Source of the DNA: Fibrobacterota bacterium
GTDB lineage: Bacteria; Fibrobacterota; Fibrobacteria; UBA11236
Direction: 5' to 3'
Length of the DNA stretch: 54,930 bases
Assembly: GCA_028287505.1 (NCBI GenBank)
Contig: JAQBPN010000005.1
Span: forward strand, 1-54,930
Shown here: positions 1-54,930 of the stretch, piece after piece
How positions within the stretch are numbered: the first letter of the stretch is position 1
How the letters are laid out: each line of letters opens with the position of its first letter
Translations under genes and position numbers: made by a program
The notes under the pieces: model-generated
The model's input: only the letters and a program-made list of their open reading frames with translations
The model's database searches: none
Told to the model about the DNA's origin: nothing

Positions 1-1815
1 GGCGGGCGCTATTTCTTCTTCAAGAACGACGGCCTGCAGAACCAGAGCGTTCTGTATACCATGACGGATCTGGAGGAGACGCCGCGCGTGCTCATCGACC
101 CCAATGCCTTTTCCGCCGACGGGACCGTGGCTTTGACCACCCTGGGCATCAGCGAAGACGGGGAATATCTGGTATACGGCACCTCGGCATCCGGGTCCGA
201 TTGGGAAACCTGGCGGACGCGGAAAGTGGAAACCGGAGAGGACCTGCCGGAGCGGCTCGATCGCATCAAGTTCTCGTCCCCGGCCTGGGCCAAAGACGGT
301 TCCGGTTTCTTCTATGGGCGCTTCGACGGGGATCCGGCCAAGCTGGAAGAGGTCAACCGTTTCCAAAAGCTTTATTTCCACCGCCTGGGCGAGAATCAGG
401 ATCGGGACGCGCTCATCTACGATCGTCCGGACCAGAGCGAATGGGGATTCTCCCCGGAGGTGAGCGACGACGGCACCACCCTCATCATCACCGTGTGGAA
501 AGGGACCGATCCCAAGAATCTGGTGTTCTGGAAGGACCTGCGCGACGCAAATGGGCCGGTGAAGGAATTGGTGCCGGAGTTCCGGGCCAAGTTCGGGCAT
601 TTCGGAGATATGGGCAGGACCTTGTGGTTCCTGACCGATCTGGATTCTCCCCGAGGCCGCATCCTGGCCATCGATCTGGACAGGCCCGAAGAAAAGCATT
701 GGACGGAGTTGGTGCCGCAAGGGGAGGATACCCTGGAGAGCGTGGCCGCCGTGGGAAACCGCCTGGTGGCCTGCTATCTTCGCGATGCCCATTCGGTGGT
801 GCGGCTGTTTTCCTTCCAGGGTGGACCGATGGGGGAAATAGCCTTACCGGGCCTGGGTTCGGTGAGCGGCTTTACCGGCGAGCGCGCGGACATGGAAACC
901 TTTTTCGGGTTCACGGGCTTCACCATTCCCGCCGCCGTGTACCGGCACGATTTCACCACCGGCCAGTACGGCCTTTTCCGCAAGCCCATGCTGGATTTCG
1001 ACGCGTCCCAGTTCGAGACGGAGCAGGTATTCTATTCCGGCAAGGACGGCGCCCGCATCCCGATGTTCCTGGTGCATAAGCGCGGCCTGGTCCGGGATGG
1101 CAACGCCCCGGTTTACCTCTACGGGTACGGCGGATTCAACATCTCCCTGACGCCTTCTTTTTCCGTGGGCAGCCTGCCCTGGCTGGAGCTGGGGGGCGTG
1201 ATGGCGGTGGCCAACATCCGGGGCGGCGGGGAATACGGAGAAGAGTGGCATCAGGCGGCCATCAAGGAGAGGAAGCAGACCGGCTTCGACGATTTCATCG
1301 CCGCGGCGGAATGGCTGATCCGGGAGAAGTACACCCGTTCCGCCCGCCTGGCCATCGGGGGCGGCAGCAACGGCGGCCTGCTGGTGGCGGCCTGCATGGT
1401 GCAGAGGCCGGACCTGTTCGGCGCCGTGCTCCCGGCGGTGGGCGTGCTCGACATGCTGCGCTTCCACAAGTTCACCATCGGTTGGGCCTGGGAGTCCGAT
1501 TATGGGAGCCCGGACAGGGCGGAGGATTTCAAGACCTTGCTGGCCTATTCCCCTCTTCACAACCTCAAGCCGGGAATCGAATATCCCGCGACAATGATCA
1601 CAACCGCCGATCATGACGACCGGGTGGTGCCGTCGCACAGCTTCAAGTTCGCGGCGGCGTTGCAAGCGGCCCAAGGCGGGCCCGCGCCCACCCTAATCCG
1701 CATCGAAACCAAGGCCGGTCACGGGGGCGGCAAGCCCATGACCAAGGTCATCGAGGAAACGGCGGATCGCTGGGCGTTCCTGGTCAAGGTGCTGGGAATG
1801 GAATACCGACCGTAA
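1..1815 (+). CDS. prolyl oligopeptidase family serine peptidase (5' truncated by window)
   Basis: Cytosolic or periplasmic S9A peptidase that cleaves short peptides after proline. The frame is open from base 1, and the residues before the first internal ATG (61) already match the family (YFFFKNDGLQNQ), so the true start lies outside the window. About 604 residues are present against roughly 690-700 in the family. The N-terminal part is the seven-bladed propeller. The C-terminal alpha/beta hydrolase domain has the nucleophile serine in GGGSNGG (codon 1366-1368), the acidic residue in ADHDDRVVP (near 1618) and the histidine in KAGHGGGKP (codon 1720-1722). The catalytic triad is therefore intact. 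It converges on the ABC exporter genes downstream. Family assignment is secure; the substrate is not known. Confidence 0.95.
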   Translation, partial: GGRYFFFKNDGLQNQSVLYTMTDLEETPRVLIDPNAFSADGTVALTTLGISEDGEYLVYGTSASGSDWETWRTRKVETGEDLPERLDRIKFSSPAWAKDGSGFFYGRFDGDPAKLEEVNRFQKLYFHRLGENQDRDALIYDRPDQSEWGFSPEVSDDGTTLIITVWKGTDPKNLVFWKDLRDANGPVKELVPEFRAKFGHFGDMGRTLWFLTDLDSPRGRILAIDLDRPEEKHWTELVPQGEDTLESVAAVGNRLVACYLRDAHSVVRLFSFQGGPMGEIALPGLGSVSGFTGERADMETFFGFTGFTIPAAVYRHDFTTGQYGLFRKPMLDFDASQFETEQVFYSGKDGARIPMFLVHKRGLVRDGNAPVYLYGYGGFNISLTPSFSVGSLPWLELGGVMAVANIRGGGEYGEEWHQAAIKERKQTGFDDFIAAAEWLIREKYTRSARLAIGGGSNGGLLVAACMVQRPDLFGAVLPAVGVLDMLRFHKFTIGWAWESDYGSPDRAEDFKTLLAYSPLHNLKPGIEYPATMITTADHDDRVVPSHSFKFAAALQAAQGGPAPTLIRIETKAGHGGGKPMTKVIEETADRWAFLVKVLGMEYRP

Positions 1816-1859
1816 CGGGGGATTGGTGAACGGGGACCGGACGCCCCCTTGATAGTCTC

Positions 1860-2633
1860 TTAAGTCGAACGGCGATAGGCCCTGAACGCCTGGGTCGCCA
1901 CCCACACCGCGGCCGCCGCGAACCCCGACAGCATCAGCGCCGCTTTGGCCACGCTTCCCCAGGCCTGACCCAGCATGGCGTCGCGCGAAGCCAGCACGGC
2001 CCAGTTCACGGGATTGGCGCGCGCGAGCGCCCGGATCCATGCAGGCATGAGATCAGCGGCCATGAAGGCCGTGGACAGGAAGGTGAGGGGAAGGCCGAAG
2101 AAATTCACCACGGCGATCAAAGTCTCCTCCCGCCGCGTGACAAGCGCCAGGCCGTTGGACAGGGCGGACATGCCAGCGCCCAACAGGGAGCCCAGAAGCA
2201 GGATGGCCAGGAAACCGGGGATGCCGCCCTCGACGCGGGCGCCCAGCAGCATGCCGAACAACAGGATGATGACGGACTGTACGGCCACGGTGAGGGCGGC
2301 GTGGAGGACGCGGGCGGAAATGAGCGCGGCGCGGTTGACGGGCGTGGCCAGCATGCGGTCCATGACCCCCTCGCTCAGATCCTCGATGATTCCCATTCCG
2401 GACCAGGCGGATCCGAAGAGCGCGGTCATCACCACCACGCCCGGCGTCAGGAATTGGATATAGGAGGCCGCGCCGAAGCCGGGGATTTCCACCACCCTGC
2501 GGAAGAGCTGGCCGTAGATGGTGAGCCAGATGACCGGCTGGATCAGGGTGACGGCGATCCAGATGGGTATGCGCAGGGTGGTCCGCAGATGGCGCAGCAA
2601 CAGGTGGAGGGTATCCGAAAGGAACGCGTTCAT
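1860..2633 (-). CDS. ABC-2 type transporter permease (DrrB-like)
   Basis: Membrane subunit of an ABC exporter, 257 residues with about six hydrophobic segments typical of ABC-2 permeases. The reading frame is open much further upstream, but only because it shadows the ATPase gene. The real start is the ATG at 2633, which overlaps the ATPase stop as ATGA (2630-2633). The order ATPase then permease, and the permease motifs around GSAWSGMGIIEDLSEGVMDRMLATP (seen in DrrB-type daunorubicin exporters), support an export function for a lipophilic compound. The actual cargo cannot be told from sequence. Confidence 0.9.
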   Translation of the reverse strand: MNAFLSDTLHLLLRHLRTTLRIPIWIAVTLIQPVIWLTIYGQLFRRVVEIPGFGAASYIQFLTPGVVVMTALFGSAWSGMGIIEDLSEGVMDRMLATPVNRAALISARVLHAALTVAVQSVIILLFGMLLGARVEGGIPGFLAILLLGSLLGAGMSALSNGLALVTRREETLIAVVNFFGLPLTFLSTAFMAADLMPAWIRALARANPVNWAVLASRDAMLGQAWGSVAKAALMLSGFAAAAVWVATQAFRAYRRST

Positions 2634-3619
2634 GGCCGTGCCTTCCCCGCGGTCTTTTCCGCGTCTCCGGCCTCGCCTTCGCCCTGGAACCTGCGGCCGG
2701 TATGGTGCAGGTAGACGTCGTCCAGGGAGGGCCGGCTGAGGGTGGAGGAACGCACGCTGATGCCGGCGCGCTCCAGGGTGGTGATGAGGGTGGGCATGGC
2801 GGTGGCGCCCTGTTCCACCCGGGCGATGACGCAGGCGCCGTCCGGAATGAGTTCCAGGATGCCGGCGATGGGCTTCAGAAGGTCCGCGGCCCGCTTGGCC
2901 TCCGCGCCCACGTCCAGGACCACGGTATCGCCGCTGATACGGGCCTTCAGCTCGGCCGGAGTGCCTTCCACCACCACTTTGCCGTGATCGACTATGGCGA
3001 GGCGATCGCAAAGATGGTCCGCCTCCTCCAGATAGTGCGTCGTCAGCAGCACGGTGAGGTTGCGTTCCTTTTGCAGCCGTTTCAGATCCCGCCACAAGGC
3101 GGCGCGGGTCTCCGGATCCAGACCGGTGGTGGGTTCGTCCAGGAAGAGCACGGCCGGCTCGTTGACCAGCCCCATGGCCAGGTCCAGCCGGCGCTTCATG
3201 CCGCCCGAATAGGTTTTGACGATGCGGCCGGCCGCATCCGACAGATTCACCCATTCCAGGAGGCGGGACACGCGCCCGGGAATTTCCGCCTTGGGCACGC
3301 GCATCAGATGGGCTTGCAAGGTCAGGTTCTCGGTGCCGGTGCCCCACTTGTCCACGCCGGAAGCCTGGGCCACGAATCCGATGCGCAGGCGCACGCCCGC
3401 GGGATTCACCAAAGCGTCGCAGCCGGCCACGGAGGCTTTGCCTCCGTCCGGAGCCGTAAGGGTGGCCAGAATGCGCACGGTGGTGCTTTTGCCCGCGCCG
3501 TTGGGTCCCAGCAGGCCGAAGATCTCTCCCGGCCGGACCGAGAAGGAAACGCCGTCCAGCGCCTTGACCCCGTTCTTATAGGTTTTTTTCAAATCTTGGC
3601 ATGCGATGGCCGTTTCCAT
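2630..3619 (-). CDS. ABC transporter ATP-binding protein (DrrA-like)
   Basis: Nucleotide-binding subunit that powers the adjacent permease. It has 329 residues with Walker A GPNGAGKST, signature SGGMKRR, Walker B LFLDEPTTGLD and a switch histidine in TTHYLEEAD. The region after the ATPase core (about residues 230-310) matches the C-terminal extension of DrrA-type exporters, where it contacts the permease. Start is the ATG at 3619; the 4-bp overlap with the permease gene implies translational coupling. It is transcribed divergently from the carbonic anhydrase gene across a gap of about 77 bases. Confidence 0.93.
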   Translation of the reverse strand: METAIACQDLKKTYKNGVKALDGVSFSVRPGEIFGLLGPNGAGKSTTVRILATLTAPDGGKASVAGCDALVNPAGVRLRIGFVAQASGVDKWGTGTENLTLQAHLMRVPKAEIPGRVSRLLEWVNLSDAAGRIVKTYSGGMKRRLDLAMGLVNEPAVLFLDEPTTGLDPETRAALWRDLKRLQKERNLTVLLTTHYLEEADHLCDRLAIVDHGKVVVEGTPAELKARISGDTVVLDVGAEAKRAADLLKPIAGILELIPDGACVIARVEQGATAMPTLITTLERAGISVRSSTLSRPSLDDVYLHHTGRRFQGEGEAGDAEKTAGKARP

Positions 3620-3696
3620 ACGGGAAAAACTAAATAACTTCGCCGCATCCGGGACCTGCCGGCGGCCCGGCTCCGGATTTTGTTAATCTTTCGGGA

Positions 3697-4323
3697 ATGG
3701 AAAATCTGAACACACTCTTCGAGAACAACCGGCAATGGGCCAAGGACATCCTCAAGACGGATCCCGTATTTTTCGAAAAGCTGTCCAAGCAGCAATCCCC
3801 CAAGTACCTCTGGATAGGCTGTTCGGACAGCCGCGTGCCCGCCAACGAAATCGTGGGCCTGCTTCCCGGCGAACTTTTCGTGCACCGCAACGTGTCCAAC
3901 CTGGTGGTGCATACGGACATGAACTGCCTGTCGGTGATGCAGTACGCCATCAGCACCCTGAACATCAAGCATATCATCGTGTGCGGCCACTACGGGTGCG
4001 GCGGCATCGTGGCGGCCATCGAAGATCGCCCCCACGGGCTCATCGACAATTGGCTGCGCAACGTGCGCGACCTCTATTACCTGTATGAGAAGGAAATGAT
4101 CGCCATCAAGGACCCCACGGAGCGGGTCAACCGCCTCTGCGAGATCAACGTGGCCAGCCAGGTTTTCAACGTGTGCAACACCACCATCGTCCAGGACGCC
4201 TGGAACCTGGGGCAGGAGATCACCGTGCACGGCTGGATCTACGGCATCAACGACGGTTTGCTGCGGGATCTCAACGTTTCCGTTTCCTCGGTCGCGGAAA
4301 TGCGCCAATTGGGCATCAGGTAA
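3697..4323 (+). CDS. can: beta-class carbonic anhydrase
   Basis: Zinc enzyme interconverting CO2 and bicarbonate in the cytoplasm. It has 208 residues, close to the usual length of E. coli Can. Zinc ligands are Cys42, His98 and Cys101 (GCSDSRVP and CGHYGCGG), with the Asp44/Arg46 catalytic dyad. These positions coincide with those of E. coli Can, so this is the clade related to Can/CynT rather than the carboxysomal forms. The ribosome binding site is weak (cggga just before the ATG). No operon partner is evident. Confidence 0.95.
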   Translation: MENLNTLFENNRQWAKDILKTDPVFFEKLSKQQSPKYLWIGCSDSRVPANEIVGLLPGELFVHRNVSNLVVHTDMNCLSVMQYAISTLNIKHIIVCGHYGCGGIVAAIEDRPHGLIDNWLRNVRDLYYLYEKEMIAIKDPTERVNRLCEINVASQVFNVCNTTIVQDAWNLGQEITVHGWIYGINDGLLRDLNVSVSSVAEMRQLGIR

Positions 4324-4357
4324 GGACCGGCGCTTCCCATTTCTCCAAGGAGTTCGC

Positions 4358-5179
4358 ATGCGGTTTTTGCCGCGGAAAAATCGGCCCGCTCTCATCCTGC
4401 TGCTTGCGGTCCTGCCCTTCGTGGTGGGGTTCGACATTTCCGACTCCTCGGGTACCTATGCCAAGGTTTCCGGAGGCCGCGGGGCGTACCATCTGACCGG
4501 GTGCCATCGCGATTTCGATTCCGAGTTCCTGGAAGGCCAGGTGAGCATGCGCCATACCTTCAATACCGGCACCCATGATGAGAGCGCGTCCCTTTGGAAA
4601 AAGGCGGGCCCGGAATACACCACCCTCGGCTACTTCGCCGATTTCGTGACCCAGGATCTCACCATCGTGAAAGCGGATTCCGTTTCCAAAAGCAAGGCTG
4701 GCGACACCGAGACCGCGCGCGGCTTCGCGGGCGGAGCCTATGTGGGTCTGGATTGGAAATGGGTGGGCGTGGATCTGGGGCTGGCGGCCCTGCTGCTGAA
4801 CCTGGGGGTGGACGACGCGGAGAGGAACAAAGGCGCGCCCATGCTGGGCCTGCGCCTGGGATTGATGAACGGGATCTACGCGACCGGCGAAGTCGCCGGA
4901 TCCAATCCCTTTCTTTCCGGCGGCGGCCATGTCAATTTCGGCTTGGGTGGAAAGTTCCATGCCACGCGCGCCTGGTTGGGAGCAGGCAGCTATGGCTTAA
5001 ACGGCTACAAAGACTTCGGTTCCCTGGGCATTCTCAAGCTGGACCAGGGATTCGGCCCTTGGGACCTCTCCCTGTCCGTGCAGGGGAGCGGCAAGGACAT
5101 TCCCCCGGCAAACCTGGGGATCGACCACGAGTCCGGATTTTCACTGGGCCTTTCCTACAGGCTTTCATCTCTCGACTGA
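4358..5179 (+). CDS. secreted barrel-like protein of unknown function
   Basis: A 273-residue protein with a basic start and hydrophobic stretch (about residues 8-24) forming a signal peptide. The remainder is Gly-rich with alternating aromatic and polar residues (for example DLGLAALLLNLGVD and RLGLMNGIYATGEVAG), and it ends with SLGLSYRLSSLD. That pattern suggests an outer-membrane beta-barrel or a lipocalin-like beta-rich secreted protein. Start is ATG 4358 with aaggag seven bases upstream. It lies just downstream of carbonic anhydrase. No named family was recognised. Confidence 0.7.
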   Translation: MRFLPRKNRPALILLLAVLPFVVGFDISDSSGTYAKVSGGRGAYHLTGCHRDFDSEFLEGQVSMRHTFNTGTHDESASLWKKAGPEYTTLGYFADFVTQDLTIVKADSVSKSKAGDTETARGFAGGAYVGLDWKWVGVDLGLAALLLNLGVDDAERNKGAPMLGLRLGLMNGIYATGEVAGSNPFLSGGGHVNFGLGGKFHATRAWLGAGSYGLNGYKDFGSLGILKLDQGFGPWDLSLSVQGSGKDIPPANLGIDHESGFSLGLSYRLSSLD

Positions 5180-5213
5180 GAATGTTAGTTTCAGGACCGA
5201 TGCGCCCGGTCCC

Positions 5214-5245
5214 GGACCGTCCGGTCCAGGATCGGCCGCTTTTTC
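5214..5245 (+). terminator. possible intrinsic terminator or hairpin before osmC-like gene
   Basis: The palindrome GGACCG-TC-CGGTCC (5214-5227) is followed by a loose T-rich stretch (5240-5250). It sits between the 4358-5179 gene and the OsmC gene. The distance from stem to T-tract is long, so termination is uncertain. Confidence 0.3.
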
Positions 5246-5272
5246 TTTTTCCATACCATCAAGGAGTTGAGC

Positions 5273-5698
5273 ATGCCTGCACGTAAAGCCAAAGCCACCT
5301 GGCTCGGAGACCTGAAAAGCGGTAACGGACAGATGTCCTTCGGCGGACGTTTCGAACAGCCGTTTTCCTTCGCCAGCCGTTTCGAAAACGGCAACGGCAG
5401 CAATCCCGAAGAGTTGATCGGCGGCGCGTTGGCCGGTTGCTTTTCCATGGCCCTCTCCGGCGGCCTGACCAAGGCGGGTTTCGCCCCCAAGCGCATCCAG
5501 AGCGAAGCCGACGTCTACATCGAGAAGGTGGGCGAGGGTTTCAAGATCACCAAAATCGATCTGCGCACGGAAGCGGAGATTCCCGGCATCGATCGGGCCA
5601 AGTTCATGGAAATCGCGGAAGCCACCAAAAAGGGATGCCCCGTGTCCCAGGCCTTGGCGTCCACCCCCATCAATCTGGAAGCCAAGCTGGCCGCCTGA
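5273..5698 (+). CDS. OsmC/Ohr family peroxiredoxin-like protein
   Basis: Thiol-dependent peroxidase that detoxifies organic hydroperoxides in the cytoplasm. It has 141 residues starting at ATG 5273, with aaggag ending six bases upstream; an in-frame TTG at 5267 lacks proper spacing. Both reactive cysteines of the family are present, in GALAGCFSM and KKGCPVSQA. The arrangement NPEELIGGALAGCFSM places it in the OsmC subfamily rather than Ohr. It stands as a single gene converging on the DUF1003 gene. Confidence 0.93.
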   Translation: MPARKAKATWLGDLKSGNGQMSFGGRFEQPFSFASRFENGNGSNPEELIGGALAGCFSMALSGGLTKAGFAPKRIQSEADVYIEKVGEGFKITKIDLRTEAEIPGIDRAKFMEIAEATKKGCPVSQALASTPINLEAKLAA

Positions 5699-5712
5699 TC
5701 TAAGCGGGCCGA

Positions 5713-6426
5713 TCAGGCCTTCTTCTTCGCGGCCAATTCCTCCAGCAGTTCCACCTGGATCTGCTGGATCTCCATCAGGTACTGCCACTGGTGTTCGAGA
5801 AGATGGTCGAACTTTTCATGGAGGTTCCGGATCTCCAGTTCCGCCTTAAGATTCACCTTGTAATCATTTTCCGCGCGCTTCCGATCCCGGGCCTCCAAAC
5901 GGTTCTGGCTCATCATGATGATGGGAGCCTGCACCGAGGCCAGGCAGGAGAGGACCAGGTTCAGGAGGATGAACGGAAAGGGGTCGAATGGCTTGCCGCG
6001 CATCACGAGCATGACCACGATGTTGAAGCCGATCCACAGCGCCAGGAAACAGGCGAAGGCGATGAGGAACCTCCAGCTCCCGCCGAAACGGGCGACGTGG
6101 TCGGCCATGCGCTGCCCGAAGGTATCCGGCTCCAGGCTTTCCTCCATCAGCTTGTGCGTGATGAGTTGCTCGTCCTTGAAGGTCTGGGCCACTTCCGCTT
6201 CCAGGCCCGAGAGCTTTCCCTTTTCGGTACCCAGCATCCGCTGCACGTATTCCGCGCGTCCCCGGTTCAGATCCTCCGTGCAGATGAAGCCGTCGGGATC
6301 CCAATCCGTAACCCCTTTCCGCAGGTGATCGGCCAGGGCCGTGCGCAGGGCTTTGTTGGGAACGCATTTGCCGCGCGGCAATTGGCGTTTGCAGATGGAA
6401 CAGGTGACGAGGGTTTTGGGTTGCAT
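5713..6426 (-). CDS. DUF1003 membrane protein
   Basis: A 237-residue inner-membrane protein. The N-terminus has paired cysteines (CSIC at residues 9-12 and further cysteines at 21 and in GFICTEDL) that could bind a metal. Two transmembrane helices follow (FLIAFACFLALWIGFN and FILLNLVLSCLASVQAPI), with the DUF1003 hallmark QAPIIMMSQNR immediately after. The C-terminus is coiled-coil-like and charged. An upstream in-frame ATG at 6450 would place the gaggagg ribosome binding site inside the gene, so ATG 6426 is chosen. Cellular role unknown. Confidence 0.9.
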   Translation of the reverse strand: MQPKTLVTCSICKRQLPRGKCVPNKALRTALADHLRKGVTDWDPDGFICTEDLNRGRAEYVQRMLGTEKGKLSGLEAEVAQTFKDEQLITHKLMEESLEPDTFGQRMADHVARFGGSWRFLIAFACFLALWIGFNIVVMLVMRGKPFDPFPFILLNLVLSCLASVQAPIIMMSQNRLEARDRKRAENDYKVNLKAELEIRNLHEKFDHLLEHQWQYLMEIQQIQVELLEELAAKKKA

Positions 6427-6466
6427 GATTGCCGCCTCCTCGCGTAACATTAGTTAAATTGGTCCC

Positions 6467-7009
6467 ATGCGGCCCAAGATCGCCAACACCCTGGCACTGC
6501 TTCTCATCCTCGCGTCCTTCGCCTGCCTGGTTCCCGGACTGTTCCGGCCTGCGCTCACCCTGGACATCTCCCCGGTACTGCCGTTCCTGGGCAAAATGGC
6601 AATCTACCACCAGACCCGCAGCATCATCGGCACCGTGAAAAACCTGTACGATACGGGTAACCTGCTGGTTGCGGGGCTCATCCTGCTCTTCAGCGTGGCG
6701 GTCCCCTTCGCCAAAGGACTCATTCTCCTCTACGTGATGGCCCTCAAGCGGGCGCCTTTCCGGATGCGGCTTTTCCGTTTCGTCAGCGCCATCGGGAAAT
6801 GGTCCATGGCGGACGTGTTCGTCATGGGGATTTTCCTGGCCTACCTGGCCACGGGCGCCGCCACCGGCGTCACGGCGCAACTGCACGAGGGATTCTGGTT
6901 CTTCCTGGGGTACTGCCTGCTCTCGGTGGCTTCCGCCCAGTTGATGCAAGTGGACGCCTCGTCCGCCGTGGGCGCCTCGTCCACCGTGGCCGTACCGTCC
7001 GCCTCCTGA
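6467..7009 (+). CDS. paraquat-inducible protein A (PqiA) family membrane protein
   Basis: A 180-residue inner-membrane protein with four hydrophobic segments. The order (signal-like helix, loop with NLYDTGNLLVAGLILLFSVAVPFAKG, then SAIGKWSMADVFVMGIFLAYLA) is diagnostic of the PqiA domain. In E. coli, PqiA works with MCE-domain PqiB in envelope lipid homeostasis. No MCE gene is seen here, and this is a single-domain short version. It is divergent from DUF1003 with only 40 bases between starts, so promoters overlap. Confidence 0.88.
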   Translation: MRPKIANTLALLLILASFACLVPGLFRPALTLDISPVLPFLGKMAIYHQTRSIIGTVKNLYDTGNLLVAGLILLFSVAVPFAKGLILLYVMALKRAPFRMRLFRFVSAIGKWSMADVFVMGIFLAYLATGAATGVTAQLHEGFWFFLGYCLLSVASAQLMQVDASSAVGASSTVAVPSAS

Positions 7010-7245
7010 TGCCTTGAGCGGCGGCCCTTGGGCCACGCGCATCATCCCGCCAAGGTAGACCGGGTCCGCAAAAGGCCGAATTCCGGCGAAACGCCAACCT
7101 TTCCATATAATTTACCCAGGGTTCCGGCCTAATCTTTTTTTCATCTTCACCCGCCCAAAAATTATTTTCGGAGGGACACACTAGTGGGGGCTGGTTGTTC
7201 CCCGCGTCCGTCATCCGCATCCGGTATCGGAATCCTGGAGAGTAA

Positions 7246-8742
7246 ATGGCCCCGTCCAATCCTGATTTTTGTCCCACCGGCATAGCCGGTCTCGACCATA
7301 TCCTGCATGGAGGTCTTCCCCGCCACCGCTTTTACATGGTCCAGGGAGACCCGGGGGTGGGCAAAACCACCCTGGCGCTCCAGTTTCTCCTGGAGGGCGC
7401 CCGCAGCGGGGAAAAAGGCCTGTATATTACTCTTTCAGAGACCAAGGACGAGCTGATGGCCGTGGCCGAATCCCATGGTTGGAACCTGGATTCCATGGAC
7501 ATTCTCGAATTGTCGTCCATGGAAGAGCAGATGCTGGCGAACTCCCAGAACACCCTCTTCCACCCTTCCGAGGTGGAACTGATGCAGACCGTCCGCATCG
7601 TCATGGAACATGTGGAGCGGCTGAAGCCCGATCGCGTGGTCATCGACTCCCTGTCCGAGTTCCGCCTTTTGTCCCAGGACGCCCTGCGCTATCGCCGGCA
7701 AATGCTTTCCTTCAAGCAATACTTCGCCGGAAAGGGAATCACGGTACTTCTGTTGGATGACAGGACTTCGGGAGAAACGGATTTACTGATCCAGAGCATC
7801 GCCCACGGCGTGGTTTCCCTGCGCCGCCTGCTCTCCGACTTCGGCACGGAGCGCCGGCAGATGAGCATCGTGAAGTTGCGGGGGCTGAAATTCGAGGACG
7901 GCAGCCACGATTATTCCATCCTGACCGGCGGCATCAGGATTTTCCCCCGTCTCAAGCAAACCTCCCATGCGAAGGGCTTCCGATCGGAACCGCTTTCCTG
8001 CGGGATCCGGGAAATGGACGACTTGCTGGGCGGCGGGTTGGAGCGCGGGACCGGCACCCTGTTCATCGGACCCGCGGGCGTTGGAAAATCGACCATCGCG
8101 GCCAAATATGCCTGCGCGGCGGCGGATCGCGGCGAAAAATCGGCGATTTTCGTGTTCGACGAGAATCTGCACACCTATATCCAGCGCGCGGAAGCCTTGG
8201 GCATGCGCATCAAGGATCATCTCGAATCGGGCCTGATCAATCTCAAGCACGTGGACGCCGCCGAAATCAGTCCCGGGGAAATGGGCTTCGAAATCTGCAG
8301 AATGGCGGACGAGGACAAGGTCAAGGTCGTGCTCATCGACAGTCTCAACGGTTACCTGAACGCCATGCCGGAGGAACGGTTCCTGCTCCTGCAATTGCAT
8401 GAGTTGTTGGCCTACCTGAGCCAGCGGGGCGTGGCCTCGATCCTGGTGATGGCCCAGCATGGCTTGCTGGGCGACATGCATTCGCCCGCAGACCTTACCT
8501 ATCTGGCCGACACCGTGGTGCTGCTCCGCTATTTCGAATTCGCGGGAACCATCAAGAAATCCATTTCCGTCGTCAAGAAACGCAGCGGAAGCCACGAAAA
8601 CACCATCCGGGAATTCGCCGTCCGGGACAATCGTATTTTGGTGGGCGAGCCGCTTACCGATTTCCAGGGCATTCTCCGGGGCGTCCCGAATTTCCTGGGC
8701 GGTTCGGAAAACATGCTCGAAAACAGGTCCGGGATCCATTAA
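7246..8742 (+). CDS. KaiC-like double RecA-domain ATPase
   Basis: A 498-residue protein built from two tandem KaiC/RAD55 domains. Domain 1 has Walker A GDPGVGKTT (34-42) and Walker B VVIDS (131-135). Domain 2 has GPAGVGKST (275-283) and VVLIDS (361-366). In KaiC the two lobes act as ATPase and autokinase. Here, by eye alignment, the CII phosphorylation pair Ser/Thr is replaced by Thr418-Tyr419 (DLTYLADTV). No kaiA or kaiB is nearby. The start has ggagag close upstream. The gene is followed after one base by a hybrid histidine kinase, so it is probably a signalling ATPase rather than a clock component. Confidence 0.92.
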   Translation: MAPSNPDFCPTGIAGLDHILHGGLPRHRFYMVQGDPGVGKTTLALQFLLEGARSGEKGLYITLSETKDELMAVAESHGWNLDSMDILELSSMEEQMLANSQNTLFHPSEVELMQTVRIVMEHVERLKPDRVVIDSLSEFRLLSQDALRYRRQMLSFKQYFAGKGITVLLLDDRTSGETDLLIQSIAHGVVSLRRLLSDFGTERRQMSIVKLRGLKFEDGSHDYSILTGGIRIFPRLKQTSHAKGFRSEPLSCGIREMDDLLGGGLERGTGTLFIGPAGVGKSTIAAKYACAAADRGEKSAIFVFDENLHTYIQRAEALGMRIKDHLESGLINLKHVDAAEISPGEMGFEICRMADEDKVKVVLIDSLNGYLNAMPEERFLLLQLHELLAYLSQRGVASILVMAQHGLLGDMHSPADLTYLADTVVLLRYFEFAGTIKKSISVVKKRSGSHENTIREFAVRDNRILVGEPLTDFQGILRGVPNFLGGSENMLENRSGIH

Positions 8743-8743
8743 G

Positions 8744-10729
8744 ATGGCGGCTTTGGAAGAACGCATTCTGGTGCTCGCGCCCACGGGGCGGGATTCGGAT
8801 CTTGCCTGCGAAGTGCTGCGGAAAGCCGGTTTCGCGGCCATGGCCTGCATCAACCTGGAATGCGCCGCGGAAGAATTGCGGCGGGGCGCCAGCGCGCTCA
8901 TGCTGGCAGAGGAAGGCCTGTCCGCCCAGGGCATGCCCGCCTTGATGTCCTTCATCGCCGGGCAGCCAGCCTGGTCCGACATTCCCATAGTGATCCTTAC
9001 GGGCGCCGGGGAAATGAACGAGACGCGCATGCGCAACCTGAACACTTTCGCGCCCGCCGGGAACGTGACTTTCCTGGAGCGCCCCTTCAGGCAGATGACC
9101 CTCGTCAGCACCATCAAGATGGCCTTGAGGGCGCGGCAGCGCCAATACCAGTTGCGCGGCACCTTGTCCAGCCTGGGGGAAAGCGAAGAGCGCCTGCGCC
9201 TGGCTTTGGATTCCGGGAAGATCGGCGCCTGGGAATGGAACGTGATGAGCAACCGCCTGGTGGGTTCGATGCGCTTGCATGAATTCCTGGGCCTGCCCGA
9301 CGGGACCCTGCGCGGCGGTCTGGAGGCCCTGACTTCCCGCATCCATCCCGATGACTCCGCCTCTTTCCGGGACGCGGTGGCATGGGCCATGGAAGGCGGC
9401 GTGGACTGCGAAATGGAATTCCGGGTCCTGCGTCCGGATCAAGAACTGCGCTGGCTGTACACCCGGGCCAAGGTGTTCCGGGATCGGGAAAACCGTCCGG
9501 CCCGAGTGATCGGGGCCACCATGGATATCAGCGAACGTAAGCAGGTGGAGGACGATTTGCGCCGGGGCAAGGAAACCCTGGCGCAGTCCCAGAAGATGGA
9601 GGCGATAGGCAAGCTGGCGGGCGGCATCGCCCACGATTTCAACAACATGCTCACCGCCATCAACGGCTACAGCGAATTGCTGTTGGGCCAACTCCATGAC
9701 AAGGCCGCCCTGAACATCGGCCTGGGGGAGATTCTCCGCTCCGGCAAACGCGCCGCCGCCCTCACCAACCAGTTATTGGCCTACAGCCGCCAACAGCTGA
9801 TGGCATTCCAAAGCGTGGACGTGAACCGGATCGTGACGGGGATGTCCGGGATGCTGCGGCGGCTCATGCAAGAGGATATCGATCATGTCCTGCGGTTGCA
9901 ACCGGACCTTCCATGCATCAAGGCCGATCCGAGCCAGATGGAACAGGTGGTTCTCAACCTGGCCCTCAACGCCCGGGACGCCATGCCTAACGGGGGACGC
10001 CTGGAAATCGAGACGTCCCTCCTGAGGCACTCGGTGGACGGCGAGGCGAAATACCGGGACGTGCCGCCGGGAGCCTTTGTAAGGCTGACGGTGCGCGATA
10101 CCGGGGTGGGCATTTCCGATGAGTTGAAGTGCCGCATCTTCGAGCCTTTCTTCACCACCAAAAGCCTGGGCAAAGGCACCGGAATGGGGCTCTCCACGGT
10201 TTACGGCATCGTCCAGCAATCGGGAGGATACATCGTGGTGGACTCCGTGCCGGGCGCCGGTTCCGTGTTCGAAGTGATCTTTCCCGCCGTGGCCGGGGCC
10301 AGGAACAAGGCGGAGGATTCCGAGCCCAAGAGAATGGCGCGCCGGCGCTGTCGGGAGACCATCATGGTGGCCGAGGACGAAAGCTCGGTGCGCGTCTTCC
10401 TCCGGCAATTGCTTGCCGCCCAGGGATACACGGTGCTGACCGCGGCCAACGGAAACGAGGCCGTGGAAATCGCCCAGGCCTATCCCGGCGAAATCCATCT
10501 GCTCATCACGGACGTGGTGATGCCCGGCATGGGCGGCCGCGATCTGGCCGAGCGCCTGGGGCGCGAACGTCCCTCCATGCGCATGCTCTTCATATCGGGT
10601 TATACCGACGATGCCATTCTCCATCACGGAGTGCTGGACGGGGACACCGCTTTCATGAACAAGCCTTTTCCTCCCGCATCCCTGTTGGAAAAGGTGCGGG
10701 AACTGCTTTCCGTCTCTTCCGCGCATTAG
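8744..10729 (+). CDS. PAS hybrid sensor histidine kinase with N-terminal receiver-like domain
   Basis: A 661-residue cytoplasmic kinase with no transmembrane segment. The order is a receiver-like domain (about 5-125) that lacks the usual phospho-acceptor Asp, a PAS domain with PAC motif (about 145-265), HisKA with His297 in GGIAHDFNN, HATPase_c with N-box near 405-413 and G boxes DTGVGIS and GKGTGMGLS, then a true receiver with Asp590 (LITDVVMPG) and Lys640. The reading frame stays open upstream inside kaiC, but ATG 8744 directly after the kaiC stop is the natural start, so the two are co-translated. It probably relays signals through the KaiC-like partner. No DNA-binding output is encoded nearby. 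Confidence 0.93.
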
Positions 10730-10744
10730 GCGCGGCCGGCCGGT

Positions 10745-11458
10745 TCAACCGCGCAACAGCTCCATCCGGATCCGCAATTCCTGCTCCGTATAGTTCGCCT
10801 TGGGTTTCTGGTAGGCGGATATCAGCGCGACCCGATCGAACGGGGTCTTGTTTTCCGGGCTTCCGTGCACCAAATGCCGGTCGAAGATCAGGATCTCCCC
10901 GGCCCTCAGGATCAAAGGCGCCGCGGCCGCTTCGTCCACCCCCAGGGTCCGCAGGTCTCTCTCATAAAGGGCGGACTTTTCATGAGGAAGAAGGCCTTTC
11001 AGATGGGAGCCCGGAACCGCGAAGATTCCGCCGTTTTCCGGATAGGACTCCGTGAGGGACGTCCAGCAAATCAGCCTGGGGAAATGCCCGTCATTCTCAT
11101 AGACCGCATCCTGGTGCCAGTCGATGCTGCGGCCTTTGCCCGGGGACTTGGTGATAGTGGATGTGAAATGCAAATCGACTTCGTTTCCTATGAAAGCCCT
11201 GCCGATGGCCTTGAAGATGCCGGACGCGACGTATGCCCGGATTTTCAGGCTGCGGATGTGCAAACCCACGGTGAAGCGCCGGTATTTGGTCATGGCCTGA
11301 TATTTGGGATCGGACGCTTTCCTTTCCTCTTCCTCGGCGAGCAATTCCAAAGTGTCGGCTTTGAGGATTTCCAGGTCTTCGGCGGACAATCCCGACGGAA
11401 CGATCAGATAGCCGTTTTCGCCATAACTCCGGATTTGATCAGGTGTGAGGGATTCCAT
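10745..11458 (-). CDS. phytanoyl-CoA dioxygenase (PhyH) family protein
   Basis: Fe(II)/2-oxoglutarate-dependent oxygenase of 237 residues. The iron-binding facial triad is visible as His115 and Asp117 (DWHQDA) and His198 (HLVHGS), with Arg209 placed to bind 2-oxoglutarate. PhyH-family members hydroxylate small molecules or halogenate natural products. The substrate here is unknown, since no biosynthetic cluster surrounds it. It follows a barrel-like gene by six bases on the same strand, so the two are probably co-transcribed. Confidence 0.88.
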   Translation of the reverse strand: MESLTPDQIRSYGENGYLIVPSGLSAEDLEILKADTLELLAEEEERKASDPKYQAMTKYRRFTVGLHIRSLKIRAYVASGIFKAIGRAFIGNEVDLHFTSTITKSPGKGRSIDWHQDAVYENDGHFPRLICWTSLTESYPENGGIFAVPGSHLKGLLPHEKSALYERDLRTLGVDEAAAAPLILRAGEILIFDRHLVHGSPENKTPFDRVALISAYQKPKANYTEQELRIRMELLRG

Positions 11459-11464
11459 ATGCGA

Positions 11465-12112
11465 TCAGAAGATCCAATGCAGGGCCACATTGGTGAAATA
11501 AAGGGACGTGCTGCCGATATATTCATAACGCGTCGACTCGAATTGGCTTTTGCGATGATAAAGTTCCCCGACGCCGCCGAGGGTATATTCCGTGGATTCG
11601 TCACCCCAAACGCGGGATCCTTTCAACCCGAAGCGCAATGAGATCCGGACGCGATCGAGGATTCGGAGGGTAGGCATAACGCCCACGGCAAGACCCAACT
11701 CCTGGGATTTCCTATCCGCGATAGGAGGATAGTTGTCGGTCGTGGCCCAGTCGGTATGCGAACTGCTCCGCTCGTAGCCGGCGGATAGGAACGGGTTGAG
11801 GTACATGTACCGATTGACCCTGATATCCTTCTCCAAGACCAGATTGAAGCCGAAGGTTTCCGATGTCGTTTTGTTGAAGCCGGATTGCAGAGTAACGGGG
11901 GATTCGGCGTTGTAGGTCGGAAGCTTGTTATCGAAGTAGTTCTCTTCCCGGTTCAGGGTCCGGATTCCATTGAGGCCGATCCAATACTTCTTGAAGGCTT
12001 TCATTTTACAGGAAGGTCCATTGTCCCACCCGGCCATGACATGGGATGAATCCGGGTCCCAGGCCCGGGCATACAGGGCGGACAATAGGATCAACGGAAA
12101 CAGTTTTCTCAT
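11465..12112 (-). CDS. secreted barrel-like protein of unknown function
   Basis: A 215-residue protein with an N-terminal signal peptide (MRKLFPLILLSALYARA). It has alternating aromatic and polar strands and ends in WIF, with a terminal phenylalanine typical of outer-membrane barrels recognised by BAM. The sequence includes RVRISLRFGLKG and YLNPFLSAGYERSS. Start has gaggag eight to nine bases upstream. It is divergent from the tandem pair at 12252 and 13079. No named family was recognised. Confidence 0.68.
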   Translation of the reverse strand: MRKLFPLILLSALYARAWDPDSSHVMAGWDNGPSCKMKAFKKYWIGLNGIRTLNREENYFDNKLPTYNAESPVTLQSGFNKTTSETFGFNLVLEKDIRVNRYMYLNPFLSAGYERSSSHTDWATTDNYPPIADRKSQELGLAVGVMPTLRILDRVRISLRFGLKGSRVWGDESTEYTLGGVGELYHRKSQFESTRYEYIGSTSLYFTNVALHWIF

Positions 12113-12251
12113 GAAAGGCTCCTCGGCCCCTTAACCCGGGCCCGGAAAATGGATTTCAGATGGATGCGGATCCTCCGGAAAAGATAATAAGTATCACTTT
12201 GCCTCCGTCCGTTCGTCCAATTTGGAGGCAGGCTTTCGCAAAGGATTCTCC

Positions 12252-12998
12252 ATGGGGACCCCGTTTTTGGCATTGATGCTCTCCCTGATTGCCGCCGCGC
12301 CCGCCGTGCACGGCCAGGCGCCTGATTCGGCCCAACCCTCGACCCCGGCCGCCACGCGCGAGGAGAAGCGGGCCATGAAGGTCCGGACCGACAAGGTGCG
12401 GCGCGAAGCGCGCATGGGCCACAATTTTTTGATCGGGGCGGGGCCGGTTTTCTGTTTAGAGGCGCCGCTGGTGAGCCAGGCCGATACCAAGGTGGAAAGC
12501 CCGGGCTTGGGGATTTCCCTGGGATATCGTACGCAGCTCAAGGAAAAAATCGGTTTCAAAGGAGAATCGAAATTCTACCTGGCCTCGACCTACGTATCCG
12601 CAATCCGGGACTCGCTGGGAAGTCCGCACGTCACGAACCATCCATTCTCCTCTTTCGATGGATATAAAGGGCAAACGGTTTTGATCGAAACCCTGGGATC
12701 CATGGTAATCGGACCGTTCGGGCGGTTTACCCTGGATCCTGGTCTCGGATTCACATGGATCCGGCATTCCCTCGATTCCATCGGCGTCACGGGGGATGCG
12801 GGGGATTTCCAGGTTCCCCTGGTCCGGAGCCTCACCACCGTTGACCTGTCCCTCGCCGCGTCCATGCTGTTGGGCAAGCGGGACGAATACAACCTCTCCG
12901 TCGGGGAAATCCTGGGGATTAACACCGCCTCCGCGAAAGACGGGTTCATCCAGGTCTTTTTCGGATTCTCCTACGCTTTCCAATTCCCCAAGGGGTAG
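12252..12998 (+). CDS. outer-membrane-beta-barrel-like protein, tandem copy 1
   Basis: A 248-residue secreted protein. ATG 12252 is preferred over the upstream TTG (12222) because it starts a clean signal peptide (MGTPFLALMLSLIAAAPAVHG). The mature part shares with the next gene the blocks HNFLIGAGP, LGYR, VIGPFGRF, PGLGFTW and DSIGV, ending in FSYAFQFPKG. That is a typical small porin-like beta-barrel pattern. It carries a short charged insert (about 35-60) that the paralogue lacks. Function unknown. Confidence 0.72.
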   Translation: MGTPFLALMLSLIAAAPAVHGQAPDSAQPSTPAATREEKRAMKVRTDKVRREARMGHNFLIGAGPVFCLEAPLVSQADTKVESPGLGISLGYRTQLKEKIGFKGESKFYLASTYVSAIRDSLGSPHVTNHPFSSFDGYKGQTVLIETLGSMVIGPFGRFTLDPGLGFTWIRHSLDSIGVTGDAGDFQVPLVRSLTTVDLSLAASMLLGKRDEYNLSVGEILGINTASAKDGFIQVFFGFSYAFQFPKG

Positions 12999-13078
12999 CG
13001 GAAAAACCGGTTCAAAAGTATCAGATGGCTCCCGCCCGTTCGTTTTGCCGGGAAGCGGACATTCACGAAGGAATCGCC

Positions 13079-13744
13079 ATGGCAAAACATGTTTTCATTT
13101 TATTGGTTCCGGTATTTTTCGCGTCAGCTCATGGCCAAGAGGTTCGCGCCCAGGCGCGTTCGGCCCACAATCTGTTCATAGGCATTGGGCCGGCAATCAG
13201 CATCGCGACGGAATTCAAAGAGAATAGCACCGCCTTTTTGAGCCCGGGCACCGGACTCTCACTCGGCTACCGCAGGCATTTCCGGAAAAGATTGGGCTTC
13301 AAAGCCGAATCGCAAATCGCCTTCGGCCCGACCTATGCCACTTTTGACAGCATAGTCGCTCCCGCCAATGGGCGGGACGAATCCATTGTAAGTTCCGGCG
13401 GGTGGGGCGGACAAACCATCCTGTTCAATGCAGGAGGCGCGCTCGTCATCGGCCCCTTCGGGCGATTCAATTTCGAGCCGGGGCTCGGTGTGGCCTGGGG
13501 GCGGCATACCGTCGATTCAATCGGGGTGAGAGGGTCGGCCGGGGATATGAAGGTTTCCTCCGAAAGGATTTTGACCTCGGTGAATTACTCCGTAGCCTTG
13601 TCTTTACTTCTGGGCAAAAAGGATGAATATGATCTGGGCATCGGGCAAATCCTCGGGTTCAATCTTGATCCTCCCGGCGGCCCGGAATTCCTGGGCCAAT
13701 TTTACCTGCGCCTATCCTACGCATTCCAGTTCCCCGACGGATAG
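13079..13744 (+). CDS. outer-membrane-beta-barrel-like protein, tandem copy 2
   Basis: A 221-residue paralogue of the preceding gene, starting at ATG 13079 with gaagga about six bases upstream. The upstream in-frame extension (13025) has no signal character. It has a signal peptide (about 1-20), then HNLFIGIGP, LSLGYR, VIGPFGRF, PGLGVAW, DSIGV and terminal YAFQFPDG, matching copy 1 in order and spacing. The pair arose by local duplication. The gap of 80 bases allows co-transcription. It converges on yceH. Confidence 0.72.
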   Translation: MAKHVFILLVPVFFASAHGQEVRAQARSAHNLFIGIGPAISIATEFKENSTAFLSPGTGLSLGYRRHFRKRLGFKAESQIAFGPTYATFDSIVAPANGRDESIVSSGGWGGQTILFNAGGALVIGPFGRFNFEPGLGVAWGRHTVDSIGVRGSAGDMKVSSERILTSVNYSVALSLLLGKKDEYDLGIGQILGFNLDPPGGPEFLGQFYLRLSYAFQFPDG

Positions 13745-13747
13745 GGG

Positions 13748-14476
13748 TCAGTACAGTTCCGACTTGATCTTGTCCACGGATTCCTTGAGCGCCGCGTACA
13801 GCGCCTTCAATTCCGCCAACTCGCGTTTCATCTCCTCGAACTCGTCCCATTTCGATCGTCCCGCGGAAGCCGCCGCGGCATGGCCGGTCCCCTCGGCGCC
13901 CGTTCCGGAAGCCGCTTCCTGGGACCCGTAACCCGCCGGTTCCCCAGTGCCGCCTCCCGCCCGGGACTCGTCGTGCACCCGCACCTTGTCGCGCCAGCGC
14001 GGCTCCTTCCATCCGGGCCGCTTGGGCAGCAGTTCGGCCAGGGATTCCGCGCGTTGGGACAGTCCCGTAAGCAACGCCTCCGCGTCTTCCAGGCTTTCGA
14101 TGGGATGCAGGCTGGAAGCCCGCAGGCGGATTTCGTTCAGGGTCTGGCTGCCGCGCAGCAGGAGCACGGCCAGCACCGCCAGGTCCGGCTTGTGCAGGTT
14201 GAAGCGCACGTCCTCCAGGAAGTGCCGGTATTTGTAGAGCGTCCCCTGGGAGCCGTAAGGGATGAAGGTCACAAGACATTTGCGTTTGAGGCCGGAGAGG
14301 GCCAAAGACACGGTGTCTTCATCGTACTCGGTGACGGGTTCCCGGCTGCTCTTCTGGTTGCATGCGTTACGCAGCGCGTTCAGGGTCATGGGATAGTAAT
14401 CGGGCGTGGCCAGGCTCTTTTCAAGCAACGTTCCCAGCACGCGGGTTTCCTCTTCGGTCAGCGTTTCGATGAGCAT
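13748..14476 (-). CDS. YceH/DUF480 family protein (UPF0502)
   Basis: A 242-residue protein with the conserved DUF480 start (LTEEETRVLGTLLEKS), followed by YPMTLNALRNACNQKSSR and LLRGSQTLNEIR, forming two winged-helix domains. These are widespread proteins of unclear role, possibly DNA- or RNA-binding. The C-terminal third here is a low-complexity Gly/Ala-rich linker followed by a charged helix (about 205-240), an addition to the family core that could be a coiled coil. Confidence 0.9.
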   Translation of the reverse strand: MLIETLTEEETRVLGTLLEKSLATPDYYPMTLNALRNACNQKSSREPVTEYDEDTVSLALSGLKRKCLVTFIPYGSQGTLYKYRHFLEDVRFNLHKPDLAVLAVLLLRGSQTLNEIRLRASSLHPIESLEDAEALLTGLSQRAESLAELLPKRPGWKEPRWRDKVRVHDESRAGGGTGEPAGYGSQEAASGTGAEGTGHAAAASAGRSKWDEFEEMKRELAELKALYAALKESVDKIKSELY

Positions 14477-14535
14477 GGGATGGCTTCCTCGCTAGGTATC
14501 ATTTGGGTTACCCGTGGCCCCGGGACGCGCCGCCG

Positions 14536-15393
14536 TCAGGGATGGGCGCGGCCGTTCCGGGGAATGTACTTGAAAACGGACTGGCCGAAGCCGCCCTCGG
14601 AGTTGCTGCCGGTCACTTCCCTGGCCACCGCCAGCACCTTGGCCTCCGCGTTGGCCACGGCGATGGAAAACGGGAAATCCTTCAGCAACTCGTAGTCGTT
14701 GTCGGAATCCCCGATGGCGATGGCCTCGCCGCTATGCAGGCCCAGGTGGCCGAGAAGTTCGTTGGCGCCCAGCAGTTTGGAAATTCCCTTAGGGGTGATT
14801 TCCAGCATGTACTCTTTGTAGAAGGTGTTGCGCAGGATGACCGTCTCCACGTCCAGTCCCGCCAGGCTATCCGCCGCCGCCAGCAGATCCGCGCGGTGGC
14901 CGATCAGGACCAGCTCCACGAGATGCGCGCCCCGCAGTTCCCCCCAATCCGGCACCCGGCGGGCATGCGCCGTGTTCTTGGCGATGAAGTCCCCGTTCAT
15001 GAGGGCATCATGGCGGTGGAACACGTCGGCGGTGGCGCCATCGGGATTGTGCCCCAGCACGATGGGATCGAGCGAGAGGGTATTCAGCCGCTCCACCGCT
15101 TGCAGCAGCAGGGGAAAGGGAAAGTCGCGTCCGCTCAAGGTCCGGTTTCCGCCGATGTCCCGGAGGATCATTCCGTTGTTCAGGATGCAGAAATCCACCA
15201 GGCCGCCCAGGTCGAGCCTATCCAGCAGGCGCAGGCAGGTGGTCCAGCGGCGGCCCGTGGCCAGGCAGGTGCGCACCCCCATGGCCCGGCAATGTTCCAG
15301 GGCTTGCCGGTTCAAATCGGGGAGATTGCCGTCGTCATCGAGGAGGGTCCCGTCGATATCGGTAATCACCAAACGGTAAGGGGACGGGGTCAT
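14536..15393 (-). CDS. Cof-type HAD-superfamily phosphatase
   Basis: A 285-residue hydrolase. Motif I is DIDGTLL with nucleophile Asp12 and acid Asp14; motif II is the threonine in CLATGR; the late acidic motif is IGDSDNDYELL. The size and cap region fit the HAD-IIB (Cof) group that removes phosphate from sugar phosphates or nucleotides. The C-terminal LAVAREVTGSNSEGGFGQSVFKYI is also characteristic. The substrate is not predictable. Confidence 0.92.
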   Translation of the reverse strand: MTPSPYRLVITDIDGTLLDDDGNLPDLNRQALEHCRAMGVRTCLATGRRWTTCLRLLDRLDLGGLVDFCILNNGMILRDIGGNRTLSGRDFPFPLLLQAVERLNTLSLDPIVLGHNPDGATADVFHRHDALMNGDFIAKNTAHARRVPDWGELRGAHLVELVLIGHRADLLAAADSLAGLDVETVILRNTFYKEYMLEITPKGISKLLGANELLGHLGLHSGEAIAIGDSDNDYELLKDFPFSIAVANAEAKVLAVAREVTGSNSEGGFGQSVFKYIPRNGRAHP

Positions 15394-15438
15394 ATCCAGG
15401 AAGAACTTATCATAATCGTCGGCGTGCGTCCATGGGCG

Positions 15439-15505
15439 CTTGGCCCGGGCGGCGGCGGGGCCAAGCGTCGGTCACGCGTTGGGGTTGGGTCTCGTGTGGT
15501 TGGGG
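15439..15505. repeat. hairpin plus G/T-rich repeat upstream of CDGSH gene
   Basis: An 8-bp stem (15439-15446 with 15458-15465, core CTTGGCCC/GGGCCAAG) is followed at 15481-15505 by a G/T-rich 25-mer. The 25-mer recurs with about three mismatches at 16120-16144, on the other side of the CDGSH gene. Confidence 0.5.
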
Positions 15506-15633
15506 CTCTAGGTGAGGTCGACGGCGGTCAAATCGATAGAAAATCGTGATAACTATTGTCGTTATAACAAATAATAGTGTACCTTTGAGTCCGGGACGGT
15601 CCGTTCCCGATTCCATACTCGAAAGGTGTTTCC

Positions 15634-15837
15634 ATGAGCTCCAAGTTATCCCCCATCAAGAATGGCCCTTTGAAGATTGAAGGCGAATTCCAGTTGTGCG
15701 ATTCCGCCGGCAAAGCATTCACCACTGAGGCCGGCAAAGCCGTGTTCCTGTGCCGTTGCGGCCAGAGCATGAACAAGCCTTTCTGCGATGGGGCCCATCG
15801 TGCTGCTTCATTCGCAAGCGACGTTGTCGCGCCGTAA
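15634..15837 (+). CDS. CDGSH iron-sulfur domain protein
   Basis: A 67-residue protein with one CDGSH [2Fe-2S] domain. Ligands are two cysteines in CRCGQS and the Cys and His in FCDGAH. Members are small redox or iron-handling proteins related to mitoNEET but without a membrane anchor. Start ATG 15634 is followed by MSSKLSPIKNGPLKI, a normal N-terminus for the family. The gene lies alone, with an AT-rich promoter region (about 15545-15590) and repeats on both sides. Confidence 0.92.
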   Translation: MSSKLSPIKNGPLKIEGEFQLCDSAGKAFTTEAGKAVFLCRCGQSMNKPFCDGAHRAASFASDVVAP

Positions 15838-15840
15838 GAG

Positions 15841-16061
15841 CTTGGCCGGGGGCGGGGGGTCCGGCTCGGACGCTCCGCCCTAAGGCTTGCTGAAACATTG
15901 GGTCCTATTGAATTCGGGCTGATCGAATGCGCGGTCTGATGCCCGGACTCGCAAACGGACGCAGCCTCGCCATGGGTCTCGCGATCGCGCGCCCGAGCGA
16001 CCGCCCGAATTCTGCGCCAAGCGGGCTGCGCGACTCGCCGGACCCCCCGCCCCCGGCCAAG
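15841..16061. repeat. 24-bp perfect inverted repeats with nested inverted repeat
   Basis: Bases 15841-15864 and 16038-16061 are exact reverse complements (24 of 24). Inside them, 15910-15919 and 16003-16012 (GAATTCGGGC and its complement) form a second perfect pair. The 221-base unit has no credible ORF and could fold into a long interrupted hairpin. Size and terminal inverted repeats are compatible with a MITE-like or other non-autonomous palindromic element; no target duplication was recognised. Confidence 0.7.
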
Positions 16062-16281
16062 CACCCTCATCTCATCGAGGTCGGGTCCGATACCACCTTG
16101 GGCCCAATCTTGTACTGTCGGGGTTGGGTCGCGTGCGGTTGGGTCGAATCCGTAAATCCTTGGTCTGAACCGTAATATTAAATCGTGGGTCTATTCGATC
16201 CTGCTCTCAAGAATCCTCCTAAATCCCTCATAAAACCGTCTAGAATGAGGATTTTTCAGGAATTTATGTAATAAACATCCC

Positions 16282-16298
16282 ATCAACATATTGTTGAT
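16282..16298. promoter_or_regulatory. palindromic operator candidate upstream of TIGR02147 gene
   Basis: ATCAACA-TAT-TGTTGAT is a perfect 7-bp inverted repeat about 50 bases before the start of the regulator gene, in an AT-rich stretch. Autoregulation by the downstream helix-turn-helix protein is inferred only from position. Confidence 0.4.
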
Positions 16299-16348
16299 AG
16301 TTCGGGCCCGGGAGTATATTTGCTTTAGACTAGGGATGGAACCGGGTA

Positions 16349-17167
16349 ATGGATATTTATCAGTACGACGACTTCCGGCTTTTCCTCAAGGAAAGATACC
16401 ATCAGAAGATGTTGGATGTGCCGAAGTACTCCTACCGCAAGTTCGCCAAGGAGGCCGGCTTCGCCAATCCCGGGTATCTCAATGACGTGATCAAGGGATT
16501 CAAACCCTTGAGCGAAAACGCCGCCGAGAAGATGGGCAAGGTTTTCCAGCTCAAAGCCCATGAGATCGAGTTCCTCAAGTTGCTGGCCTTGTTCGGACAG
16601 GCCAAGTCCCAGGAGAAGAAATCCCAGCACTATAAACAGATTACGGTGCGGCGGAACCGCAGTCGCTTCACCCGCCTCAATCCCGCCATGAGCAAATACT
16701 ACCAGGACTATCGCTACCTGCTGGTGCGCGGCGCCATCGAGGTGCTGGACTTCCGGGGCGATTACGATGCCTTGGCGGCGTTCCTGGATCCGCCCGTACC
16801 CGTGGCGATGGTGAAAAAACTGGTGCGGGATCTGTGCGAATGGAACCTGGTGGAACAGGGCCCCGATGGGCGGTATCAGACTACTTCGTCCGTGGTGGAG
16901 CCCGGGAACCTGATGCCGGGAATGGGCCGGCAGTTGAACGGGGAATGGCTGGCCCAGGCGCGGGAAGCGCTGCATCGGCTGCCCAAGGAGAAGCGCCACG
17001 TTTCCACCATGGTGCTGAACATCAGCGAGGCGCTGAGCCGGGAGATCAACGAGATGGTGGATAAGTTCCGCGAAGAGGTGTTCCGCAAGGTGGAGTCCGA
17101 TCGCAACCCGCAACGGATCATGCAGCTCAGCGTGGCCTATGTGCCCAAGTCCAGGATCAAGGGGTAA
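16349..17167 (+). CDS. TIGR02147 family (Fibrobacter-type) putative regulator
   Basis: A 272-residue protein. The opening MDIYQYDDFRLFLKERY, then YSYRKFAKEAGFANPGYLNDVIKG (a helix-turn-helix-like segment, about 28-52), followed by LDPPVPVAMVKKLVRDLCEWNLVEQ and a terminal MQLSVAYVPKSR, match the TIGR02147 family. That family is known mainly as a multi-copy set in Fibrobacter and in some other phyla. It is probably a DNA-binding regulator with a DUF4423-type domain. It ends three bases before the next gene, a lipoprotein, which is a likely target or partner. Confidence 0.9.
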   Translation: MDIYQYDDFRLFLKERYHQKMLDVPKYSYRKFAKEAGFANPGYLNDVIKGFKPLSENAAEKMGKVFQLKAHEIEFLKLLALFGQAKSQEKKSQHYKQITVRRNRSRFTRLNPAMSKYYQDYRYLLVRGAIEVLDFRGDYDALAAFLDPPVPVAMVKKLVRDLCEWNLVEQGPDGRYQTTSSVVEPGNLMPGMGRQLNGEWLAQAREALHRLPKEKRHVSTMVLNISEALSREINEMVDKFREEVFRKVESDRNPQRIMQLSVAYVPKSRIKG

Positions 17168-17170
17168 GCC

Positions 17171-18610
17171 ATGAAGAAGACCGAACTTGCTTCCCTGATG
17201 AAGGCTCCGCTCGCGGCCCTTTTCACATCCTTTCTCGCATCCCTTTTTGCGGCCATGCTCCTGTGCGGATGCTGGGGCGCAAAGGAGGACGCGCGCGTGG
17301 CCGGCGGGGACGATATCCCCAACGACGTGGAGCCGCTGGGAAAGAAGTCCGCCCGGGCGCGCGACGATTCCGCCGATTGGAACGGATTCAAGACCATGCC
17401 CCGCACCAGTCCGGGCATGTACGATACCACCGCGGTGCCCGATTCCATTCCGGACACCACCGGTTCCGGCAAGGCGCAACCCAAGGCCTCCGGCATGGCC
17501 AAGCGTTCCGCCGATCTTCCGCCGTTGTTGGATCCGCTGAAGCCGTTGGATACCCTGGTCACCAAGGTGGTGGACACGGTCAAGGGCACGGTCGAGGCCG
17601 TGCATACCACGGTCAAGGACTCCATTCTCAAGGTGGACAGCACCGTGTTCGTGCCCGTGGATTCCGCCCATCCGGATGCGCCCCGGGGCGTGTTGCAGGT
17701 GGCGGGAAAAATCACCTACGCGGACACTTCTCTCTGGAAGGCCTACAAGTTCACGGACGCGGATGGGGACGGATTCCTGGCGCCGCGCGCGGGTTCGCCC
17801 AATCTTGCGGACCTGGACGTGAGTCTCAAGCTTTCCGGCGGCGTCGTGGAGCGGACCGTGCAGCGCTTGGCCGCCGGGGCCGATCTCGACTTCAACGCCC
17901 GTGGGGACAACCGGCTGCTCTCCAGCGCCGTGGTGCGCACCCTGGGCTTGGATACCCTGGACGTCATCAAACTGTTGGATGCGGATGGCGATTCCATCGT
18001 CCTGGATTTCAGCAAGGACACCAATCTCGTGGACCTGATCGAGGAGCATCACTATCCCGACGGCGCATCCTTGGTTTCGATGACGCTCAAGGCCCGCCTG
18101 GTGGTCTTCTCCAAGGATTCCACCAGGAACTATGCGGTGCGCTTCCAGCGGACCACGGTTCTCAAGGACGGATCCGTGCTGGAGGCGGCGGCCAAGGGCT
18201 CGGCGGCGGATTCCTCCTTCCGCGCCGGTACGGACGCTTTATGGACGGAAACCCTGACGCCTCCCGCCGGGGACAGCATCGTCTCCCATGCGCGCACATT
18301 CATGGTGCGGTTGCCCTCCGCTCCCGGAGCCTTCAAGCAGGATCTCCTGTTGGACCTTTCGGTGGAAGACCGGTATCGGACCGCCGCCTATGAAGGCTTC
18401 AGCTTCGACTTCCATTCTGAGACTCCGGTGGCGGACGGAGACTGGCCCGCGACGGGCGCCGTGAAATCCATCCTCACCTACCGCGCGGGCGGAAAGACCA
18501 CCTTCGGCGGCCAGGCGGTGGCCTCCGGCATGGAAGGCGAGGTGGTGACTTCCGAGGGCGCCTCCCTGACGATCTTCTTCGACCGTAACGGCGCCGCTAC
18601 CCGGCGTTAG
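17171..18610 (+). CDS. putative lipoprotein of unknown function
   Basis: A 479-residue protein with a long signal sequence ending in LLCGC (lipidated Cys34 most likely). The next 130 residues are low-complexity and charged, including repeated Val/Thr segments (about 115-155) that look like a stalk. A DADGDGFLAPRAG segment (about 195-208) resembles an EF-hand or dockerin-type calcium loop, and KLLDADGDSIVLDF is a second similar site. The remaining C-terminal part is beta-rich. It is co-transcribed with the TIGR02147 gene (three-base gap). Exact role unknown. Confidence 0.75.
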   Translation: MKKTELASLMKAPLAALFTSFLASLFAAMLLCGCWGAKEDARVAGGDDIPNDVEPLGKKSARARDDSADWNGFKTMPRTSPGMYDTTAVPDSIPDTTGSGKAQPKASGMAKRSADLPPLLDPLKPLDTLVTKVVDTVKGTVEAVHTTVKDSILKVDSTVFVPVDSAHPDAPRGVLQVAGKITYADTSLWKAYKFTDADGDGFLAPRAGSPNLADLDVSLKLSGGVVERTVQRLAAGADLDFNARGDNRLLSSAVVRTLGLDTLDVIKLLDADGDSIVLDFSKDTNLVDLIEEHHYPDGASLVSMTLKARLVVFSKDSTRNYAVRFQRTTVLKDGSVLEAAAKGSAADSSFRAGTDALWTETLTPPAGDSIVSHARTFMVRLPSAPGAFKQDLLLDLSVEDRYRTAAYEGFSFDFHSETPVADGDWPATGAVKSILTYRAGGKTTFGGQAVASGMEGEVVTSEGASLTIFFDRNGAATRR

Positions 18611-18620
18611 TCCTCCCTCT

Positions 18621-18652
18621 CGATCGATCCTGCGCTTGCGCCGGATCGATCG
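18621..18652. repeat. 10-bp inverted repeat after lipoprotein gene
   Basis: CGATCGATCC (18621-18630) pairs with GGATCGATCG (18643-18652) across a 12-base GC-rich loop, only 11 bases after the stop codon. It precedes a second hairpin and may form part of a composite terminator. Confidence 0.55.
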
Positions 18653-18655
18653 CCC

Positions 18656-18696
18656 GGTTCCTCCCGAAACGCCACGGGAGGAACCACTCTTTTCCT
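18656..18696 (+). terminator. intrinsic terminator
   Basis: A perfect 10-bp stem, GGTTCCTCCC with GGGAGGAACC (18656-18665 and 18676-18685), is followed by a pyrimidine/T-rich run. It follows the TIGR02147-lipoprotein pair. Confidence 0.7.
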
Positions 18697-19002
18697 TCCT
18701 TACGACAGCCCCTTCCCGACCTTGTAGGGTTTTGTTTTTTTGTAATACGGAATTCCACCATTACCAATTAATTGAGGAGTAAATACGTAATATGATTATA
18801 GGTGTATTGATCTGTTCCTGAACGCAATATCCGCTTTTATTTGCTTAAATAATGAATAAATATCATGGAATACGTAATATCCTATGAATCTAATCATTTC
18901 TCATACACTGTAATTCGGGTATCATTAGAACGTAAGCACCAAAGGCATAGGGAATCCCAAGTGGAATACCCGGCCGAAGAAACCCCCGAAAGGAGTGCTC
19001 TC
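18697..19002. promoter_or_regulatory. AT-rich promoter and leader region of 843-residue lipoprotein gene
   Basis: About 300 bases, abruptly AT-rich from 18725 to 18920 (runs of T, many TAAT/ATAT words), then a clear aaggag (18990-18995) seven bases before ATG 19003. Several possible -10 boxes occur, so a single promoter cannot be fixed. An in-frame upstream ATG at 18865 exists but has no ribosome binding site. Confidence 0.45.
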
Positions 19003-21534
19003 ATGAAAACCCGAATCACCTCCAACAAAAAAATCCTCGTCGCCGCGACCGCAGCGGGAATGTTCCTGCTCGCAGGATGCTTCAGCGACCCTTCCTCCCC
19101 CTCCGGCGACCAGGGGGACATGACCGCGACCATCGAAGGCCGCGTGCAGGGCGATGCGGCCCTCGGCAAGCGCTCCGCCGGATCGGCCGGGATCGAGGGT
19201 GCTACCGTAACCGTTATGCGTATCAAGTCCGACGGATCCCTGGAAGCGGCCGCTTCGGCGGAAGTGAAGACGGACGTCCAGGGCCGTTTCTCCGTGAAGA
19301 CGGCGGCGAACGAAACCCGCGAACTGGTGGTGGTGGCTAAGAAAGAAGCCAAGGAATGGAAGGCCGTGGTGAGCGCCAAGGTGAAGCAGGGAACCGTGGT
19401 GGTCTGCCGCCCCCTCGACACGGAATCCTCCGTGGAAGCGGATGTCCTGGTCAAGGTCCGGGGCGAGTCCAAGACCATGGAAGTCTCCTTCGCCGACATC
19501 GCGTCGCATATCGACGCGGAAATGTCCCTGAAGGCGAGCGGCAAAGCCGACGTGGAAGCCTATCTCTCGGCCCAGGTGCAGGCGGAAGCCAAGGCCCGCG
19601 CTTCGATGCTGCTGGCTTCCTCCGGGAAATTCACCTTGGCCCAGATCGACAAGGCCAATGAGGCCCGCATGGATGCGGAAGCCAAATTGGAAAGCGACCT
19701 GGACGCCGCCGGGGATCTCTCCGCGGATGCCAAGGCCAAGATCGAAACCGATTTCCAGACCGCCGGATTCAAGGCTTGGTCGGATGCCGGCATCGTCCTG
19801 GGCGAGGTGGCCAAGGCCCACGAAGCTTCCTACGAGGCGATGGTCCGGATCAGCGCCGGCGCCACCGTGGAATCGGAAACCAAACTGACCTGGCTGCACA
19901 AGATCGCCCTGGAAAATGCCGTCACCCTGGAAGCCGCGGTGAAAGAGGACGTGAAAGCCTCGGGGGGCCAGAGTGAAATCGCCGTCGATGCCGGAACGGC
20001 CTTGAAGGCCTCCTTGATCGCGGCCAAGACGGAAACCGAAATCGACTCCGCTTTCGCGACCTTCCGAGCCTCGGTGTCTTCGGGACTCAAGGGTTTCGTG
20101 GAAACCACCCTGGGCGGCAAAGTGCTTCTCAACGATTCTTCCAAGGCCCGCATGGAATTGAAGGCTTCCCTGGAAACCGCCGTCACGGCGGATAAGGTCG
20201 CGGAAGCGTACCAGAAGTTCTACGTCTCCGCCGAAGCCGAAATCAAGGCCAAGATCGCCGGCTCCATCGGCACGGCCGATTCCGCCAAGGTCAACGCCCT
20301 GACCCGCACCGCGCTTCTCATCGGCATCCAGGGTAACGGCGGGGCTACCGTCATCCTGCCCGGATTCTCCCTGAGCGGCAACGTCGAAGGCGGCGTCTCC
20401 GGCGCCGACGTGCAGATTGCCAAGGTCAACGCCGACGGCTCCCTGGAAATCATCGGCGAGATCAAGACCCAGACGGATGCCCAAGGCGGGTTCACGATCC
20501 ATACCGATACCAAGCTGCCGGACTCCGTGGTGGTGGTGGTGACCAAGAACGATTCCAAGCTCATGGTCCTGATCGACTCCGCCACTTCCAAGCCCGTGCA
20601 GGTGGGTACCGAGACCACGGTGGAAACCCAGATCGTCCAGCAGCTCATCAAGGACGGAAAGACGGGGATCACCTCCGAGGAGATCAAATCCCACGTGGAC
20701 AGCAACGTGGCGGCGGAAGTCAAAGGCAACGATAGCGCCATAGCGCATCTGATCGGCAGCCTGGAACTTGCCGCCAAGGCCCAGAACGGCTTCCTGCTCG
20801 ACAGCGGTTTCGGACTCTCCGCTTCCGGCCTCAACCTGATCGCCTCGGCCCGCGCGGGCGCCCAGACCAGGCTGGAAGCCGACCTGAAGGCCGCCGCCGG
20901 CGCGGCCGCCTCCGTGCAGGCCGCTTATGACGCCTACCACCGGACGGTGGTGGACGCCTATGTGCAGGCCGGCCTCGACGCGAATACCTACGCCAAGTCC
21001 ATGCAGGTCTACGCCCAGGCGCTGGCCCGCTTCACGGTCGGCGTCACGGCGGAAGCGAAGTTCTCCCTGATCAAGAGCGCCCACGCCCAGGCCGCCCACG
21101 GACTGCGCACCGCGGCGGAAGCCCAGGTGAAGGCGGCCGGCGCGACGGATGCCACCCTCAAGACCTTCATGCAGGCCGGAGCCGCTTTCCAGGCTTCGGT
21201 GGATGCCGCCGTGAGCGCGGAAGCCATCGCCTCGGCGTATGCGGCCTATGATGCCTCGGTCACGGCCTCCCTGAAGGCCGCGCTGATCCTGCAGGCTTCC
21301 GCCATCGAAAGCCTCAATGCCAAAATCCGCGCCGCGGACGGCGCCCGCGCCGATTTGATGGCCAAGGTCCAGGCCGCCGCCGATGCGGACGCCGCGGCCA
21401 AGGCCCACGTGGAGTTTTCGGCGGCGGTGCAGACCCAGGTGAAAGCCGCTTTCGGCGGGGGCCTGGGCGCTCCCACCGGCGCGCAGGTCGATGCCATGGC
21501 CCAGGCCATGATTCTGGCCAACATGGGCGGATAG
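19003..21534 (+). CDS. large Ala-rich lipoprotein with internally duplicated beta/helical architecture
   Basis: An 843-residue lipoprotein: signal peptide with lipobox LLAGC (Cys26). It has two repeats of one design. A beta-sandwich (about 38-150, carboxypeptidase-regulatory-like: EGRV..GATVTVMRIKSDGSLE..DVQGRFSV) is followed by a long Ala/Lys/Glu helical region (about 160-450). A second sandwich (about 455-560: SGNVEGGVSGADVQIAKVNADGSLE..DAQGGFTI) is followed by another helical region (about 560-840). The helices are rich in heptad-like Ala, suggesting coiled coils or helical bundles. It is probably anchored in the outer membrane and spans the periplasm or cell surface. Monocistronic with its own terminator. 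No family recognised. Confidence 0.78.
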   Translation: MKTRITSNKKILVAATAAGMFLLAGCFSDPSSPSGDQGDMTATIEGRVQGDAALGKRSAGSAGIEGATVTVMRIKSDGSLEAAASAEVKTDVQGRFSVKTAANETRELVVVAKKEAKEWKAVVSAKVKQGTVVVCRPLDTESSVEADVLVKVRGESKTMEVSFADIASHIDAEMSLKASGKADVEAYLSAQVQAEAKARASMLLASSGKFTLAQIDKANEARMDAEAKLESDLDAAGDLSADAKAKIETDFQTAGFKAWSDAGIVLGEVAKAHEASYEAMVRISAGATVESETKLTWLHKIALENAVTLEAAVKEDVKASGGQSEIAVDAGTALKASLIAAKTETEIDSAFATFRASVSSGLKGFVETTLGGKVLLNDSSKARMELKASLETAVTADKVAEAYQKFYVSAEAEIKAKIAGSIGTADSAKVNALTRTALLIGIQGNGGATVILPGFSLSGNVEGGVSGADVQIAKVNADGSLEIIGEIKTQTDAQGGFTIHTDTKLPDSVVVVVTKNDSKLMVLIDSATSKPVQVGTETTVETQIVQQLIKDGKTGITSEEIKSHVDSNVAAEVKGNDSAIAHLIGSLELAAKAQNGFLLDSGFGLSASGLNLIASARAGAQTRLEADLKAAAGAAASVQAAYDAYHRTVVDAYVQAGLDANTYAKSMQVYAQALARFTVGVTAEAKFSLIKSAHAQAAHGLRTAAEAQVKAAGATDATLKTFMQAGAAFQASVDAAVSAEAIASAYAAYDASVTASLKAALILQASAIESLNAKIRAADGARADLMAKVQAAADADAAAKAHVEFSAAVQTQVKAAFGGGLGAPTGAQVDAMAQAMILANMGG

Positions 21535-21581
21535 ACCAGATCGGCGCCCAGGGACGAGCGAGGAGAGGCTTACCACTAGAG

Positions 21582-21640
21582 CTGTCAGCATGAAGGTGGG
21601 TAAAAAGGAGAGGGCTCAATACTCTCCTTTTTACTGACAG
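21582..21640. terminator. strong intrinsic terminator
   Basis: A 12-bp stem (21601-21612 with 21622-21633, TAAAAAGGAGAG/CTCTCCTTTTTA) is enclosed by a 7-bp outer pair (CTGTCAG 21582-21588, CTGACAG 21634-21640). The A/T-tracts would allow termination from both directions. Confidence 0.85.
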
Positions 21641-21827
21641 AAATAATCGTTGTTTTAACTCTCTTGTCGAGTGGAAATTCATGATTTCGGTTAATTTTGG
21701 GAAGAACAAAGAAGTCCTTTCGATTTCCTTCCATCAACGGTCATAATGCCTATCCAGCACCTTTTTCTTAGATTGCCTAAAGCATTTTCGGAGGAAACGA
21801 TGAATAATTTTATGGCGAGGTTTTAGG
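21641..21827. other. AT-rich gap with ribosome binding site and 8-codon ORF
   Basis: An AT-rich stretch between the terminator and the methyltransferase frame. It carries a strong ggagga site (21790-21795) leading into ATG 21800, whose frame ends after eight codons (MNNFMARF) at TAG 21824-21826. See the methyltransferase entry. Confidence 0.5.
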
Positions 21828-22850
21828 TTGGTAGAGAATCATGCGAAAACGGAATTTCAGGTCAAAGGAATTCAAGTAAGTATCACGGATGAGGGCTCAT
21901 TCCGCCGAGTTCATATTCTAGGCAAACATGTAAATCCAGAAGTCGCTTACCATTGTATGGAAAGTGAATTCAAGACGGGACATTCCATTGAGACAATCAC
22001 GAAAATTGCCTACTCCAAGGGCAAGTCATTCAGAGATGAACTCGAAAGAAGCGAAAACCCCAATTACATGTTCAGGCCGTTGCAAATATTTCTTGATGCG
22101 TTTTCAATCGATTTGAAAAACAAGAAGATCCTGGATTTCGGGTGTGGCGCAGGAGCTTTTGCACTAAATCTGGTAAAGCTTGGAGCGGATGAATTGGTAG
22201 GCGTAGAAGTGGAAGAAGGCTTAATTGATATCGCCCGCCTAAGAGTGCACGATTTTTATCCTGAGAGCCGATTTAAAATCATTCCAATTCAGTACATTGA
22301 CGGTAATTACAGGTTACCCTTTGGGGATGCGGAGTTCGACATTGTTTGGCCTCATGCGGTTCTAGAACATGTGTTTCCAAATCAAAGAGGGTTTGTGCTG
22401 CAAGAGCTCTGGAGAGTTCTAAAACCGAATGGAACCTTTATTTTGGATGGCACCCCGAACGGGCTTTGGATAAAAGAGGCACATACCTCAAACCTGTTTT
22501 TTATAAACTATCTCCCGCTTGAAATGGCAGCTTTTTTTGCGCGTCGCTTTTCAAGTCGAGTGCCCAGGAACCAAAGCACGGAAAATCTACTTGTTCGAGG
22601 ATTCAGAGGGTCCCATTACTGGGAAATTTCAAAATACCTTCCTGGTGCGGAATGGGTTGGGCTACAGACCAGGAAGGAGTTTTCTGTCAAAATCAAATCC
22701 TGGCTAAGGGAAAGCGACTCGCCGATCAAATCGGCAATGAAAAAAGCCATAGGGCTAATCCTTCTTATTATAGACCCAGTGTTGAGGCTTCTTCGGCTTC
22801 CACAGACGGCAGTAATGCCATGGCTCTTAGTCGTTCTGCGAAAAAAGTGA
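21828..22850 (+). CDS. class I SAM-dependent methyltransferase (start probably frameshifted)
   Basis: A 340-residue protein whose SAM site is DFGCGAGAFALNL (about 102-114), followed by the acidic GVEVEEG, IVWPHAVLEHV and LKPNGTFILDG motifs of Methyltransf_11/23 enzymes. The C-terminus has a hydrophobic segment (LILLIIDPVLRLL), so it may attach to the membrane. Base composition is visibly AT-richer than the neighbours, suggesting acquisition. The only usable start in frame is TTG 21828. The good ribosome binding site leads into ATG 21800 in another frame, and removing one T from the TTTT run at 21821-21824 would fuse the two. Substrate unknown. Confidence 0.82.
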   Translation: MVENHAKTEFQVKGIQVSITDEGSFRRVHILGKHVNPEVAYHCMESEFKTGHSIETITKIAYSKGKSFRDELERSENPNYMFRPLQIFLDAFSIDLKNKKILDFGCGAGAFALNLVKLGADELVGVEVEEGLIDIARLRVHDFYPESRFKIIPIQYIDGNYRLPFGDAEFDIVWPHAVLEHVFPNQRGFVLQELWRVLKPNGTFILDGTPNGLWIKEAHTSNLFFINYLPLEMAAFFARRFSSRVPRNQSTENLLVRGFRGSHYWEISKYLPGAEWVGLQTRKEFSVKIKSWLRESDSPIKSAMKKAIGLILLIIDPVLRLLRLPQTAVMPWLLVVLRKK

Positions 22851-22964
22851 GCCTGCTTCAAATTCCAACTCTGAGAATTATTCGAACAAACATTTCTTTG
22901 GCAAGAGCAAGATTTAGAGATCTCACCAAAGTGCTGCCGACCTTGCAGTATACTTGCGTTGTGA

Positions 22965-23291
22965 TTATTCGCTGAATACCTGCAGTTTTCTCGATAAATT
23001 GGCGTCTGTTCCGCTTTGATATTCATAGAAGACCTGAATCTTCTTTCCCTGAGCCTGGGCTGCAAGGAGCGTCGCCATAACGGACTTCAAGTCATCTATA
23101 TCTACATAACTATCTCCTTGTAGAAAATAAAAAGGTTTAGCAACTTCGTTAGTAAGGAAGGTAACCTTGCTATTCGCTTGGTCAGCTTCCCACGAGACAG
23201 ACTTGATCGTAAGCAAATCCCCCCAAGAAAACGCGGCTTGAGTTGCAATCGGGATCCATAAAGTGGCGAGAAAAAAGTAGAGCGGTTTCAT
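22965..23291 (-). CDS. small secreted protein of unknown function
   Basis: A 108-residue protein; ATG 23291 starts a good signal peptide (MKPLYFFLATLWIPIATQAAF) with aaaggg upstream, so the longer frame to 23339 is not used. The mature part has the order SVSWEADQANSKVTF..KPFYFLQGD..LKSVMATLLAAQAQGKKIQVF, ending soon after. The same layout (beta hairpin, helix, GK-type strand) appears in the gene at 30315 and in the remnant at 24235, so I treat them as distant relatives. Function unknown. Confidence 0.65.
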   Translation of the reverse strand: MKPLYFFLATLWIPIATQAAFSWGDLLTIKSVSWEADQANSKVTFLTNEVAKPFYFLQGDSYVDIDDLKSVMATLLAAQAQGKKIQVFYEYQSGTDANLSRKLQVFSE

Positions 23292-23453
23292 TGTTAACCC
23301 TTTCTTAAGTAAATGAGCAATATCAGACACGGTTCTCAAAACTCAAACGTTCGGCTAATTCACTAATCAATTTCAAAATTTCATGACTTATGGTATCGAT
23401 GCCTTGATGTATGGTCAATATAAATCATGGTGGATTTGATGAGTTCCCCGGAT

Positions 23454-24248
23454 TTATTGGAACAATGGATTGGAAGGTATCAATTCGCTTCCATTAGCCA
23501 ACCAAACCAATTCCATATCACCAGGTTCAACACTTACAGTAAAAGACGTGGTTCGATTGGTTGCATTATAAGTGCTTGTTACCGGTGCCCATAAATTATT
23601 TGATTTAATATGTTTTTGAACATAATACTTGCCGGCGGCAACAAGAGTTGAAGATTCCGCGGTTGCAATATCACGGACATCCTTGTTTAATAAAATCAAG
23701 TATTTGTTGAAGGGGGCATGTCTGACATGAAGCATTCCAACGGCGAATCTGTTTGGCATACTAGAAGAGCTTGTGAGTAAATTTTGAGAAGCGCCCAATG
23801 AGGCGATAGTTGGTAGTCTAACTTCTTTGGAAGAAGAATCCATGCTTCCTCCATGCACGGTATTTTCCCAATCCAGTTTGAGAAGCGTACCTCCAAAATT
23901 TTTCATTATCAAATTAATCGATTGAATCGTGTCGTAAACTGGGTGGTTGATTCCGCCGTACCCATTTTCAGTTGGGCTATTGTAATTTACGCTTCCAGCG
24001 CGATAACTAGGTAAGACATATGGCCAATGGTTTGGGGTATCATAGCAATACCAGATAATACCCTTGCCCCCGTATAATAAAGGTGTGAATGCGGATTGTT
24101 TCAACATGGCGAGTGATTGAAAGGGATAAAATAAATGTTGCATTCCCAAGACAACGGCCCAAAATGATTTTCCAGGGTGTGTAATTCGCCCGGTAACGGG
24201 TGTAGTACCCTTACAATCGGTTTCGCATTCGCTAGTGGCTTGGCTTTT
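23454..24248 (-). pseudogene. C-terminal remnant of a glycoside-hydrolase-like secreted protein
   Basis: The frame is open from just after a stop at 24249-24251 to 23454. Its coding character begins in the middle of a domain (THPGKSFWAVVLGMQHLFYPFQS, then LLYGGKGIIWYCYDTP) and ends with a beta-rich tail (PGDMELVWL). The GKGIIWYCYDTP segment resembles the last strand of TIM-barrel glycoside hydrolases, followed by C-terminal beta domains. No start codon with a ribosome binding site, signal peptide or N-terminal domain is present. It is most likely a truncated copy. A TTG at 24149 is the only start within the clear part. The family assignment is weak. Confidence 0.5.
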
Positions 24249-24528
24249 TCAAGTGAAGGGTCAAAGCTCGCCACCAGTATCACGCCTGTCTCCTTCGCGG
24301 CTACCAGTAACGATCCGGCTGCGGGCACCATGTTTTTGTATTCTAGGGGTTCGGTTGGAGTTTCTCGGTTGTCCGGAAACGAGAGCGTATTTTCTTGCGG
24401 ACGACCGGAACCTCCAAGCGACATTTCTCACTTTCCTCTCTATTGGAAAGTCAATTACCTTAACGGTTGACGATTCGAAAACCGTTAACAATGGCGGCTG
24501 CCAGATCGTGAGCGTAATGGCTCAATGA
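24235..24528 (+). pseudogene. possible remnant of small secreted protein gene
   Basis: Only the last 60 or so codons look like protein (AYFLADDRNLQATFLTFLSIGKSITLTVDD, then GGCQIVSVMAQ). They resemble the second half of the 22965 and 30315 products, with a YFL..D, helix and GK.I.V order. The upstream part of the frame is not protein-like and has no signal peptide, so the 5' end has probably been lost or replaced. It overlaps an opposite-strand ORF that is taken to be noise. Confidence 0.35.
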
Positions 24529-24876
24529 TTCTTCGGCGTCAAAAAGGACGGGTCCCCGCGACTTTTTCGACGTCTCGGGATAACCGCCACGTTTCCTTCG
24601 CTTTGTCGGGATTCTCCCTCAGCAGCATCGAAGGCTGCATCTTCGGTGCATCTGTCCTCCTTTTTCTTTACCCTATGATGGAAGTCCGGAATTGATTACT
24701 AACACCGCCTAATTTCCAAAAAAACCCAGAATACCGGTTCGAAATCGCCACTATTTGTGTTTTTTTAGGGGTTGAAAAAAGGTAAAGTGAAGTACTTTTT
24801 TCTTCAAAATGAGTTTCTCCCCGGAAATGGCCTCGGGGGATTTCATTGCGCCGCTCACCTGCTCCTCCGAGGAAAA
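24529..24876. other. intergenic region upstream of sigma/caspase operon
   Basis: A 348-base stretch with no convincing gene. It includes a short AAAAAG/CTTTTT stem (about 24550-24577) and an AT-rich part (24690-24790) that probably contains the operon promoter. A TTG-started frame from 24772 runs into the lipoprotein gene but lacks a ribosome binding site. Confidence 0.45.
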
Positions 24877-27237
24877 ATGCCGAAGCTCGGCCGACTTTGC
24901 ATGTTAGCGCCGGCTTTTGCCGCGGCGGCCCTCCTCGGCGGTCTAACGAGTTGCATGCGCGGAGACGGATTCGCCTCTCCCTCCGATGAGCGGAACCTCC
25001 GGCCGTTGGGAACCTTTACCGGTAAAGCGCTCTTCGGCACGGACACGGCGGCCCGCAGCCGGGTCATCGACCTGGTCCACCCCAAGGTGGCTGTCCTATG
25101 GCGTTCCGTCGGGCACAGGGACAAGGTGACTTCCAGCGGCCAGGCGGTCATCGATGCGTTTCCCCCCTTCGCTTTTACCGTCAACCTGCTGCAACCGCCT
25201 CCCAAGGAGGTGATTGACGCGCCGGAGATTTCCTTCGGATTGGTCTGCCTTTTCTCGGACGTGAACGGCAATGGAAGCTTCGACCGCGTCATGGATCCCC
25301 GTTTCACCCCGGGGTATGCCGTCGTCGATTCCCTGACCCACGTCTACGAGCGGGCGCGGGATTCCCTGGCGGCCCATTCCATGACGGAACACCGCAGACT
25401 GGTGACCGAGTTCTTCCATCTCGAGCCTTCCGGACTCATCGTCCGGGAAGACGGGAACACGCCGGATACCATGTGGTCCAAGGATGTCGTCCTGAACAAC
25501 GACGGCGACATCGGCTTCGAAAGCTTCCTCGGATATGTCCGCGTGCTCGAACTCCAGAACCGCTGGGAACGCTTTTTCGCCCAGCGCAAAAAGGATAACG
25601 AATACTTCTACAAGGAGTTCCCCACCCTTGAACATCCCCGCAGCTTCGAAATCCGCTATGAGCGGTCCATTTTCCCGAAACCGGGCCAGGAGGAGGAGTT
25701 CAACCGCTGGGCAAAGCGTACGATCCTGGCTTGGAACATCTTCGGAGTGGAATCCGTCCGCCTTCTGCAAAAGGCGTTTGTGACCGGAATGCTGGACTAT
25801 CCGTTCTCGGGATACGGAGAACCGGGGCAGGATTGGATGGCGGGGCGGAGCATTACGGACCTGCTTCTGTTTCTTCCCACGGAAGCCAGCCTCGATTCCC
25901 TGCGCGACGCCGTTGCGGGAAGCTCTTTCCGCATCGACCATTCGGAGCGGATGCGGCAGGGGTACAACCTTGTGCACTGCGACGACCAGTACGTTTGCGA
26001 CGTGCGGGCCGTGCGAGATTCCATTCTCGTATATCTCGGCGCTTCCGAGGCCTATTTCAACGCGCCGGCCACCCCATCCAAGAGTCCCTTTCCTTCGCCC
26101 GGGAAAAAGCCTGCGGTGACGCCTGTCCAGGCATTGGCGGCATTCCAGGGGCGCTACGCCCTCAATGGCAGCGATACCGTCACCCTGGCGGACCGCGGCG
26201 GAGAGCTTTGGTGCGATGCCGTCGGGCTAGGCCTGTTGCGCGTTCTGCCCATCGACTCTTTCGGAGTCTATTCCCCCAAGGTGGATTTCCAGGGACTCCT
26301 CACGCCCGGTGAGTTTGGACGGCCGGACCGGTTGGTCCAATATCAGGGCGACTATCGCTTCGTTTTCGAGCATATGGGGACGAGTGTTCCCGACGACCTC
26401 CTGTCCCGCATCGACCGGGCCTCCGGGTTCATCCGCGTGGATCTCCCGGATTCCGTGCTGGGCCGTTTCGCGGGGATTTTCGATTATGGGGGGGATACCC
26501 TCCGCATCACCTTGGCCGGCGGCGACAGCCTCAACGCCGCCATTCCCGGTCTGGCCAAGCTGGTTTTCCATGCCGCGGGGGATTCCCTGTTCCGGTGCCC
26601 TTGGGGGGAGTGGTCGCTCGCCTTCCAGGGATTCAACGGCCGATCGTTCGATCGGGTGGTTTTCGCCAACGGGGGCGTGAAAAAAAATGTCCCCGCATTC
26701 GGCCAGTTACCGTCCAAGCTTGTGAAATCGGTCCGGGAGGACGATTCGGGAATCCAATGGGTATCCGCGCAGGCGGGCACCGGACGGGACGTATCGGTGG
26801 AGGTGAACGGCCGGAACCACTACGCCTGCTCGGACGACGGGCTATTCCTGCGTCCGGGGGACGGATACCTGGAGGGGTTTTCCCGCACCGGCCCGACCGA
26901 TTCGATATCGTTGAGGCAGGGCGGGGACTTGGCCGCCTTCCGCATCCCGGGAATGCAGGGAAAGACGGCGGTTCTCGAGTTGCGGCAATGCGCCGAGAGG
27001 ATCGCGAAAAGCAAAAGGATCAGGATATCGGTATGGGCGGGATCGGATCGGGAAAACCTTCGCTTGTTGTACGGCGATCACCAATGGATGGATTCGGACA
27101 CGTCCGGAGTCTATTGGTCCTTCGACTCCCTGGCCGTCGACTCGGATCCGTTCTACCTGGTCCTGAAGCAGGAAGATACCCGGGACGCCCCCTTCCGCAA
27201 CGCGTTCGACGGGTACCGCTTGGGGATTCGCCCGTGA
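24877..27237 (+). CDS. large lipoprotein, first gene of the ECF/caspase operon
   Basis: A 786-residue lipoprotein: signal peptide with lipobox LTSC (Cys26), ATG 24877 chosen because gagg lies five bases upstream and the signal begins there. The first third contains a calcium-loop-like DVNGNGSFDRVMDPRF and a long helical segment. The middle has two similar lipocalin-like modules (about 425-495 and 525-605: FQGRYALNGSDTVTLADRGG and FAGIFDYGGDTLRITLAGG) that resemble DUF3471-type repeats. The last 150 residues form a beta-sandwich. Its stop overlaps the start of the sigma factor gene as GTGA. It may be the surface sensor or substrate of the system; that role is inferred from gene order only. Confidence 0.72.
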   Translation: MPKLGRLCMLAPAFAAAALLGGLTSCMRGDGFASPSDERNLRPLGTFTGKALFGTDTAARSRVIDLVHPKVAVLWRSVGHRDKVTSSGQAVIDAFPPFAFTVNLLQPPPKEVIDAPEISFGLVCLFSDVNGNGSFDRVMDPRFTPGYAVVDSLTHVYERARDSLAAHSMTEHRRLVTEFFHLEPSGLIVREDGNTPDTMWSKDVVLNNDGDIGFESFLGYVRVLELQNRWERFFAQRKKDNEYFYKEFPTLEHPRSFEIRYERSIFPKPGQEEEFNRWAKRTILAWNIFGVESVRLLQKAFVTGMLDYPFSGYGEPGQDWMAGRSITDLLLFLPTEASLDSLRDAVAGSSFRIDHSERMRQGYNLVHCDDQYVCDVRAVRDSILVYLGASEAYFNAPATPSKSPFPSPGKKPAVTPVQALAAFQGRYALNGSDTVTLADRGGELWCDAVGLGLLRVLPIDSFGVYSPKVDFQGLLTPGEFGRPDRLVQYQGDYRFVFEHMGTSVPDDLLSRIDRASGFIRVDLPDSVLGRFAGIFDYGGDTLRITLAGGDSLNAAIPGLAKLVFHAAGDSLFRCPWGEWSLAFQGFNGRSFDRVVFANGGVKKNVPAFGQLPSKLVKSVREDDSGIQWVSAQAGTGRDVSVEVNGRNHYACSDDGLFLRPGDGYLEGFSRTGPTDSISLRQGGDLAAFRIPGMQGKTAVLELRQCAERIAKSKRIRISVWAGSDRENLRLLYGDHQWMDSDTSGVYWSFDSLAVDSDPFYLVLKQEDTRDAPFRNAFDGYRLGIRP

Positions 27238-27767
27238 GCGGAGCCCAGGCCGTTCCCGATCTGGAGCAGGTGTTCCGCAAGTACCGGGACTTTGTGTACC
27301 GTACATGTTACCGGTATTTCCGCGACCCGGGAGACGCTGAGGATCTGGCCCAGGAGGTTTTCCTCAAGCTCCACACCCGGCTGCCCGCCTTCCGCGGCGA
27401 CTCCGCGCTGACGACTTGGATCTACCGCATCGCGGCCAATTGCTGCATCGATGCGCTCCGCAGCCGCAGGAACCATGTCGCTTACGAGGAGGCGAATCTC
27501 GACGACATGGTGGGGCGGAACCTCGCCGGCCATGGAGACTCGGTGCTGGCCCGGATCGATCTGAACCGGATCCTGGCCCATACCGATGACCGGACACGGG
27601 AAATCCTGTTCCTTTCCCTTGCGGAAGGGTGCAGTCACGAAGAGGTCGGGGACTTGGTGGGCATGTCGAAGTGGGCGGTCACCAAGACCATCAATCGATT
27701 CAAACAGAAAATGCAGGCCGGCAAAAAAGCCTGGCTGTCGGAGTTGTTCACAAGGGAGGTCCCATGA
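27234..27767 (+). CDS. ECF-type RNA polymerase sigma factor
   Basis: A 177-residue sigma-70 family factor. Region 2 is at about 12-78 (FVYRTCYRYFRDPGDAEDLAQEVFLKLH, then TWIYRIAANCCIDALRSRR) and region 4 at about 115-165 (DDRTREILFLSLAEGCSHEEVGDLVGMSKWAVTKTINRFKQKM). The frame is open far upstream inside the lipoprotein gene. The GTG at 27234, overlapping the previous stop as GTGA, is the natural start. The downstream gene overlaps as ATGA. It presumably directs transcription of its own operon under control of the next gene product. Confidence 0.92.
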   Translation: MSGAQAVPDLEQVFRKYRDFVYRTCYRYFRDPGDAEDLAQEVFLKLHTRLPAFRGDSALTTWIYRIAANCCIDALRSRRNHVAYEEANLDDMVGRNLAGHGDSVLARIDLNRILAHTDDRTREILFLSLAEGCSHEEVGDLVGMSKWAVTKTINRFKQKMQAGKKAWLSELFTREVP

Positions 27768-28546
27768 AGCTCGATGAAAGGATTTCCACGGAAAACGGGA
27801 ATCCGCGGAGACCGATCTCTTTCCTGAAGATGGAAAAAGCCATTCTCGGAGAGGCAACCGCTCAGGAGCGCGTCCAATTGGAGCGGGAATTGGCGCGGGA
27901 TGACGGTTTGAACGAATATTTCGCCGAGATGAAAGCGACCCGCTCTTCCCGGGACTGGCCGCACCTGCGGCGTTTGCTGCCCGCATCCGTTTCCCGCGAG
28001 GCCGGCCTGGGAACTACCCTGGCCGGATGGCTGGAGACCCTGTTGCCCAGGCCTTCCCGATCCGTAATGGCTTGGTCCGCCGCTTTCGCCATGGTGCTCC
28101 TGTTGGTCCTTCCCGTCACCTGGGTCCGCATGCAGGAGGAGAGCGGACTCCGATCCAAGGGCGGCTCCCGTCCCGAGGTCAACGTGGAGGTGGGCGGAGT
28201 GCGCTTGGCGCCTGGCCAGAGCCTGCACGTGAAGAATGGGGATATCCTCACTTTCTCCTACCGCAGCGCCAAACCCTTCTATTCGCAGATCTGGTACGCG
28301 GAAGACAGCGGCGTTCCCAGCCATTTCGAGGGCAAGGAAGAGGCCAGCCTATATTGGCCGCCGGCTTCCTCCTGGAAGAAGGCCCCCCAGCGCATCCGCT
28401 TGGAAGGGAATTGGAAGGTCCAGCGGATCCTGATCCTCGCTTCGCCGGAATCCGCCCCGGGCGCGGATGTGGGCCGCGTCCTTTCCGGTCAGGAAAAGCC
28501 CAAGCAGGGCTCATACCTCTTCACCTTCGACCTGCTGCAGCCGTGA
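27764..28546 (+). CDS. putative membrane-anchored anti-sigma factor
   Basis: A 260-residue protein with a cytoplasmic N-terminus (about 1-95) that has the usual anti-sigma opening (MEKAILGEATAQERVQLERELARDD, a DUF1707/zf-HC2-like position but without a HxxxCxxC zinc motif), one transmembrane helix (about 101-122) and a periplasmic beta-rich domain (GQSLHVKNGDILTFSYRSAKPFYSQIWY). Position directly after the ECF gene, with a 4-bp overlap, fits an anti-sigma role. The periplasmic domain resembles DUF4384-type domains often found next to caspase-like genes. Direct evidence of sigma binding cannot be read from sequence. Confidence 0.78.
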   Translation: MKLDERISTENGNPRRPISFLKMEKAILGEATAQERVQLERELARDDGLNEYFAEMKATRSSRDWPHLRRLLPASVSREAGLGTTLAGWLETLLPRPSRSVMAWSAAFAMVLLLVLPVTWVRMQEESGLRSKGGSRPEVNVEVGGVRLAPGQSLHVKNGDILTFSYRSAKPFYSQIWYAEDSGVPSHFEGKEEASLYWPPASSWKKAPQRIRLEGNWKVQRILILASPESAPGADVGRVLSGQEKPKQGSYLFTFDLLQP

Positions 28547-30141
28547 CCCGATCCTTGCTCTTCAAGGCGATGTCGGCGATGCTGTGCCTATGCCTGGCCG
28601 GCCGGGCCGAGGTGCGCCGCATCAGCCTGTTCATCGGAGTGGATCAGGGCCTGGAATCGGAGGTCGCCCTCAAGTTCGCTTCCCGCGACGCCGCCGAGAT
28701 GGCCGGACTCTTCCGCCAAACCGGTCTCTACGGGCCCGAGAACGTGATGTTCCAGTCCAACGCGTCCCTGGATCAGATCCGCCGCGCCATGAGCGCCGTG
28801 GAGGCGACCGCCATCAAGTGGAAAAGCCAAGGGGCGCAGACCTATCTCTTCGTCTACTTTTCCGGCCATGGCGACGCGCAATCCCTGCACGTGCGCGGAC
28901 AAAAGCTGAAGCGGGACGATCTGGTGGCCTGGCTCAACAGCCTTCCCTGCGAACTCAAGATCGTGGTATTGGACGCCTGCGAATCGGGTGATTTCCTGCG
29001 CTCCAAGGGCGGCCGTTTCCTCCAGGACCTTCCCGTGCGCATCGACGATAATCTCAAAAGCCATGGCGTGGTCATCGTGAGTTCCACTTCCCGGGGCGAG
29101 CTGGCCCAGGAGAGCGATGAGTACAGGGGCGCGGTATTTACGCATCACCTGGTGAATGGCCTGCGGGGGCTCGCGGACTACAACAGGGACGGATGGGTCA
29201 GCCTCCAGGAGTCCTTCGAATACGCCCGCCGCGCCACCGCCACCGATGTGGCCATGTCCGGGGCCCTGCACCAGAACCCTTCCTTCGATGTCGATCTGGT
29301 CGGCGGATCCGACCCGGGCCTGATCCCCATCGACCGGGAGAAATCCTGGATGCTGCTGCGGCATTTTCCCTCCGGCACCCTGGACGTCTTCGATGCGGGA
29401 TCCCTGGACCTGGTCTCGCGGGTCTGGCTTTCCGGAGCGGACAGCCTGGCCTACCGTATCCAGACGGGAAGCTACCTGTTCCGGTTCCGCGAGGGCGGCC
29501 GCGAATATCTCCACTCCGAATCCGTGAGCAAGAACGGCGGAGTGCTCATCGATCGCACGCGCTTCCAGGAGAAAGTGGCGCGCGCCTGGGCGAGCAAGGG
29601 CGGCTACTCGGTGCGCCTCAACGGTTTCCAGACCGCTTACGGATCGCCGCATCCCTTCCCGGGGTTTTCCATGGGCATGGCCAGGCTTTCCTATGTGTCG
29701 CGCACCGCGTCCGACAAGCTCTCGGTTTTTTTCGGCGTCGGATCGGGACGGAGTTCCGACTCCGCGACGGGGCTTTCCAACCGGCTGGATCTCTACAGGA
29801 TGGGCGTTGCGCGCACCTTCTTCCTGGCCGGGAGCCGCCGCATCCGGTTTTCCGCGGGGGGCATGGCGGCCTATAACCTGGTTCGCCAATCCGTTCGGGA
29901 CGGGCGGTTCGCCGGGCCCGACATTCCCGGGGCCTTCGGCACCGTGCCGGCAGACCAGACCGATTGGTTTGATCTCTACCAGGCCGCCGTGCCGCTGGAA
30001 CTGGAATGGAACGTGACCGGTCGCTTCTGGATTTCCGGGGAACTCGATTACTCCGTCTACGGCTATCAGGATCGCGCCCGAAACTATTTCCGGACCCGGC
30101 TGGAAATGGAGCCTTTTCTGCAGATGGGATTCCATCTGTAG
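28543..30141 (+). CDS. caspase-like (C14, clan CD) protease with C-terminal barrel-like region
   Basis: A 532-residue protein with a short signal sequence (about 1-22). The caspase-like domain (about 25-250) has the His/Cys dyad: His109 in YFSGHGD and Cys146 in VVLDACESG. A small beta domain follows (about 265-345). The last 180 residues are Gly- and aromatic-rich alternating strands (RLSYVSRTASDKLSVFFGVGSG, ELEWNVTGRFWISGELDY), ending MGFHL, like an outer-membrane beta-barrel. That would place the catalytic domain in the periplasm. GTG 28543 overlaps the anti-sigma stop as GTGA. It may cleave the anti-sigma factor or lipoprotein; this is inference. Confidence 0.85.
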   Translation: MTRSLLFKAMSAMLCLCLAGRAEVRRISLFIGVDQGLESEVALKFASRDAAEMAGLFRQTGLYGPENVMFQSNASLDQIRRAMSAVEATAIKWKSQGAQTYLFVYFSGHGDAQSLHVRGQKLKRDDLVAWLNSLPCELKIVVLDACESGDFLRSKGGRFLQDLPVRIDDNLKSHGVVIVSSTSRGELAQESDEYRGAVFTHHLVNGLRGLADYNRDGWVSLQESFEYARRATATDVAMSGALHQNPSFDVDLVGGSDPGLIPIDREKSWMLLRHFPSGTLDVFDAGSLDLVSRVWLSGADSLAYRIQTGSYLFRFREGGREYLHSESVSKNGGVLIDRTRFQEKVARAWASKGGYSVRLNGFQTAYGSPHPFPGFSMGMARLSYVSRTASDKLSVFFGVGSGRSSDSATGLSNRLDLYRMGVARTFFLAGSRRIRFSAGGMAAYNLVRQSVRDGRFAGPDIPGAFGTVPADQTDWFDLYQAAVPLELEWNVTGRFWISGELDYSVYGYQDRARNYFRTRLEMEPFLQMGFHL

Positions 30142-30314
30142 TTGAATGGGCAAAGCGGAGGCCCGGGAAACGGCCATCCTCGCTTCGGCCGCGGCGGGTT
30201 TCCAATCCGCCCGGCCACCCAAAACAATTGTCCTTATTCCGAAGTCTTCAACGTCTAATCATTCATAAAGCTTTCATTCACCCGCCTGAGCCCAGGCACA
30301 TTCTAGGAGTCCTC

Positions 30315-30707
30315 TTGAAAATCAAATCCATTATCGCCGGCCTGGTCCTTCTCACCTCCGCCGTCTCCACCATGGCTACCGCCCCCAAGGTGTTGAACGT
30401 CGCCGGTTCCGATGGTTGGAACTACAATTTCATCGTCCGTTCCATCCGCTGGGACGCCAATGAAAACACCATCTGGTTCGACGGTTCCCCCTCCAACGCC
30501 ACCGGTGAGCACTACTCCATGTTCTACATCTACGCATCCGGTGGTTCCACCGGCCAGGCTCCCGAGTCCGGCAATTCCATCGAGGAAGCCAAGGCCCTTT
30601 TCTCAGCCATGTCGCTGGCCCGCTCCCTGAACAAACAAATCGGGTTCCAGGTCATCAAGCCCCTCATCGGCCGCTACGTCTTCTCCTCCATCCACATCAT
30701 GGAATAA
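30315..30707 (+). CDS. small secreted protein, TTG start
   Basis: A 130-residue protein with a signal peptide (MKIKSIIAGLVLLTSAVSTMA). TTG 30315 is chosen because aggag ends five bases before it and the signal begins there. The upstream frame is open but is a shadow of the caspase gene. The mature part has RSIRWDANENTIWFDG, a Gly/Ser loop, SIEEAKALFSAMSLARSLNKQIGF and ends YVFSSIHIME, the same order as the 22965 gene. It lies 173 bases after the caspase gene and may belong to the same unit, although the gap contains no clear terminator. Function unknown. Confidence 0.7.
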   Translation: MKIKSIIAGLVLLTSAVSTMATAPKVLNVAGSDGWNYNFIVRSIRWDANENTIWFDGSPSNATGEHYSMFYIYASGGSTGQAPESGNSIEEAKALFSAMSLARSLNKQIGFQVIKPLIGRYVFSSIHIME

Positions 30708-30756
30708 GGATCGGGGCCAAGGGGAACTGCCATGCGGAGGAGACGGGGCGGTTGGA

Positions 30757-32394
30757 TTATCGGGCCGTCTGGCCGCTCAACCCCATCATGATGTGATTTC
30801 CGGGGTTGGAAGGCATGCTGCCGGGAAGGATGCGAACGCCGCGATTGTCGGCTGTTTCCCGACCCAGCAGATCCCGCCATCCCGCGAGCGGCCCGAATGC
30901 GCCTGTGAACGCCTCCTTCCGCCCCCAGGGTAACCGGATGGCTACGGCCGCTCCCGCGGCCAGGCTCCGCTTGGCGTTCAACCGCCCATGCCCGTAATGC
31001 ACGTCGAACCCCGGAGTATCCTGCGCCGGATCGCCCACGCCGTCATCGGCGCCCGCTTCCAGCAGGCGCTTGAGGTCCGCGGGCTTGCGGGCGGGATCCT
31101 GGGCCAGCAGGAGCGCGCAGACCCCGGTGACATGGGGCGCCGCCTGGGAGGTCCCGCTCCAGTAGGTGCCGTACTCGTTGCTGTCCGAGAAGTGCAGCCC
31201 GTAGATGAAATTACCCGGGGCGCAGACGGAAATGTGCGGCCCGTAATTGCTTCCCTTGGTGGTGTCCCAGGGAAAGGATTTCACGTACCGGTCGTCGGGA
31301 CCGGTGGCGCCCACGGCGATGACCCCGTCGAAGGCGGCGGGATAGTCCGGCACGTCGCTGCGCGAGTTCCCCATGGAAATCACCATGGCCACGTTCCGTT
31401 GCAAGGCGTAGTCGATAGCGTTGTGCAGGACGGTGGTATTGCCGTTGGGCCCGCCCATGGACATGTTGATGACGCGCGCGCCGTTGTCGACCGCGTATCT
31501 GATGCCCGCCGCCCACCAGCTGAAGTATCCCCAGTTCTGGTTGTTCAGCACCTTGACCGGCATGATGGTGCAGCGCGCCACTCCCGCCATCCCGAAACCG
31601 TTTCCGCTAATGGCGCCGATGATGCCGGCCACGTTGGTGCCGTGCCCAAGCCCATCGCTCACATCGGCGCTTCCCGGAAGGGATTCGTTCTGGGCATCGT
31701 TGGCGAAGGCCCAGCCGTTCACGTCGTCGATGAAACCGTTGCCGTCGTCATCCTTGCCGTTGCCGGCGATCTCGCCCTTGTTCACCCACACCCGGGCGGC
31801 GATGTCCGGATGTTTGGTGTTGAGGCCGCAATCCAGGACCGCCACCAGGATGCCCGTGCTCCCGGGATTCAGGTCCCAGGCCTCCACGGCCTTGATGTCC
31901 GCGCCCGCCTTGCTCTGGGTGGTTTCGAATTTCCGGACCCCTGGATTCCTCAATCCGTATTGCAGGTTGAAATAGGGATCGTTCGGATCGGCCGCGATGC
32001 CGGCGCCGCCCGCCGCGCCCATTGTTGAAGCCGCGCCATGCCCGAACCCGATCCCGTCCAACTCCACCAGATCGAACCTGCCGGTGGCCTTATAGGCGTC
32101 CAGCAGCGCCTTTTCGGAAACCGCGCCGCGGGGGAAGCGGAGGACCAGGGTCCCTTCCTTTTCGTCCCAGGGGCACATGCGGGCGATGGGCTTGCAGGCG
32201 AAGCGCCGGCCGAGATTGTCCAGATCGGCGGAGGCGAAGCGGGGGTAACGCGCGGGTTTCGGGTTGGAGGCGGAGAGCGGGGTATTTGCGGAGGGAAGGG
32301 GAGAGGGGGCTTGGAGCAGGGTGGTGGGTTTGGGGTGGACCAGCAGGCGGATTTCCGGGGGGAGCGATGGGCCCTGGGAAGCGGATGCCGACAA
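30757..32394 (-). CDS. subtilisin-like serine protease (S8 family)
   Basis: Secreted-type subtilase of 545 residues with Asp188 (VAVLDCG), His251 (GHGTNVAG), oxyanion Asn343 (MGNS) and Ser416 (SGTSQAAPH), so it looks active. A propeptide-like segment lies at about 75-115 and a calcium loop DDDGNGFIDD at about 215-224. In this frame the protein begins with a TTG in MSASASQ and has no signal peptide. One base out of frame just upstream lies a perfect signal peptide (MVFSFVLRLNLGLLVFLLF) with a TTG at 32498 and ggag seven bases before it. A single-base loss at about 32400-32415 would explain this. Convergent with the 30315 gene. Confidence 0.9.
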   Translation of the reverse strand: MSASASQGPSLPPEIRLLVHPKPTTLLQAPSPLPSANTPLSASNPKPARYPRFASADLDNLGRRFACKPIARMCPWDEKEGTLVLRFPRGAVSEKALLDAYKATGRFDLVELDGIGFGHGAASTMGAAGGAGIAADPNDPYFNLQYGLRNPGVRKFETTQSKAGADIKAVEAWDLNPGSTGILVAVLDCGLNTKHPDIAARVWVNKGEIAGNGKDDDGNGFIDDVNGWAFANDAQNESLPGSADVSDGLGHGTNVAGIIGAISGNGFGMAGVARCTIMPVKVLNNQNWGYFSWWAAGIRYAVDNGARVINMSMGGPNGNTTVLHNAIDYALQRNVAMVISMGNSRSDVPDYPAAFDGVIAVGATGPDDRYVKSFPWDTTKGSNYGPHISVCAPGNFIYGLHFSDSNEYGTYWSGTSQAAPHVTGVCALLLAQDPARKPADLKRLLEAGADDGVGDPAQDTPGFDVHYGHGRLNAKRSLAAGAAVAIRLPWGRKEAFTGAFGPLAGWRDLLGRETADNRGVRILPGSMPSNPGNHIMMGLSGQTAR

Positions 32395-32659
32395 GGCTTC
32401 GAATGCCTGAATAAAAGGAAAACCAGTAATCCCAGATTAAGCCTAAGAACAAATGAGAACACCATATTGAAATATGTTGGCGCTTTAGGCATGTCCAAGT
32501 CAAGTCTCCTTGCTTAATCAAAGGGATTCCACGTTTGCGGACGTTGAGAAAATGGTAACCAATGGAATTGGTGCTTGCTTTTATTTGAACGTGTGGTACC
32601 TTCATTTCAACTTTAATCCGATGGTTTTCCAACCAAACGGTTTAGAGAGGGGATTCCGA

Positions 32660-33526
32660 ATGAAAATCTTGATTTCCGCGCTTTTGTTCGCAGTTCAGGT
32701 CGCAAAAATCCATGCAGCAGGATATTTCGGATACGGTCTTCCGGTATATCTCGACCAAAACACTAATACCATTGAACATTACAGCCCGGCTTTGCCGGAA
32801 CCAATCCGCAGCCATTCACATGGGAATTCCTTCGCGAATAGTCTGAAATCATCAATCAATGCGAATTATCCGGGTATTTATGTAAATCGGGTCGATCATC
32901 GCGATGCGGCGGTTACCTACAATTTTCTCGTGAATGACGGCTCCATCCAAAGCTATGAAATGATTTTTTATTCAGGTCACGGAAAAATCGGAGCGTCCGG
33001 GGATAATACCGGCAATGAAGCCGCTTTCGTAACTTACGAACATGGTTTTGTGCGCCCCTCCAGCAAAACGTACGGGACATGGAATCGGTGGGTCTTCACC
33101 GATTTCTGCCAATTCCTGAGAAACCACAATCCTTACTTTTACCAGAATATGTTCGGAGGGCTTCACGCTGTCTTCGGATACGAATCAAATATGTACTTCT
33201 ACATATACGGTTATGATTGCTTTCCATGGGGATGCGGAGGTCATGACCGCTCCGAAGACAAGTGGATACCTTTCGGCCCCAATTGGGCTAAGCCCAACGG
33301 GAAAAAAATGTGGGATGACTACAAAGACATAAACCTTTATGAACAATACGTTGTCGGCCACAGCAGCAACGCTCCGGCGGTCGTATATAACGCCTATATA
33401 GGCTGGCAGGGTGCAAGCATATTTCTCGGGCATACCGAATATATCACAAACATCTTCAATGGGGATGTGCCGATCGGGACGTTGAAACATGAATACGTAA
33501 TCAACGGTACGCCAACTTATAATTGA
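32660..33526 (+). CDS. secreted protein with caspase-like His/Cys dyad (DUF6345-like)
   Basis: A 288-residue protein. ATG 32660 has gagagggg six to seven bases upstream and starts a signal peptide (MKILISALLFAVQVAKIHA); the longer frame is not used. The core contains MIFYSGHGKI with His107, then RWVFTDFCQFL with Cys150, and FGGLHAVFGYESN. The spacing and strand context resemble the His-Gly and D-x-C motifs of clan CD (caspase/gingipain) folds. The layout resembles DUF6345, though I cannot run the search. It is the first gene of a three-gene secreted cassette (32660-34905) that is visibly AT-richer than flanks. Catalytic activity is unproven. Confidence 0.72.
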   Translation: MKILISALLFAVQVAKIHAAGYFGYGLPVYLDQNTNTIEHYSPALPEPIRSHSHGNSFANSLKSSINANYPGIYVNRVDHRDAAVTYNFLVNDGSIQSYEMIFYSGHGKIGASGDNTGNEAAFVTYEHGFVRPSSKTYGTWNRWVFTDFCQFLRNHNPYFYQNMFGGLHAVFGYESNMYFYIYGYDCFPWGCGGHDRSEDKWIPFGPNWAKPNGKKMWDDYKDINLYEQYVVGHSSNAPAVVYNAYIGWQGASIFLGHTEYITNIFNGDVPIGTLKHEYVINGTPTYN

Positions 33527-33537
33527 AGGAAGAAGCG

Positions 33538-34491
33538 ATGCGCAAAGTGATCCTCCCTCTATTGACCGCCTTTATTTCCGGGTTCGCTGGAATTCCCGTT
33601 GACATAAACGGCAACGTCTCCGCAATGATCAAGGATTATGCGAATGGTGTGGGTTACACCCACAAATCGGGATTAAAATCCGGAGTCGTATCGTACCCAT
33701 CGACAAATCATGGAATTGAATGCCCAAACGAATTGAACACGGCAAGTGCCATTACCGAGTGGAACGGGAAGAAATTCAAACCTTTTCTTCTGGTCCACGA
33801 CTCAGCGCTTTACGGGACCATGGCGAAGGTCTTCAAAAAAAAGGTTCTATCGCTTTCGAATATCGGTGAGAAGATATCCGACGAGGAAATGCTGATTCAG
33901 GATGGGAGAAAAGACTCTCTTTCCTACTTTATCGCCGCGCCGGGCGATCCCGGTTTTGATTTCCTCAAGAACTTCGCCTACTACAAAGGAATCGCTGAGC
34001 AGGCTGTTTCGGATATGAGCAGCGCTTTAGAGTACGACAATTATGAAATCACATTACAAGACGGGGCCCAGACCAGGTTGGATATCCGCTTCAGAAGGAT
34101 TTTTCGAGGCGGAATTGTACGAGGTAACGCATCCTTTCTCTATGTGGGTCTCGAACAAGATGGGCGCATTTACAAGATACGGGCGAAATGGCCGGAATTC
34201 ATCGAGGACGGATCGGCCGAGCGGGCATATGCCCAAAGACCGCGAAGAACCGTCAACGAAATCCTATCCGAGGCTCGGTCACGGGTCGAAAATATTCCAG
34301 ACATCTCCAATAACTCAGAATCGATCTTTCACCCTCAAAAAGGTATAATTGAAAGTATGGCCTTGGCCTGGATTCCACAGGAAGAGTCTGGTAGGATGAT
34401 TATCAAGCCTGGGTTTTCTTTCATTTCCAAGGTCGATTATGAAGGTGGGGTCGTCATGAATCCATATCAGGACGTATCGTTCAACAAATAA
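33538..34491 (+). CDS. secreted protein of unknown function
   Basis: A 317-residue protein with a signal peptide (MRKVILPLLTAFISGFAG) starting at ATG 33538, 11 bases after the preceding stop; a slightly longer TTG start at 33523 exists. The rest is a mix of alpha and beta segments, with a hydrophobic middle region (FDFLKNFAYYKGIAEQAVSDM) and a basic part RRTVNEILSEARSRVENI. No motif was recognised. The operon position between the DUF6345-like gene and a lipoprotein suggests it functions with them. Confidence 0.65.
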   Translation: MRKVILPLLTAFISGFAGIPVDINGNVSAMIKDYANGVGYTHKSGLKSGVVSYPSTNHGIECPNELNTASAITEWNGKKFKPFLLVHDSALYGTMAKVFKKKVLSLSNIGEKISDEEMLIQDGRKDSLSYFIAAPGDPGFDFLKNFAYYKGIAEQAVSDMSSALEYDNYEITLQDGAQTRLDIRFRRIFRGGIVRGNASFLYVGLEQDGRIYKIRAKWPEFIEDGSAERAYAQRPRRTVNEILSEARSRVENIPDISNNSESIFHPQKGIIESMALAWIPQEESGRMIIKPGFSFISKVDYEGGVVMNPYQDVSFNK

Positions 34492-34509
34492 TGGATTGGA
34501 GGGGATGAA

Positions 34510-34905
34510 ATGCGGATCCTTTTGCCCATGTTCTTTTTACTCCTGCTCTCGGCATGCGACTCCGAAAACGAAGCCAATGATGTTGAGTTTTCGGTGAGCT
34601 ACGACAATTCCGATTCCTCTGTGGCGAACGGCCCGTTGGACAGCTCTTTGAACATCGTCTATTCTTCCAGGGACAGCCTGAAGTGCGAGTTTGTGGCCGA
34701 CGTAGGATGCGGGCAGGATGACTATGTATTCAGGTCCATCCTGATGAACGATTCGACATTGGGGTTGTCCTATGTGAATCATTCCGGTAAAGTTTGCGGA
34801 GGCATCTTCCGAACGAAAGTGGTGCTAACGGCATGGTCGAAGGAATATGACCTGCGGCCGATTACGCGGATCGACTTCGCCGGATACCGACTCTCCAAAA
34901 AGTAA
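34510..34905 (+). CDS. small lipoprotein of unknown function
   Basis: A 131-residue protein with signal peptide and lipobox LLSAC (Cys16). The gggga/ggagg site lies seven to eight bases before ATG 34510. The mature part is acidic and Ser-rich, then has three cysteines (KCEF, GCGQDD, VCGG) that could form disulfides. It is the third gene of the 32660-34905 cassette and ends 38 bases before the convergent lpd gene. No family recognised. Confidence 0.68.
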   Translation: MRILLPMFFLLLLSACDSENEANDVEFSVSYDNSDSSVANGPLDSSLNIVYSSRDSLKCEFVADVGCGQDDYVFRSILMNDSTLGLSYVNHSGKVCGGIFRTKVVLTAWSKEYDLRPITRIDFAGYRLSKK

Positions 34906-34943
34906 AAACACGTTCTCGCCTTGGCGAGCAGATTCGCCTATGG

Positions 34944-36341
34944 TTAAATATGGATGGACCTCCCATCCACCCCCAGCGCAGCCTCCTTCATCGCCTCCGC
35001 CAAAGTCGGATGCGCATGGGAACTCCGGGCGATGTCCTCCGCGCTGGCCCCGAACTCCATGGCCACCACCGCTTCCGCGATCAAGTCCCCGGCCCGGGGT
35101 CCGATGATATGCACGCCCAGGATCCGATCGGTCTTCTCGTCCGCCAGGATCTTCACGCGGCCGTCTATTTGCGCCAATGCGCGCGCGCGCCCGTTGGCCA
35201 TGAAGGGGAATGAACCCTTCTTGTAGGCGATGCCGTCGCTCTTGAGTTCTTCCTCGGTCTTGCCCACCGATGCGATTTCCGGATGGGTGTACACCACGTT
35301 GGGGATGGCGTTGTAGTTGACGTGGCCGTATTTGCCGGCCAGGCCTTCCACGCAGGCCATGCCTTCTTCCTCGGCCTTGTGCGCCAGCATGACGCCGGGA
35401 ATCACGTCTCCGATGGCGTAGATGCCGGGCACGGAAGTCGCGTATTTCTCGTCCACGGAAATGCGGCCGCGGCCGTCGGGCTTGATGCCCACCGCTTCCA
35501 GGCCCAGGTTCTCCGTGTTGGGGACGCGCCCCACCGCCACCAGCACCTTGTCGCACCTGATGGGATCCAGGCCTTCGCATTCCACCACGGCGCCATCTCC
35601 TTCGGACTTGGCCGATTTCACCCGCGTGCCCAGCTTGAATTCCAATCCCTGCTTGGCCAGGATTTTCTGGGCTTCCGCCGAGATCTCCACGTCCATGCCG
35701 GGCAGGATGCGGTTGAGGTATTCCAATACCGTGACCTTGGCCCCGAGCCGGCTCCACACCGATCCCAATTCCAGGCCGATGGCCCCGGCGCCGATCACCA
35801 CCAGGTGTTTCGGCACTTCCGTGTACGCGAGGGCTTCCGTGGAGGTTCCGATGGCCTTGCCGTCCACCTTCACGTCCGGGAGCATGGCCACCTTGCTGCC
35901 GGTGGCGATGAGGATGTTCTTGGCGGTCAGGGTCTCGGCGGCTTTTCCCGCTCCCGGATCCAGGGTAACTTTTCCGTTACCTGCCAGTTTCCCATGGCCC
36001 AGGAAGCGCGTGATCTTGCCCTTCTTGAACAGGCCGTCGATGCCCTTGGTGTTGGCCTTGACCACGTTGTCCTTGTGCTGGAGCATGGCCTGGAGATCGA
36101 GATCCACCTTGCCCACCTTGACGCCGAAGCGGCCCAGGCCGTCCTTGGCCTGATGGAAAAGATCGCTGGCCTCCAGCAGGGCCTTGCTGGGGATGCATCC
36201 GATGCGGAGGCAGGTGCCGCCCAGGGCATCCTCTTTTTCGATGCAGGCGACCTTCATGCCCAGCTGGGCCGCGCGGATGGCGGCCACGTAACCGCCGGGA
36301 CCGGCGCCGATAACTATCAAGTCGAAGGATTTCTCGTCCAT
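34944..36341 (-). CDS. lpd: dihydrolipoyl dehydrogenase
   Basis: E3 flavoenzyme that reoxidises lipoyl groups of 2-oxo acid dehydrogenase complexes using NAD+. It has 465 residues, the usual length. The FAD site is VIGAGPGGYVAAI, the redox disulfide is in GGTCLRIGCIPSK (Arg in place of the common Asn), the NAD site is VVIGAGAIGLELG and the catalytic His/Glu is in HAHPTLAEA. It lies 40 bases after sucB on the same strand, so it is probably co-transcribed with it as the E3 of the 2-oxoglutarate dehydrogenase complex. Confidence 0.96.
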   Translation of the reverse strand: MDEKSFDLIVIGAGPGGYVAAIRAAQLGMKVACIEKEDALGGTCLRIGCIPSKALLEASDLFHQAKDGLGRFGVKVGKVDLDLQAMLQHKDNVVKANTKGIDGLFKKGKITRFLGHGKLAGNGKVTLDPGAGKAAETLTAKNILIATGSKVAMLPDVKVDGKAIGTSTEALAYTEVPKHLVVIGAGAIGLELGSVWSRLGAKVTVLEYLNRILPGMDVEISAEAQKILAKQGLEFKLGTRVKSAKSEGDGAVVECEGLDPIRCDKVLVAVGRVPNTENLGLEAVGIKPDGRGRISVDEKYATSVPGIYAIGDVIPGVMLAHKAEEEGMACVEGLAGKYGHVNYNAIPNVVYTHPEIASVGKTEEELKSDGIAYKKGSFPFMANGRARALAQIDGRVKILADEKTDRILGVHIIGPRAGDLIAEAVVAMEFGASAEDIARSSHAHPTLAEAMKEAALGVDGRSIHI

Positions 36342-36381
36342 GGGCCCCCCGCGATGCGCGAGTACGAAAGATATTTCTTTT

Positions 36382-37692
36382 TCAGATCTCCAGCAGGATG
36401 CGCGCCGGATCTTCCAGCGTATCCTTGATGCGCTTCAGAAAGGTGACCGCCTCGCGGCCGTCCACGATGCGGTGATCGTAGGTGAGAGCGACGTACATCA
36501 TCGGCCGGATCACCACTTGGCCGTCGCGGGCCACGGGGCGGTCCTGGGTGGCATGCATGCCGAGCACGCCGCTTTGGGGCGGATTGACGATGGGGGTGGA
36601 GAGCAGGGAGCCGTAGACCCCGCCGTTGCTGATGGTGAAGGTGCCGCCTTGCAGCTCTTCCAGCTTGAGGGTGTTGGCCTGGGCGCGTTTGGCCAGGTCG
36701 GCGATGGCCAGTTCCACCTGGGCGAACCCCATGCCTTCCACGTTGCGGAGCACGGGAACCACCAGGCCCTTGCCGCCGCCCACCGCCACGCCGATATCGT
36801 AGTAATGCTTATAGATGATTTCGTTGCCGCGGATCTCGGCGTTGATCTGGGGAATCAGCTTCAGGGCTTCCACCGTGGCCTTCACGAAGAAGGACATGAA
36901 GCCGAGCTTGATGCCGTATTTCTTGACGAAAGCGTCCTGATGGCGCTTGCGGAGTTCCATCATCTCCGTCATGTCGATTTCGTTGAAAGTGGTCAAAAGA
37001 GCCGCGGTCTGCTGGGCCTGCACCAGGCGCTCGGCCACTTTGCGGCGCAGCATGCTCATGGGCACGGCTTCTTCGGAGCGGGATCCGGCTGCCGGCGCAG
37101 GGATGCCGGCGGGCGCGGCGGAAGGTTTCGCTGCGGCGCCGGACCGGATGGCCTCCGGGACGTTGGCATCGGCATTCGCTTCCACCTTGCGCAGCACGTC
37201 TTCCTTGAGCAAGCGGTTTCCCGGTCCGGTGGCCGGGACGTCGGCGGCCTGCAAGCCGCTTTCCGCCAGGGCGCGGGCGGCCGCGGGCATGACGGTAGGG
37301 CCGGTCTTCGGCGCGGCGTCGTCTTTTTTGATCACGGCGATCTTGCCCGTTTCCGGGCCGAAATTCATGCCGGAGGACCGGTTGGTTTCCGGAGCCGCTT
37401 TGACGCTCCCGGATTCGGCGGGCTTGGCGGCGCTGCTGGGAGCAGCGGCGGCCGGACCCTCTTCGATGTATCCGATCACTTCGCCCACTTTGGCGGTGGC
37501 GCCTTTGGCCTTGAGCACCTTGGTCAGGATGCCGCTTACGGGCGCCGGCAGTTCCACCGTCGCCTTATCGGTTTCGATCACGGCCACGTTGCCGTCCCGT
37601 TCGACGCGGTCGCCTTCTTTTTTCAGCCACTCGGCGATTTGCACTTCGGTGATGGATTCGCCCACCTTGGGCACTATGAGTTCAATGGCCAT
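36382..37692 (-). CDS. sucB: 2-oxoglutarate dehydrogenase E2, dihydrolipoyl succinyltransferase
   Basis: Core acyltransferase of the complex, 436 residues. The N-terminal lipoyl domain carries lysine in [17 protein letters not shown], followed by an Ala/Pro-rich linker (about 80-115), a peripheral subunit-binding domain ([35 protein letters not shown], about 125-165) and the catalytic domain ending in [12 protein letters not shown] with the conserved His and Asp. It matches SucB rather than AceF in the catalytic domain. It is separated from sucA by an oppositely oriented OmpA-family gene. Confidence 0.95.
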
Positions 37693-37903
37693 GCAAATGC
37701 TCCTGTCCGTCCATCCGCGCCTCGGCGCTTTCGAAGATCGTAAGGGTCTAAAAGTAATTTTTTAATACGGCTACGACATCTCTTTCCCGGTCCGATCTTC
37801 GATTTGACGCCAACTGGGAAGGCCCTTCGGGTTTCAGTCCTGCAATCTGGACGCCGGGCCCACCAAGTCCACCGGGCCGCGGGCGCACAATCGTCGGTTC
37901 CAT

Positions 37904-37917
37904 TAACACACGTGTTA
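37904..37917. promoter_or_regulatory. palindromic site TAACAC-AC-GTGTTA
   Basis: A perfect 6-bp inverted repeat with a 2-base centre in the sucB/ompA divergent region, next to TATACA. It could bind a dimeric regulator of either gene. Confidence 0.35.
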
Positions 37918-37968
37918 CAGTATACATTAGTCTCGATCCGGAGCATCCGGCCGGATTGCGCACGGGAC

Positions 37969-37987
37969 TTGAATAGTATTTATTCAA
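37969..37987. promoter_or_regulatory. palindromic site TTGAATA-N5-TATTCAA
   Basis: A perfect 7-bp inverted repeat centred about 60 bases before the OmpA-family start. Position suggests control of that gene. Confidence 0.35.
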
Positions 37988-38039
37988 AGAAAGCCGACCA
38001 CTAATGTGGGTCATTTGCCGGGGGGCGAGAGGGGCTGAC

Positions 38040-39755
38040 ATGGGAACCCAAAAATCCAAATCTTTTTACTGTGTACTGGGGGCCTTTGTGCTGCTGGGCG
38101 CCAAGGTGCCCGCCGGAGCGCAAGGCGCGACCGCTCACGTTGACCCACCGGTCATCGAACACGTCGAAGACACTACCAACATCAAGGTGGTGGCTCCCAC
38201 CAACACCATGCAGGGAACCCGCGGCCTCAGCCAGACATCTTCGGCCGAGGCCCTTGGCGAAGGCCGCCTGGTGCTGGGAGTGCACGGGCCATGGTACCGC
38301 CAGGAGCGCCAGTTCAGCGGAGTGCCCAATCAAAAAGCGGATATTTTCACGGGAGTGGGGACCATCGCGTACGGTATCAGCCGGCAATGGGACGTTTTCG
38401 CCTCCCTCTCCGGGTATGGATCGAACAATTACAATTCTTCCAACGCCTCGGGTCTGGGGACATTGGGCGGCGGCGTACAGGCCACCTTGCCCTTCACGCC
38501 CACGGCGCCCATCCGCATGGGAGCCCAATTCGGGGTGTTCAACGGCCTGTCCAAGAATCCCATCGATAGCAATTTCGCGGACGGATACAACTACTTCGAA
38601 ACCCGCACCGGCATGGACTTTCGAACCAGCCTGATCCAGACCCTGGTGTTCGGCAGCGAGGGGGCCGCTCTCAAGATGCATTTCAATGAGGGGCTGGTCA
38701 CATCCATCGAGTCCGGCGTCGATCCGCTCATGCTGCTCGGCACCGGGATACAGATGAATCTGCCCGTGGCCGCCGTGGGCCTGGAACTGCATTCGCGCAC
38801 CGATATCAAGGATATCGCCCTGGCGACGGATCCCCTATGGCTGACGCCTTCCATGCAGTTCCGCACCGGCTACAATCTGAATCTCTCGATTGGCGGCGAC
38901 GTTTCCCTGTCCAAGGAACGGAACAATCCCAATGCGATGCGGGCCCTGGAACCCTACCGCGTGTTCGGCGGCCTGGCTTTCACTTTCGACACCCAGGAGG
39001 AGAAACGCCGCCAGGAAAAACTCGAAGCCTTCAAGGTGAGCCAGGAAAGGGCGCGTCTCCGCGCCAAGAACGCCGACCTGGCCCGTAAGGCCCAGGAGGA
39101 CTCGCTTGACGCGGCTTCGGCCTCCTTGCAAATGAACAATATGACGGCCGAAAACGAAAGCCTGGCCGTCAAGTCGCGCCAGGACGCGGAAAGGGCCAGG
39201 CAGGATTCCATGGCCCTGGCCGATGCCCGCAAGCGGCTGGAAGAAGAAAAATCCAGGCGCACCGATATGGAGAACCAGCTGCTGACCACGGGCCTGCTGG
39301 TGATGGACGCCGTATATTTCGAGACCGGCAGGACCGAGATCTCCATCAACTCCAAGCCCTACCTCAACATGCTGGCCAAGATGCTCACCAAATATCCCAA
39401 GCTGCAAATCGAGGTGGCCGGCCATACCGACAACGTGGGCAGCGACGCCTATAATCAGAATCTGAGCCAGGGCCGGTCCGCCGCGGTGATGACCTACCTG
39501 GTGAGCCAGGCGCCCGAGCTGAGCGGCAGGTTGACGTCCAGGGGGTACGGTGAATCCATGCCCAAGGCGGACAATCGCACCGCCGATGGCCGCAAGTTCA
39601 ACCGGCGCACGGAGCTGCAAGTACTCAACAAGGATGCCTTGAGGGAATACAACGAGCCCACCCTGACAAGCGGGACTGCGCCGGTCCAGTCGGGACATGC
39701 CGCCGGTTCCGGGGCGGATTCGAAGGCGCCTGGAGATTCGGTGTATTCGAAGTAG
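38040..39755 (+). CDS. OmpA-family outer-membrane protein
   Basis: A 571-residue envelope protein. ATG 38040 has gaggggc about six bases upstream and starts a signal peptide (about 1-28); the frame to 38004 is not used. Residues about 65-310 form a beta-barrel-like region (aromatic alternation, many Gly). A long charged coiled coil follows (about 315-415, RRQEKLEAFKVSQERARLR). The OmpA C-terminal peptidoglycan-binding domain (about 420-545) contains DAVYFETGRTEI, VAGHTDNVGSDAYNQNLSQGRS, and RGYGES, with the conserved NRRTEL end. A Ser/Gly-rich tail ends the protein. It tethers the outer membrane to peptidoglycan. Confidence 0.92.
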   Translation: MGTQKSKSFYCVLGAFVLLGAKVPAGAQGATAHVDPPVIEHVEDTTNIKVVAPTNTMQGTRGLSQTSSAEALGEGRLVLGVHGPWYRQERQFSGVPNQKADIFTGVGTIAYGISRQWDVFASLSGYGSNNYNSSNASGLGTLGGGVQATLPFTPTAPIRMGAQFGVFNGLSKNPIDSNFADGYNYFETRTGMDFRTSLIQTLVFGSEGAALKMHFNEGLVTSIESGVDPLMLLGTGIQMNLPVAAVGLELHSRTDIKDIALATDPLWLTPSMQFRTGYNLNLSIGGDVSLSKERNNPNAMRALEPYRVFGGLAFTFDTQEEKRRQEKLEAFKVSQERARLRAKNADLARKAQEDSLDAASASLQMNNMTAENESLAVKSRQDAERARQDSMALADARKRLEEEKSRRTDMENQLLTTGLLVMDAVYFETGRTEISINSKPYLNMLAKMLTKYPKLQIEVAGHTDNVGSDAYNQNLSQGRSAAVMTYLVSQAPELSGRLTSRGYGESMPKADNRTADGRKFNRRTELQVLNKDALREYNEPTLTSGTAPVQSGHAAGSGADSKAPGDSVYSK

Positions 39756-39787
39756 GGGGCTTCTGAGCCTTCCGCGGTCGAGGGTTT

Positions 39788-42643
39788 TCAGCCCTCGACT
39801 TGCGTGTTTTTCAGCGACATGGCCGCAACCTCGGTGGCGCGTTCCCCGAAAGCCTTTGCGATCAGCTGTTTCTGCTCCAGCTTATGGCTGCTTGCCGATC
39901 CGGTGGCCGGGGTGGAAGACGCGGGACGGTGCACGCCCTGGAAGGGATGCCGTCCCAGCAGGCGCTCGCCGAAGCGGACGCGCAGGTAGCGCCAAGCGCC
40001 CATGTTCTCCGGTTCTTCCTGCACCCAGGTGACGGGCGTGCCTTCCGGAAAGGGGGACAGGGCCTGGGCCAGAGTCTGGGGGTACAGAGGATACAATTGT
40101 TCGATGCGCAGGATGGCTACGTCCTCGCGCTTCTGCTTTTCCCGTTCCTCGTTCAGCTCATAGTAGAGCTTGCCGCTGCAGAGCAGCACATGCTTCACCT
40201 TGTCCGTGCGCACGATGGTATCGGGAATGATGCGCTGGAATCCCTTGGTGGTGAGATCCTCCAGGGGGGAAACCGCGGCGGGCAGGCGCAACAGGCTCTT
40301 GGGCGTCATGATGATCATGGGCTTGCGCCAGGGGCGCAGCATCTGGCGGCGCAGGGCGTGGAAGTACTGCGCGGGCGTGGACAGGTTCATGACCTGGAAA
40401 TTGTCCTCCGCGGCCATGGCCAGGAACCGCTCCAGACGCGCGCTGGAATGCTCCGGTCCCATGCCTTCGAAGCCGTGGGGCAGCAGCATGACCAGGCCGG
40501 ACAGGCGGCGCCATTTTTCCTCGGCGCTGGCGATGAACTGATCGATGATGGGCTGGGCCACGTTCACGAAGTCGCCGAATTGGGCTTCCCAGATCACCAG
40601 GCCTTTGGGCGTGTCCAGGCTGTATCCGTATTCGAATCCCAGCACTCCGTTCTCGGTGAGCGGGCTGTTGTAGATCTCCAGCGGCCCTTGCTTGTCCGAA
40701 AGGTGGCTCAAGGGCATGTAGGTCGTGCCGTCCATGATGTCGTGCAGCACGGCATGGCGCTGGCTGAAGGTGCCGCGTTGGACATCCTGCCCGGACATGC
40801 GGATGCGGAAGCCGTCCACGGAGAGGCTCGCCAATGCAAGCGCTTCCGCGCTCGCCCAATCCAGGCCGCGCTCGCCCCTGCCCGCCTGGCGGCGCAGTTC
40901 CAGGATCTTTTCGATCTTGGGATGGGGATGGAAACCGGAGGGCAGTCTGGTGAGTTGGTCCATCAGCTCGGTGAGGCGCGCGGCGGGCAGGCCGGTCTCC
41001 ACGTCCTTAACGCCGCTTTCCGGTCCGCCCTGGAAGCCCTTCCAGACGCGGCTGGGACCTTCCTGGGTGCGGATGTATTCCTTGCGGCGGGCTTCCGAGA
41101 GTTCGCCTTCCAATTGTTCCGTGCGCTTGGCGGCGATGCGGTCGGCTTCTTCCCGGGTCACGCCGCCCAATTTGAGCAGATGTTCCAGGTAACCCTCGCG
41201 CACGCTCTTGCGGCGCTCTATGGTGCGGTACAGCAGGGGCTGGGTGAAGGCGGGTTCGTCCCCTTCGTTGTGGCCGCGGCGGCGATAGCCGTACATGTCG
41301 ATGACCACGTCCCGCTTGAACTGCATGCGGAAATCCATGGCCAGGTTGACCACGGCCGCCACGGCTTCCGGATCTTCTCCGTTGACGTGGAAGATCGGGA
41401 TCTGCAGCATCTTGGCCACGTCGGTGGCGTAGGTGGTGGAGCGCCCCTCGTGGGGCGAGGTGGTGAACCCGATCTGGTTGTTGAGGACCACGTGCAGGGT
41501 GCCGCCTGTGCGATAGCCCGCCAGCTCGCTCATGTTCAGGATTTCCTGGATGATGCCTTCGCCCGCGAAGGCCGCGTCCCCGTGGATGAGCAGGGTGAGG
41601 CCCTTTTCGCGGGCCTGGTCCTTGGCCCGGTCCTGCTTGGCGCGCAGGCGGCCCTGGGCCACCGGGTTCACGAACTCAAGATGGCTGGGATTGAAGCAAA
41701 GGGAAAGATGCAGCTTGTGCCCGTTGGCGGCGATCCAGTCCGAAGAGTAGCCCAGATGGTACTTCACGTCCCCGCGGCCCAGCTGCAATTGGGGATCCGA
41801 GTCCTCGAATTCGTGGAAGATGTCGCGGGGATTCTTGCCCATGATGTTGGCGAGCACGTTGAGGCGGCCGCGGTGGGCCATGCCGAAGACGATTTCGTCG
41901 ATCTTCTGCTCGCCGGCCTTCTCGATGGCCAGGTCCAGCAGGGGAATCAGGCTTTCCGATCCCTCCAGGGAGAAACTCTTGGCGCCCAGGTATTTCTTCT
42001 GGATGAACTCCTCGAAGATCACGGCGTCGGTGAGGCGCGTGAGGATGTCCAGCTGTTGCTCGCGGGACAGCGTGATGCGGTTCTCGCTGCCTTCCATGCG
42101 GGCGGCCAGCCAGCTGCGCACTTCCGGGCTGTCGATGTGCATGTATTGCACGCCCACGGACCGGCAATAGGTGTTGTTCATCCGCTCCAGCACCTGGCGC
42201 AGGGTCAGGGCGTCCGGGCCCTGGATGGTGATGCCGGAAACCGTGCGGTCCAGATCGGCGTCGCTCAGGCCGAAATAGCTGGGCTCCAAATCGGCCACGT
42301 TGCCTTTGGGCGGGAGGCCCAGGGGATCGATGCGGGCGAAGAGATGGCCGCGGACCCGGTAGGCGCGCACCATTTGATCGGCCCTGTCCTGGAGGGCCGC
42401 GATGCCGTGTTCGGCATGGGACCCGTTGCGGCCTGGCGCGGGGGCGGCCTGGAAAAGACCCGAAGCCGTTTGCAGGGGGCCCAATTGCGGGTTGGAACGG
42501 AATCCCTCGCCGCCGGCGTCCGTCGGCAGGTTCTGGAAATAGCTTCTCCAATCCTCGGGAACCGAAGCGGCATCCTTGAGGTAGTCGGCATAGAGGGCTT
42601 CTACAAAGCCAAGGCTTAGATTGTTCGGTTCGATGGTTCCCAT
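39788..42643 (-). CDS. sucA: 2-oxoglutarate dehydrogenase E1 component
   Basis: Thiamine-diphosphate-dependent decarboxylase of the TCA-cycle complex, 951 residues, as expected. The start is ATG 42643 (MGTIEPNNLSL, followed by the E1 N-terminal FVEALYADYLKDAASVPEDWRSYF). The frame is open further but has no E1 homology there. Motifs include the HRGRLNVLANIMGK segment, the ThDP site HGDAAFAGEG and YGYRRRGHNEGDEP. The C-terminal SGKLYYEL and WVQEEPENMGAW are typical. It is transcribed leftward, but the next leftward gene, sucB, lies beyond the OmpA gene, so a shared transcript would have to run antisense through ompA. Confidence 0.96.
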   Translation of the reverse strand: MGTIEPNNLSLGFVEALYADYLKDAASVPEDWRSYFQNLPTDAGGEGFRSNPQLGPLQTASGLFQAAPAPGRNGSHAEHGIAALQDRADQMVRAYRVRGHLFARIDPLGLPPKGNVADLEPSYFGLSDADLDRTVSGITIQGPDALTLRQVLERMNNTYCRSVGVQYMHIDSPEVRSWLAARMEGSENRITLSREQQLDILTRLTDAVIFEEFIQKKYLGAKSFSLEGSESLIPLLDLAIEKAGEQKIDEIVFGMAHRGRLNVLANIMGKNPRDIFHEFEDSDPQLQLGRGDVKYHLGYSSDWIAANGHKLHLSLCFNPSHLEFVNPVAQGRLRAKQDRAKDQAREKGLTLLIHGDAAFAGEGIIQEILNMSELAGYRTGGTLHVVLNNQIGFTTSPHEGRSTTYATDVAKMLQIPIFHVNGEDPEAVAAVVNLAMDFRMQFKRDVVIDMYGYRRRGHNEGDEPAFTQPLLYRTIERRKSVREGYLEHLLKLGGVTREEADRIAAKRTEQLEGELSEARRKEYIRTQEGPSRVWKGFQGGPESGVKDVETGLPAARLTELMDQLTRLPSGFHPHPKIEKILELRRQAGRGERGLDWASAEALALASLSVDGFRIRMSGQDVQRGTFSQRHAVLHDIMDGTTYMPLSHLSDKQGPLEIYNSPLTENGVLGFEYGYSLDTPKGLVIWEAQFGDFVNVAQPIIDQFIASAEEKWRRLSGLVMLLPHGFEGMGPEHSSARLERFLAMAAEDNFQVMNLSTPAQYFHALRRQMLRPWRKPMIIMTPKSLLRLPAAVSPLEDLTTKGFQRIIPDTIVRTDKVKHVLLCSGKLYYELNEEREKQKREDVAILRIEQLYPLYPQTLAQALSPFPEGTPVTWVQEEPENMGAWRYLRVRFGERLLGRHPFQGVHRPASSTPATGSASSHKLEQKQLIAKAFGERATEVAAMSLKNTQVEG

Positions 42644-42895
42644 TTTACCACTAGAATCCCTTAAAAGAACCGAAAAACCGAGGTTTTTGTCGGCACAGTA
42701 ATAAAATACGTTGTTGCGGGATGGCTGTTCCCGTCCAATTTCAACGACGCGTGCCCAAAAATAACCTCGGACCCCCCGAATCGGCATGCCATTCGGGCAA
42801 TTCTGGGAGCTTCCGGCGTAAATTCCGGGGAAAGACTTTTCATCGGGGAAAAATATTGTTTTAAAAATAGGGGTAAGTCCCACTGGGAGGGTGCC
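42644..42895. promoter_or_regulatory. divergent promoter region between sucA and aconitase
   Basis: A 252-base gap between divergent TCA-cycle genes. It has AT-rich patches (42655-42720 and 42835-42870) likely to contain promoters for each side. No distinct palindrome or ORF was recognised. Confidence 0.4.
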
Positions 42896-44911
42896 ATGCC
42901 GAGACCCCTGAACGTGACGCAGAAGTTGATCCAGTCCCATCTGCTTCCGGGGGCGGCCGGCGTGCCGGAACCGGATTCCGAAATCGGGCTGAAAATCGAT
43001 CAGACCCTGACCCAGGATGCCACCGGCACCCTGGTGATGCTGGAACTCGAGGCGATGGGCCTCGATCGCGTGAAGACCGAAGTCTCGGTGCAATACATCG
43101 ACCATAACCTGCTCCAGACCGATCACAAGAATCCCGACGATCATCTCTTCCTGCTCTCCGCCTGCCGCCGCTTTGGCGTGTGGTACAGCCGGGCCGGCAA
43201 TGGGGTCAGCCACCCCGTGCACATGGAACGCTTCGGAGTTCCGGGAAAAAGCCTGGCTGGGTCAGACAGCCACACACCCGCGGCAGGCGCTCTGGGCATG
43301 CTGGCCCTGGGTTCCGGAGGCATGGACGTGGCTTTTGCCATGGCGGGCGAACCGCTATACCTGAAGATGCCGCGCGTCATGGGCGTGGAAATCACAGGCC
43401 GCCTTCCGGAATGGGTCAGCGCCAAGGACATGGTGCTGGAGATGCTGCGCCGGTACGATGTGAAAGGCTGCAAAGGACTCATTATCGAGTACTTCGGGCC
43501 CGGTCTGGAGTTTCTTTCCTGCATGGACCGCCATGTCATCGCCAACATGGGCACGGAAATGGGGGCCACCACCACGGTCTTTCCTTCGGACGGGGAAACC
43601 CGCCGCTTCCTGGCTTCCCAGGGGCGCATGGAGGACTGGCGCGAAATCATCGCCGACCAAGGGGCCGAATACGATCTCTACGACGAAATCGAACTCTCCT
43701 CCCTGGAGCCGCTGATCGCCCTCCCCGGCAGCCCCGGCAGGGTGCGCAAGGTGCGCGAAGTCCAGGGCCTCCCCATCTACCAGGCCTATCTCGGGTCTTC
43801 CGCGAATCCGGGCCTTCGCGATTTCTGGGTTCCCGCCGAAATGGTGAAAGGCAGGATGACGCATCCCGAGGTATCCTTCGACGTCAATCCCACCTCGCGA
43901 CAGCTGCTGGAGAATCTGACTGTTCTCGGATCCCTCCAGCAACTGGTCCGCGCAGGGGCGCGCCTGCACCAGACCGGCTGCAACGGGTGCATCGGCATGG
44001 GCCAGGCCCCGGCCACCGGCAAAATCAGCCTCCGCACCGTTCCCCGGAATTTCCCGGGGCGCTCGGGAAGCAAGGAGGATCAAGTCTATCTGTGCAGTCC
44101 GGAAACCGCCACCGCCTCGGCCCTGACGGGCGAAATCACCGATCCCCGCGATCTGGAAAAGCTGATGAGCATGCCCTATCCCCGCTTCCGTCCGCTGGAA
44201 CGCGACATCATCAATACCCGCATGCTCACCGCGCCGCCTCCGGCGGGCCGCCGGTACGGGCTCGAAAAGGGACCCAACATCAAAGCCCTTCCCGAGTTCG
44301 CGCCCCTGGGCGATGCGTTCCGGGCGCCGGTCCTGATCAAGCTCGGGGATGACATCTCCACCGACGAGATCCTGCGCGCCGGGGCCGAGGCGCTTCCGTA
44401 CCGCAGCAACATCCCCGAGATTTCCAAATGGACCTATTACATGATCGACGAGGGGTTCTACCAGAAGGCCCTGCGGGCCCAGCAGACCCATGGCGGCCAT
44501 ATCGCGGTGGCGGGCGGGAATTACGCCCAGGGCTCCAGCCGCGAGCATGCCGCCATCGCGCCCCGCTTCCTGGGCCAGGTGGCGGTACTGGCAAAAAGCT
44601 ATGCCCGCATCGGGTGGCAGAACCTGATCAACTTCGGCATCCTCCCCCTGGAGTTCGAACACGAAGCGGACTATGACGATATCGCCGCCGGCGACCTCCT
44701 TTCCTGCCGCGATCTGCGACGACGCCTGGCCGAGGGTTTGGGCCTCACGGTCCAGAACGAGACCAAGCGCCGGGAATACGCCGTGATCCACCGCATGAGC
44801 GAAAGGCAGACCCAGGCAGTTCTAGCCGGCGGCGTCATCAGGTACTTCAGGGAGAAGAGAAAAGCCATTGAAGAGGCTGAGGAGTTGGTGGAGGGGCTGG
44901 GAGCTTCTTAG
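42896..44911 (+). CDS. aconitate hydratase (bacterial AcnA-like, single polypeptide)
   Basis: A 671-residue aconitase interconverting citrate and isocitrate. Conserved blocks are AGSDSHTPAAGALGMLALGSGGMDVAFAMAG, DRHVIANMGTEMGATTTVFPSD, the CNGCIGMGQ iron-sulfur motif with two cysteines, DDISTDEIL, and QGSSREHAAIAPRFLG with the catalytic Ser. The expected first cluster cysteine, in GSCTNS of other aconitases, aligns with GSSANP here, so it is Ser by eye alignment. The architecture and length fit the shorter TIGR01342-type family of about 640-660 residues. Divergent from sucA. Confidence 0.9.
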   Translation: MPRPLNVTQKLIQSHLLPGAAGVPEPDSEIGLKIDQTLTQDATGTLVMLELEAMGLDRVKTEVSVQYIDHNLLQTDHKNPDDHLFLLSACRRFGVWYSRAGNGVSHPVHMERFGVPGKSLAGSDSHTPAAGALGMLALGSGGMDVAFAMAGEPLYLKMPRVMGVEITGRLPEWVSAKDMVLEMLRRYDVKGCKGLIIEYFGPGLEFLSCMDRHVIANMGTEMGATTTVFPSDGETRRFLASQGRMEDWREIIADQGAEYDLYDEIELSSLEPLIALPGSPGRVRKVREVQGLPIYQAYLGSSANPGLRDFWVPAEMVKGRMTHPEVSFDVNPTSRQLLENLTVLGSLQQLVRAGARLHQTGCNGCIGMGQAPATGKISLRTVPRNFPGRSGSKEDQVYLCSPETATASALTGEITDPRDLEKLMSMPYPRFRPLERDIINTRMLTAPPPAGRRYGLEKGPNIKALPEFAPLGDAFRAPVLIKLGDDISTDEILRAGAEALPYRSNIPEISKWTYYMIDEGFYQKALRAQQTHGGHIAVAGGNYAQGSSREHAAIAPRFLGQVAVLAKSYARIGWQNLINFGILPLEFEHEADYDDIAAGDLLSCRDLRRRLAEGLGLTVQNETKRREYAVIHRMSERQTQAVLAGGVIRYFREKRKAIEEAEELVEGLGAS

Positions 44912-44920
44912 AGGCGTTTC

Positions 44921-45040
44921 GTCGGGCGTCGGGCGACTCGGCACGAAGCGTGCCTGGGCGTCGGGCGTTAAGAAAACCCCCGGGAATAACACTGCTTCTG
45001 GAGATCTTCGGTTTTTTCTTAACGCCCGACGCCCGACGCC
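44921..45040. repeat. GTCGGGC-heptamer palindromic element, copy 1
   Basis: The left arm has two GTCGGGC copies (44921-44934), then a short hairpin (GGCACG-AAG-CGTGCC at 44940-44954) and a GGGCGTCGGGCGTTAAGAAAACC segment. The latter pairs with GGTTTTTTCTTAACGCCCGACGCCC (45010-45040), so the whole folds into a long interrupted palindrome. It lies ten bases after the aconitase stop and may act as a terminator. Copy 2 is at 51171-51285. Confidence 0.75.
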
Positions 45041-45151
45041 TAGGGGCGTAGCAGCGGACTTAGGGATGCGGCCCGTACGCCCGACGGAATGCTGCTACAA
45101 GTTGCGCAGTATCCAGTTGGCAAACTCCCCAATCAAAGCTCTCTTTGCCTT

Positions 45152-45511
45152 ATGGACCCCATCGTACTGCCCGAGACTGACGAGGACTTACTCGACGAGT
45201 GCGAAGTCGAGACCTTCCGCTCCAGCGGCAAGGGGGGCCAGCACGTCAACAAAACCGAGAGCGCGGTGCGTTTGCGCCATTTGCCCACGGGCCTGGTGGT
45301 ATCCTGCCAGGAGGAGCGCAGCCAGTTCGTCAATAAGCAGATCGCCCTGAAGAAACTGCGGGAAAAGGTGGCGAAGTTGAACGAACGGCCGGCGCAACGG
45401 AAAACCACCAAGGTTCCCCGCTCGGCCAAGCGCACCAACAAGAAGGCCAAGTCCCTTCACTCCAAAAAAAAGCAGCAGCGGAACAAAAGCTGGTCCGGCG
45501 GAGAGGACTGA
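45152..45511 (+). CDS. RF-1 domain peptide release factor-like protein (GGQ protein)
   Basis: A 119-residue protein starting at ATG 45152 (an upstream in-frame ATG at 45089 lacks conservation). It contains the peptidyl-tRNA hydrolysis motif in [22 protein letters not shown], then [24 protein letters not shown] and a basic C-terminal tail ([21 protein letters not shown]). Like ArfB/YaeJ and related short forms, it lacks codon-recognition domains. It probably rescues stalled ribosomes, the basic tail entering the mRNA channel. Whether it is ArfB proper or the RF-like subgroup is not certain. Confidence 0.9.
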
Positions 45512-45686
45512 TCGGTCCGTATCATCCCCGACGCCAAACGCGAAGACCAGGTTTTCAACAATTTGTCAACAAGCGAGCGGGCCATTGTTTCCCCTCTATG
45601 TTGATAGTTTGTTGAAGAGGAAGTTGGGAATTGAAGGCGGAAAGCGCCTTTTGTTTCTCCGGACCCGCTTTGCTACAGTTCCGGTC

Positions 45687-46181
45687 ATGATTACCGATAC
45701 CCTTTCCCTGCCCTTTTCAACTCTGCTCCGCGATTTCTCCGACCTGCGGTCCTTCGTCCTGAAGTTCCTGGTCACCATGGAATCGGACGAGGCATTCCTG
45801 GTCCCGGAAGGGTTCAACAACAGCCTGCATTGGCAATTGGGCCATCTCCTGTATACCCAAGGCACGACCCTTTTCGAATGGTGCGGCCAGCCCTCTCCGT
45901 TCCATCGCGGGTTCCAACAGTATTTCGGATTGGGGAGCAGCCCCAAGGATTACGATTCCCTGGTTCCGGATTGGGATACCCTGTTGGCGCTGGCGCGGCG
46001 CCATGTGCGCGATTTACCGGATCAGGTTGCCGGGCGATTGGACCAGCCCCTCACCAATCCGCGCAAGCTGATGAACATCTCCATGGCCACGGCGGGGGAC
46101 ACCCTGCCTTTCCTCCTGGCCCACGAAGGCGAGCATCTCGCCCATATCAAACGTCTGCGGAAGGCGCTGAGGCCGGACTAG
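45687..46181 (+). CDS. DinB superfamily protein
   Basis: A 164-residue four-helix-bundle protein. ATG 45687 follows a run of other-frame sequence. Candidate metal-binding His residues are His48 (SLHWQLGHLL) and His146/His150 (LAHEGEHLAHI), as expected for the DinB/YfiT fold. Members are thiol-dependent metalloenzymes or S-transferases. Its role here is unknown. It converges on the DUF3570 gene with a one-base gap. Confidence 0.85.
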   Translation: MITDTLSLPFSTLLRDFSDLRSFVLKFLVTMESDEAFLVPEGFNNSLHWQLGHLLYTQGTTLFEWCGQPSPFHRGFQQYFGLGSSPKDYDSLVPDWDTLLALARRHVRDLPDQVAGRLDQPLTNPRKLMNISMATAGDTLPFLLAHEGEHLAHIKRLRKALRPD

Positions 46182-46182
46182 T

Positions 46183-47274
46183 TCAGAAGGTGAATTTCAG
46201 GCTGCCCTGGACCAAGTCGGCGGAGTAGTGGGTCGGAGAAAGATCGTTGAAGTAGTGGAGATATAGGGCCGATACCGAGCTGTTGTTGAGAAAGTCCCAG
46301 GTGGGATGGTTGCGGCTGAAGGCTTTCAGAAAACACGTCAGCGCCGCCCCGGCCCCGTTGGAACCGAATTGCTGCAGCTTGTAATCGACGGCGTCATAGG
46401 TTCCCGTGCTCCCGTAGCCCTCGAAATTCGCCTTGGTCTCATCGTAGTAGCGGTATTGCGGAGTGAAGATCCAATTCTTGGTGAGGTATTTGTTGAACTG
46501 GAAATCGGCGGTATTGGACTTCATGCCCCAGTCGTCCCAGTAGTAGCGGTATTTCACGATGAAAGCCCCGTCGATGGGGGCGAGATATTGGGTTATTTCC
46601 GACCAGACCGCGTACTGGAAGTGCATGTTGGGATGCCGTTCGATGACCGTGTCCGCCGTTCCCGGAATTTCCACCTTGCGGTAGGGATCGCTCAGCAACC
46701 CGTGGCGGCGCACCGCATCCGCGCCGCCGCGCAGGATGGACCGGGGAGACAGTAATTGCGTCAGGATCAGGGAAGCCCGATGGGTTTCCTTGCCCGCATT
46801 CCTCACGGACCCGTTGTCCAGGATTTCGCCGACGGAGTCGTACGTGTATTGGGCGCGCAGGGAGACGGTGAAATTCTTCTGGAGGAAATCCTGGGTCAGG
46901 CTGGCGATGACCGCCTGGGATTGGTAATCCGGTTCCTGGCTGAAGTAATATTGCGCGGTGACGCGGGTATTTTCGCCCAGGTCCTGTCCCAATCCGGCGA
47001 GGATCTGGCCCCGGTTCTTGCGGAATTCGGACTTGCTCTGGCGCGTGGGCCGGGAGGCGCCCGTCACCGCGTCCTCCAACGGCGGCACCGTGGTCTGGTC
47101 CAGTTCCACGTCCATGAGGATCATGGTCCTGGACCACAGCGTCTTGGCCAGGGAGAATGCGGTGGTGGCCACGGAATTGTTCGAGTTGTCGCTGATCATA
47201 TAGCCCGAGTAGACGATCTCATCCGCATGAGCCGCCGCCACGCAGGCAAAGAGGCAGACCAGCAAGCGCTTCAC
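46183..47274 (-). CDS. DUF3570 outer-membrane-barrel-like protein
   Basis: A 363-residue secreted barrel. GTG 47274 starts a signal peptide (MKRLLVCLFACVAAAHA) and overlaps the previous stop as GTGA. The body has the alternating strands and TVSLRAQYTYDSVGE, RSQSKSEF-like and SRPTRQSKSEFRKN segments seen in DUF3570, and ends with GSLKFTF with terminal Phe. DUF3570 proteins commonly sit with DUF4266 and TlpA-type thioredoxins (and ApbE). The group is thought to act in envelope redox or cofactor handling, although function is not established. Confidence 0.82.
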   Translation of the reverse strand: MKRLLVCLFACVAAAHADEIVYSGYMISDNSNNSVATTAFSLAKTLWSRTMILMDVELDQTTVPPLEDAVTGASRPTRQSKSEFRKNRGQILAGLGQDLGENTRVTAQYYFSQEPDYQSQAVIASLTQDFLQKNFTVSLRAQYTYDSVGEILDNGSVRNAGKETHRASLILTQLLSPRSILRGGADAVRRHGLLSDPYRKVEIPGTADTVIERHPNMHFQYAVWSEITQYLAPIDGAFIVKYRYYWDDWGMKSNTADFQFNKYLTKNWIFTPQYRYYDETKANFEGYGSTGTYDAVDYKLQQFGSNGAGAALTCFLKAFSRNHPTWDFLNNSSVSALYLHYFNDLSPTHYSADLVQGSLKFTF

Positions 47275-47561
47275 TTGGAGCAACCGCACCCTCCCCCGAC
47301 GCCGGAACCCCCGCCCGTACTGCCTTCCCGGGTGGAATAGAATTTCTCCATCAGATTGTCCTTGGCGCTCCCTCCATTGATGCCCATGATCGGATCCGCC
47401 AAAATCTCCCTCTCCCAAGGCTTCACATTGGCGCAGCCCCCCAACGCCAAACAAATCCCAACGGCGCCCAACAGAACCGCTTTTCTTCTCTTCTCCGCCG
47501 CGGACCCCATCCTGTTACCCGACCCTCTTCCTTCTTCCTTCATACCAACCCCCCGCGTCAC
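47271..47561 (-). CDS. DUF4266 lipoprotein
   Basis: A 96-residue lipoprotein with lipobox LALGGC. The mature part begins with ANVKPWEREILADPIM, a DUF4266 hallmark, and ends in a Gly/Ser-rich tail with a CGC motif. GTG 47561 overlaps the thioredoxin stop as GTGA, mirroring the downstream overlap. However, the in-frame ATGs at 47543 and 47510 would give a more normal signal peptide (lipobox Cys at 26 from 47510), so the start is uncertain. It is co-transcribed with the thioredoxin and DUF3570 genes. Confidence 0.85.
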   Translation of the reverse strand: MTRGVGMKEEGRGSGNRMGSAAEKRRKAVLLGAVGICLALGGCANVKPWEREILADPIMGINGGSAKDNLMEKFYSTREGSTGGGSGVGGGCGCSK

Positions 47562-48058
47562 GTCTCACCCATCAGTACTTTTATTTCCGACTCGATCGCC
47601 TTCGCGTCCCGTTCCGAATACCCGTCATGGCGGAAGCGCAACGTTCCCTTCTTGTCGATCAGGTACAAGGAAGGCATTCCGCCCAGATCGAAATCCGCGG
47701 CCGCCGATTTTTTCTCGTCGTGGAGGAACACCAGGGACGTGTCCCGGGGTTTCAGGAACTCCATGGCCTTGGCCCTGTCCTCGTCTTCGCTCACGGCCAG
47801 CACCACCAGGGACGGATGCCGGACGCGCATGCCGCCCAGCTGCGGCAAAGTCTTGCGGCAAGGGGGACACCAACTGGCCCAGAAATCCACCAGCACCACC
47901 TTGCCTTCCAGCGACTTGAGGCTGACGGCGTTCCGGGCGCGGTTGAGATCGGGAAGGTTGAACTCAGGGGCCGGACTGCCCGGCCGGGGGCCCGAGGCTC
48001 CCGTGGCGGCGGCGGCGAGTCCAAGGGCGAGGCAAAGTAGGGAAAGGCTATGGGTCAT
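47558..48058 (-). CDS. TlpA-like periplasmic thioredoxin
   Basis: A 166-residue exported thiol:disulfide protein. The signal peptide (about 1-20) is followed by the TlpA/AhpC-TSA N-terminal APEFNLPDLN. The active site is WASWCPPC (Cys64, Cys67), and the cis-Pro lies in GGMPSLYLIDKKG. The CPPC motif suggests a reductant for cytochrome c maturation or for neighbouring cysteine-containing lipoproteins. It is part of the leftward operon with DUF4266 and DUF3570, and downstream of the HzsA-like cytochrome. Confidence 0.93.
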   Translation of the reverse strand: MTHSLSLLCLALGLAAAATGASGPRPGSPAPEFNLPDLNRARNAVSLKSLEGKVVLVDFWASWCPPCRKTLPQLGGMRVRHPSLVVLAVSEDEDRAKAMEFLKPRDTSLVFLHDEKKSAAADFDLGGMPSLYLIDKKGTLRFRHDGYSERDAKAIESEIKVLMGET

Positions 48059-48105
48059 GGCTTTTAATTATATACCCTCAGTCAAGCGCAAACCCGTATC
48101 GGCGG

Positions 48106-50337
48106 TTATTTGTTCGGAATCGTGTTCATGAACTGAACGCCCATGTCCATCCATTCGATGAGGGCGAGCAGATCCGCGTTCTTCTCCGCGAATACCTGGA
48201 TTTTACCCGTGGCGGCGTCCTTCTGCCATAGCCCGGAATGGTCGTAGGTAGGCGTGCGGAAGGTTTTCTCATTGGTCCTCCCCAATTGCCGGTTGAACAT
48301 CACCCAGGCCAGCGGGCTCTGGCGCGCGCCGTTGTCGGTGGCGTAATTCGTGGAGCTTTTGCCGTCGGCGGAAGCATAGTGGTTTCCGGAGGTCAGATTT
48401 TCATAAACATTGGTGGTGCCGTGGTTGATGAAGGTGGTGTCGCCATTTGCTTCCAATACCAGCCCGCCGCCCTTGGTCCCGGCATCCGCTGCGCCATGGC
48501 AGGAGTTGCAACGGTTGTCGAAGATGCTCTGGATGCTCCCGGTGTTGGCGCCCGCGGTGGTATCCCTGAGGGTCTGGAAGTTCAGGATTCCGGCGCGCAC
48601 GGAGGGATGCTCCCCCACCTTCTGCGAATTGTAGAAGCCGGACATGAATTCCTGCAACTGCGGGGTGTCCGGGGCGAATTTGACGGTGTCGTTATTGATC
48701 TTCAAAAGGTTGATATCCCCGTCATGGTCGCGAGGGCCGTGGCAGCCCGTGCACATGCGTTGTTCGCCGGGCATGACGTTGATCCATTGCAACTGGTTCA
48801 CCAGCATCAGCCCGTCTTCGTCCAGGGTCTGAACATGCATGGGGGTGTTGGCGGGAACCTCGATGGAAAAGGATCCGTCCGCCCGCACGTCCCCGTAGCC
48901 GATGACGTGTTGGCGCTCGAACTCGGTGTTCCCCAGGGTCTGGCTGCAGAAATTGCAACCGCTGGGGGTCCCGACCGCTCCCAGCACGCGCACGTATTTC
49001 ACCTTGCCGTCCAGATCCGCTCCGCGCGTCTGTCCGTCGTTCTGGCGGCTGTATACGTTGGCGTCGAAGAAAGTGCCCGTTTTGACGCCGTCGTTGATGG
49101 CCCTCGGGACCAGGGATTTGTTGAGGATGTCCATGTTCGGCAAGGCGTGGGGCGCCAGCACCACCGGATCGTAGTCATTGGCGTTGGCATCGGCATGGAC
49201 CAGGCGGGGCGTGCCGCCGTCCTTGCCTATGATGAACAGATCATAGTTGACCACGCCGTCCACGTCGCCGCCGGTCTCATGCGAGGATTCCGCGACCAGG
49301 ATTTTCTCCTCTCCGCCGTCCATGATGGGGTACGGGGTCTTGAAGATGGCGTCCGAACGCTTTTGGGTGGTGGTGTACGGGCTGGTGCTGGGGGTGATGA
49401 TCTTCGGGGCCGAGGAGAACTTGGAGATATCGATGACGCAGATGGCGCCGCCTTCGAAATCGGAGGTGCGCTCCATGATCGAGGCCACGATGCCGCCATC
49501 CTTGAGCTCGCGGGCTTCCATGAAGGTGCGGCTGCCGCTGGTCATGCCCTGGGTGGAGAAAGTTTCGTCGGCGCCGTAGAGCACGAACTGGCCGGTGCCG
49601 TCCGGATTGACGCTGAAGAGGGGCATTTTGTTGGGGCCGCCCAGGTGATCCCAGCGCGTGTAATAGATCTTGCCGCTGCTGTGCACGAAGGGATTCTGAT
49701 CATGGCTCTGGTTGAAGGTGATCTGCCTGGGTTCGGAAAGCTTCCCGGCGGCGTCCCGCTCCACCACGAAGAGCTGCGGGACGATGCGGCGTTCGTATTC
49801 GTCCAGGATCTGGTTCTTGGTGGAAGCGAACACGATATGGTTGTCGTCGATATAGGCGGGATCCATGTCGTCCCAGCCTTTGGGGAAGGTCAGCTGGACG
49901 AGATTGCTGCCGTCGGCATTCATTTCGTAGATGGTGAAACGCGGATGGCCGTTGTCGCGGGCTCCGGCCTTGCGCATGGAGAACAGGATCCGGTTGCCGT
50001 CGTAGGAGGCTTCCGGATCCTGGGCGGCGCCCCATTCGGATTGGTTGTCCCGGGACCGGGTCCACTGGGCCGTCAGGTTGGTGAGATTACCGCTGGGGGA
50101 GATGGGCGACAGCAGCATCAAGTCGGTTCCGGGATGGAACTCGTCCGGATTGGCGGCCATGGCGACGTCGCGGTTCATGTTCATGCCGCCCGCGGAGGGG
50201 TCCTTCACGAACACGATCCTGCCCGAACCGCTGCTTTCCAGAATCTGATCCGCCGGCTCCAGGCAGGAAGCCAGGAACAACCCTCCCAACAACGAAACGA
50301 TTGAGCGCAAAGCCCATTTCAGGTTGGACGGTTTCAT
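48106..50337 (-). CDS. HzsA-like c-type cytochrome lipoprotein
   Basis: A 743-residue lipoprotein. Lipobox LASC (Cys25); ATG 50337 has agggg about seven bases upstream. The first part has TolB/PD40-like repeats (GRIVFVKDPSAGGMN, YDGNRILFSMRKAG, YIDDNHIVFAS, FVHSSGKIYYTRWD), as in hydrazine-synthase-alpha-type (HzsA-related) proteins. Two haem c motifs are CTGCH (codons 48739-48753) and CNSCH (48496-48510), with a further Cys pair CNFC (about 48945-48960). The C-terminus is unremarkable. It probably transfers electrons on the outer membrane or in the periplasm. It is not evidence of anammox. Confidence 0.88.
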   Translation of the reverse strand: MKPSNLKWALRSIVSLLGGLFLASCLEPADQILESSGSGRIVFVKDPSAGGMNMNRDVAMAANPDEFHPGTDLMLLSPISPSGNLTNLTAQWTRSRDNQSEWGAAQDPEASYDGNRILFSMRKAGARDNGHPRFTIYEMNADGSNLVQLTFPKGWDDMDPAYIDDNHIVFASTKNQILDEYERRIVPQLFVVERDAAGKLSEPRQITFNQSHDQNPFVHSSGKIYYTRWDHLGGPNKMPLFSVNPDGTGQFVLYGADETFSTQGMTSGSRTFMEARELKDGGIVASIMERTSDFEGGAICVIDISKFSSAPKIITPSTSPYTTTQKRSDAIFKTPYPIMDGGEEKILVAESSHETGGDVDGVVNYDLFIIGKDGGTPRLVHADANANDYDPVVLAPHALPNMDILNKSLVPRAINDGVKTGTFFDANVYSRQNDGQTRGADLDGKVKYVRVLGAVGTPSGCNFCSQTLGNTEFERQHVIGYGDVRADGSFSIEVPANTPMHVQTLDEDGLMLVNQLQWINVMPGEQRMCTGCHGPRDHDGDINLLKINNDTVKFAPDTPQLQEFMSGFYNSQKVGEHPSVRAGILNFQTLRDTTAGANTGSIQSIFDNRCNSCHGAADAGTKGGGLVLEANGDTTFINHGTTNVYENLTSGNHYASADGKSSTNYATDNGARQSPLAWVMFNRQLGRTNEKTFRTPTYDHSGLWQKDAATGKIQVFAEKNADLLALIEWMDMGVQFMNTIPNK

Positions 50338-50412
50338 AGGCACACCCCTGTTTCAGGGCCCCCGCAGGCGCCTTGCGGACGTCTGCGGGGGCCGGTTCAC
50401 ACGCCGTACGAA

Positions 50413-51165
50413 TCAAAAGTACTTCTGCACCCCGAGCAACAACACGAAGTTCTGCGTCAGCGCCGGGTCGGAGTTGAACTTTTCCGAATAGACCTGATCA
50501 TGAATGGCATAGTTGAGGACAAAAGGGCTGTTTTTGGCCATAAAGGGCAGATTCATCCTGTTTCCGAAGCCGCCGACGGCGCCGATATTGGGGTTGCCCC
50601 CCTGCCATACCGCCGTGATCCCGGCGACGAAATACGGGAAAAGTCCTCCCGACCTTCCGTCCCCCCGGGTCAGTCCCGTCACCGAGTAGCCTCCCAGAGC
50701 TTCGAGGATGACATTGTAGCTATGCGAGGTGTAGTCTCCTCCCCGCAACTTTTGGGAGATGGCCGATTGCGCCGGTCCGCCTCCGCCGCTGAACTGGAAA
50801 AAGAAGGCCTGGGATTCCGGGTACAGATCCCAGAAGATGTTCGCATAAGGGCTGCTGCCCAGGATCTCGGCGGCATAGAAGCCCACGTTCATGCCGAACG
50901 CCTGGGCGTAGGGACGGAGGGGACCGGTCGAGGCGGCGGCTTCCCGGCGACGGCTGTCGTTTTCCCGGGCGGCGGACTCCGCGGCGCGGCTTTCCTGGAC
51001 GGGAGCGGCCGGAGGGGTAACGGGTACGTAAACGGTTTCCGCGGGAGCCCGGGACGACGGGGCCGGCGGTCTGCCGGGGCCGGTGGATTTGCGGGGAGCG
51101 GACCAGGATGTTGCTACGAAAAAGAGCGCCGCTATGGCGACGAGGGTGGTGCTTTGGACCGCCAT
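50413..51165 (-). CDS. secreted barrel-like protein of unknown function
   Basis: A 250-residue protein starting at ATG 51165 with a signal peptide (MAVQSTTLVAIAALFFVATSWSA). A low-complexity Pro/Ala/Arg linker (about 25-80) is followed by a barrel-like part (NVGFYAAEILGSSPYANIFWDLYPES, LLLGVQKYF). The frame is open to 51336, but that extension simply translates the GTCGGGC repeat. The repeat ends only five bases before the ATG, so the normal ribosome binding site is missing. It precedes the cytochrome gene on the same strand. No family recognised. Confidence 0.68.
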   Translation of the reverse strand: MAVQSTTLVAIAALFFVATSWSAPRKSTGPGRPPAPSSRAPAETVYVPVTPPAAPVQESRAAESAARENDSRRREAAASTGPLRPYAQAFGMNVGFYAAEILGSSPYANIFWDLYPESQAFFFQFSGGGGPAQSAISQKLRGGDYTSHSYNVILEALGGYSVTGLTRGDGRSGGLFPYFVAGITAVWQGGNPNIGAVGGFGNRMNLPFMAKNSPFVLNYAIHDQVYSEKFNSDPALTQNFVLLLGVQKYF

Positions 51166-51170
51166 TGCTG

Positions 51171-51285
51171 GTCGGGCGTCGGGCGTCGGGCGTCGGGCGT
51201 GAAGAAAAGCCGGCCACATTGTGCCGCTTTTGATAAAACCGCTCTTCGGTTTTATCGCCCGACGCCCGACGCCCGACGCCCGACG
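51171..51285. repeat. GTCGGGC-heptamer palindromic element, copy 2
   Basis: Four tandem GTCGGGC units (51171-51198) at one end and four inverted GCCCGAC units (51257-51284) at the other. Inside are GAAGAAAAGC and a perfect hairpin GATAAAACCG-CTCTT-CGGTTTTATC (51232-51256). It resembles copy 1 (44921-45040) in layout: heptamers, AAGAAAA, central hairpin with CTTCGGTTTT, heptamers. It lies between two barrel genes within an otherwise leftward operon. Confidence 0.8.
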
Positions 51286-51322
51286 ATTTTCGGCTTCCGC
51301 CATCGGCCCACCCTTTTCTTTT

Positions 51323-51910
51323 TCAGCCGAACGCAAACACGACCCCCAGGCTGGAAGATTGGAAAATCAGCAGTTCCTGACGGTCGTCATACTGATTCTT
51401 GACCCGCGTGAACAACTGCTTCGTCTCGAAGCGGATGCCGATTTTGGAAGTGATGTAATACTTGAATCCGCCGCCGAAACATAGGCCTACCGATGAAACG
51501 GTCTGGTCCCCGACCGAGTTCAAAGGCACCGTGAGGAACAGACCTCCGCCCACGATACCATAAGGCACGGTCCGGGTGGAGTTGGCCAGGTCGAGAACGG
51601 CGTTGAAGGTGATCGGATAAAGCGTGGCCGTGCGGCCGAGCACCTGTTCGGCGGCCAGTTCCAGGGACACGGGGAAATAGTTCATGCTGGCCCGCGCGCC
51701 CAGCAGCGCGCTCGCGCCCATGAAGCCTATGGTAGGAGAGATTTCGAAGGGAGATGTGGTGCCTCCGCTCACCGCCGTCACCGAAGGCGCGGCGCTCTGG
51801 GAGGCCGAGCCGGTTGGCGCGGAGGCAGGCTGGAATGCCAGGGCGGGAACCGGAGTAATCCGGATGAAAAGGGTCAGGCAAAGAATGGAAAAAGAGAGTC
51901 TGCTTACCAT
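51323..51910 (-). CDS. secreted barrel-like protein of unknown function
   Basis: A 195-residue protein with a signal peptide (about 1-26) and a Ser/Ala-rich linker. The rest is porin-like (SPTIGFMGASALLGARASMNYF, YGIVGGGLFLTVP, LCFGGGFKYYITSKIGIRFE), ending in GVVFAFG. It starts the leftward run ending with DUF3570. The palindromic repeat separates it from the next gene. Function unknown. Confidence 0.72.
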   Translation of the reverse strand: MVSRLSFSILCLTLFIRITPVPALAFQPASAPTGSASQSAAPSVTAVSGGTTSPFEISPTIGFMGASALLGARASMNYFPVSLELAAEQVLGRTATLYPITFNAVLDLANSTRTVPYGIVGGGLFLTVPLNSVGDQTVSSVGLCFGGGFKYYITSKIGIRFETKQLFTRVKNQYDDRQELLIFQSSSLGVVFAFG

Positions 51911-52267
51911 GAGTCCCTAATTATAACCCCCCAGTCAACCGTAAAAAAGCCATTTTCCCATATTCCCGCTAATGGATTCCGCGAGCGCGGGGAACAATAC
52001 CGCGATTCCGGTATTTAAACCGGCTTTTCCCGAATGGTAATCGGCCCGTTAAAATGGCAAAGCTCAAAGTTGACCAGTGGGGACGCGACCGGATGCGCGA
52101 GGAATGCATTCATAAGCGTAACCCAAGCACTCGATCGCCTATCGATAATGGTGAACAAGAGGCTTGTATGGTGAGACTGAAAAAAACTAAGATCATAAAA
52201 AAATCAAAACCCCCAATCTCCCGGGGCTATATTTATTTGAAATCAGGTTGTTTACCGGAAAGGCACA
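51911..52267. other. divergent intergenic region upstream of hppA
   Basis: A 357-base gap with two small hairpins (CCGCG-AG-CGCGG near 51979-51990 and CCGGT-ATTTAA-ACCGG at 52008-52023, the latter followed by CTTTTCC) and an AT-rich 3' part (52175-52250) likely to contain the hppA promoter. A 52054-started frame running into hppA has no support. Nothing else was recognised. Confidence 0.45.
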
Positions 52268-54343
52268 ATGGATCTCGACATAGAGTTGCCCCTGGCTATC
52301 GGCATGCTGGGCGGCATTTTCGCGTTGGTTTTCGCGTTCTACAAATCCCGGTGGATTCTGGCCTTACCGGTCGAGAACGAAAAACTGAGGAAAATCGGGG
52401 GCTATGTGGCCAAGGGCGCCATGGCTTTCCTGTTCCGCGAATACAAGGTGCTGGTTCCGTTCGTGATCGGGGCCGCCACCCTGCTGTTACTGGGCAACAA
52501 GGGCGTGCTACGCTGGGAAGCGGTGACTTTCGCCTTCGGCGCCATCTGTTCCGCCATGTCCGGATTCTTCGGCATGAAAATCGCCACCCAGGCCAACATG
52601 CGCACCACCGAGGCGGCGGCCAAAAGCCTCAACCTGGCCTTGAAGGTTTCCTTCGCGGGCGGCTCGGTGATGGGCATGAGCGTGGTGGGCCTGGCCCTGT
52701 GCGGCATCACCGGCATCATGTACGCCACCATCCATTTCTTCGGCCGGGATCCCTACAATTTCGACCATGAAATCCTGCCCATCCTTTCCGGATTCGCCTT
52801 GGGCGCCTCGTGTATCGCCCTTTTCGCCCGCGTGGGCGGAGGCATCTACACCAAGGCCGCCGACGTGGGCGCGGATCTGGTGGGCAAGGTGGAAGCGGGC
52901 ATCCCCGAGGACGACCCCCGCAATCCCGCCACCATCGCCGATAACGTGGGCGACAATGTCGGCGACGTGGCCGGCATGGGCGCCGATCTTTACGAATCCT
53001 TCGTGGCCTCCGTACTCGGCTGCATGATTCTGGGTCTCGCCGCCGACGCGACCGATATCATCAAGCTCCGGCTGGCCCTGCTGCCCCTGGTGCTCGCCGC
53101 AGGCGGAGCCGTGGCCTCCGCCATCGGCATCCAGTTCGTAAGGGTCAAAGAGGGCGGCTCCCCCCAGGGAGCGCTCAACAAAGGCTCCCTGATCGCGTCC
53201 ATCCTGGCCGCGCTCTTCAGCTATCCCATTTTCTACGGCGCCTTGAACGGCCATACCTTCAATAACGGCGCCAACGCCAACCAGTTGTTCTTCTGTACGG
53301 TGATCGGCGTCGCCTCCGGCACCCTTATCGGTATGATTACCGAATATTTCACCGGCACCAACAAAGGTCCGGTCAACGCCATCGTCAAGGCTTGCGAAAC
53401 CGGAGCCGCCACCACCCTCATCACCGGCATGGGCGTGGGCATGACCTCCACGGCCCTTCCGGTCATCACCATGGGCGCCGCGATTACCCTGAGCTACAAC
53501 CTGGCCGGCCTGTTCGGCGTGGCCATTGCCACCATCGGCTTGCAATTGACCTTGGGCATCCAGCTCGCCGTGGACGCATTCGGCCCGGTGGCGGACAATG
53601 CCGGCGGCCTTGCGGAGATGGCGGAACTGCCGCCCCATGTGCGGGCCACCACCGACAAACTGGACGCGGTGGGGAATACCACCGCCGCCATCGGCAAGGG
53701 TTTCGCCATCGGTTCGGCCGCCCTCACTTCCGTCGTCCTGTTCTCGGCCTTCAAGGCCGAGGTGGGCATCGACGTCATCGAGATCACGGACCCCAAGGTG
53801 CTCGTGGGCCTTCTGCTGGGCGGCATGGTGCCCTATCTGTTTTCCTCCATGTGCATGATGTCGGTGGGACGCGCCGCCTTCGCCATGGTGGAAGAAGTGC
53901 GCCGCCAGTTCCGGACCATTCCCGGACTGATGAAGGGAACGGCCGAGCCGGACTACTCCCGGTGCGTGGACATCAGCACCACGGCGGCCCTCAAGGAGAT
54001 GATCCTTCCCGGCCTGCTCGCCATCCTTTCGCCCGCCACGGTGGGTTTTCTGGGGGGCGTGCAGATGCTCATGGGCTTTCTGGCGGGCGTAACGGCCTCG
54101 GGAGTGGCATTAGCTATATTCATGGCCAACACCGGCGGCGCCTGGGACAACGCTAAGAAAACCATCGAAAGCGGAGTCGGCGGGGGCAAGGGCTCGGATG
54201 CCCATAAAGCCTCGGTGGTGGGAGATACGGTCGGCGATCCCTTCAAGGACACGGCGGGGCCTTCCTTGAACATCCTGATCAAGTTGATGGGCGTGATGTC
54301 GGTGGTCATCGCTCCCATGCTCAAACTCTTCTGGGGACTGTGA
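52268..54343 (+). CDS. hppA: K+-stimulated membrane pyrophosphatase ion pump
   Basis: Integral membrane enzyme of 691 residues that hydrolyses pyrophosphate to pump H+ or Na+ across the inner membrane. It has about 16 hydrophobic segments. The catalytic loops are [35 protein letters not shown] and [14 protein letters not shown], and [20 protein letters not shown] near the end. The sequence [10 protein letters not shown] (53672-53701) has Ala and Gly where K+-independent types have Lys and Thr, so it is the K+-dependent class. H+ versus Na+ specificity cannot be settled by eye. ggaaagg lies six bases before ATG 52268. Confidence 0.95.
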
Positions 54344-54345
54344 TC

Positions 54346-54834
54346 ATGCACTACGAAAACCGTCTTTACCAAATCCTCTATCCGAACCAGGCGCTGGTGG
54401 CGTCGCAATTGGCCCCTGAGGCCTTCGCGCGGCATTATCTCATCGGTTCGATCCGGCATTATTCCGGCAAGCTCGTCTTCGCCGACATCGACATCAATTT
54501 CCGCCATCCCTACTTCGACATCGAAGGCGGCCTCCAGCGCCTGGTCCCCCACGAGGACGGGTCGCCCAAGCACACCAAGTTCATCTGTTCCTACCGCGTG
54601 ATGGAGCACATGGATTTCGACAGCATCAAGAGCCTGTATATCTCGACTTCGGAAGCCCACGTGCTGGAGCTCAAGCCGCAGGAATACGACAAGGTGCATC
54701 ACCAGGGCTTCCTGCGCACCTTCGCCGAGATCGCGCCCCTCTCCATGCTGGTCATCAGCCCTTACGACATGCCCGAGTTCGGCAAGTTCATCACCCAGCC
54801 CGGCCAGACCAAGGGTTGCCCCAAGCTGTTCTAG
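54346..54834 (+). CDS. conserved protein of unknown function, interrupted by in-frame TAG
   Basis: 163 residues up to TAG 54832-54834; ATG 54346 has gggga eight bases upstream, and a GTG at 54340 overlapping the hppA stop is an alternative. After the TAG, the same frame continues with protein-like sequence ([19 protein letters not shown], then [13 protein letters not shown]) to the window end, with codon use like the neighbours. TAC to TAG is a single change, giving LF(Y)SQID. No family recognised; the sequence has a soluble alpha/beta character. It is likely co-transcribed with hppA. The rest of the gene lies outside the window. Confidence 0.6.
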
Positions 54835-54930
54835 TCCCAGATCGATCTGAACGTGGACGAGTTCATCGCCAATTTCGAGAAGAATCCCTTCATGCAGGCG
54901 CCGTTCCCGTTCCTGCATCCCTCCAAGCTG

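What the first reader, a model, noticed from the sequence alone, without database searches (positions are those of the whole stretch)
24877..30141. Coupled lipoprotein, ECF sigma, anti-sigma and caspase-barrel operon
Four genes overlap by exactly 4 bp (GTGA 27234, ATGA 27764, GTGA 28543). They encode a surface lipoprotein, an ECF sigma factor, a single-pass membrane protein in the anti-sigma position, and a periplasmic caspase-like protease fused to a barrel-like tail. Classical ECF systems release sigma by proteolysis of the anti-sigma factor with site-1/site-2 proteases. Here a caspase-like protease is encoded in the same unit and could play that role. The lipoprotein could be sensor or substrate. 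This arrangement is not one I can name.
Basis: partly seen in the sequence, partly recalled or inferred. Interest (0 to 1): 0.78.

Follow-up and report, generated by a model that had tools for sequence, protein, structure and literature searches.

The report
Caspase–anti-sigma–sigma signalling gene module
Three linked bacterial genes make a gene-switching protein, the membrane protein that probably holds it inactive, and an exported caspase-like protease; a matching, almost invariant cut-site motif in the last two suggests the protease cuts the restraint to switch genes on, which would be a use of caspases across a cell envelope that I could not find described.

Summary
The four overlapping genes are real. 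The conserved unit is three of them: ECF sigma, single-pass anti-sigma, exported caspase. In 61 Fibrobacteria genomes 70 of 71 strong anti-sigma homologues have a caspase directly downstream. The unit also occurs in Myxococcota (83 of 100), Bradymonadales and a Gemmatimonadaceae MAG. The lipoprotein belongs only to the window's close relatives. Family members show the middle protein is an anti-sigma (zf-HC2 finger, one TM helix, DUF4384 domain).

New evidence for mechanism: in 50 non-redundant loci the anti-sigma carries K-G (48) or R-G (2), typically 10-40 residues outside the membrane, in alignments with only 17-22% mean identity. The caspase carries K-G in all 50, normally at catalytic Cys+9, in a loop modelled as disordered. 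Consensus R-x-K|G is shared; the window has LRSK|GG in both proteins. The caspase keeps its His-Cys dyad and the two acidic residues expected for Arg/Lys specificity.

Best reading: the caspase is the site-1 protease that cuts the anti-sigma at K|G. No cleavage was tested, and some DUF4384 anti-sigmas without a neighbouring caspase also keep K-G. I found no earlier description; the key ECF classification paper was not held.

The parts
24877..27237 (+). lipoprotein, 786 aa, lipobox LTSC; first gene of the window's operon, accessory (close relatives only)
   Evidence: no Pfam/NCBIfam match; homologues only at L005, L078-L081, L087 and the same loci refetched
27234..27767 (+). ECF sigma factor, 177 aa (regions 2 and 4)
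27764..28546 (+). single-pass anti-sigma factor, 260 aa
   Evidence: (relatives: zf-HC2 + DUF4384)
27812..27949 (+). anti-sigma domain, residues about 17-62 (no zinc ligands in this member)
   Evidence: helices 20-62; hhalign to zinc-finger members 93.6%, E 2e-7 for this single pair
28049..28108 (+). transmembrane helix, residues 96-115
28157..28162 (+). K132-G133, proposed caspase cleavage site LRSK|GG at the end of a disordered segment (117-131)
   Evidence: K 48, R 2, G 50 of 50 non-redundant loci
28163..28543 (+). periplasmic DUF4384-like beta domain
28543..30141 (+). exported caspase-like protease with beta domain and C-terminal beta-barrel, 532 aa
28543..28608 (+). putative Sec signal sequence
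   Evidence: hydrophobic N-terminus in 77 of 82 relatives
28687..28689 (+). Asp49, predicted S1-pocket acid
   Evidence: invariant; aligned with the metacaspase 'NDa' Asp
28867..28869 (+). His109, catalytic
   Evidence: invariant
28972..28980 (+). D144-A-C146: predicted second S1-pocket acid and catalytic Cys
   Evidence: D and C invariant
29005..29010 (+). K155-G156, proposed self-cleavage site LRSK|GG at Cys+9, in a low-confidence loop (154-166)
29176..29211 (+). EF-hand-like loop DYNRDGWVSLQE, possible Ca2+ site
   Evidence: D212 81/82, D216 75/82, E223 81/82
29617..30135 (+). eight-stranded outer-membrane beta-barrel (predicted)

Best explanation
The unit is a transmembrane ECF sigma/anti-sigma switch whose site-1 protease is an exported caspase-like enzyme. 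Resting state (inferred): the anti-sigma holds the sigma factor with its N-terminal domain and displays a DUF4384-type beta domain in the periplasm, joined to the membrane helix by a flexible stretch ending in R-x-K|G. The caspase is exported and, in most members, anchored in the outer membrane by a C-terminal barrel with its protease domain facing the periplasm. On a signal (unknown; Ca2+ or a change at the outer membrane are candidates) the caspase cuts itself at K155|G156 in its inter-subunit loop and cuts the anti-sigma at K132|G133. That removes the periplasmic domain and leaves a short stub suited to an RseP-type site-2 protease, after which sigma is freed. Shown here: gene linkage, domain make-up, conserved catalytic and pocket residues, the matched cut-site motifs, an RseP-type gene in the genome. 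Inferred: both cleavages, their order, the signal and the sigma release.
For: Linkage: 70/71 strong anti-sigma homologues have a caspase directly downstream in Fibrobacteria and 83/100 in 39 genomes near Archangium. All six caspase-family loci of the window's genome are sigma/anti-sigma/caspase triads. Co-inheritance r 0.82-0.88. Anti-sigma identity: zf-HC2 in 21/54, DUF4384 in 30/54; TM helix; profile match to zinc-finger members. Cut site: K-G is the only pair invariant in 37 anti-sigmas; across 54 at 17% mean column identity G133 is invariant and K132 at least 90%; three of the exceptions are Arg (L084, L113, L123). Caspase: invariant His, Cys and both S1 Asp, nearest solved sequences are metacaspases, K|G at Cys+9 in 79/82. 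P4-P2 of the two sites match within loci more than after shuffling partners, also within lineage groups (65 identities vs 51, p 0.0002). Both sites lie at modelled disordered loops. Negative controls: 13 ASD-related anti-sigma-like genes without a caspase lack K-G; distant caspases without an ECF partner lack K-G at Cys+9 (L124-L126, L128, L129, L132, L134). RseP-type protease in the genome, 213 bits. C14 members other than true caspases prefer Arg/Lys at P1 (PMC5756287).
Against: DUF4384 anti-sigmas with no caspase next to them also keep K-G in Myxococcota (L167, L184-L191; L192 has lost it), so the motif may serve another purpose or be cut in trans. A barrel anchored in the outer membrane is far from a site a few residues above the inner membrane. 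Only two DUF4384 proteins that are not anti-sigmas were available as controls. The P4-P2 test is weakened by shared ancestry. The L109 locus has M|G. Caspases of the VDVC type (L050, L052, L072, L074) lack an OMP-like C-terminus. No complex could be modelled and no promoter motif was found.
Confidence: 0.68

Rival explanations
1. Reverse direction: the anti-sigma's R-x-K-G and DUF4384 domain act as a docking site or pseudosubstrate that inhibits the caspase, which is the output enzyme of the sigma regulon (envelope remodelling or self-digestion). Sigma is released by another protease.
For: Same linkage and matched motifs. Cyanobacterial orthocaspase papers mention DUF4384. One caspase per sigma unit also fits an effector role.
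Against: K-G lies at the end of a disordered stretch between membrane and domain, where a cut would do most for sigma release. The caspase carries the same site in its own inter-subunit loop, the usual place of self-cleavage.
Confidence: 0.15
2. K-G is a structural feature of this family's juxtamembrane/DUF4384 region and the caspase is merely a co-regulated neighbour whose true substrates are elsewhere.
For: K-G persists in DUF4384 anti-sigmas without adjacent caspase. K-G directly precedes the first modelled strand.
Against: Lys to Arg exchange while Gly stays fixed, the same motif in an unrelated protein of the same locus, and its absence from non-DUF4384 anti-sigmas and two other DUF4384 proteins. 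K-G lies upstream of the Pfam domain.
Confidence: 0.12
3. A phage-defence or cell-death module of the EACC/CHAT kind in which the sigma factor is one of several outputs.
For: Caspases coupled to ECF sigma genes are known in EACC2 neighbourhoods (PMC8195603); weak PADLOC caspase match.
Against: The caspase here is exported and barrel-anchored; the EACC1 model scores 55.5 bits against a cut-off of 140; near-universal single copy per genome in one genus fits an envelope response better than a variable defence locus.
Confidence: 0.04

Closest known systems
sigma-E / RseA / DegS / RseP regulated intramembrane proteolysis
   Same: ECF sigma, single-pass anti-sigma, periplasmic site-1 cut, RseP-type protease present in the genome
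   Different: the site-1 protease would be a cysteine protease of the caspase fold encoded in the operon, with its own matched self-cleavage motif; no RseB or PDZ-trypsin in the unit
CASP/Craspase: Cas7-11-Csx29 (TPR-CHAT), Csx30, CASP-sigma (PMC10028731)
   Same: caspase-fold protease cuts an inhibitor of an ECF sigma factor
   Different: Craspase is RNA-activated and CHAT type and Csx30 is not an envelope protein; here the caspase is exported C14-type and the anti-sigma spans the membrane
EACC1/EACC2 caspase systems with ECF sigma genes (PMC8195603)
   Same: caspase and ECF sigma encoded together
   Different: different caspase subfamily (NF047832 cut-off not reached); no anti-sigma with DUF4384 or barrel described in the passages read
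ECF54 sigma factors with CHAT/subtilase/carboxypeptidase neighbours (PMC8999054)
   Same: protease of caspase fold near an ECF sigma
   Different: proposed to act without an anti-sigma factor
Orthocaspase MaOC1 cutting a neighbouring antitoxin (PMC7935541)
   Same: bacterial caspase homologue cuts an inhibitory protein encoded next to it
   Different: toxin-antitoxin pair, not a sigma factor; known here from title and abstract only

Membership tests
ECF sigma factor | regions 2 and 4 only, no regions 1.1/3 | tested here: met
   177 aa; Sigma70_r2 1.2e-20, r4 weak (below cut-off), TIGR02937 above cut-off
zinc-type membrane anti-sigma factor | HxxxCxxC finger in the N-terminal domain | tested here: not met
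   absent in the window's protein, present in many relatives (zf-HC2 21/54)
membrane anti-sigma factor (general) | N-terminal anti-sigma domain followed by one TM helix, gene next to cognate sigma | tested here: met
   profile match to zinc-finger relatives, TM helix 96-115, overlap with sigma gene
membrane anti-sigma factor (general) | binds and inhibits the sigma factor | not testable with these tools
   no complex prediction or binding assay available
peptidase C14, metacaspase/orthocaspase-like | His-Cys dyad | tested here: met
   H109, C146 invariant
peptidase C14, metacaspase/orthocaspase-like | acidic S1 pocket (two Asp) for Arg/Lys at P1 | tested here: met
   D49 and D144 invariant, aligned with metacaspases; pocket role from general knowledge and PMC5756287
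peptidase C14, metacaspase/orthocaspase-like | cleavage after Arg/Lys | not testable with these tools
   needs enzyme assay
regulated intramembrane proteolysis system | site-2 (M50) protease in the genome | tested here: met
   G000:C100, 213.5 bits
regulated intramembrane proteolysis system | site-1 cut demonstrated | not testable with these tools
   inferred from motif only
Craspase (type III-E) | CHAT-type protease | tested here: not met
   CHAT 18.2 bits, cut-off 24; C14 instead
EACC1-associated caspase | NF047832 score over cut-off | tested here: not met
   55.5 of 140 bits

The most novel reading that the evidence does not exclude
The caspase is both sensor and protease: while its barrel is folded into the outer membrane it is kept away from the inner membrane, and when outer-membrane assembly fails the uninserted caspase-barrel protein stays in the periplasm, activates by self-cleavage at K|G and cuts the anti-sigma. 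Bacterial caspases would then be an ancient envelope-stress signalling protease rather than death enzymes.
Probability: 0.2. Interest if true: 0.92.

Novelty: new variant of a known kind. Interest (0 to 1): 0.78.

Why it matters
Bacterial caspase homologues are widespread and few have a known substrate. Here the proposed substrate, the exact bond and the downstream output are written in the sequence and conserved across at least two phyla, with one copy per genome in most genomes of one genus and several per genome in myxobacteria. If confirmed, it adds a cysteine-protease site-1 enzyme to transmembrane sigma signalling, gives bacterial caspases a regulatory role outside cell death, and is a counterpart across the envelope to the CRISPR-linked caspase that controls a sigma factor.

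Tried and rejected
Four-gene unit as the conserved entity: rejected, the lipoprotein is lineage-restricted. Lipoprotein as substrate: no conserved R-x-K|G. ECF promoter upstream of 24877: no match in the scans; L005, L078 and L087 share GGTTAGATAT, absent from the window, left unexplained. Two broader caspase alignments were too divergent for the collection scan. Wrong-frame or wrong middle ORFs first picked in L043, L048, L093, L100, L103 and L121 were corrected with an HMM. A supposed similarity between the small proteins at 22965 and 30315 was not supported. The main ECF classification paper (Casas-Pastor et al. 2021, known to me from memory) was not held, so an existing ECF group number for this sigma cannot be excluded.
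Full report
WHAT IS THERE. The four ORFs and their three 4-base overlaps are exactly as reported. The second gene is an ECF sigma factor and the fourth a caspase-domain protein by Pfam and NCBIfam; the first and third have no match by themselves. The window's genome (6.07 Mb, 130 contigs) holds six members of the caspase family, each behind a sigma and a middle gene.

HOW FAR IT EXTENDS. A caspase search of 61 genomes (the window's and 60 relatives) found a match in 52. Reading the neighbourhoods gave the order sigma / single-pass protein / caspase on the same strand almost everywhere. A search with an alignment of the middle protein gives 71 strong hits, 70 of them directly upstream of a caspase. 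Of three caspases without one, two are in genomes of one genus (G045, G057); in G045 sigma plus anti-sigma lie on one contig and the caspase on another. A scan of 84,980 species genomes found 57 loci; the triad occurs in Archangium, Myxococcus, Pyxidicoccus, Nannocystis, other Myxococcota MAGs, Bradymonadales and one Gemmatimonadaceae MAG. In 39 genomes near Archangium, 83 of 100 strong middle proteins are followed by a caspase, several of the rest having one in another orientation. Distances between the three proteins correlate at 0.82-0.88 over 69 loci, 0.18-0.22 when partners are shuffled within lineage groups. The lipoprotein is found only with the closest relatives.

WHAT THE MIDDLE PROTEIN IS. 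Among 54 relatives 21 match zf-HC2, the zinc finger of anti-sigma factors, and 30 match DUF4384. The window's member lacks zinc ligands but its N-terminal profile aligns with the zinc-finger members (93.6% probability for this single comparison; via an intermediate group, 97%). AlphaFold2 gives helices 20-62, a TM helix 96-115, a disordered stretch 117-131 and a beta domain 138-258. In 16 Fibrobacteria genomes all 14 DUF4384 hits are at these loci.

WHAT THE CASPASE IS. The model (pLDDT 86) has a caspase domain, a beta domain and an eight-stranded barrel; PDB matches are caspases and legumain for the first part and OmpA/OmpX/NspA/Ail for the last. Closest solved sequences are metacaspases. His109, Cys146, Asp49 and Asp144 are invariant. 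That the two Asp form an Arg/Lys-accepting S1 pocket rests on general knowledge of metacaspases and on PMC5756287. An EF-hand-like loop is conserved, so Ca2+ dependence is plausible but untested. A hydrophobic N-terminal stretch is present in 77 of 82. With an even number of strands and an N-terminal protease, the protease domain is expected on the periplasmic side (inference).

THE MATCHED SITES. In 37 anti-sigmas of the class the only fully invariant residues are K132-G133. With Myxococcota added, 54 sequences at 17% mean column identity keep only G133 invariant besides Met1, with K132 at 90% or more. In the full set of 82 loci (six are refetched duplicates) the exceptions to K-G are Arg in L084, L113 and L123, Met in L109, and a truncated protein in L114. 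The caspase has its own K-G, at Cys+9 in 79 of 82, at the start of a loop with pLDDT below 50. Both sites have Arg at P3 in most loci (39 and 43 of 50), and P4-P2 agree within loci beyond shuffling, also within lineage groups (65 identities against a mean of 51, p 0.0002), though shared ancestry makes this p optimistic. In the window both sites read LRSK|GG. The two proteins are unrelated in family and fold, so a common protease explains the match best.

CONTROLS. Thirteen ASD-related anti-sigma-like proteins from the same genomes without a caspase do not have the motif. Distant caspases without ECF partner lack K-G at Cys+9; family members without a detected partner gene keep it. Two DUF4384 proteins that are not anti-sigmas lack it. 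The control that does not favour the hypothesis: caspase-less DUF4384 anti-sigmas in Myxococcota keep K-G (L167, L184-L191) except L192. The genomes concerned that were searched with the caspase model carry caspases of the family elsewhere, so cleavage in trans is possible but unproven.

MECHANISM. Inferred: the caspase cuts itself and the anti-sigma at R-x-K|G; the remaining short stub is handed to an RseP-type protease, which the genome has; sigma is released. The signal is unknown. An outer-membrane anchor and a cut site near the inner membrane are hard to bring together, which motivates the idea that failed barrel insertion is the trigger (probability about 0.2).

COMPARISON. It works like DegS/RseA/RseP and, in using a caspase fold to free a sigma factor, like the CRISPR-linked Csx29/Csx30/CASP-sigma system (PMC10028731), but is neither: it is not CHAT type and the parts sit across the envelope. 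EACC2 neighbourhoods and ECF54 show caspase-fold proteases near ECF genes (PMC8195603, PMC8999054). Eight searches of the open-access library found no description of this unit; most subscription papers and the main ECF classification paper are not held, so this absence is limited evidence.

Noticed in passing
window 32510-33526 (+): Secreted DUF6345 protein with a 'FYSGHG' motif resembling the caspase/gingipain His motif, 2.4 kb downstream of the caspase.
   Followed up: partly
window 30757-32394 (-): Subtilisin-family protease (PF00082 7.7e-48) on the opposite strand just downstream.
   Followed up: partly
L183 (G045:C208) and L071 (G045:C210): In one genome sigma plus anti-sigma and the caspase lie on different contigs, yet both proteins keep K|G: a natural test of action in trans.
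   Followed up: partly
L109: Two caspases in tandem; the anti-sigma has M|G instead of K|G and the first caspase's K-G is shifted to Cys+11.
   Followed up: no
L041 4878-5590 (same contig as L080): The ECF sigma gene appears split into two overlapping frames (frameshift or sequencing error).
   Followed up: no
L043/L103, between anti-sigma and caspase: An extra lipoprotein-like gene (about 430 aa) is inserted between anti-sigma and caspase.
   Followed up: no
L005, L078, L087 near the start of the lipoprotein gene: Shared GGTTAGATAT element close to the gene start, not found in the window.
   Followed up: no
window 18865-21534 (+): Long Ala/Lys/Glu-rich lipoprotein-like ORF with an equally long open frame on the other strand (18925-21591), probably a composition effect.
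   Followed up: no
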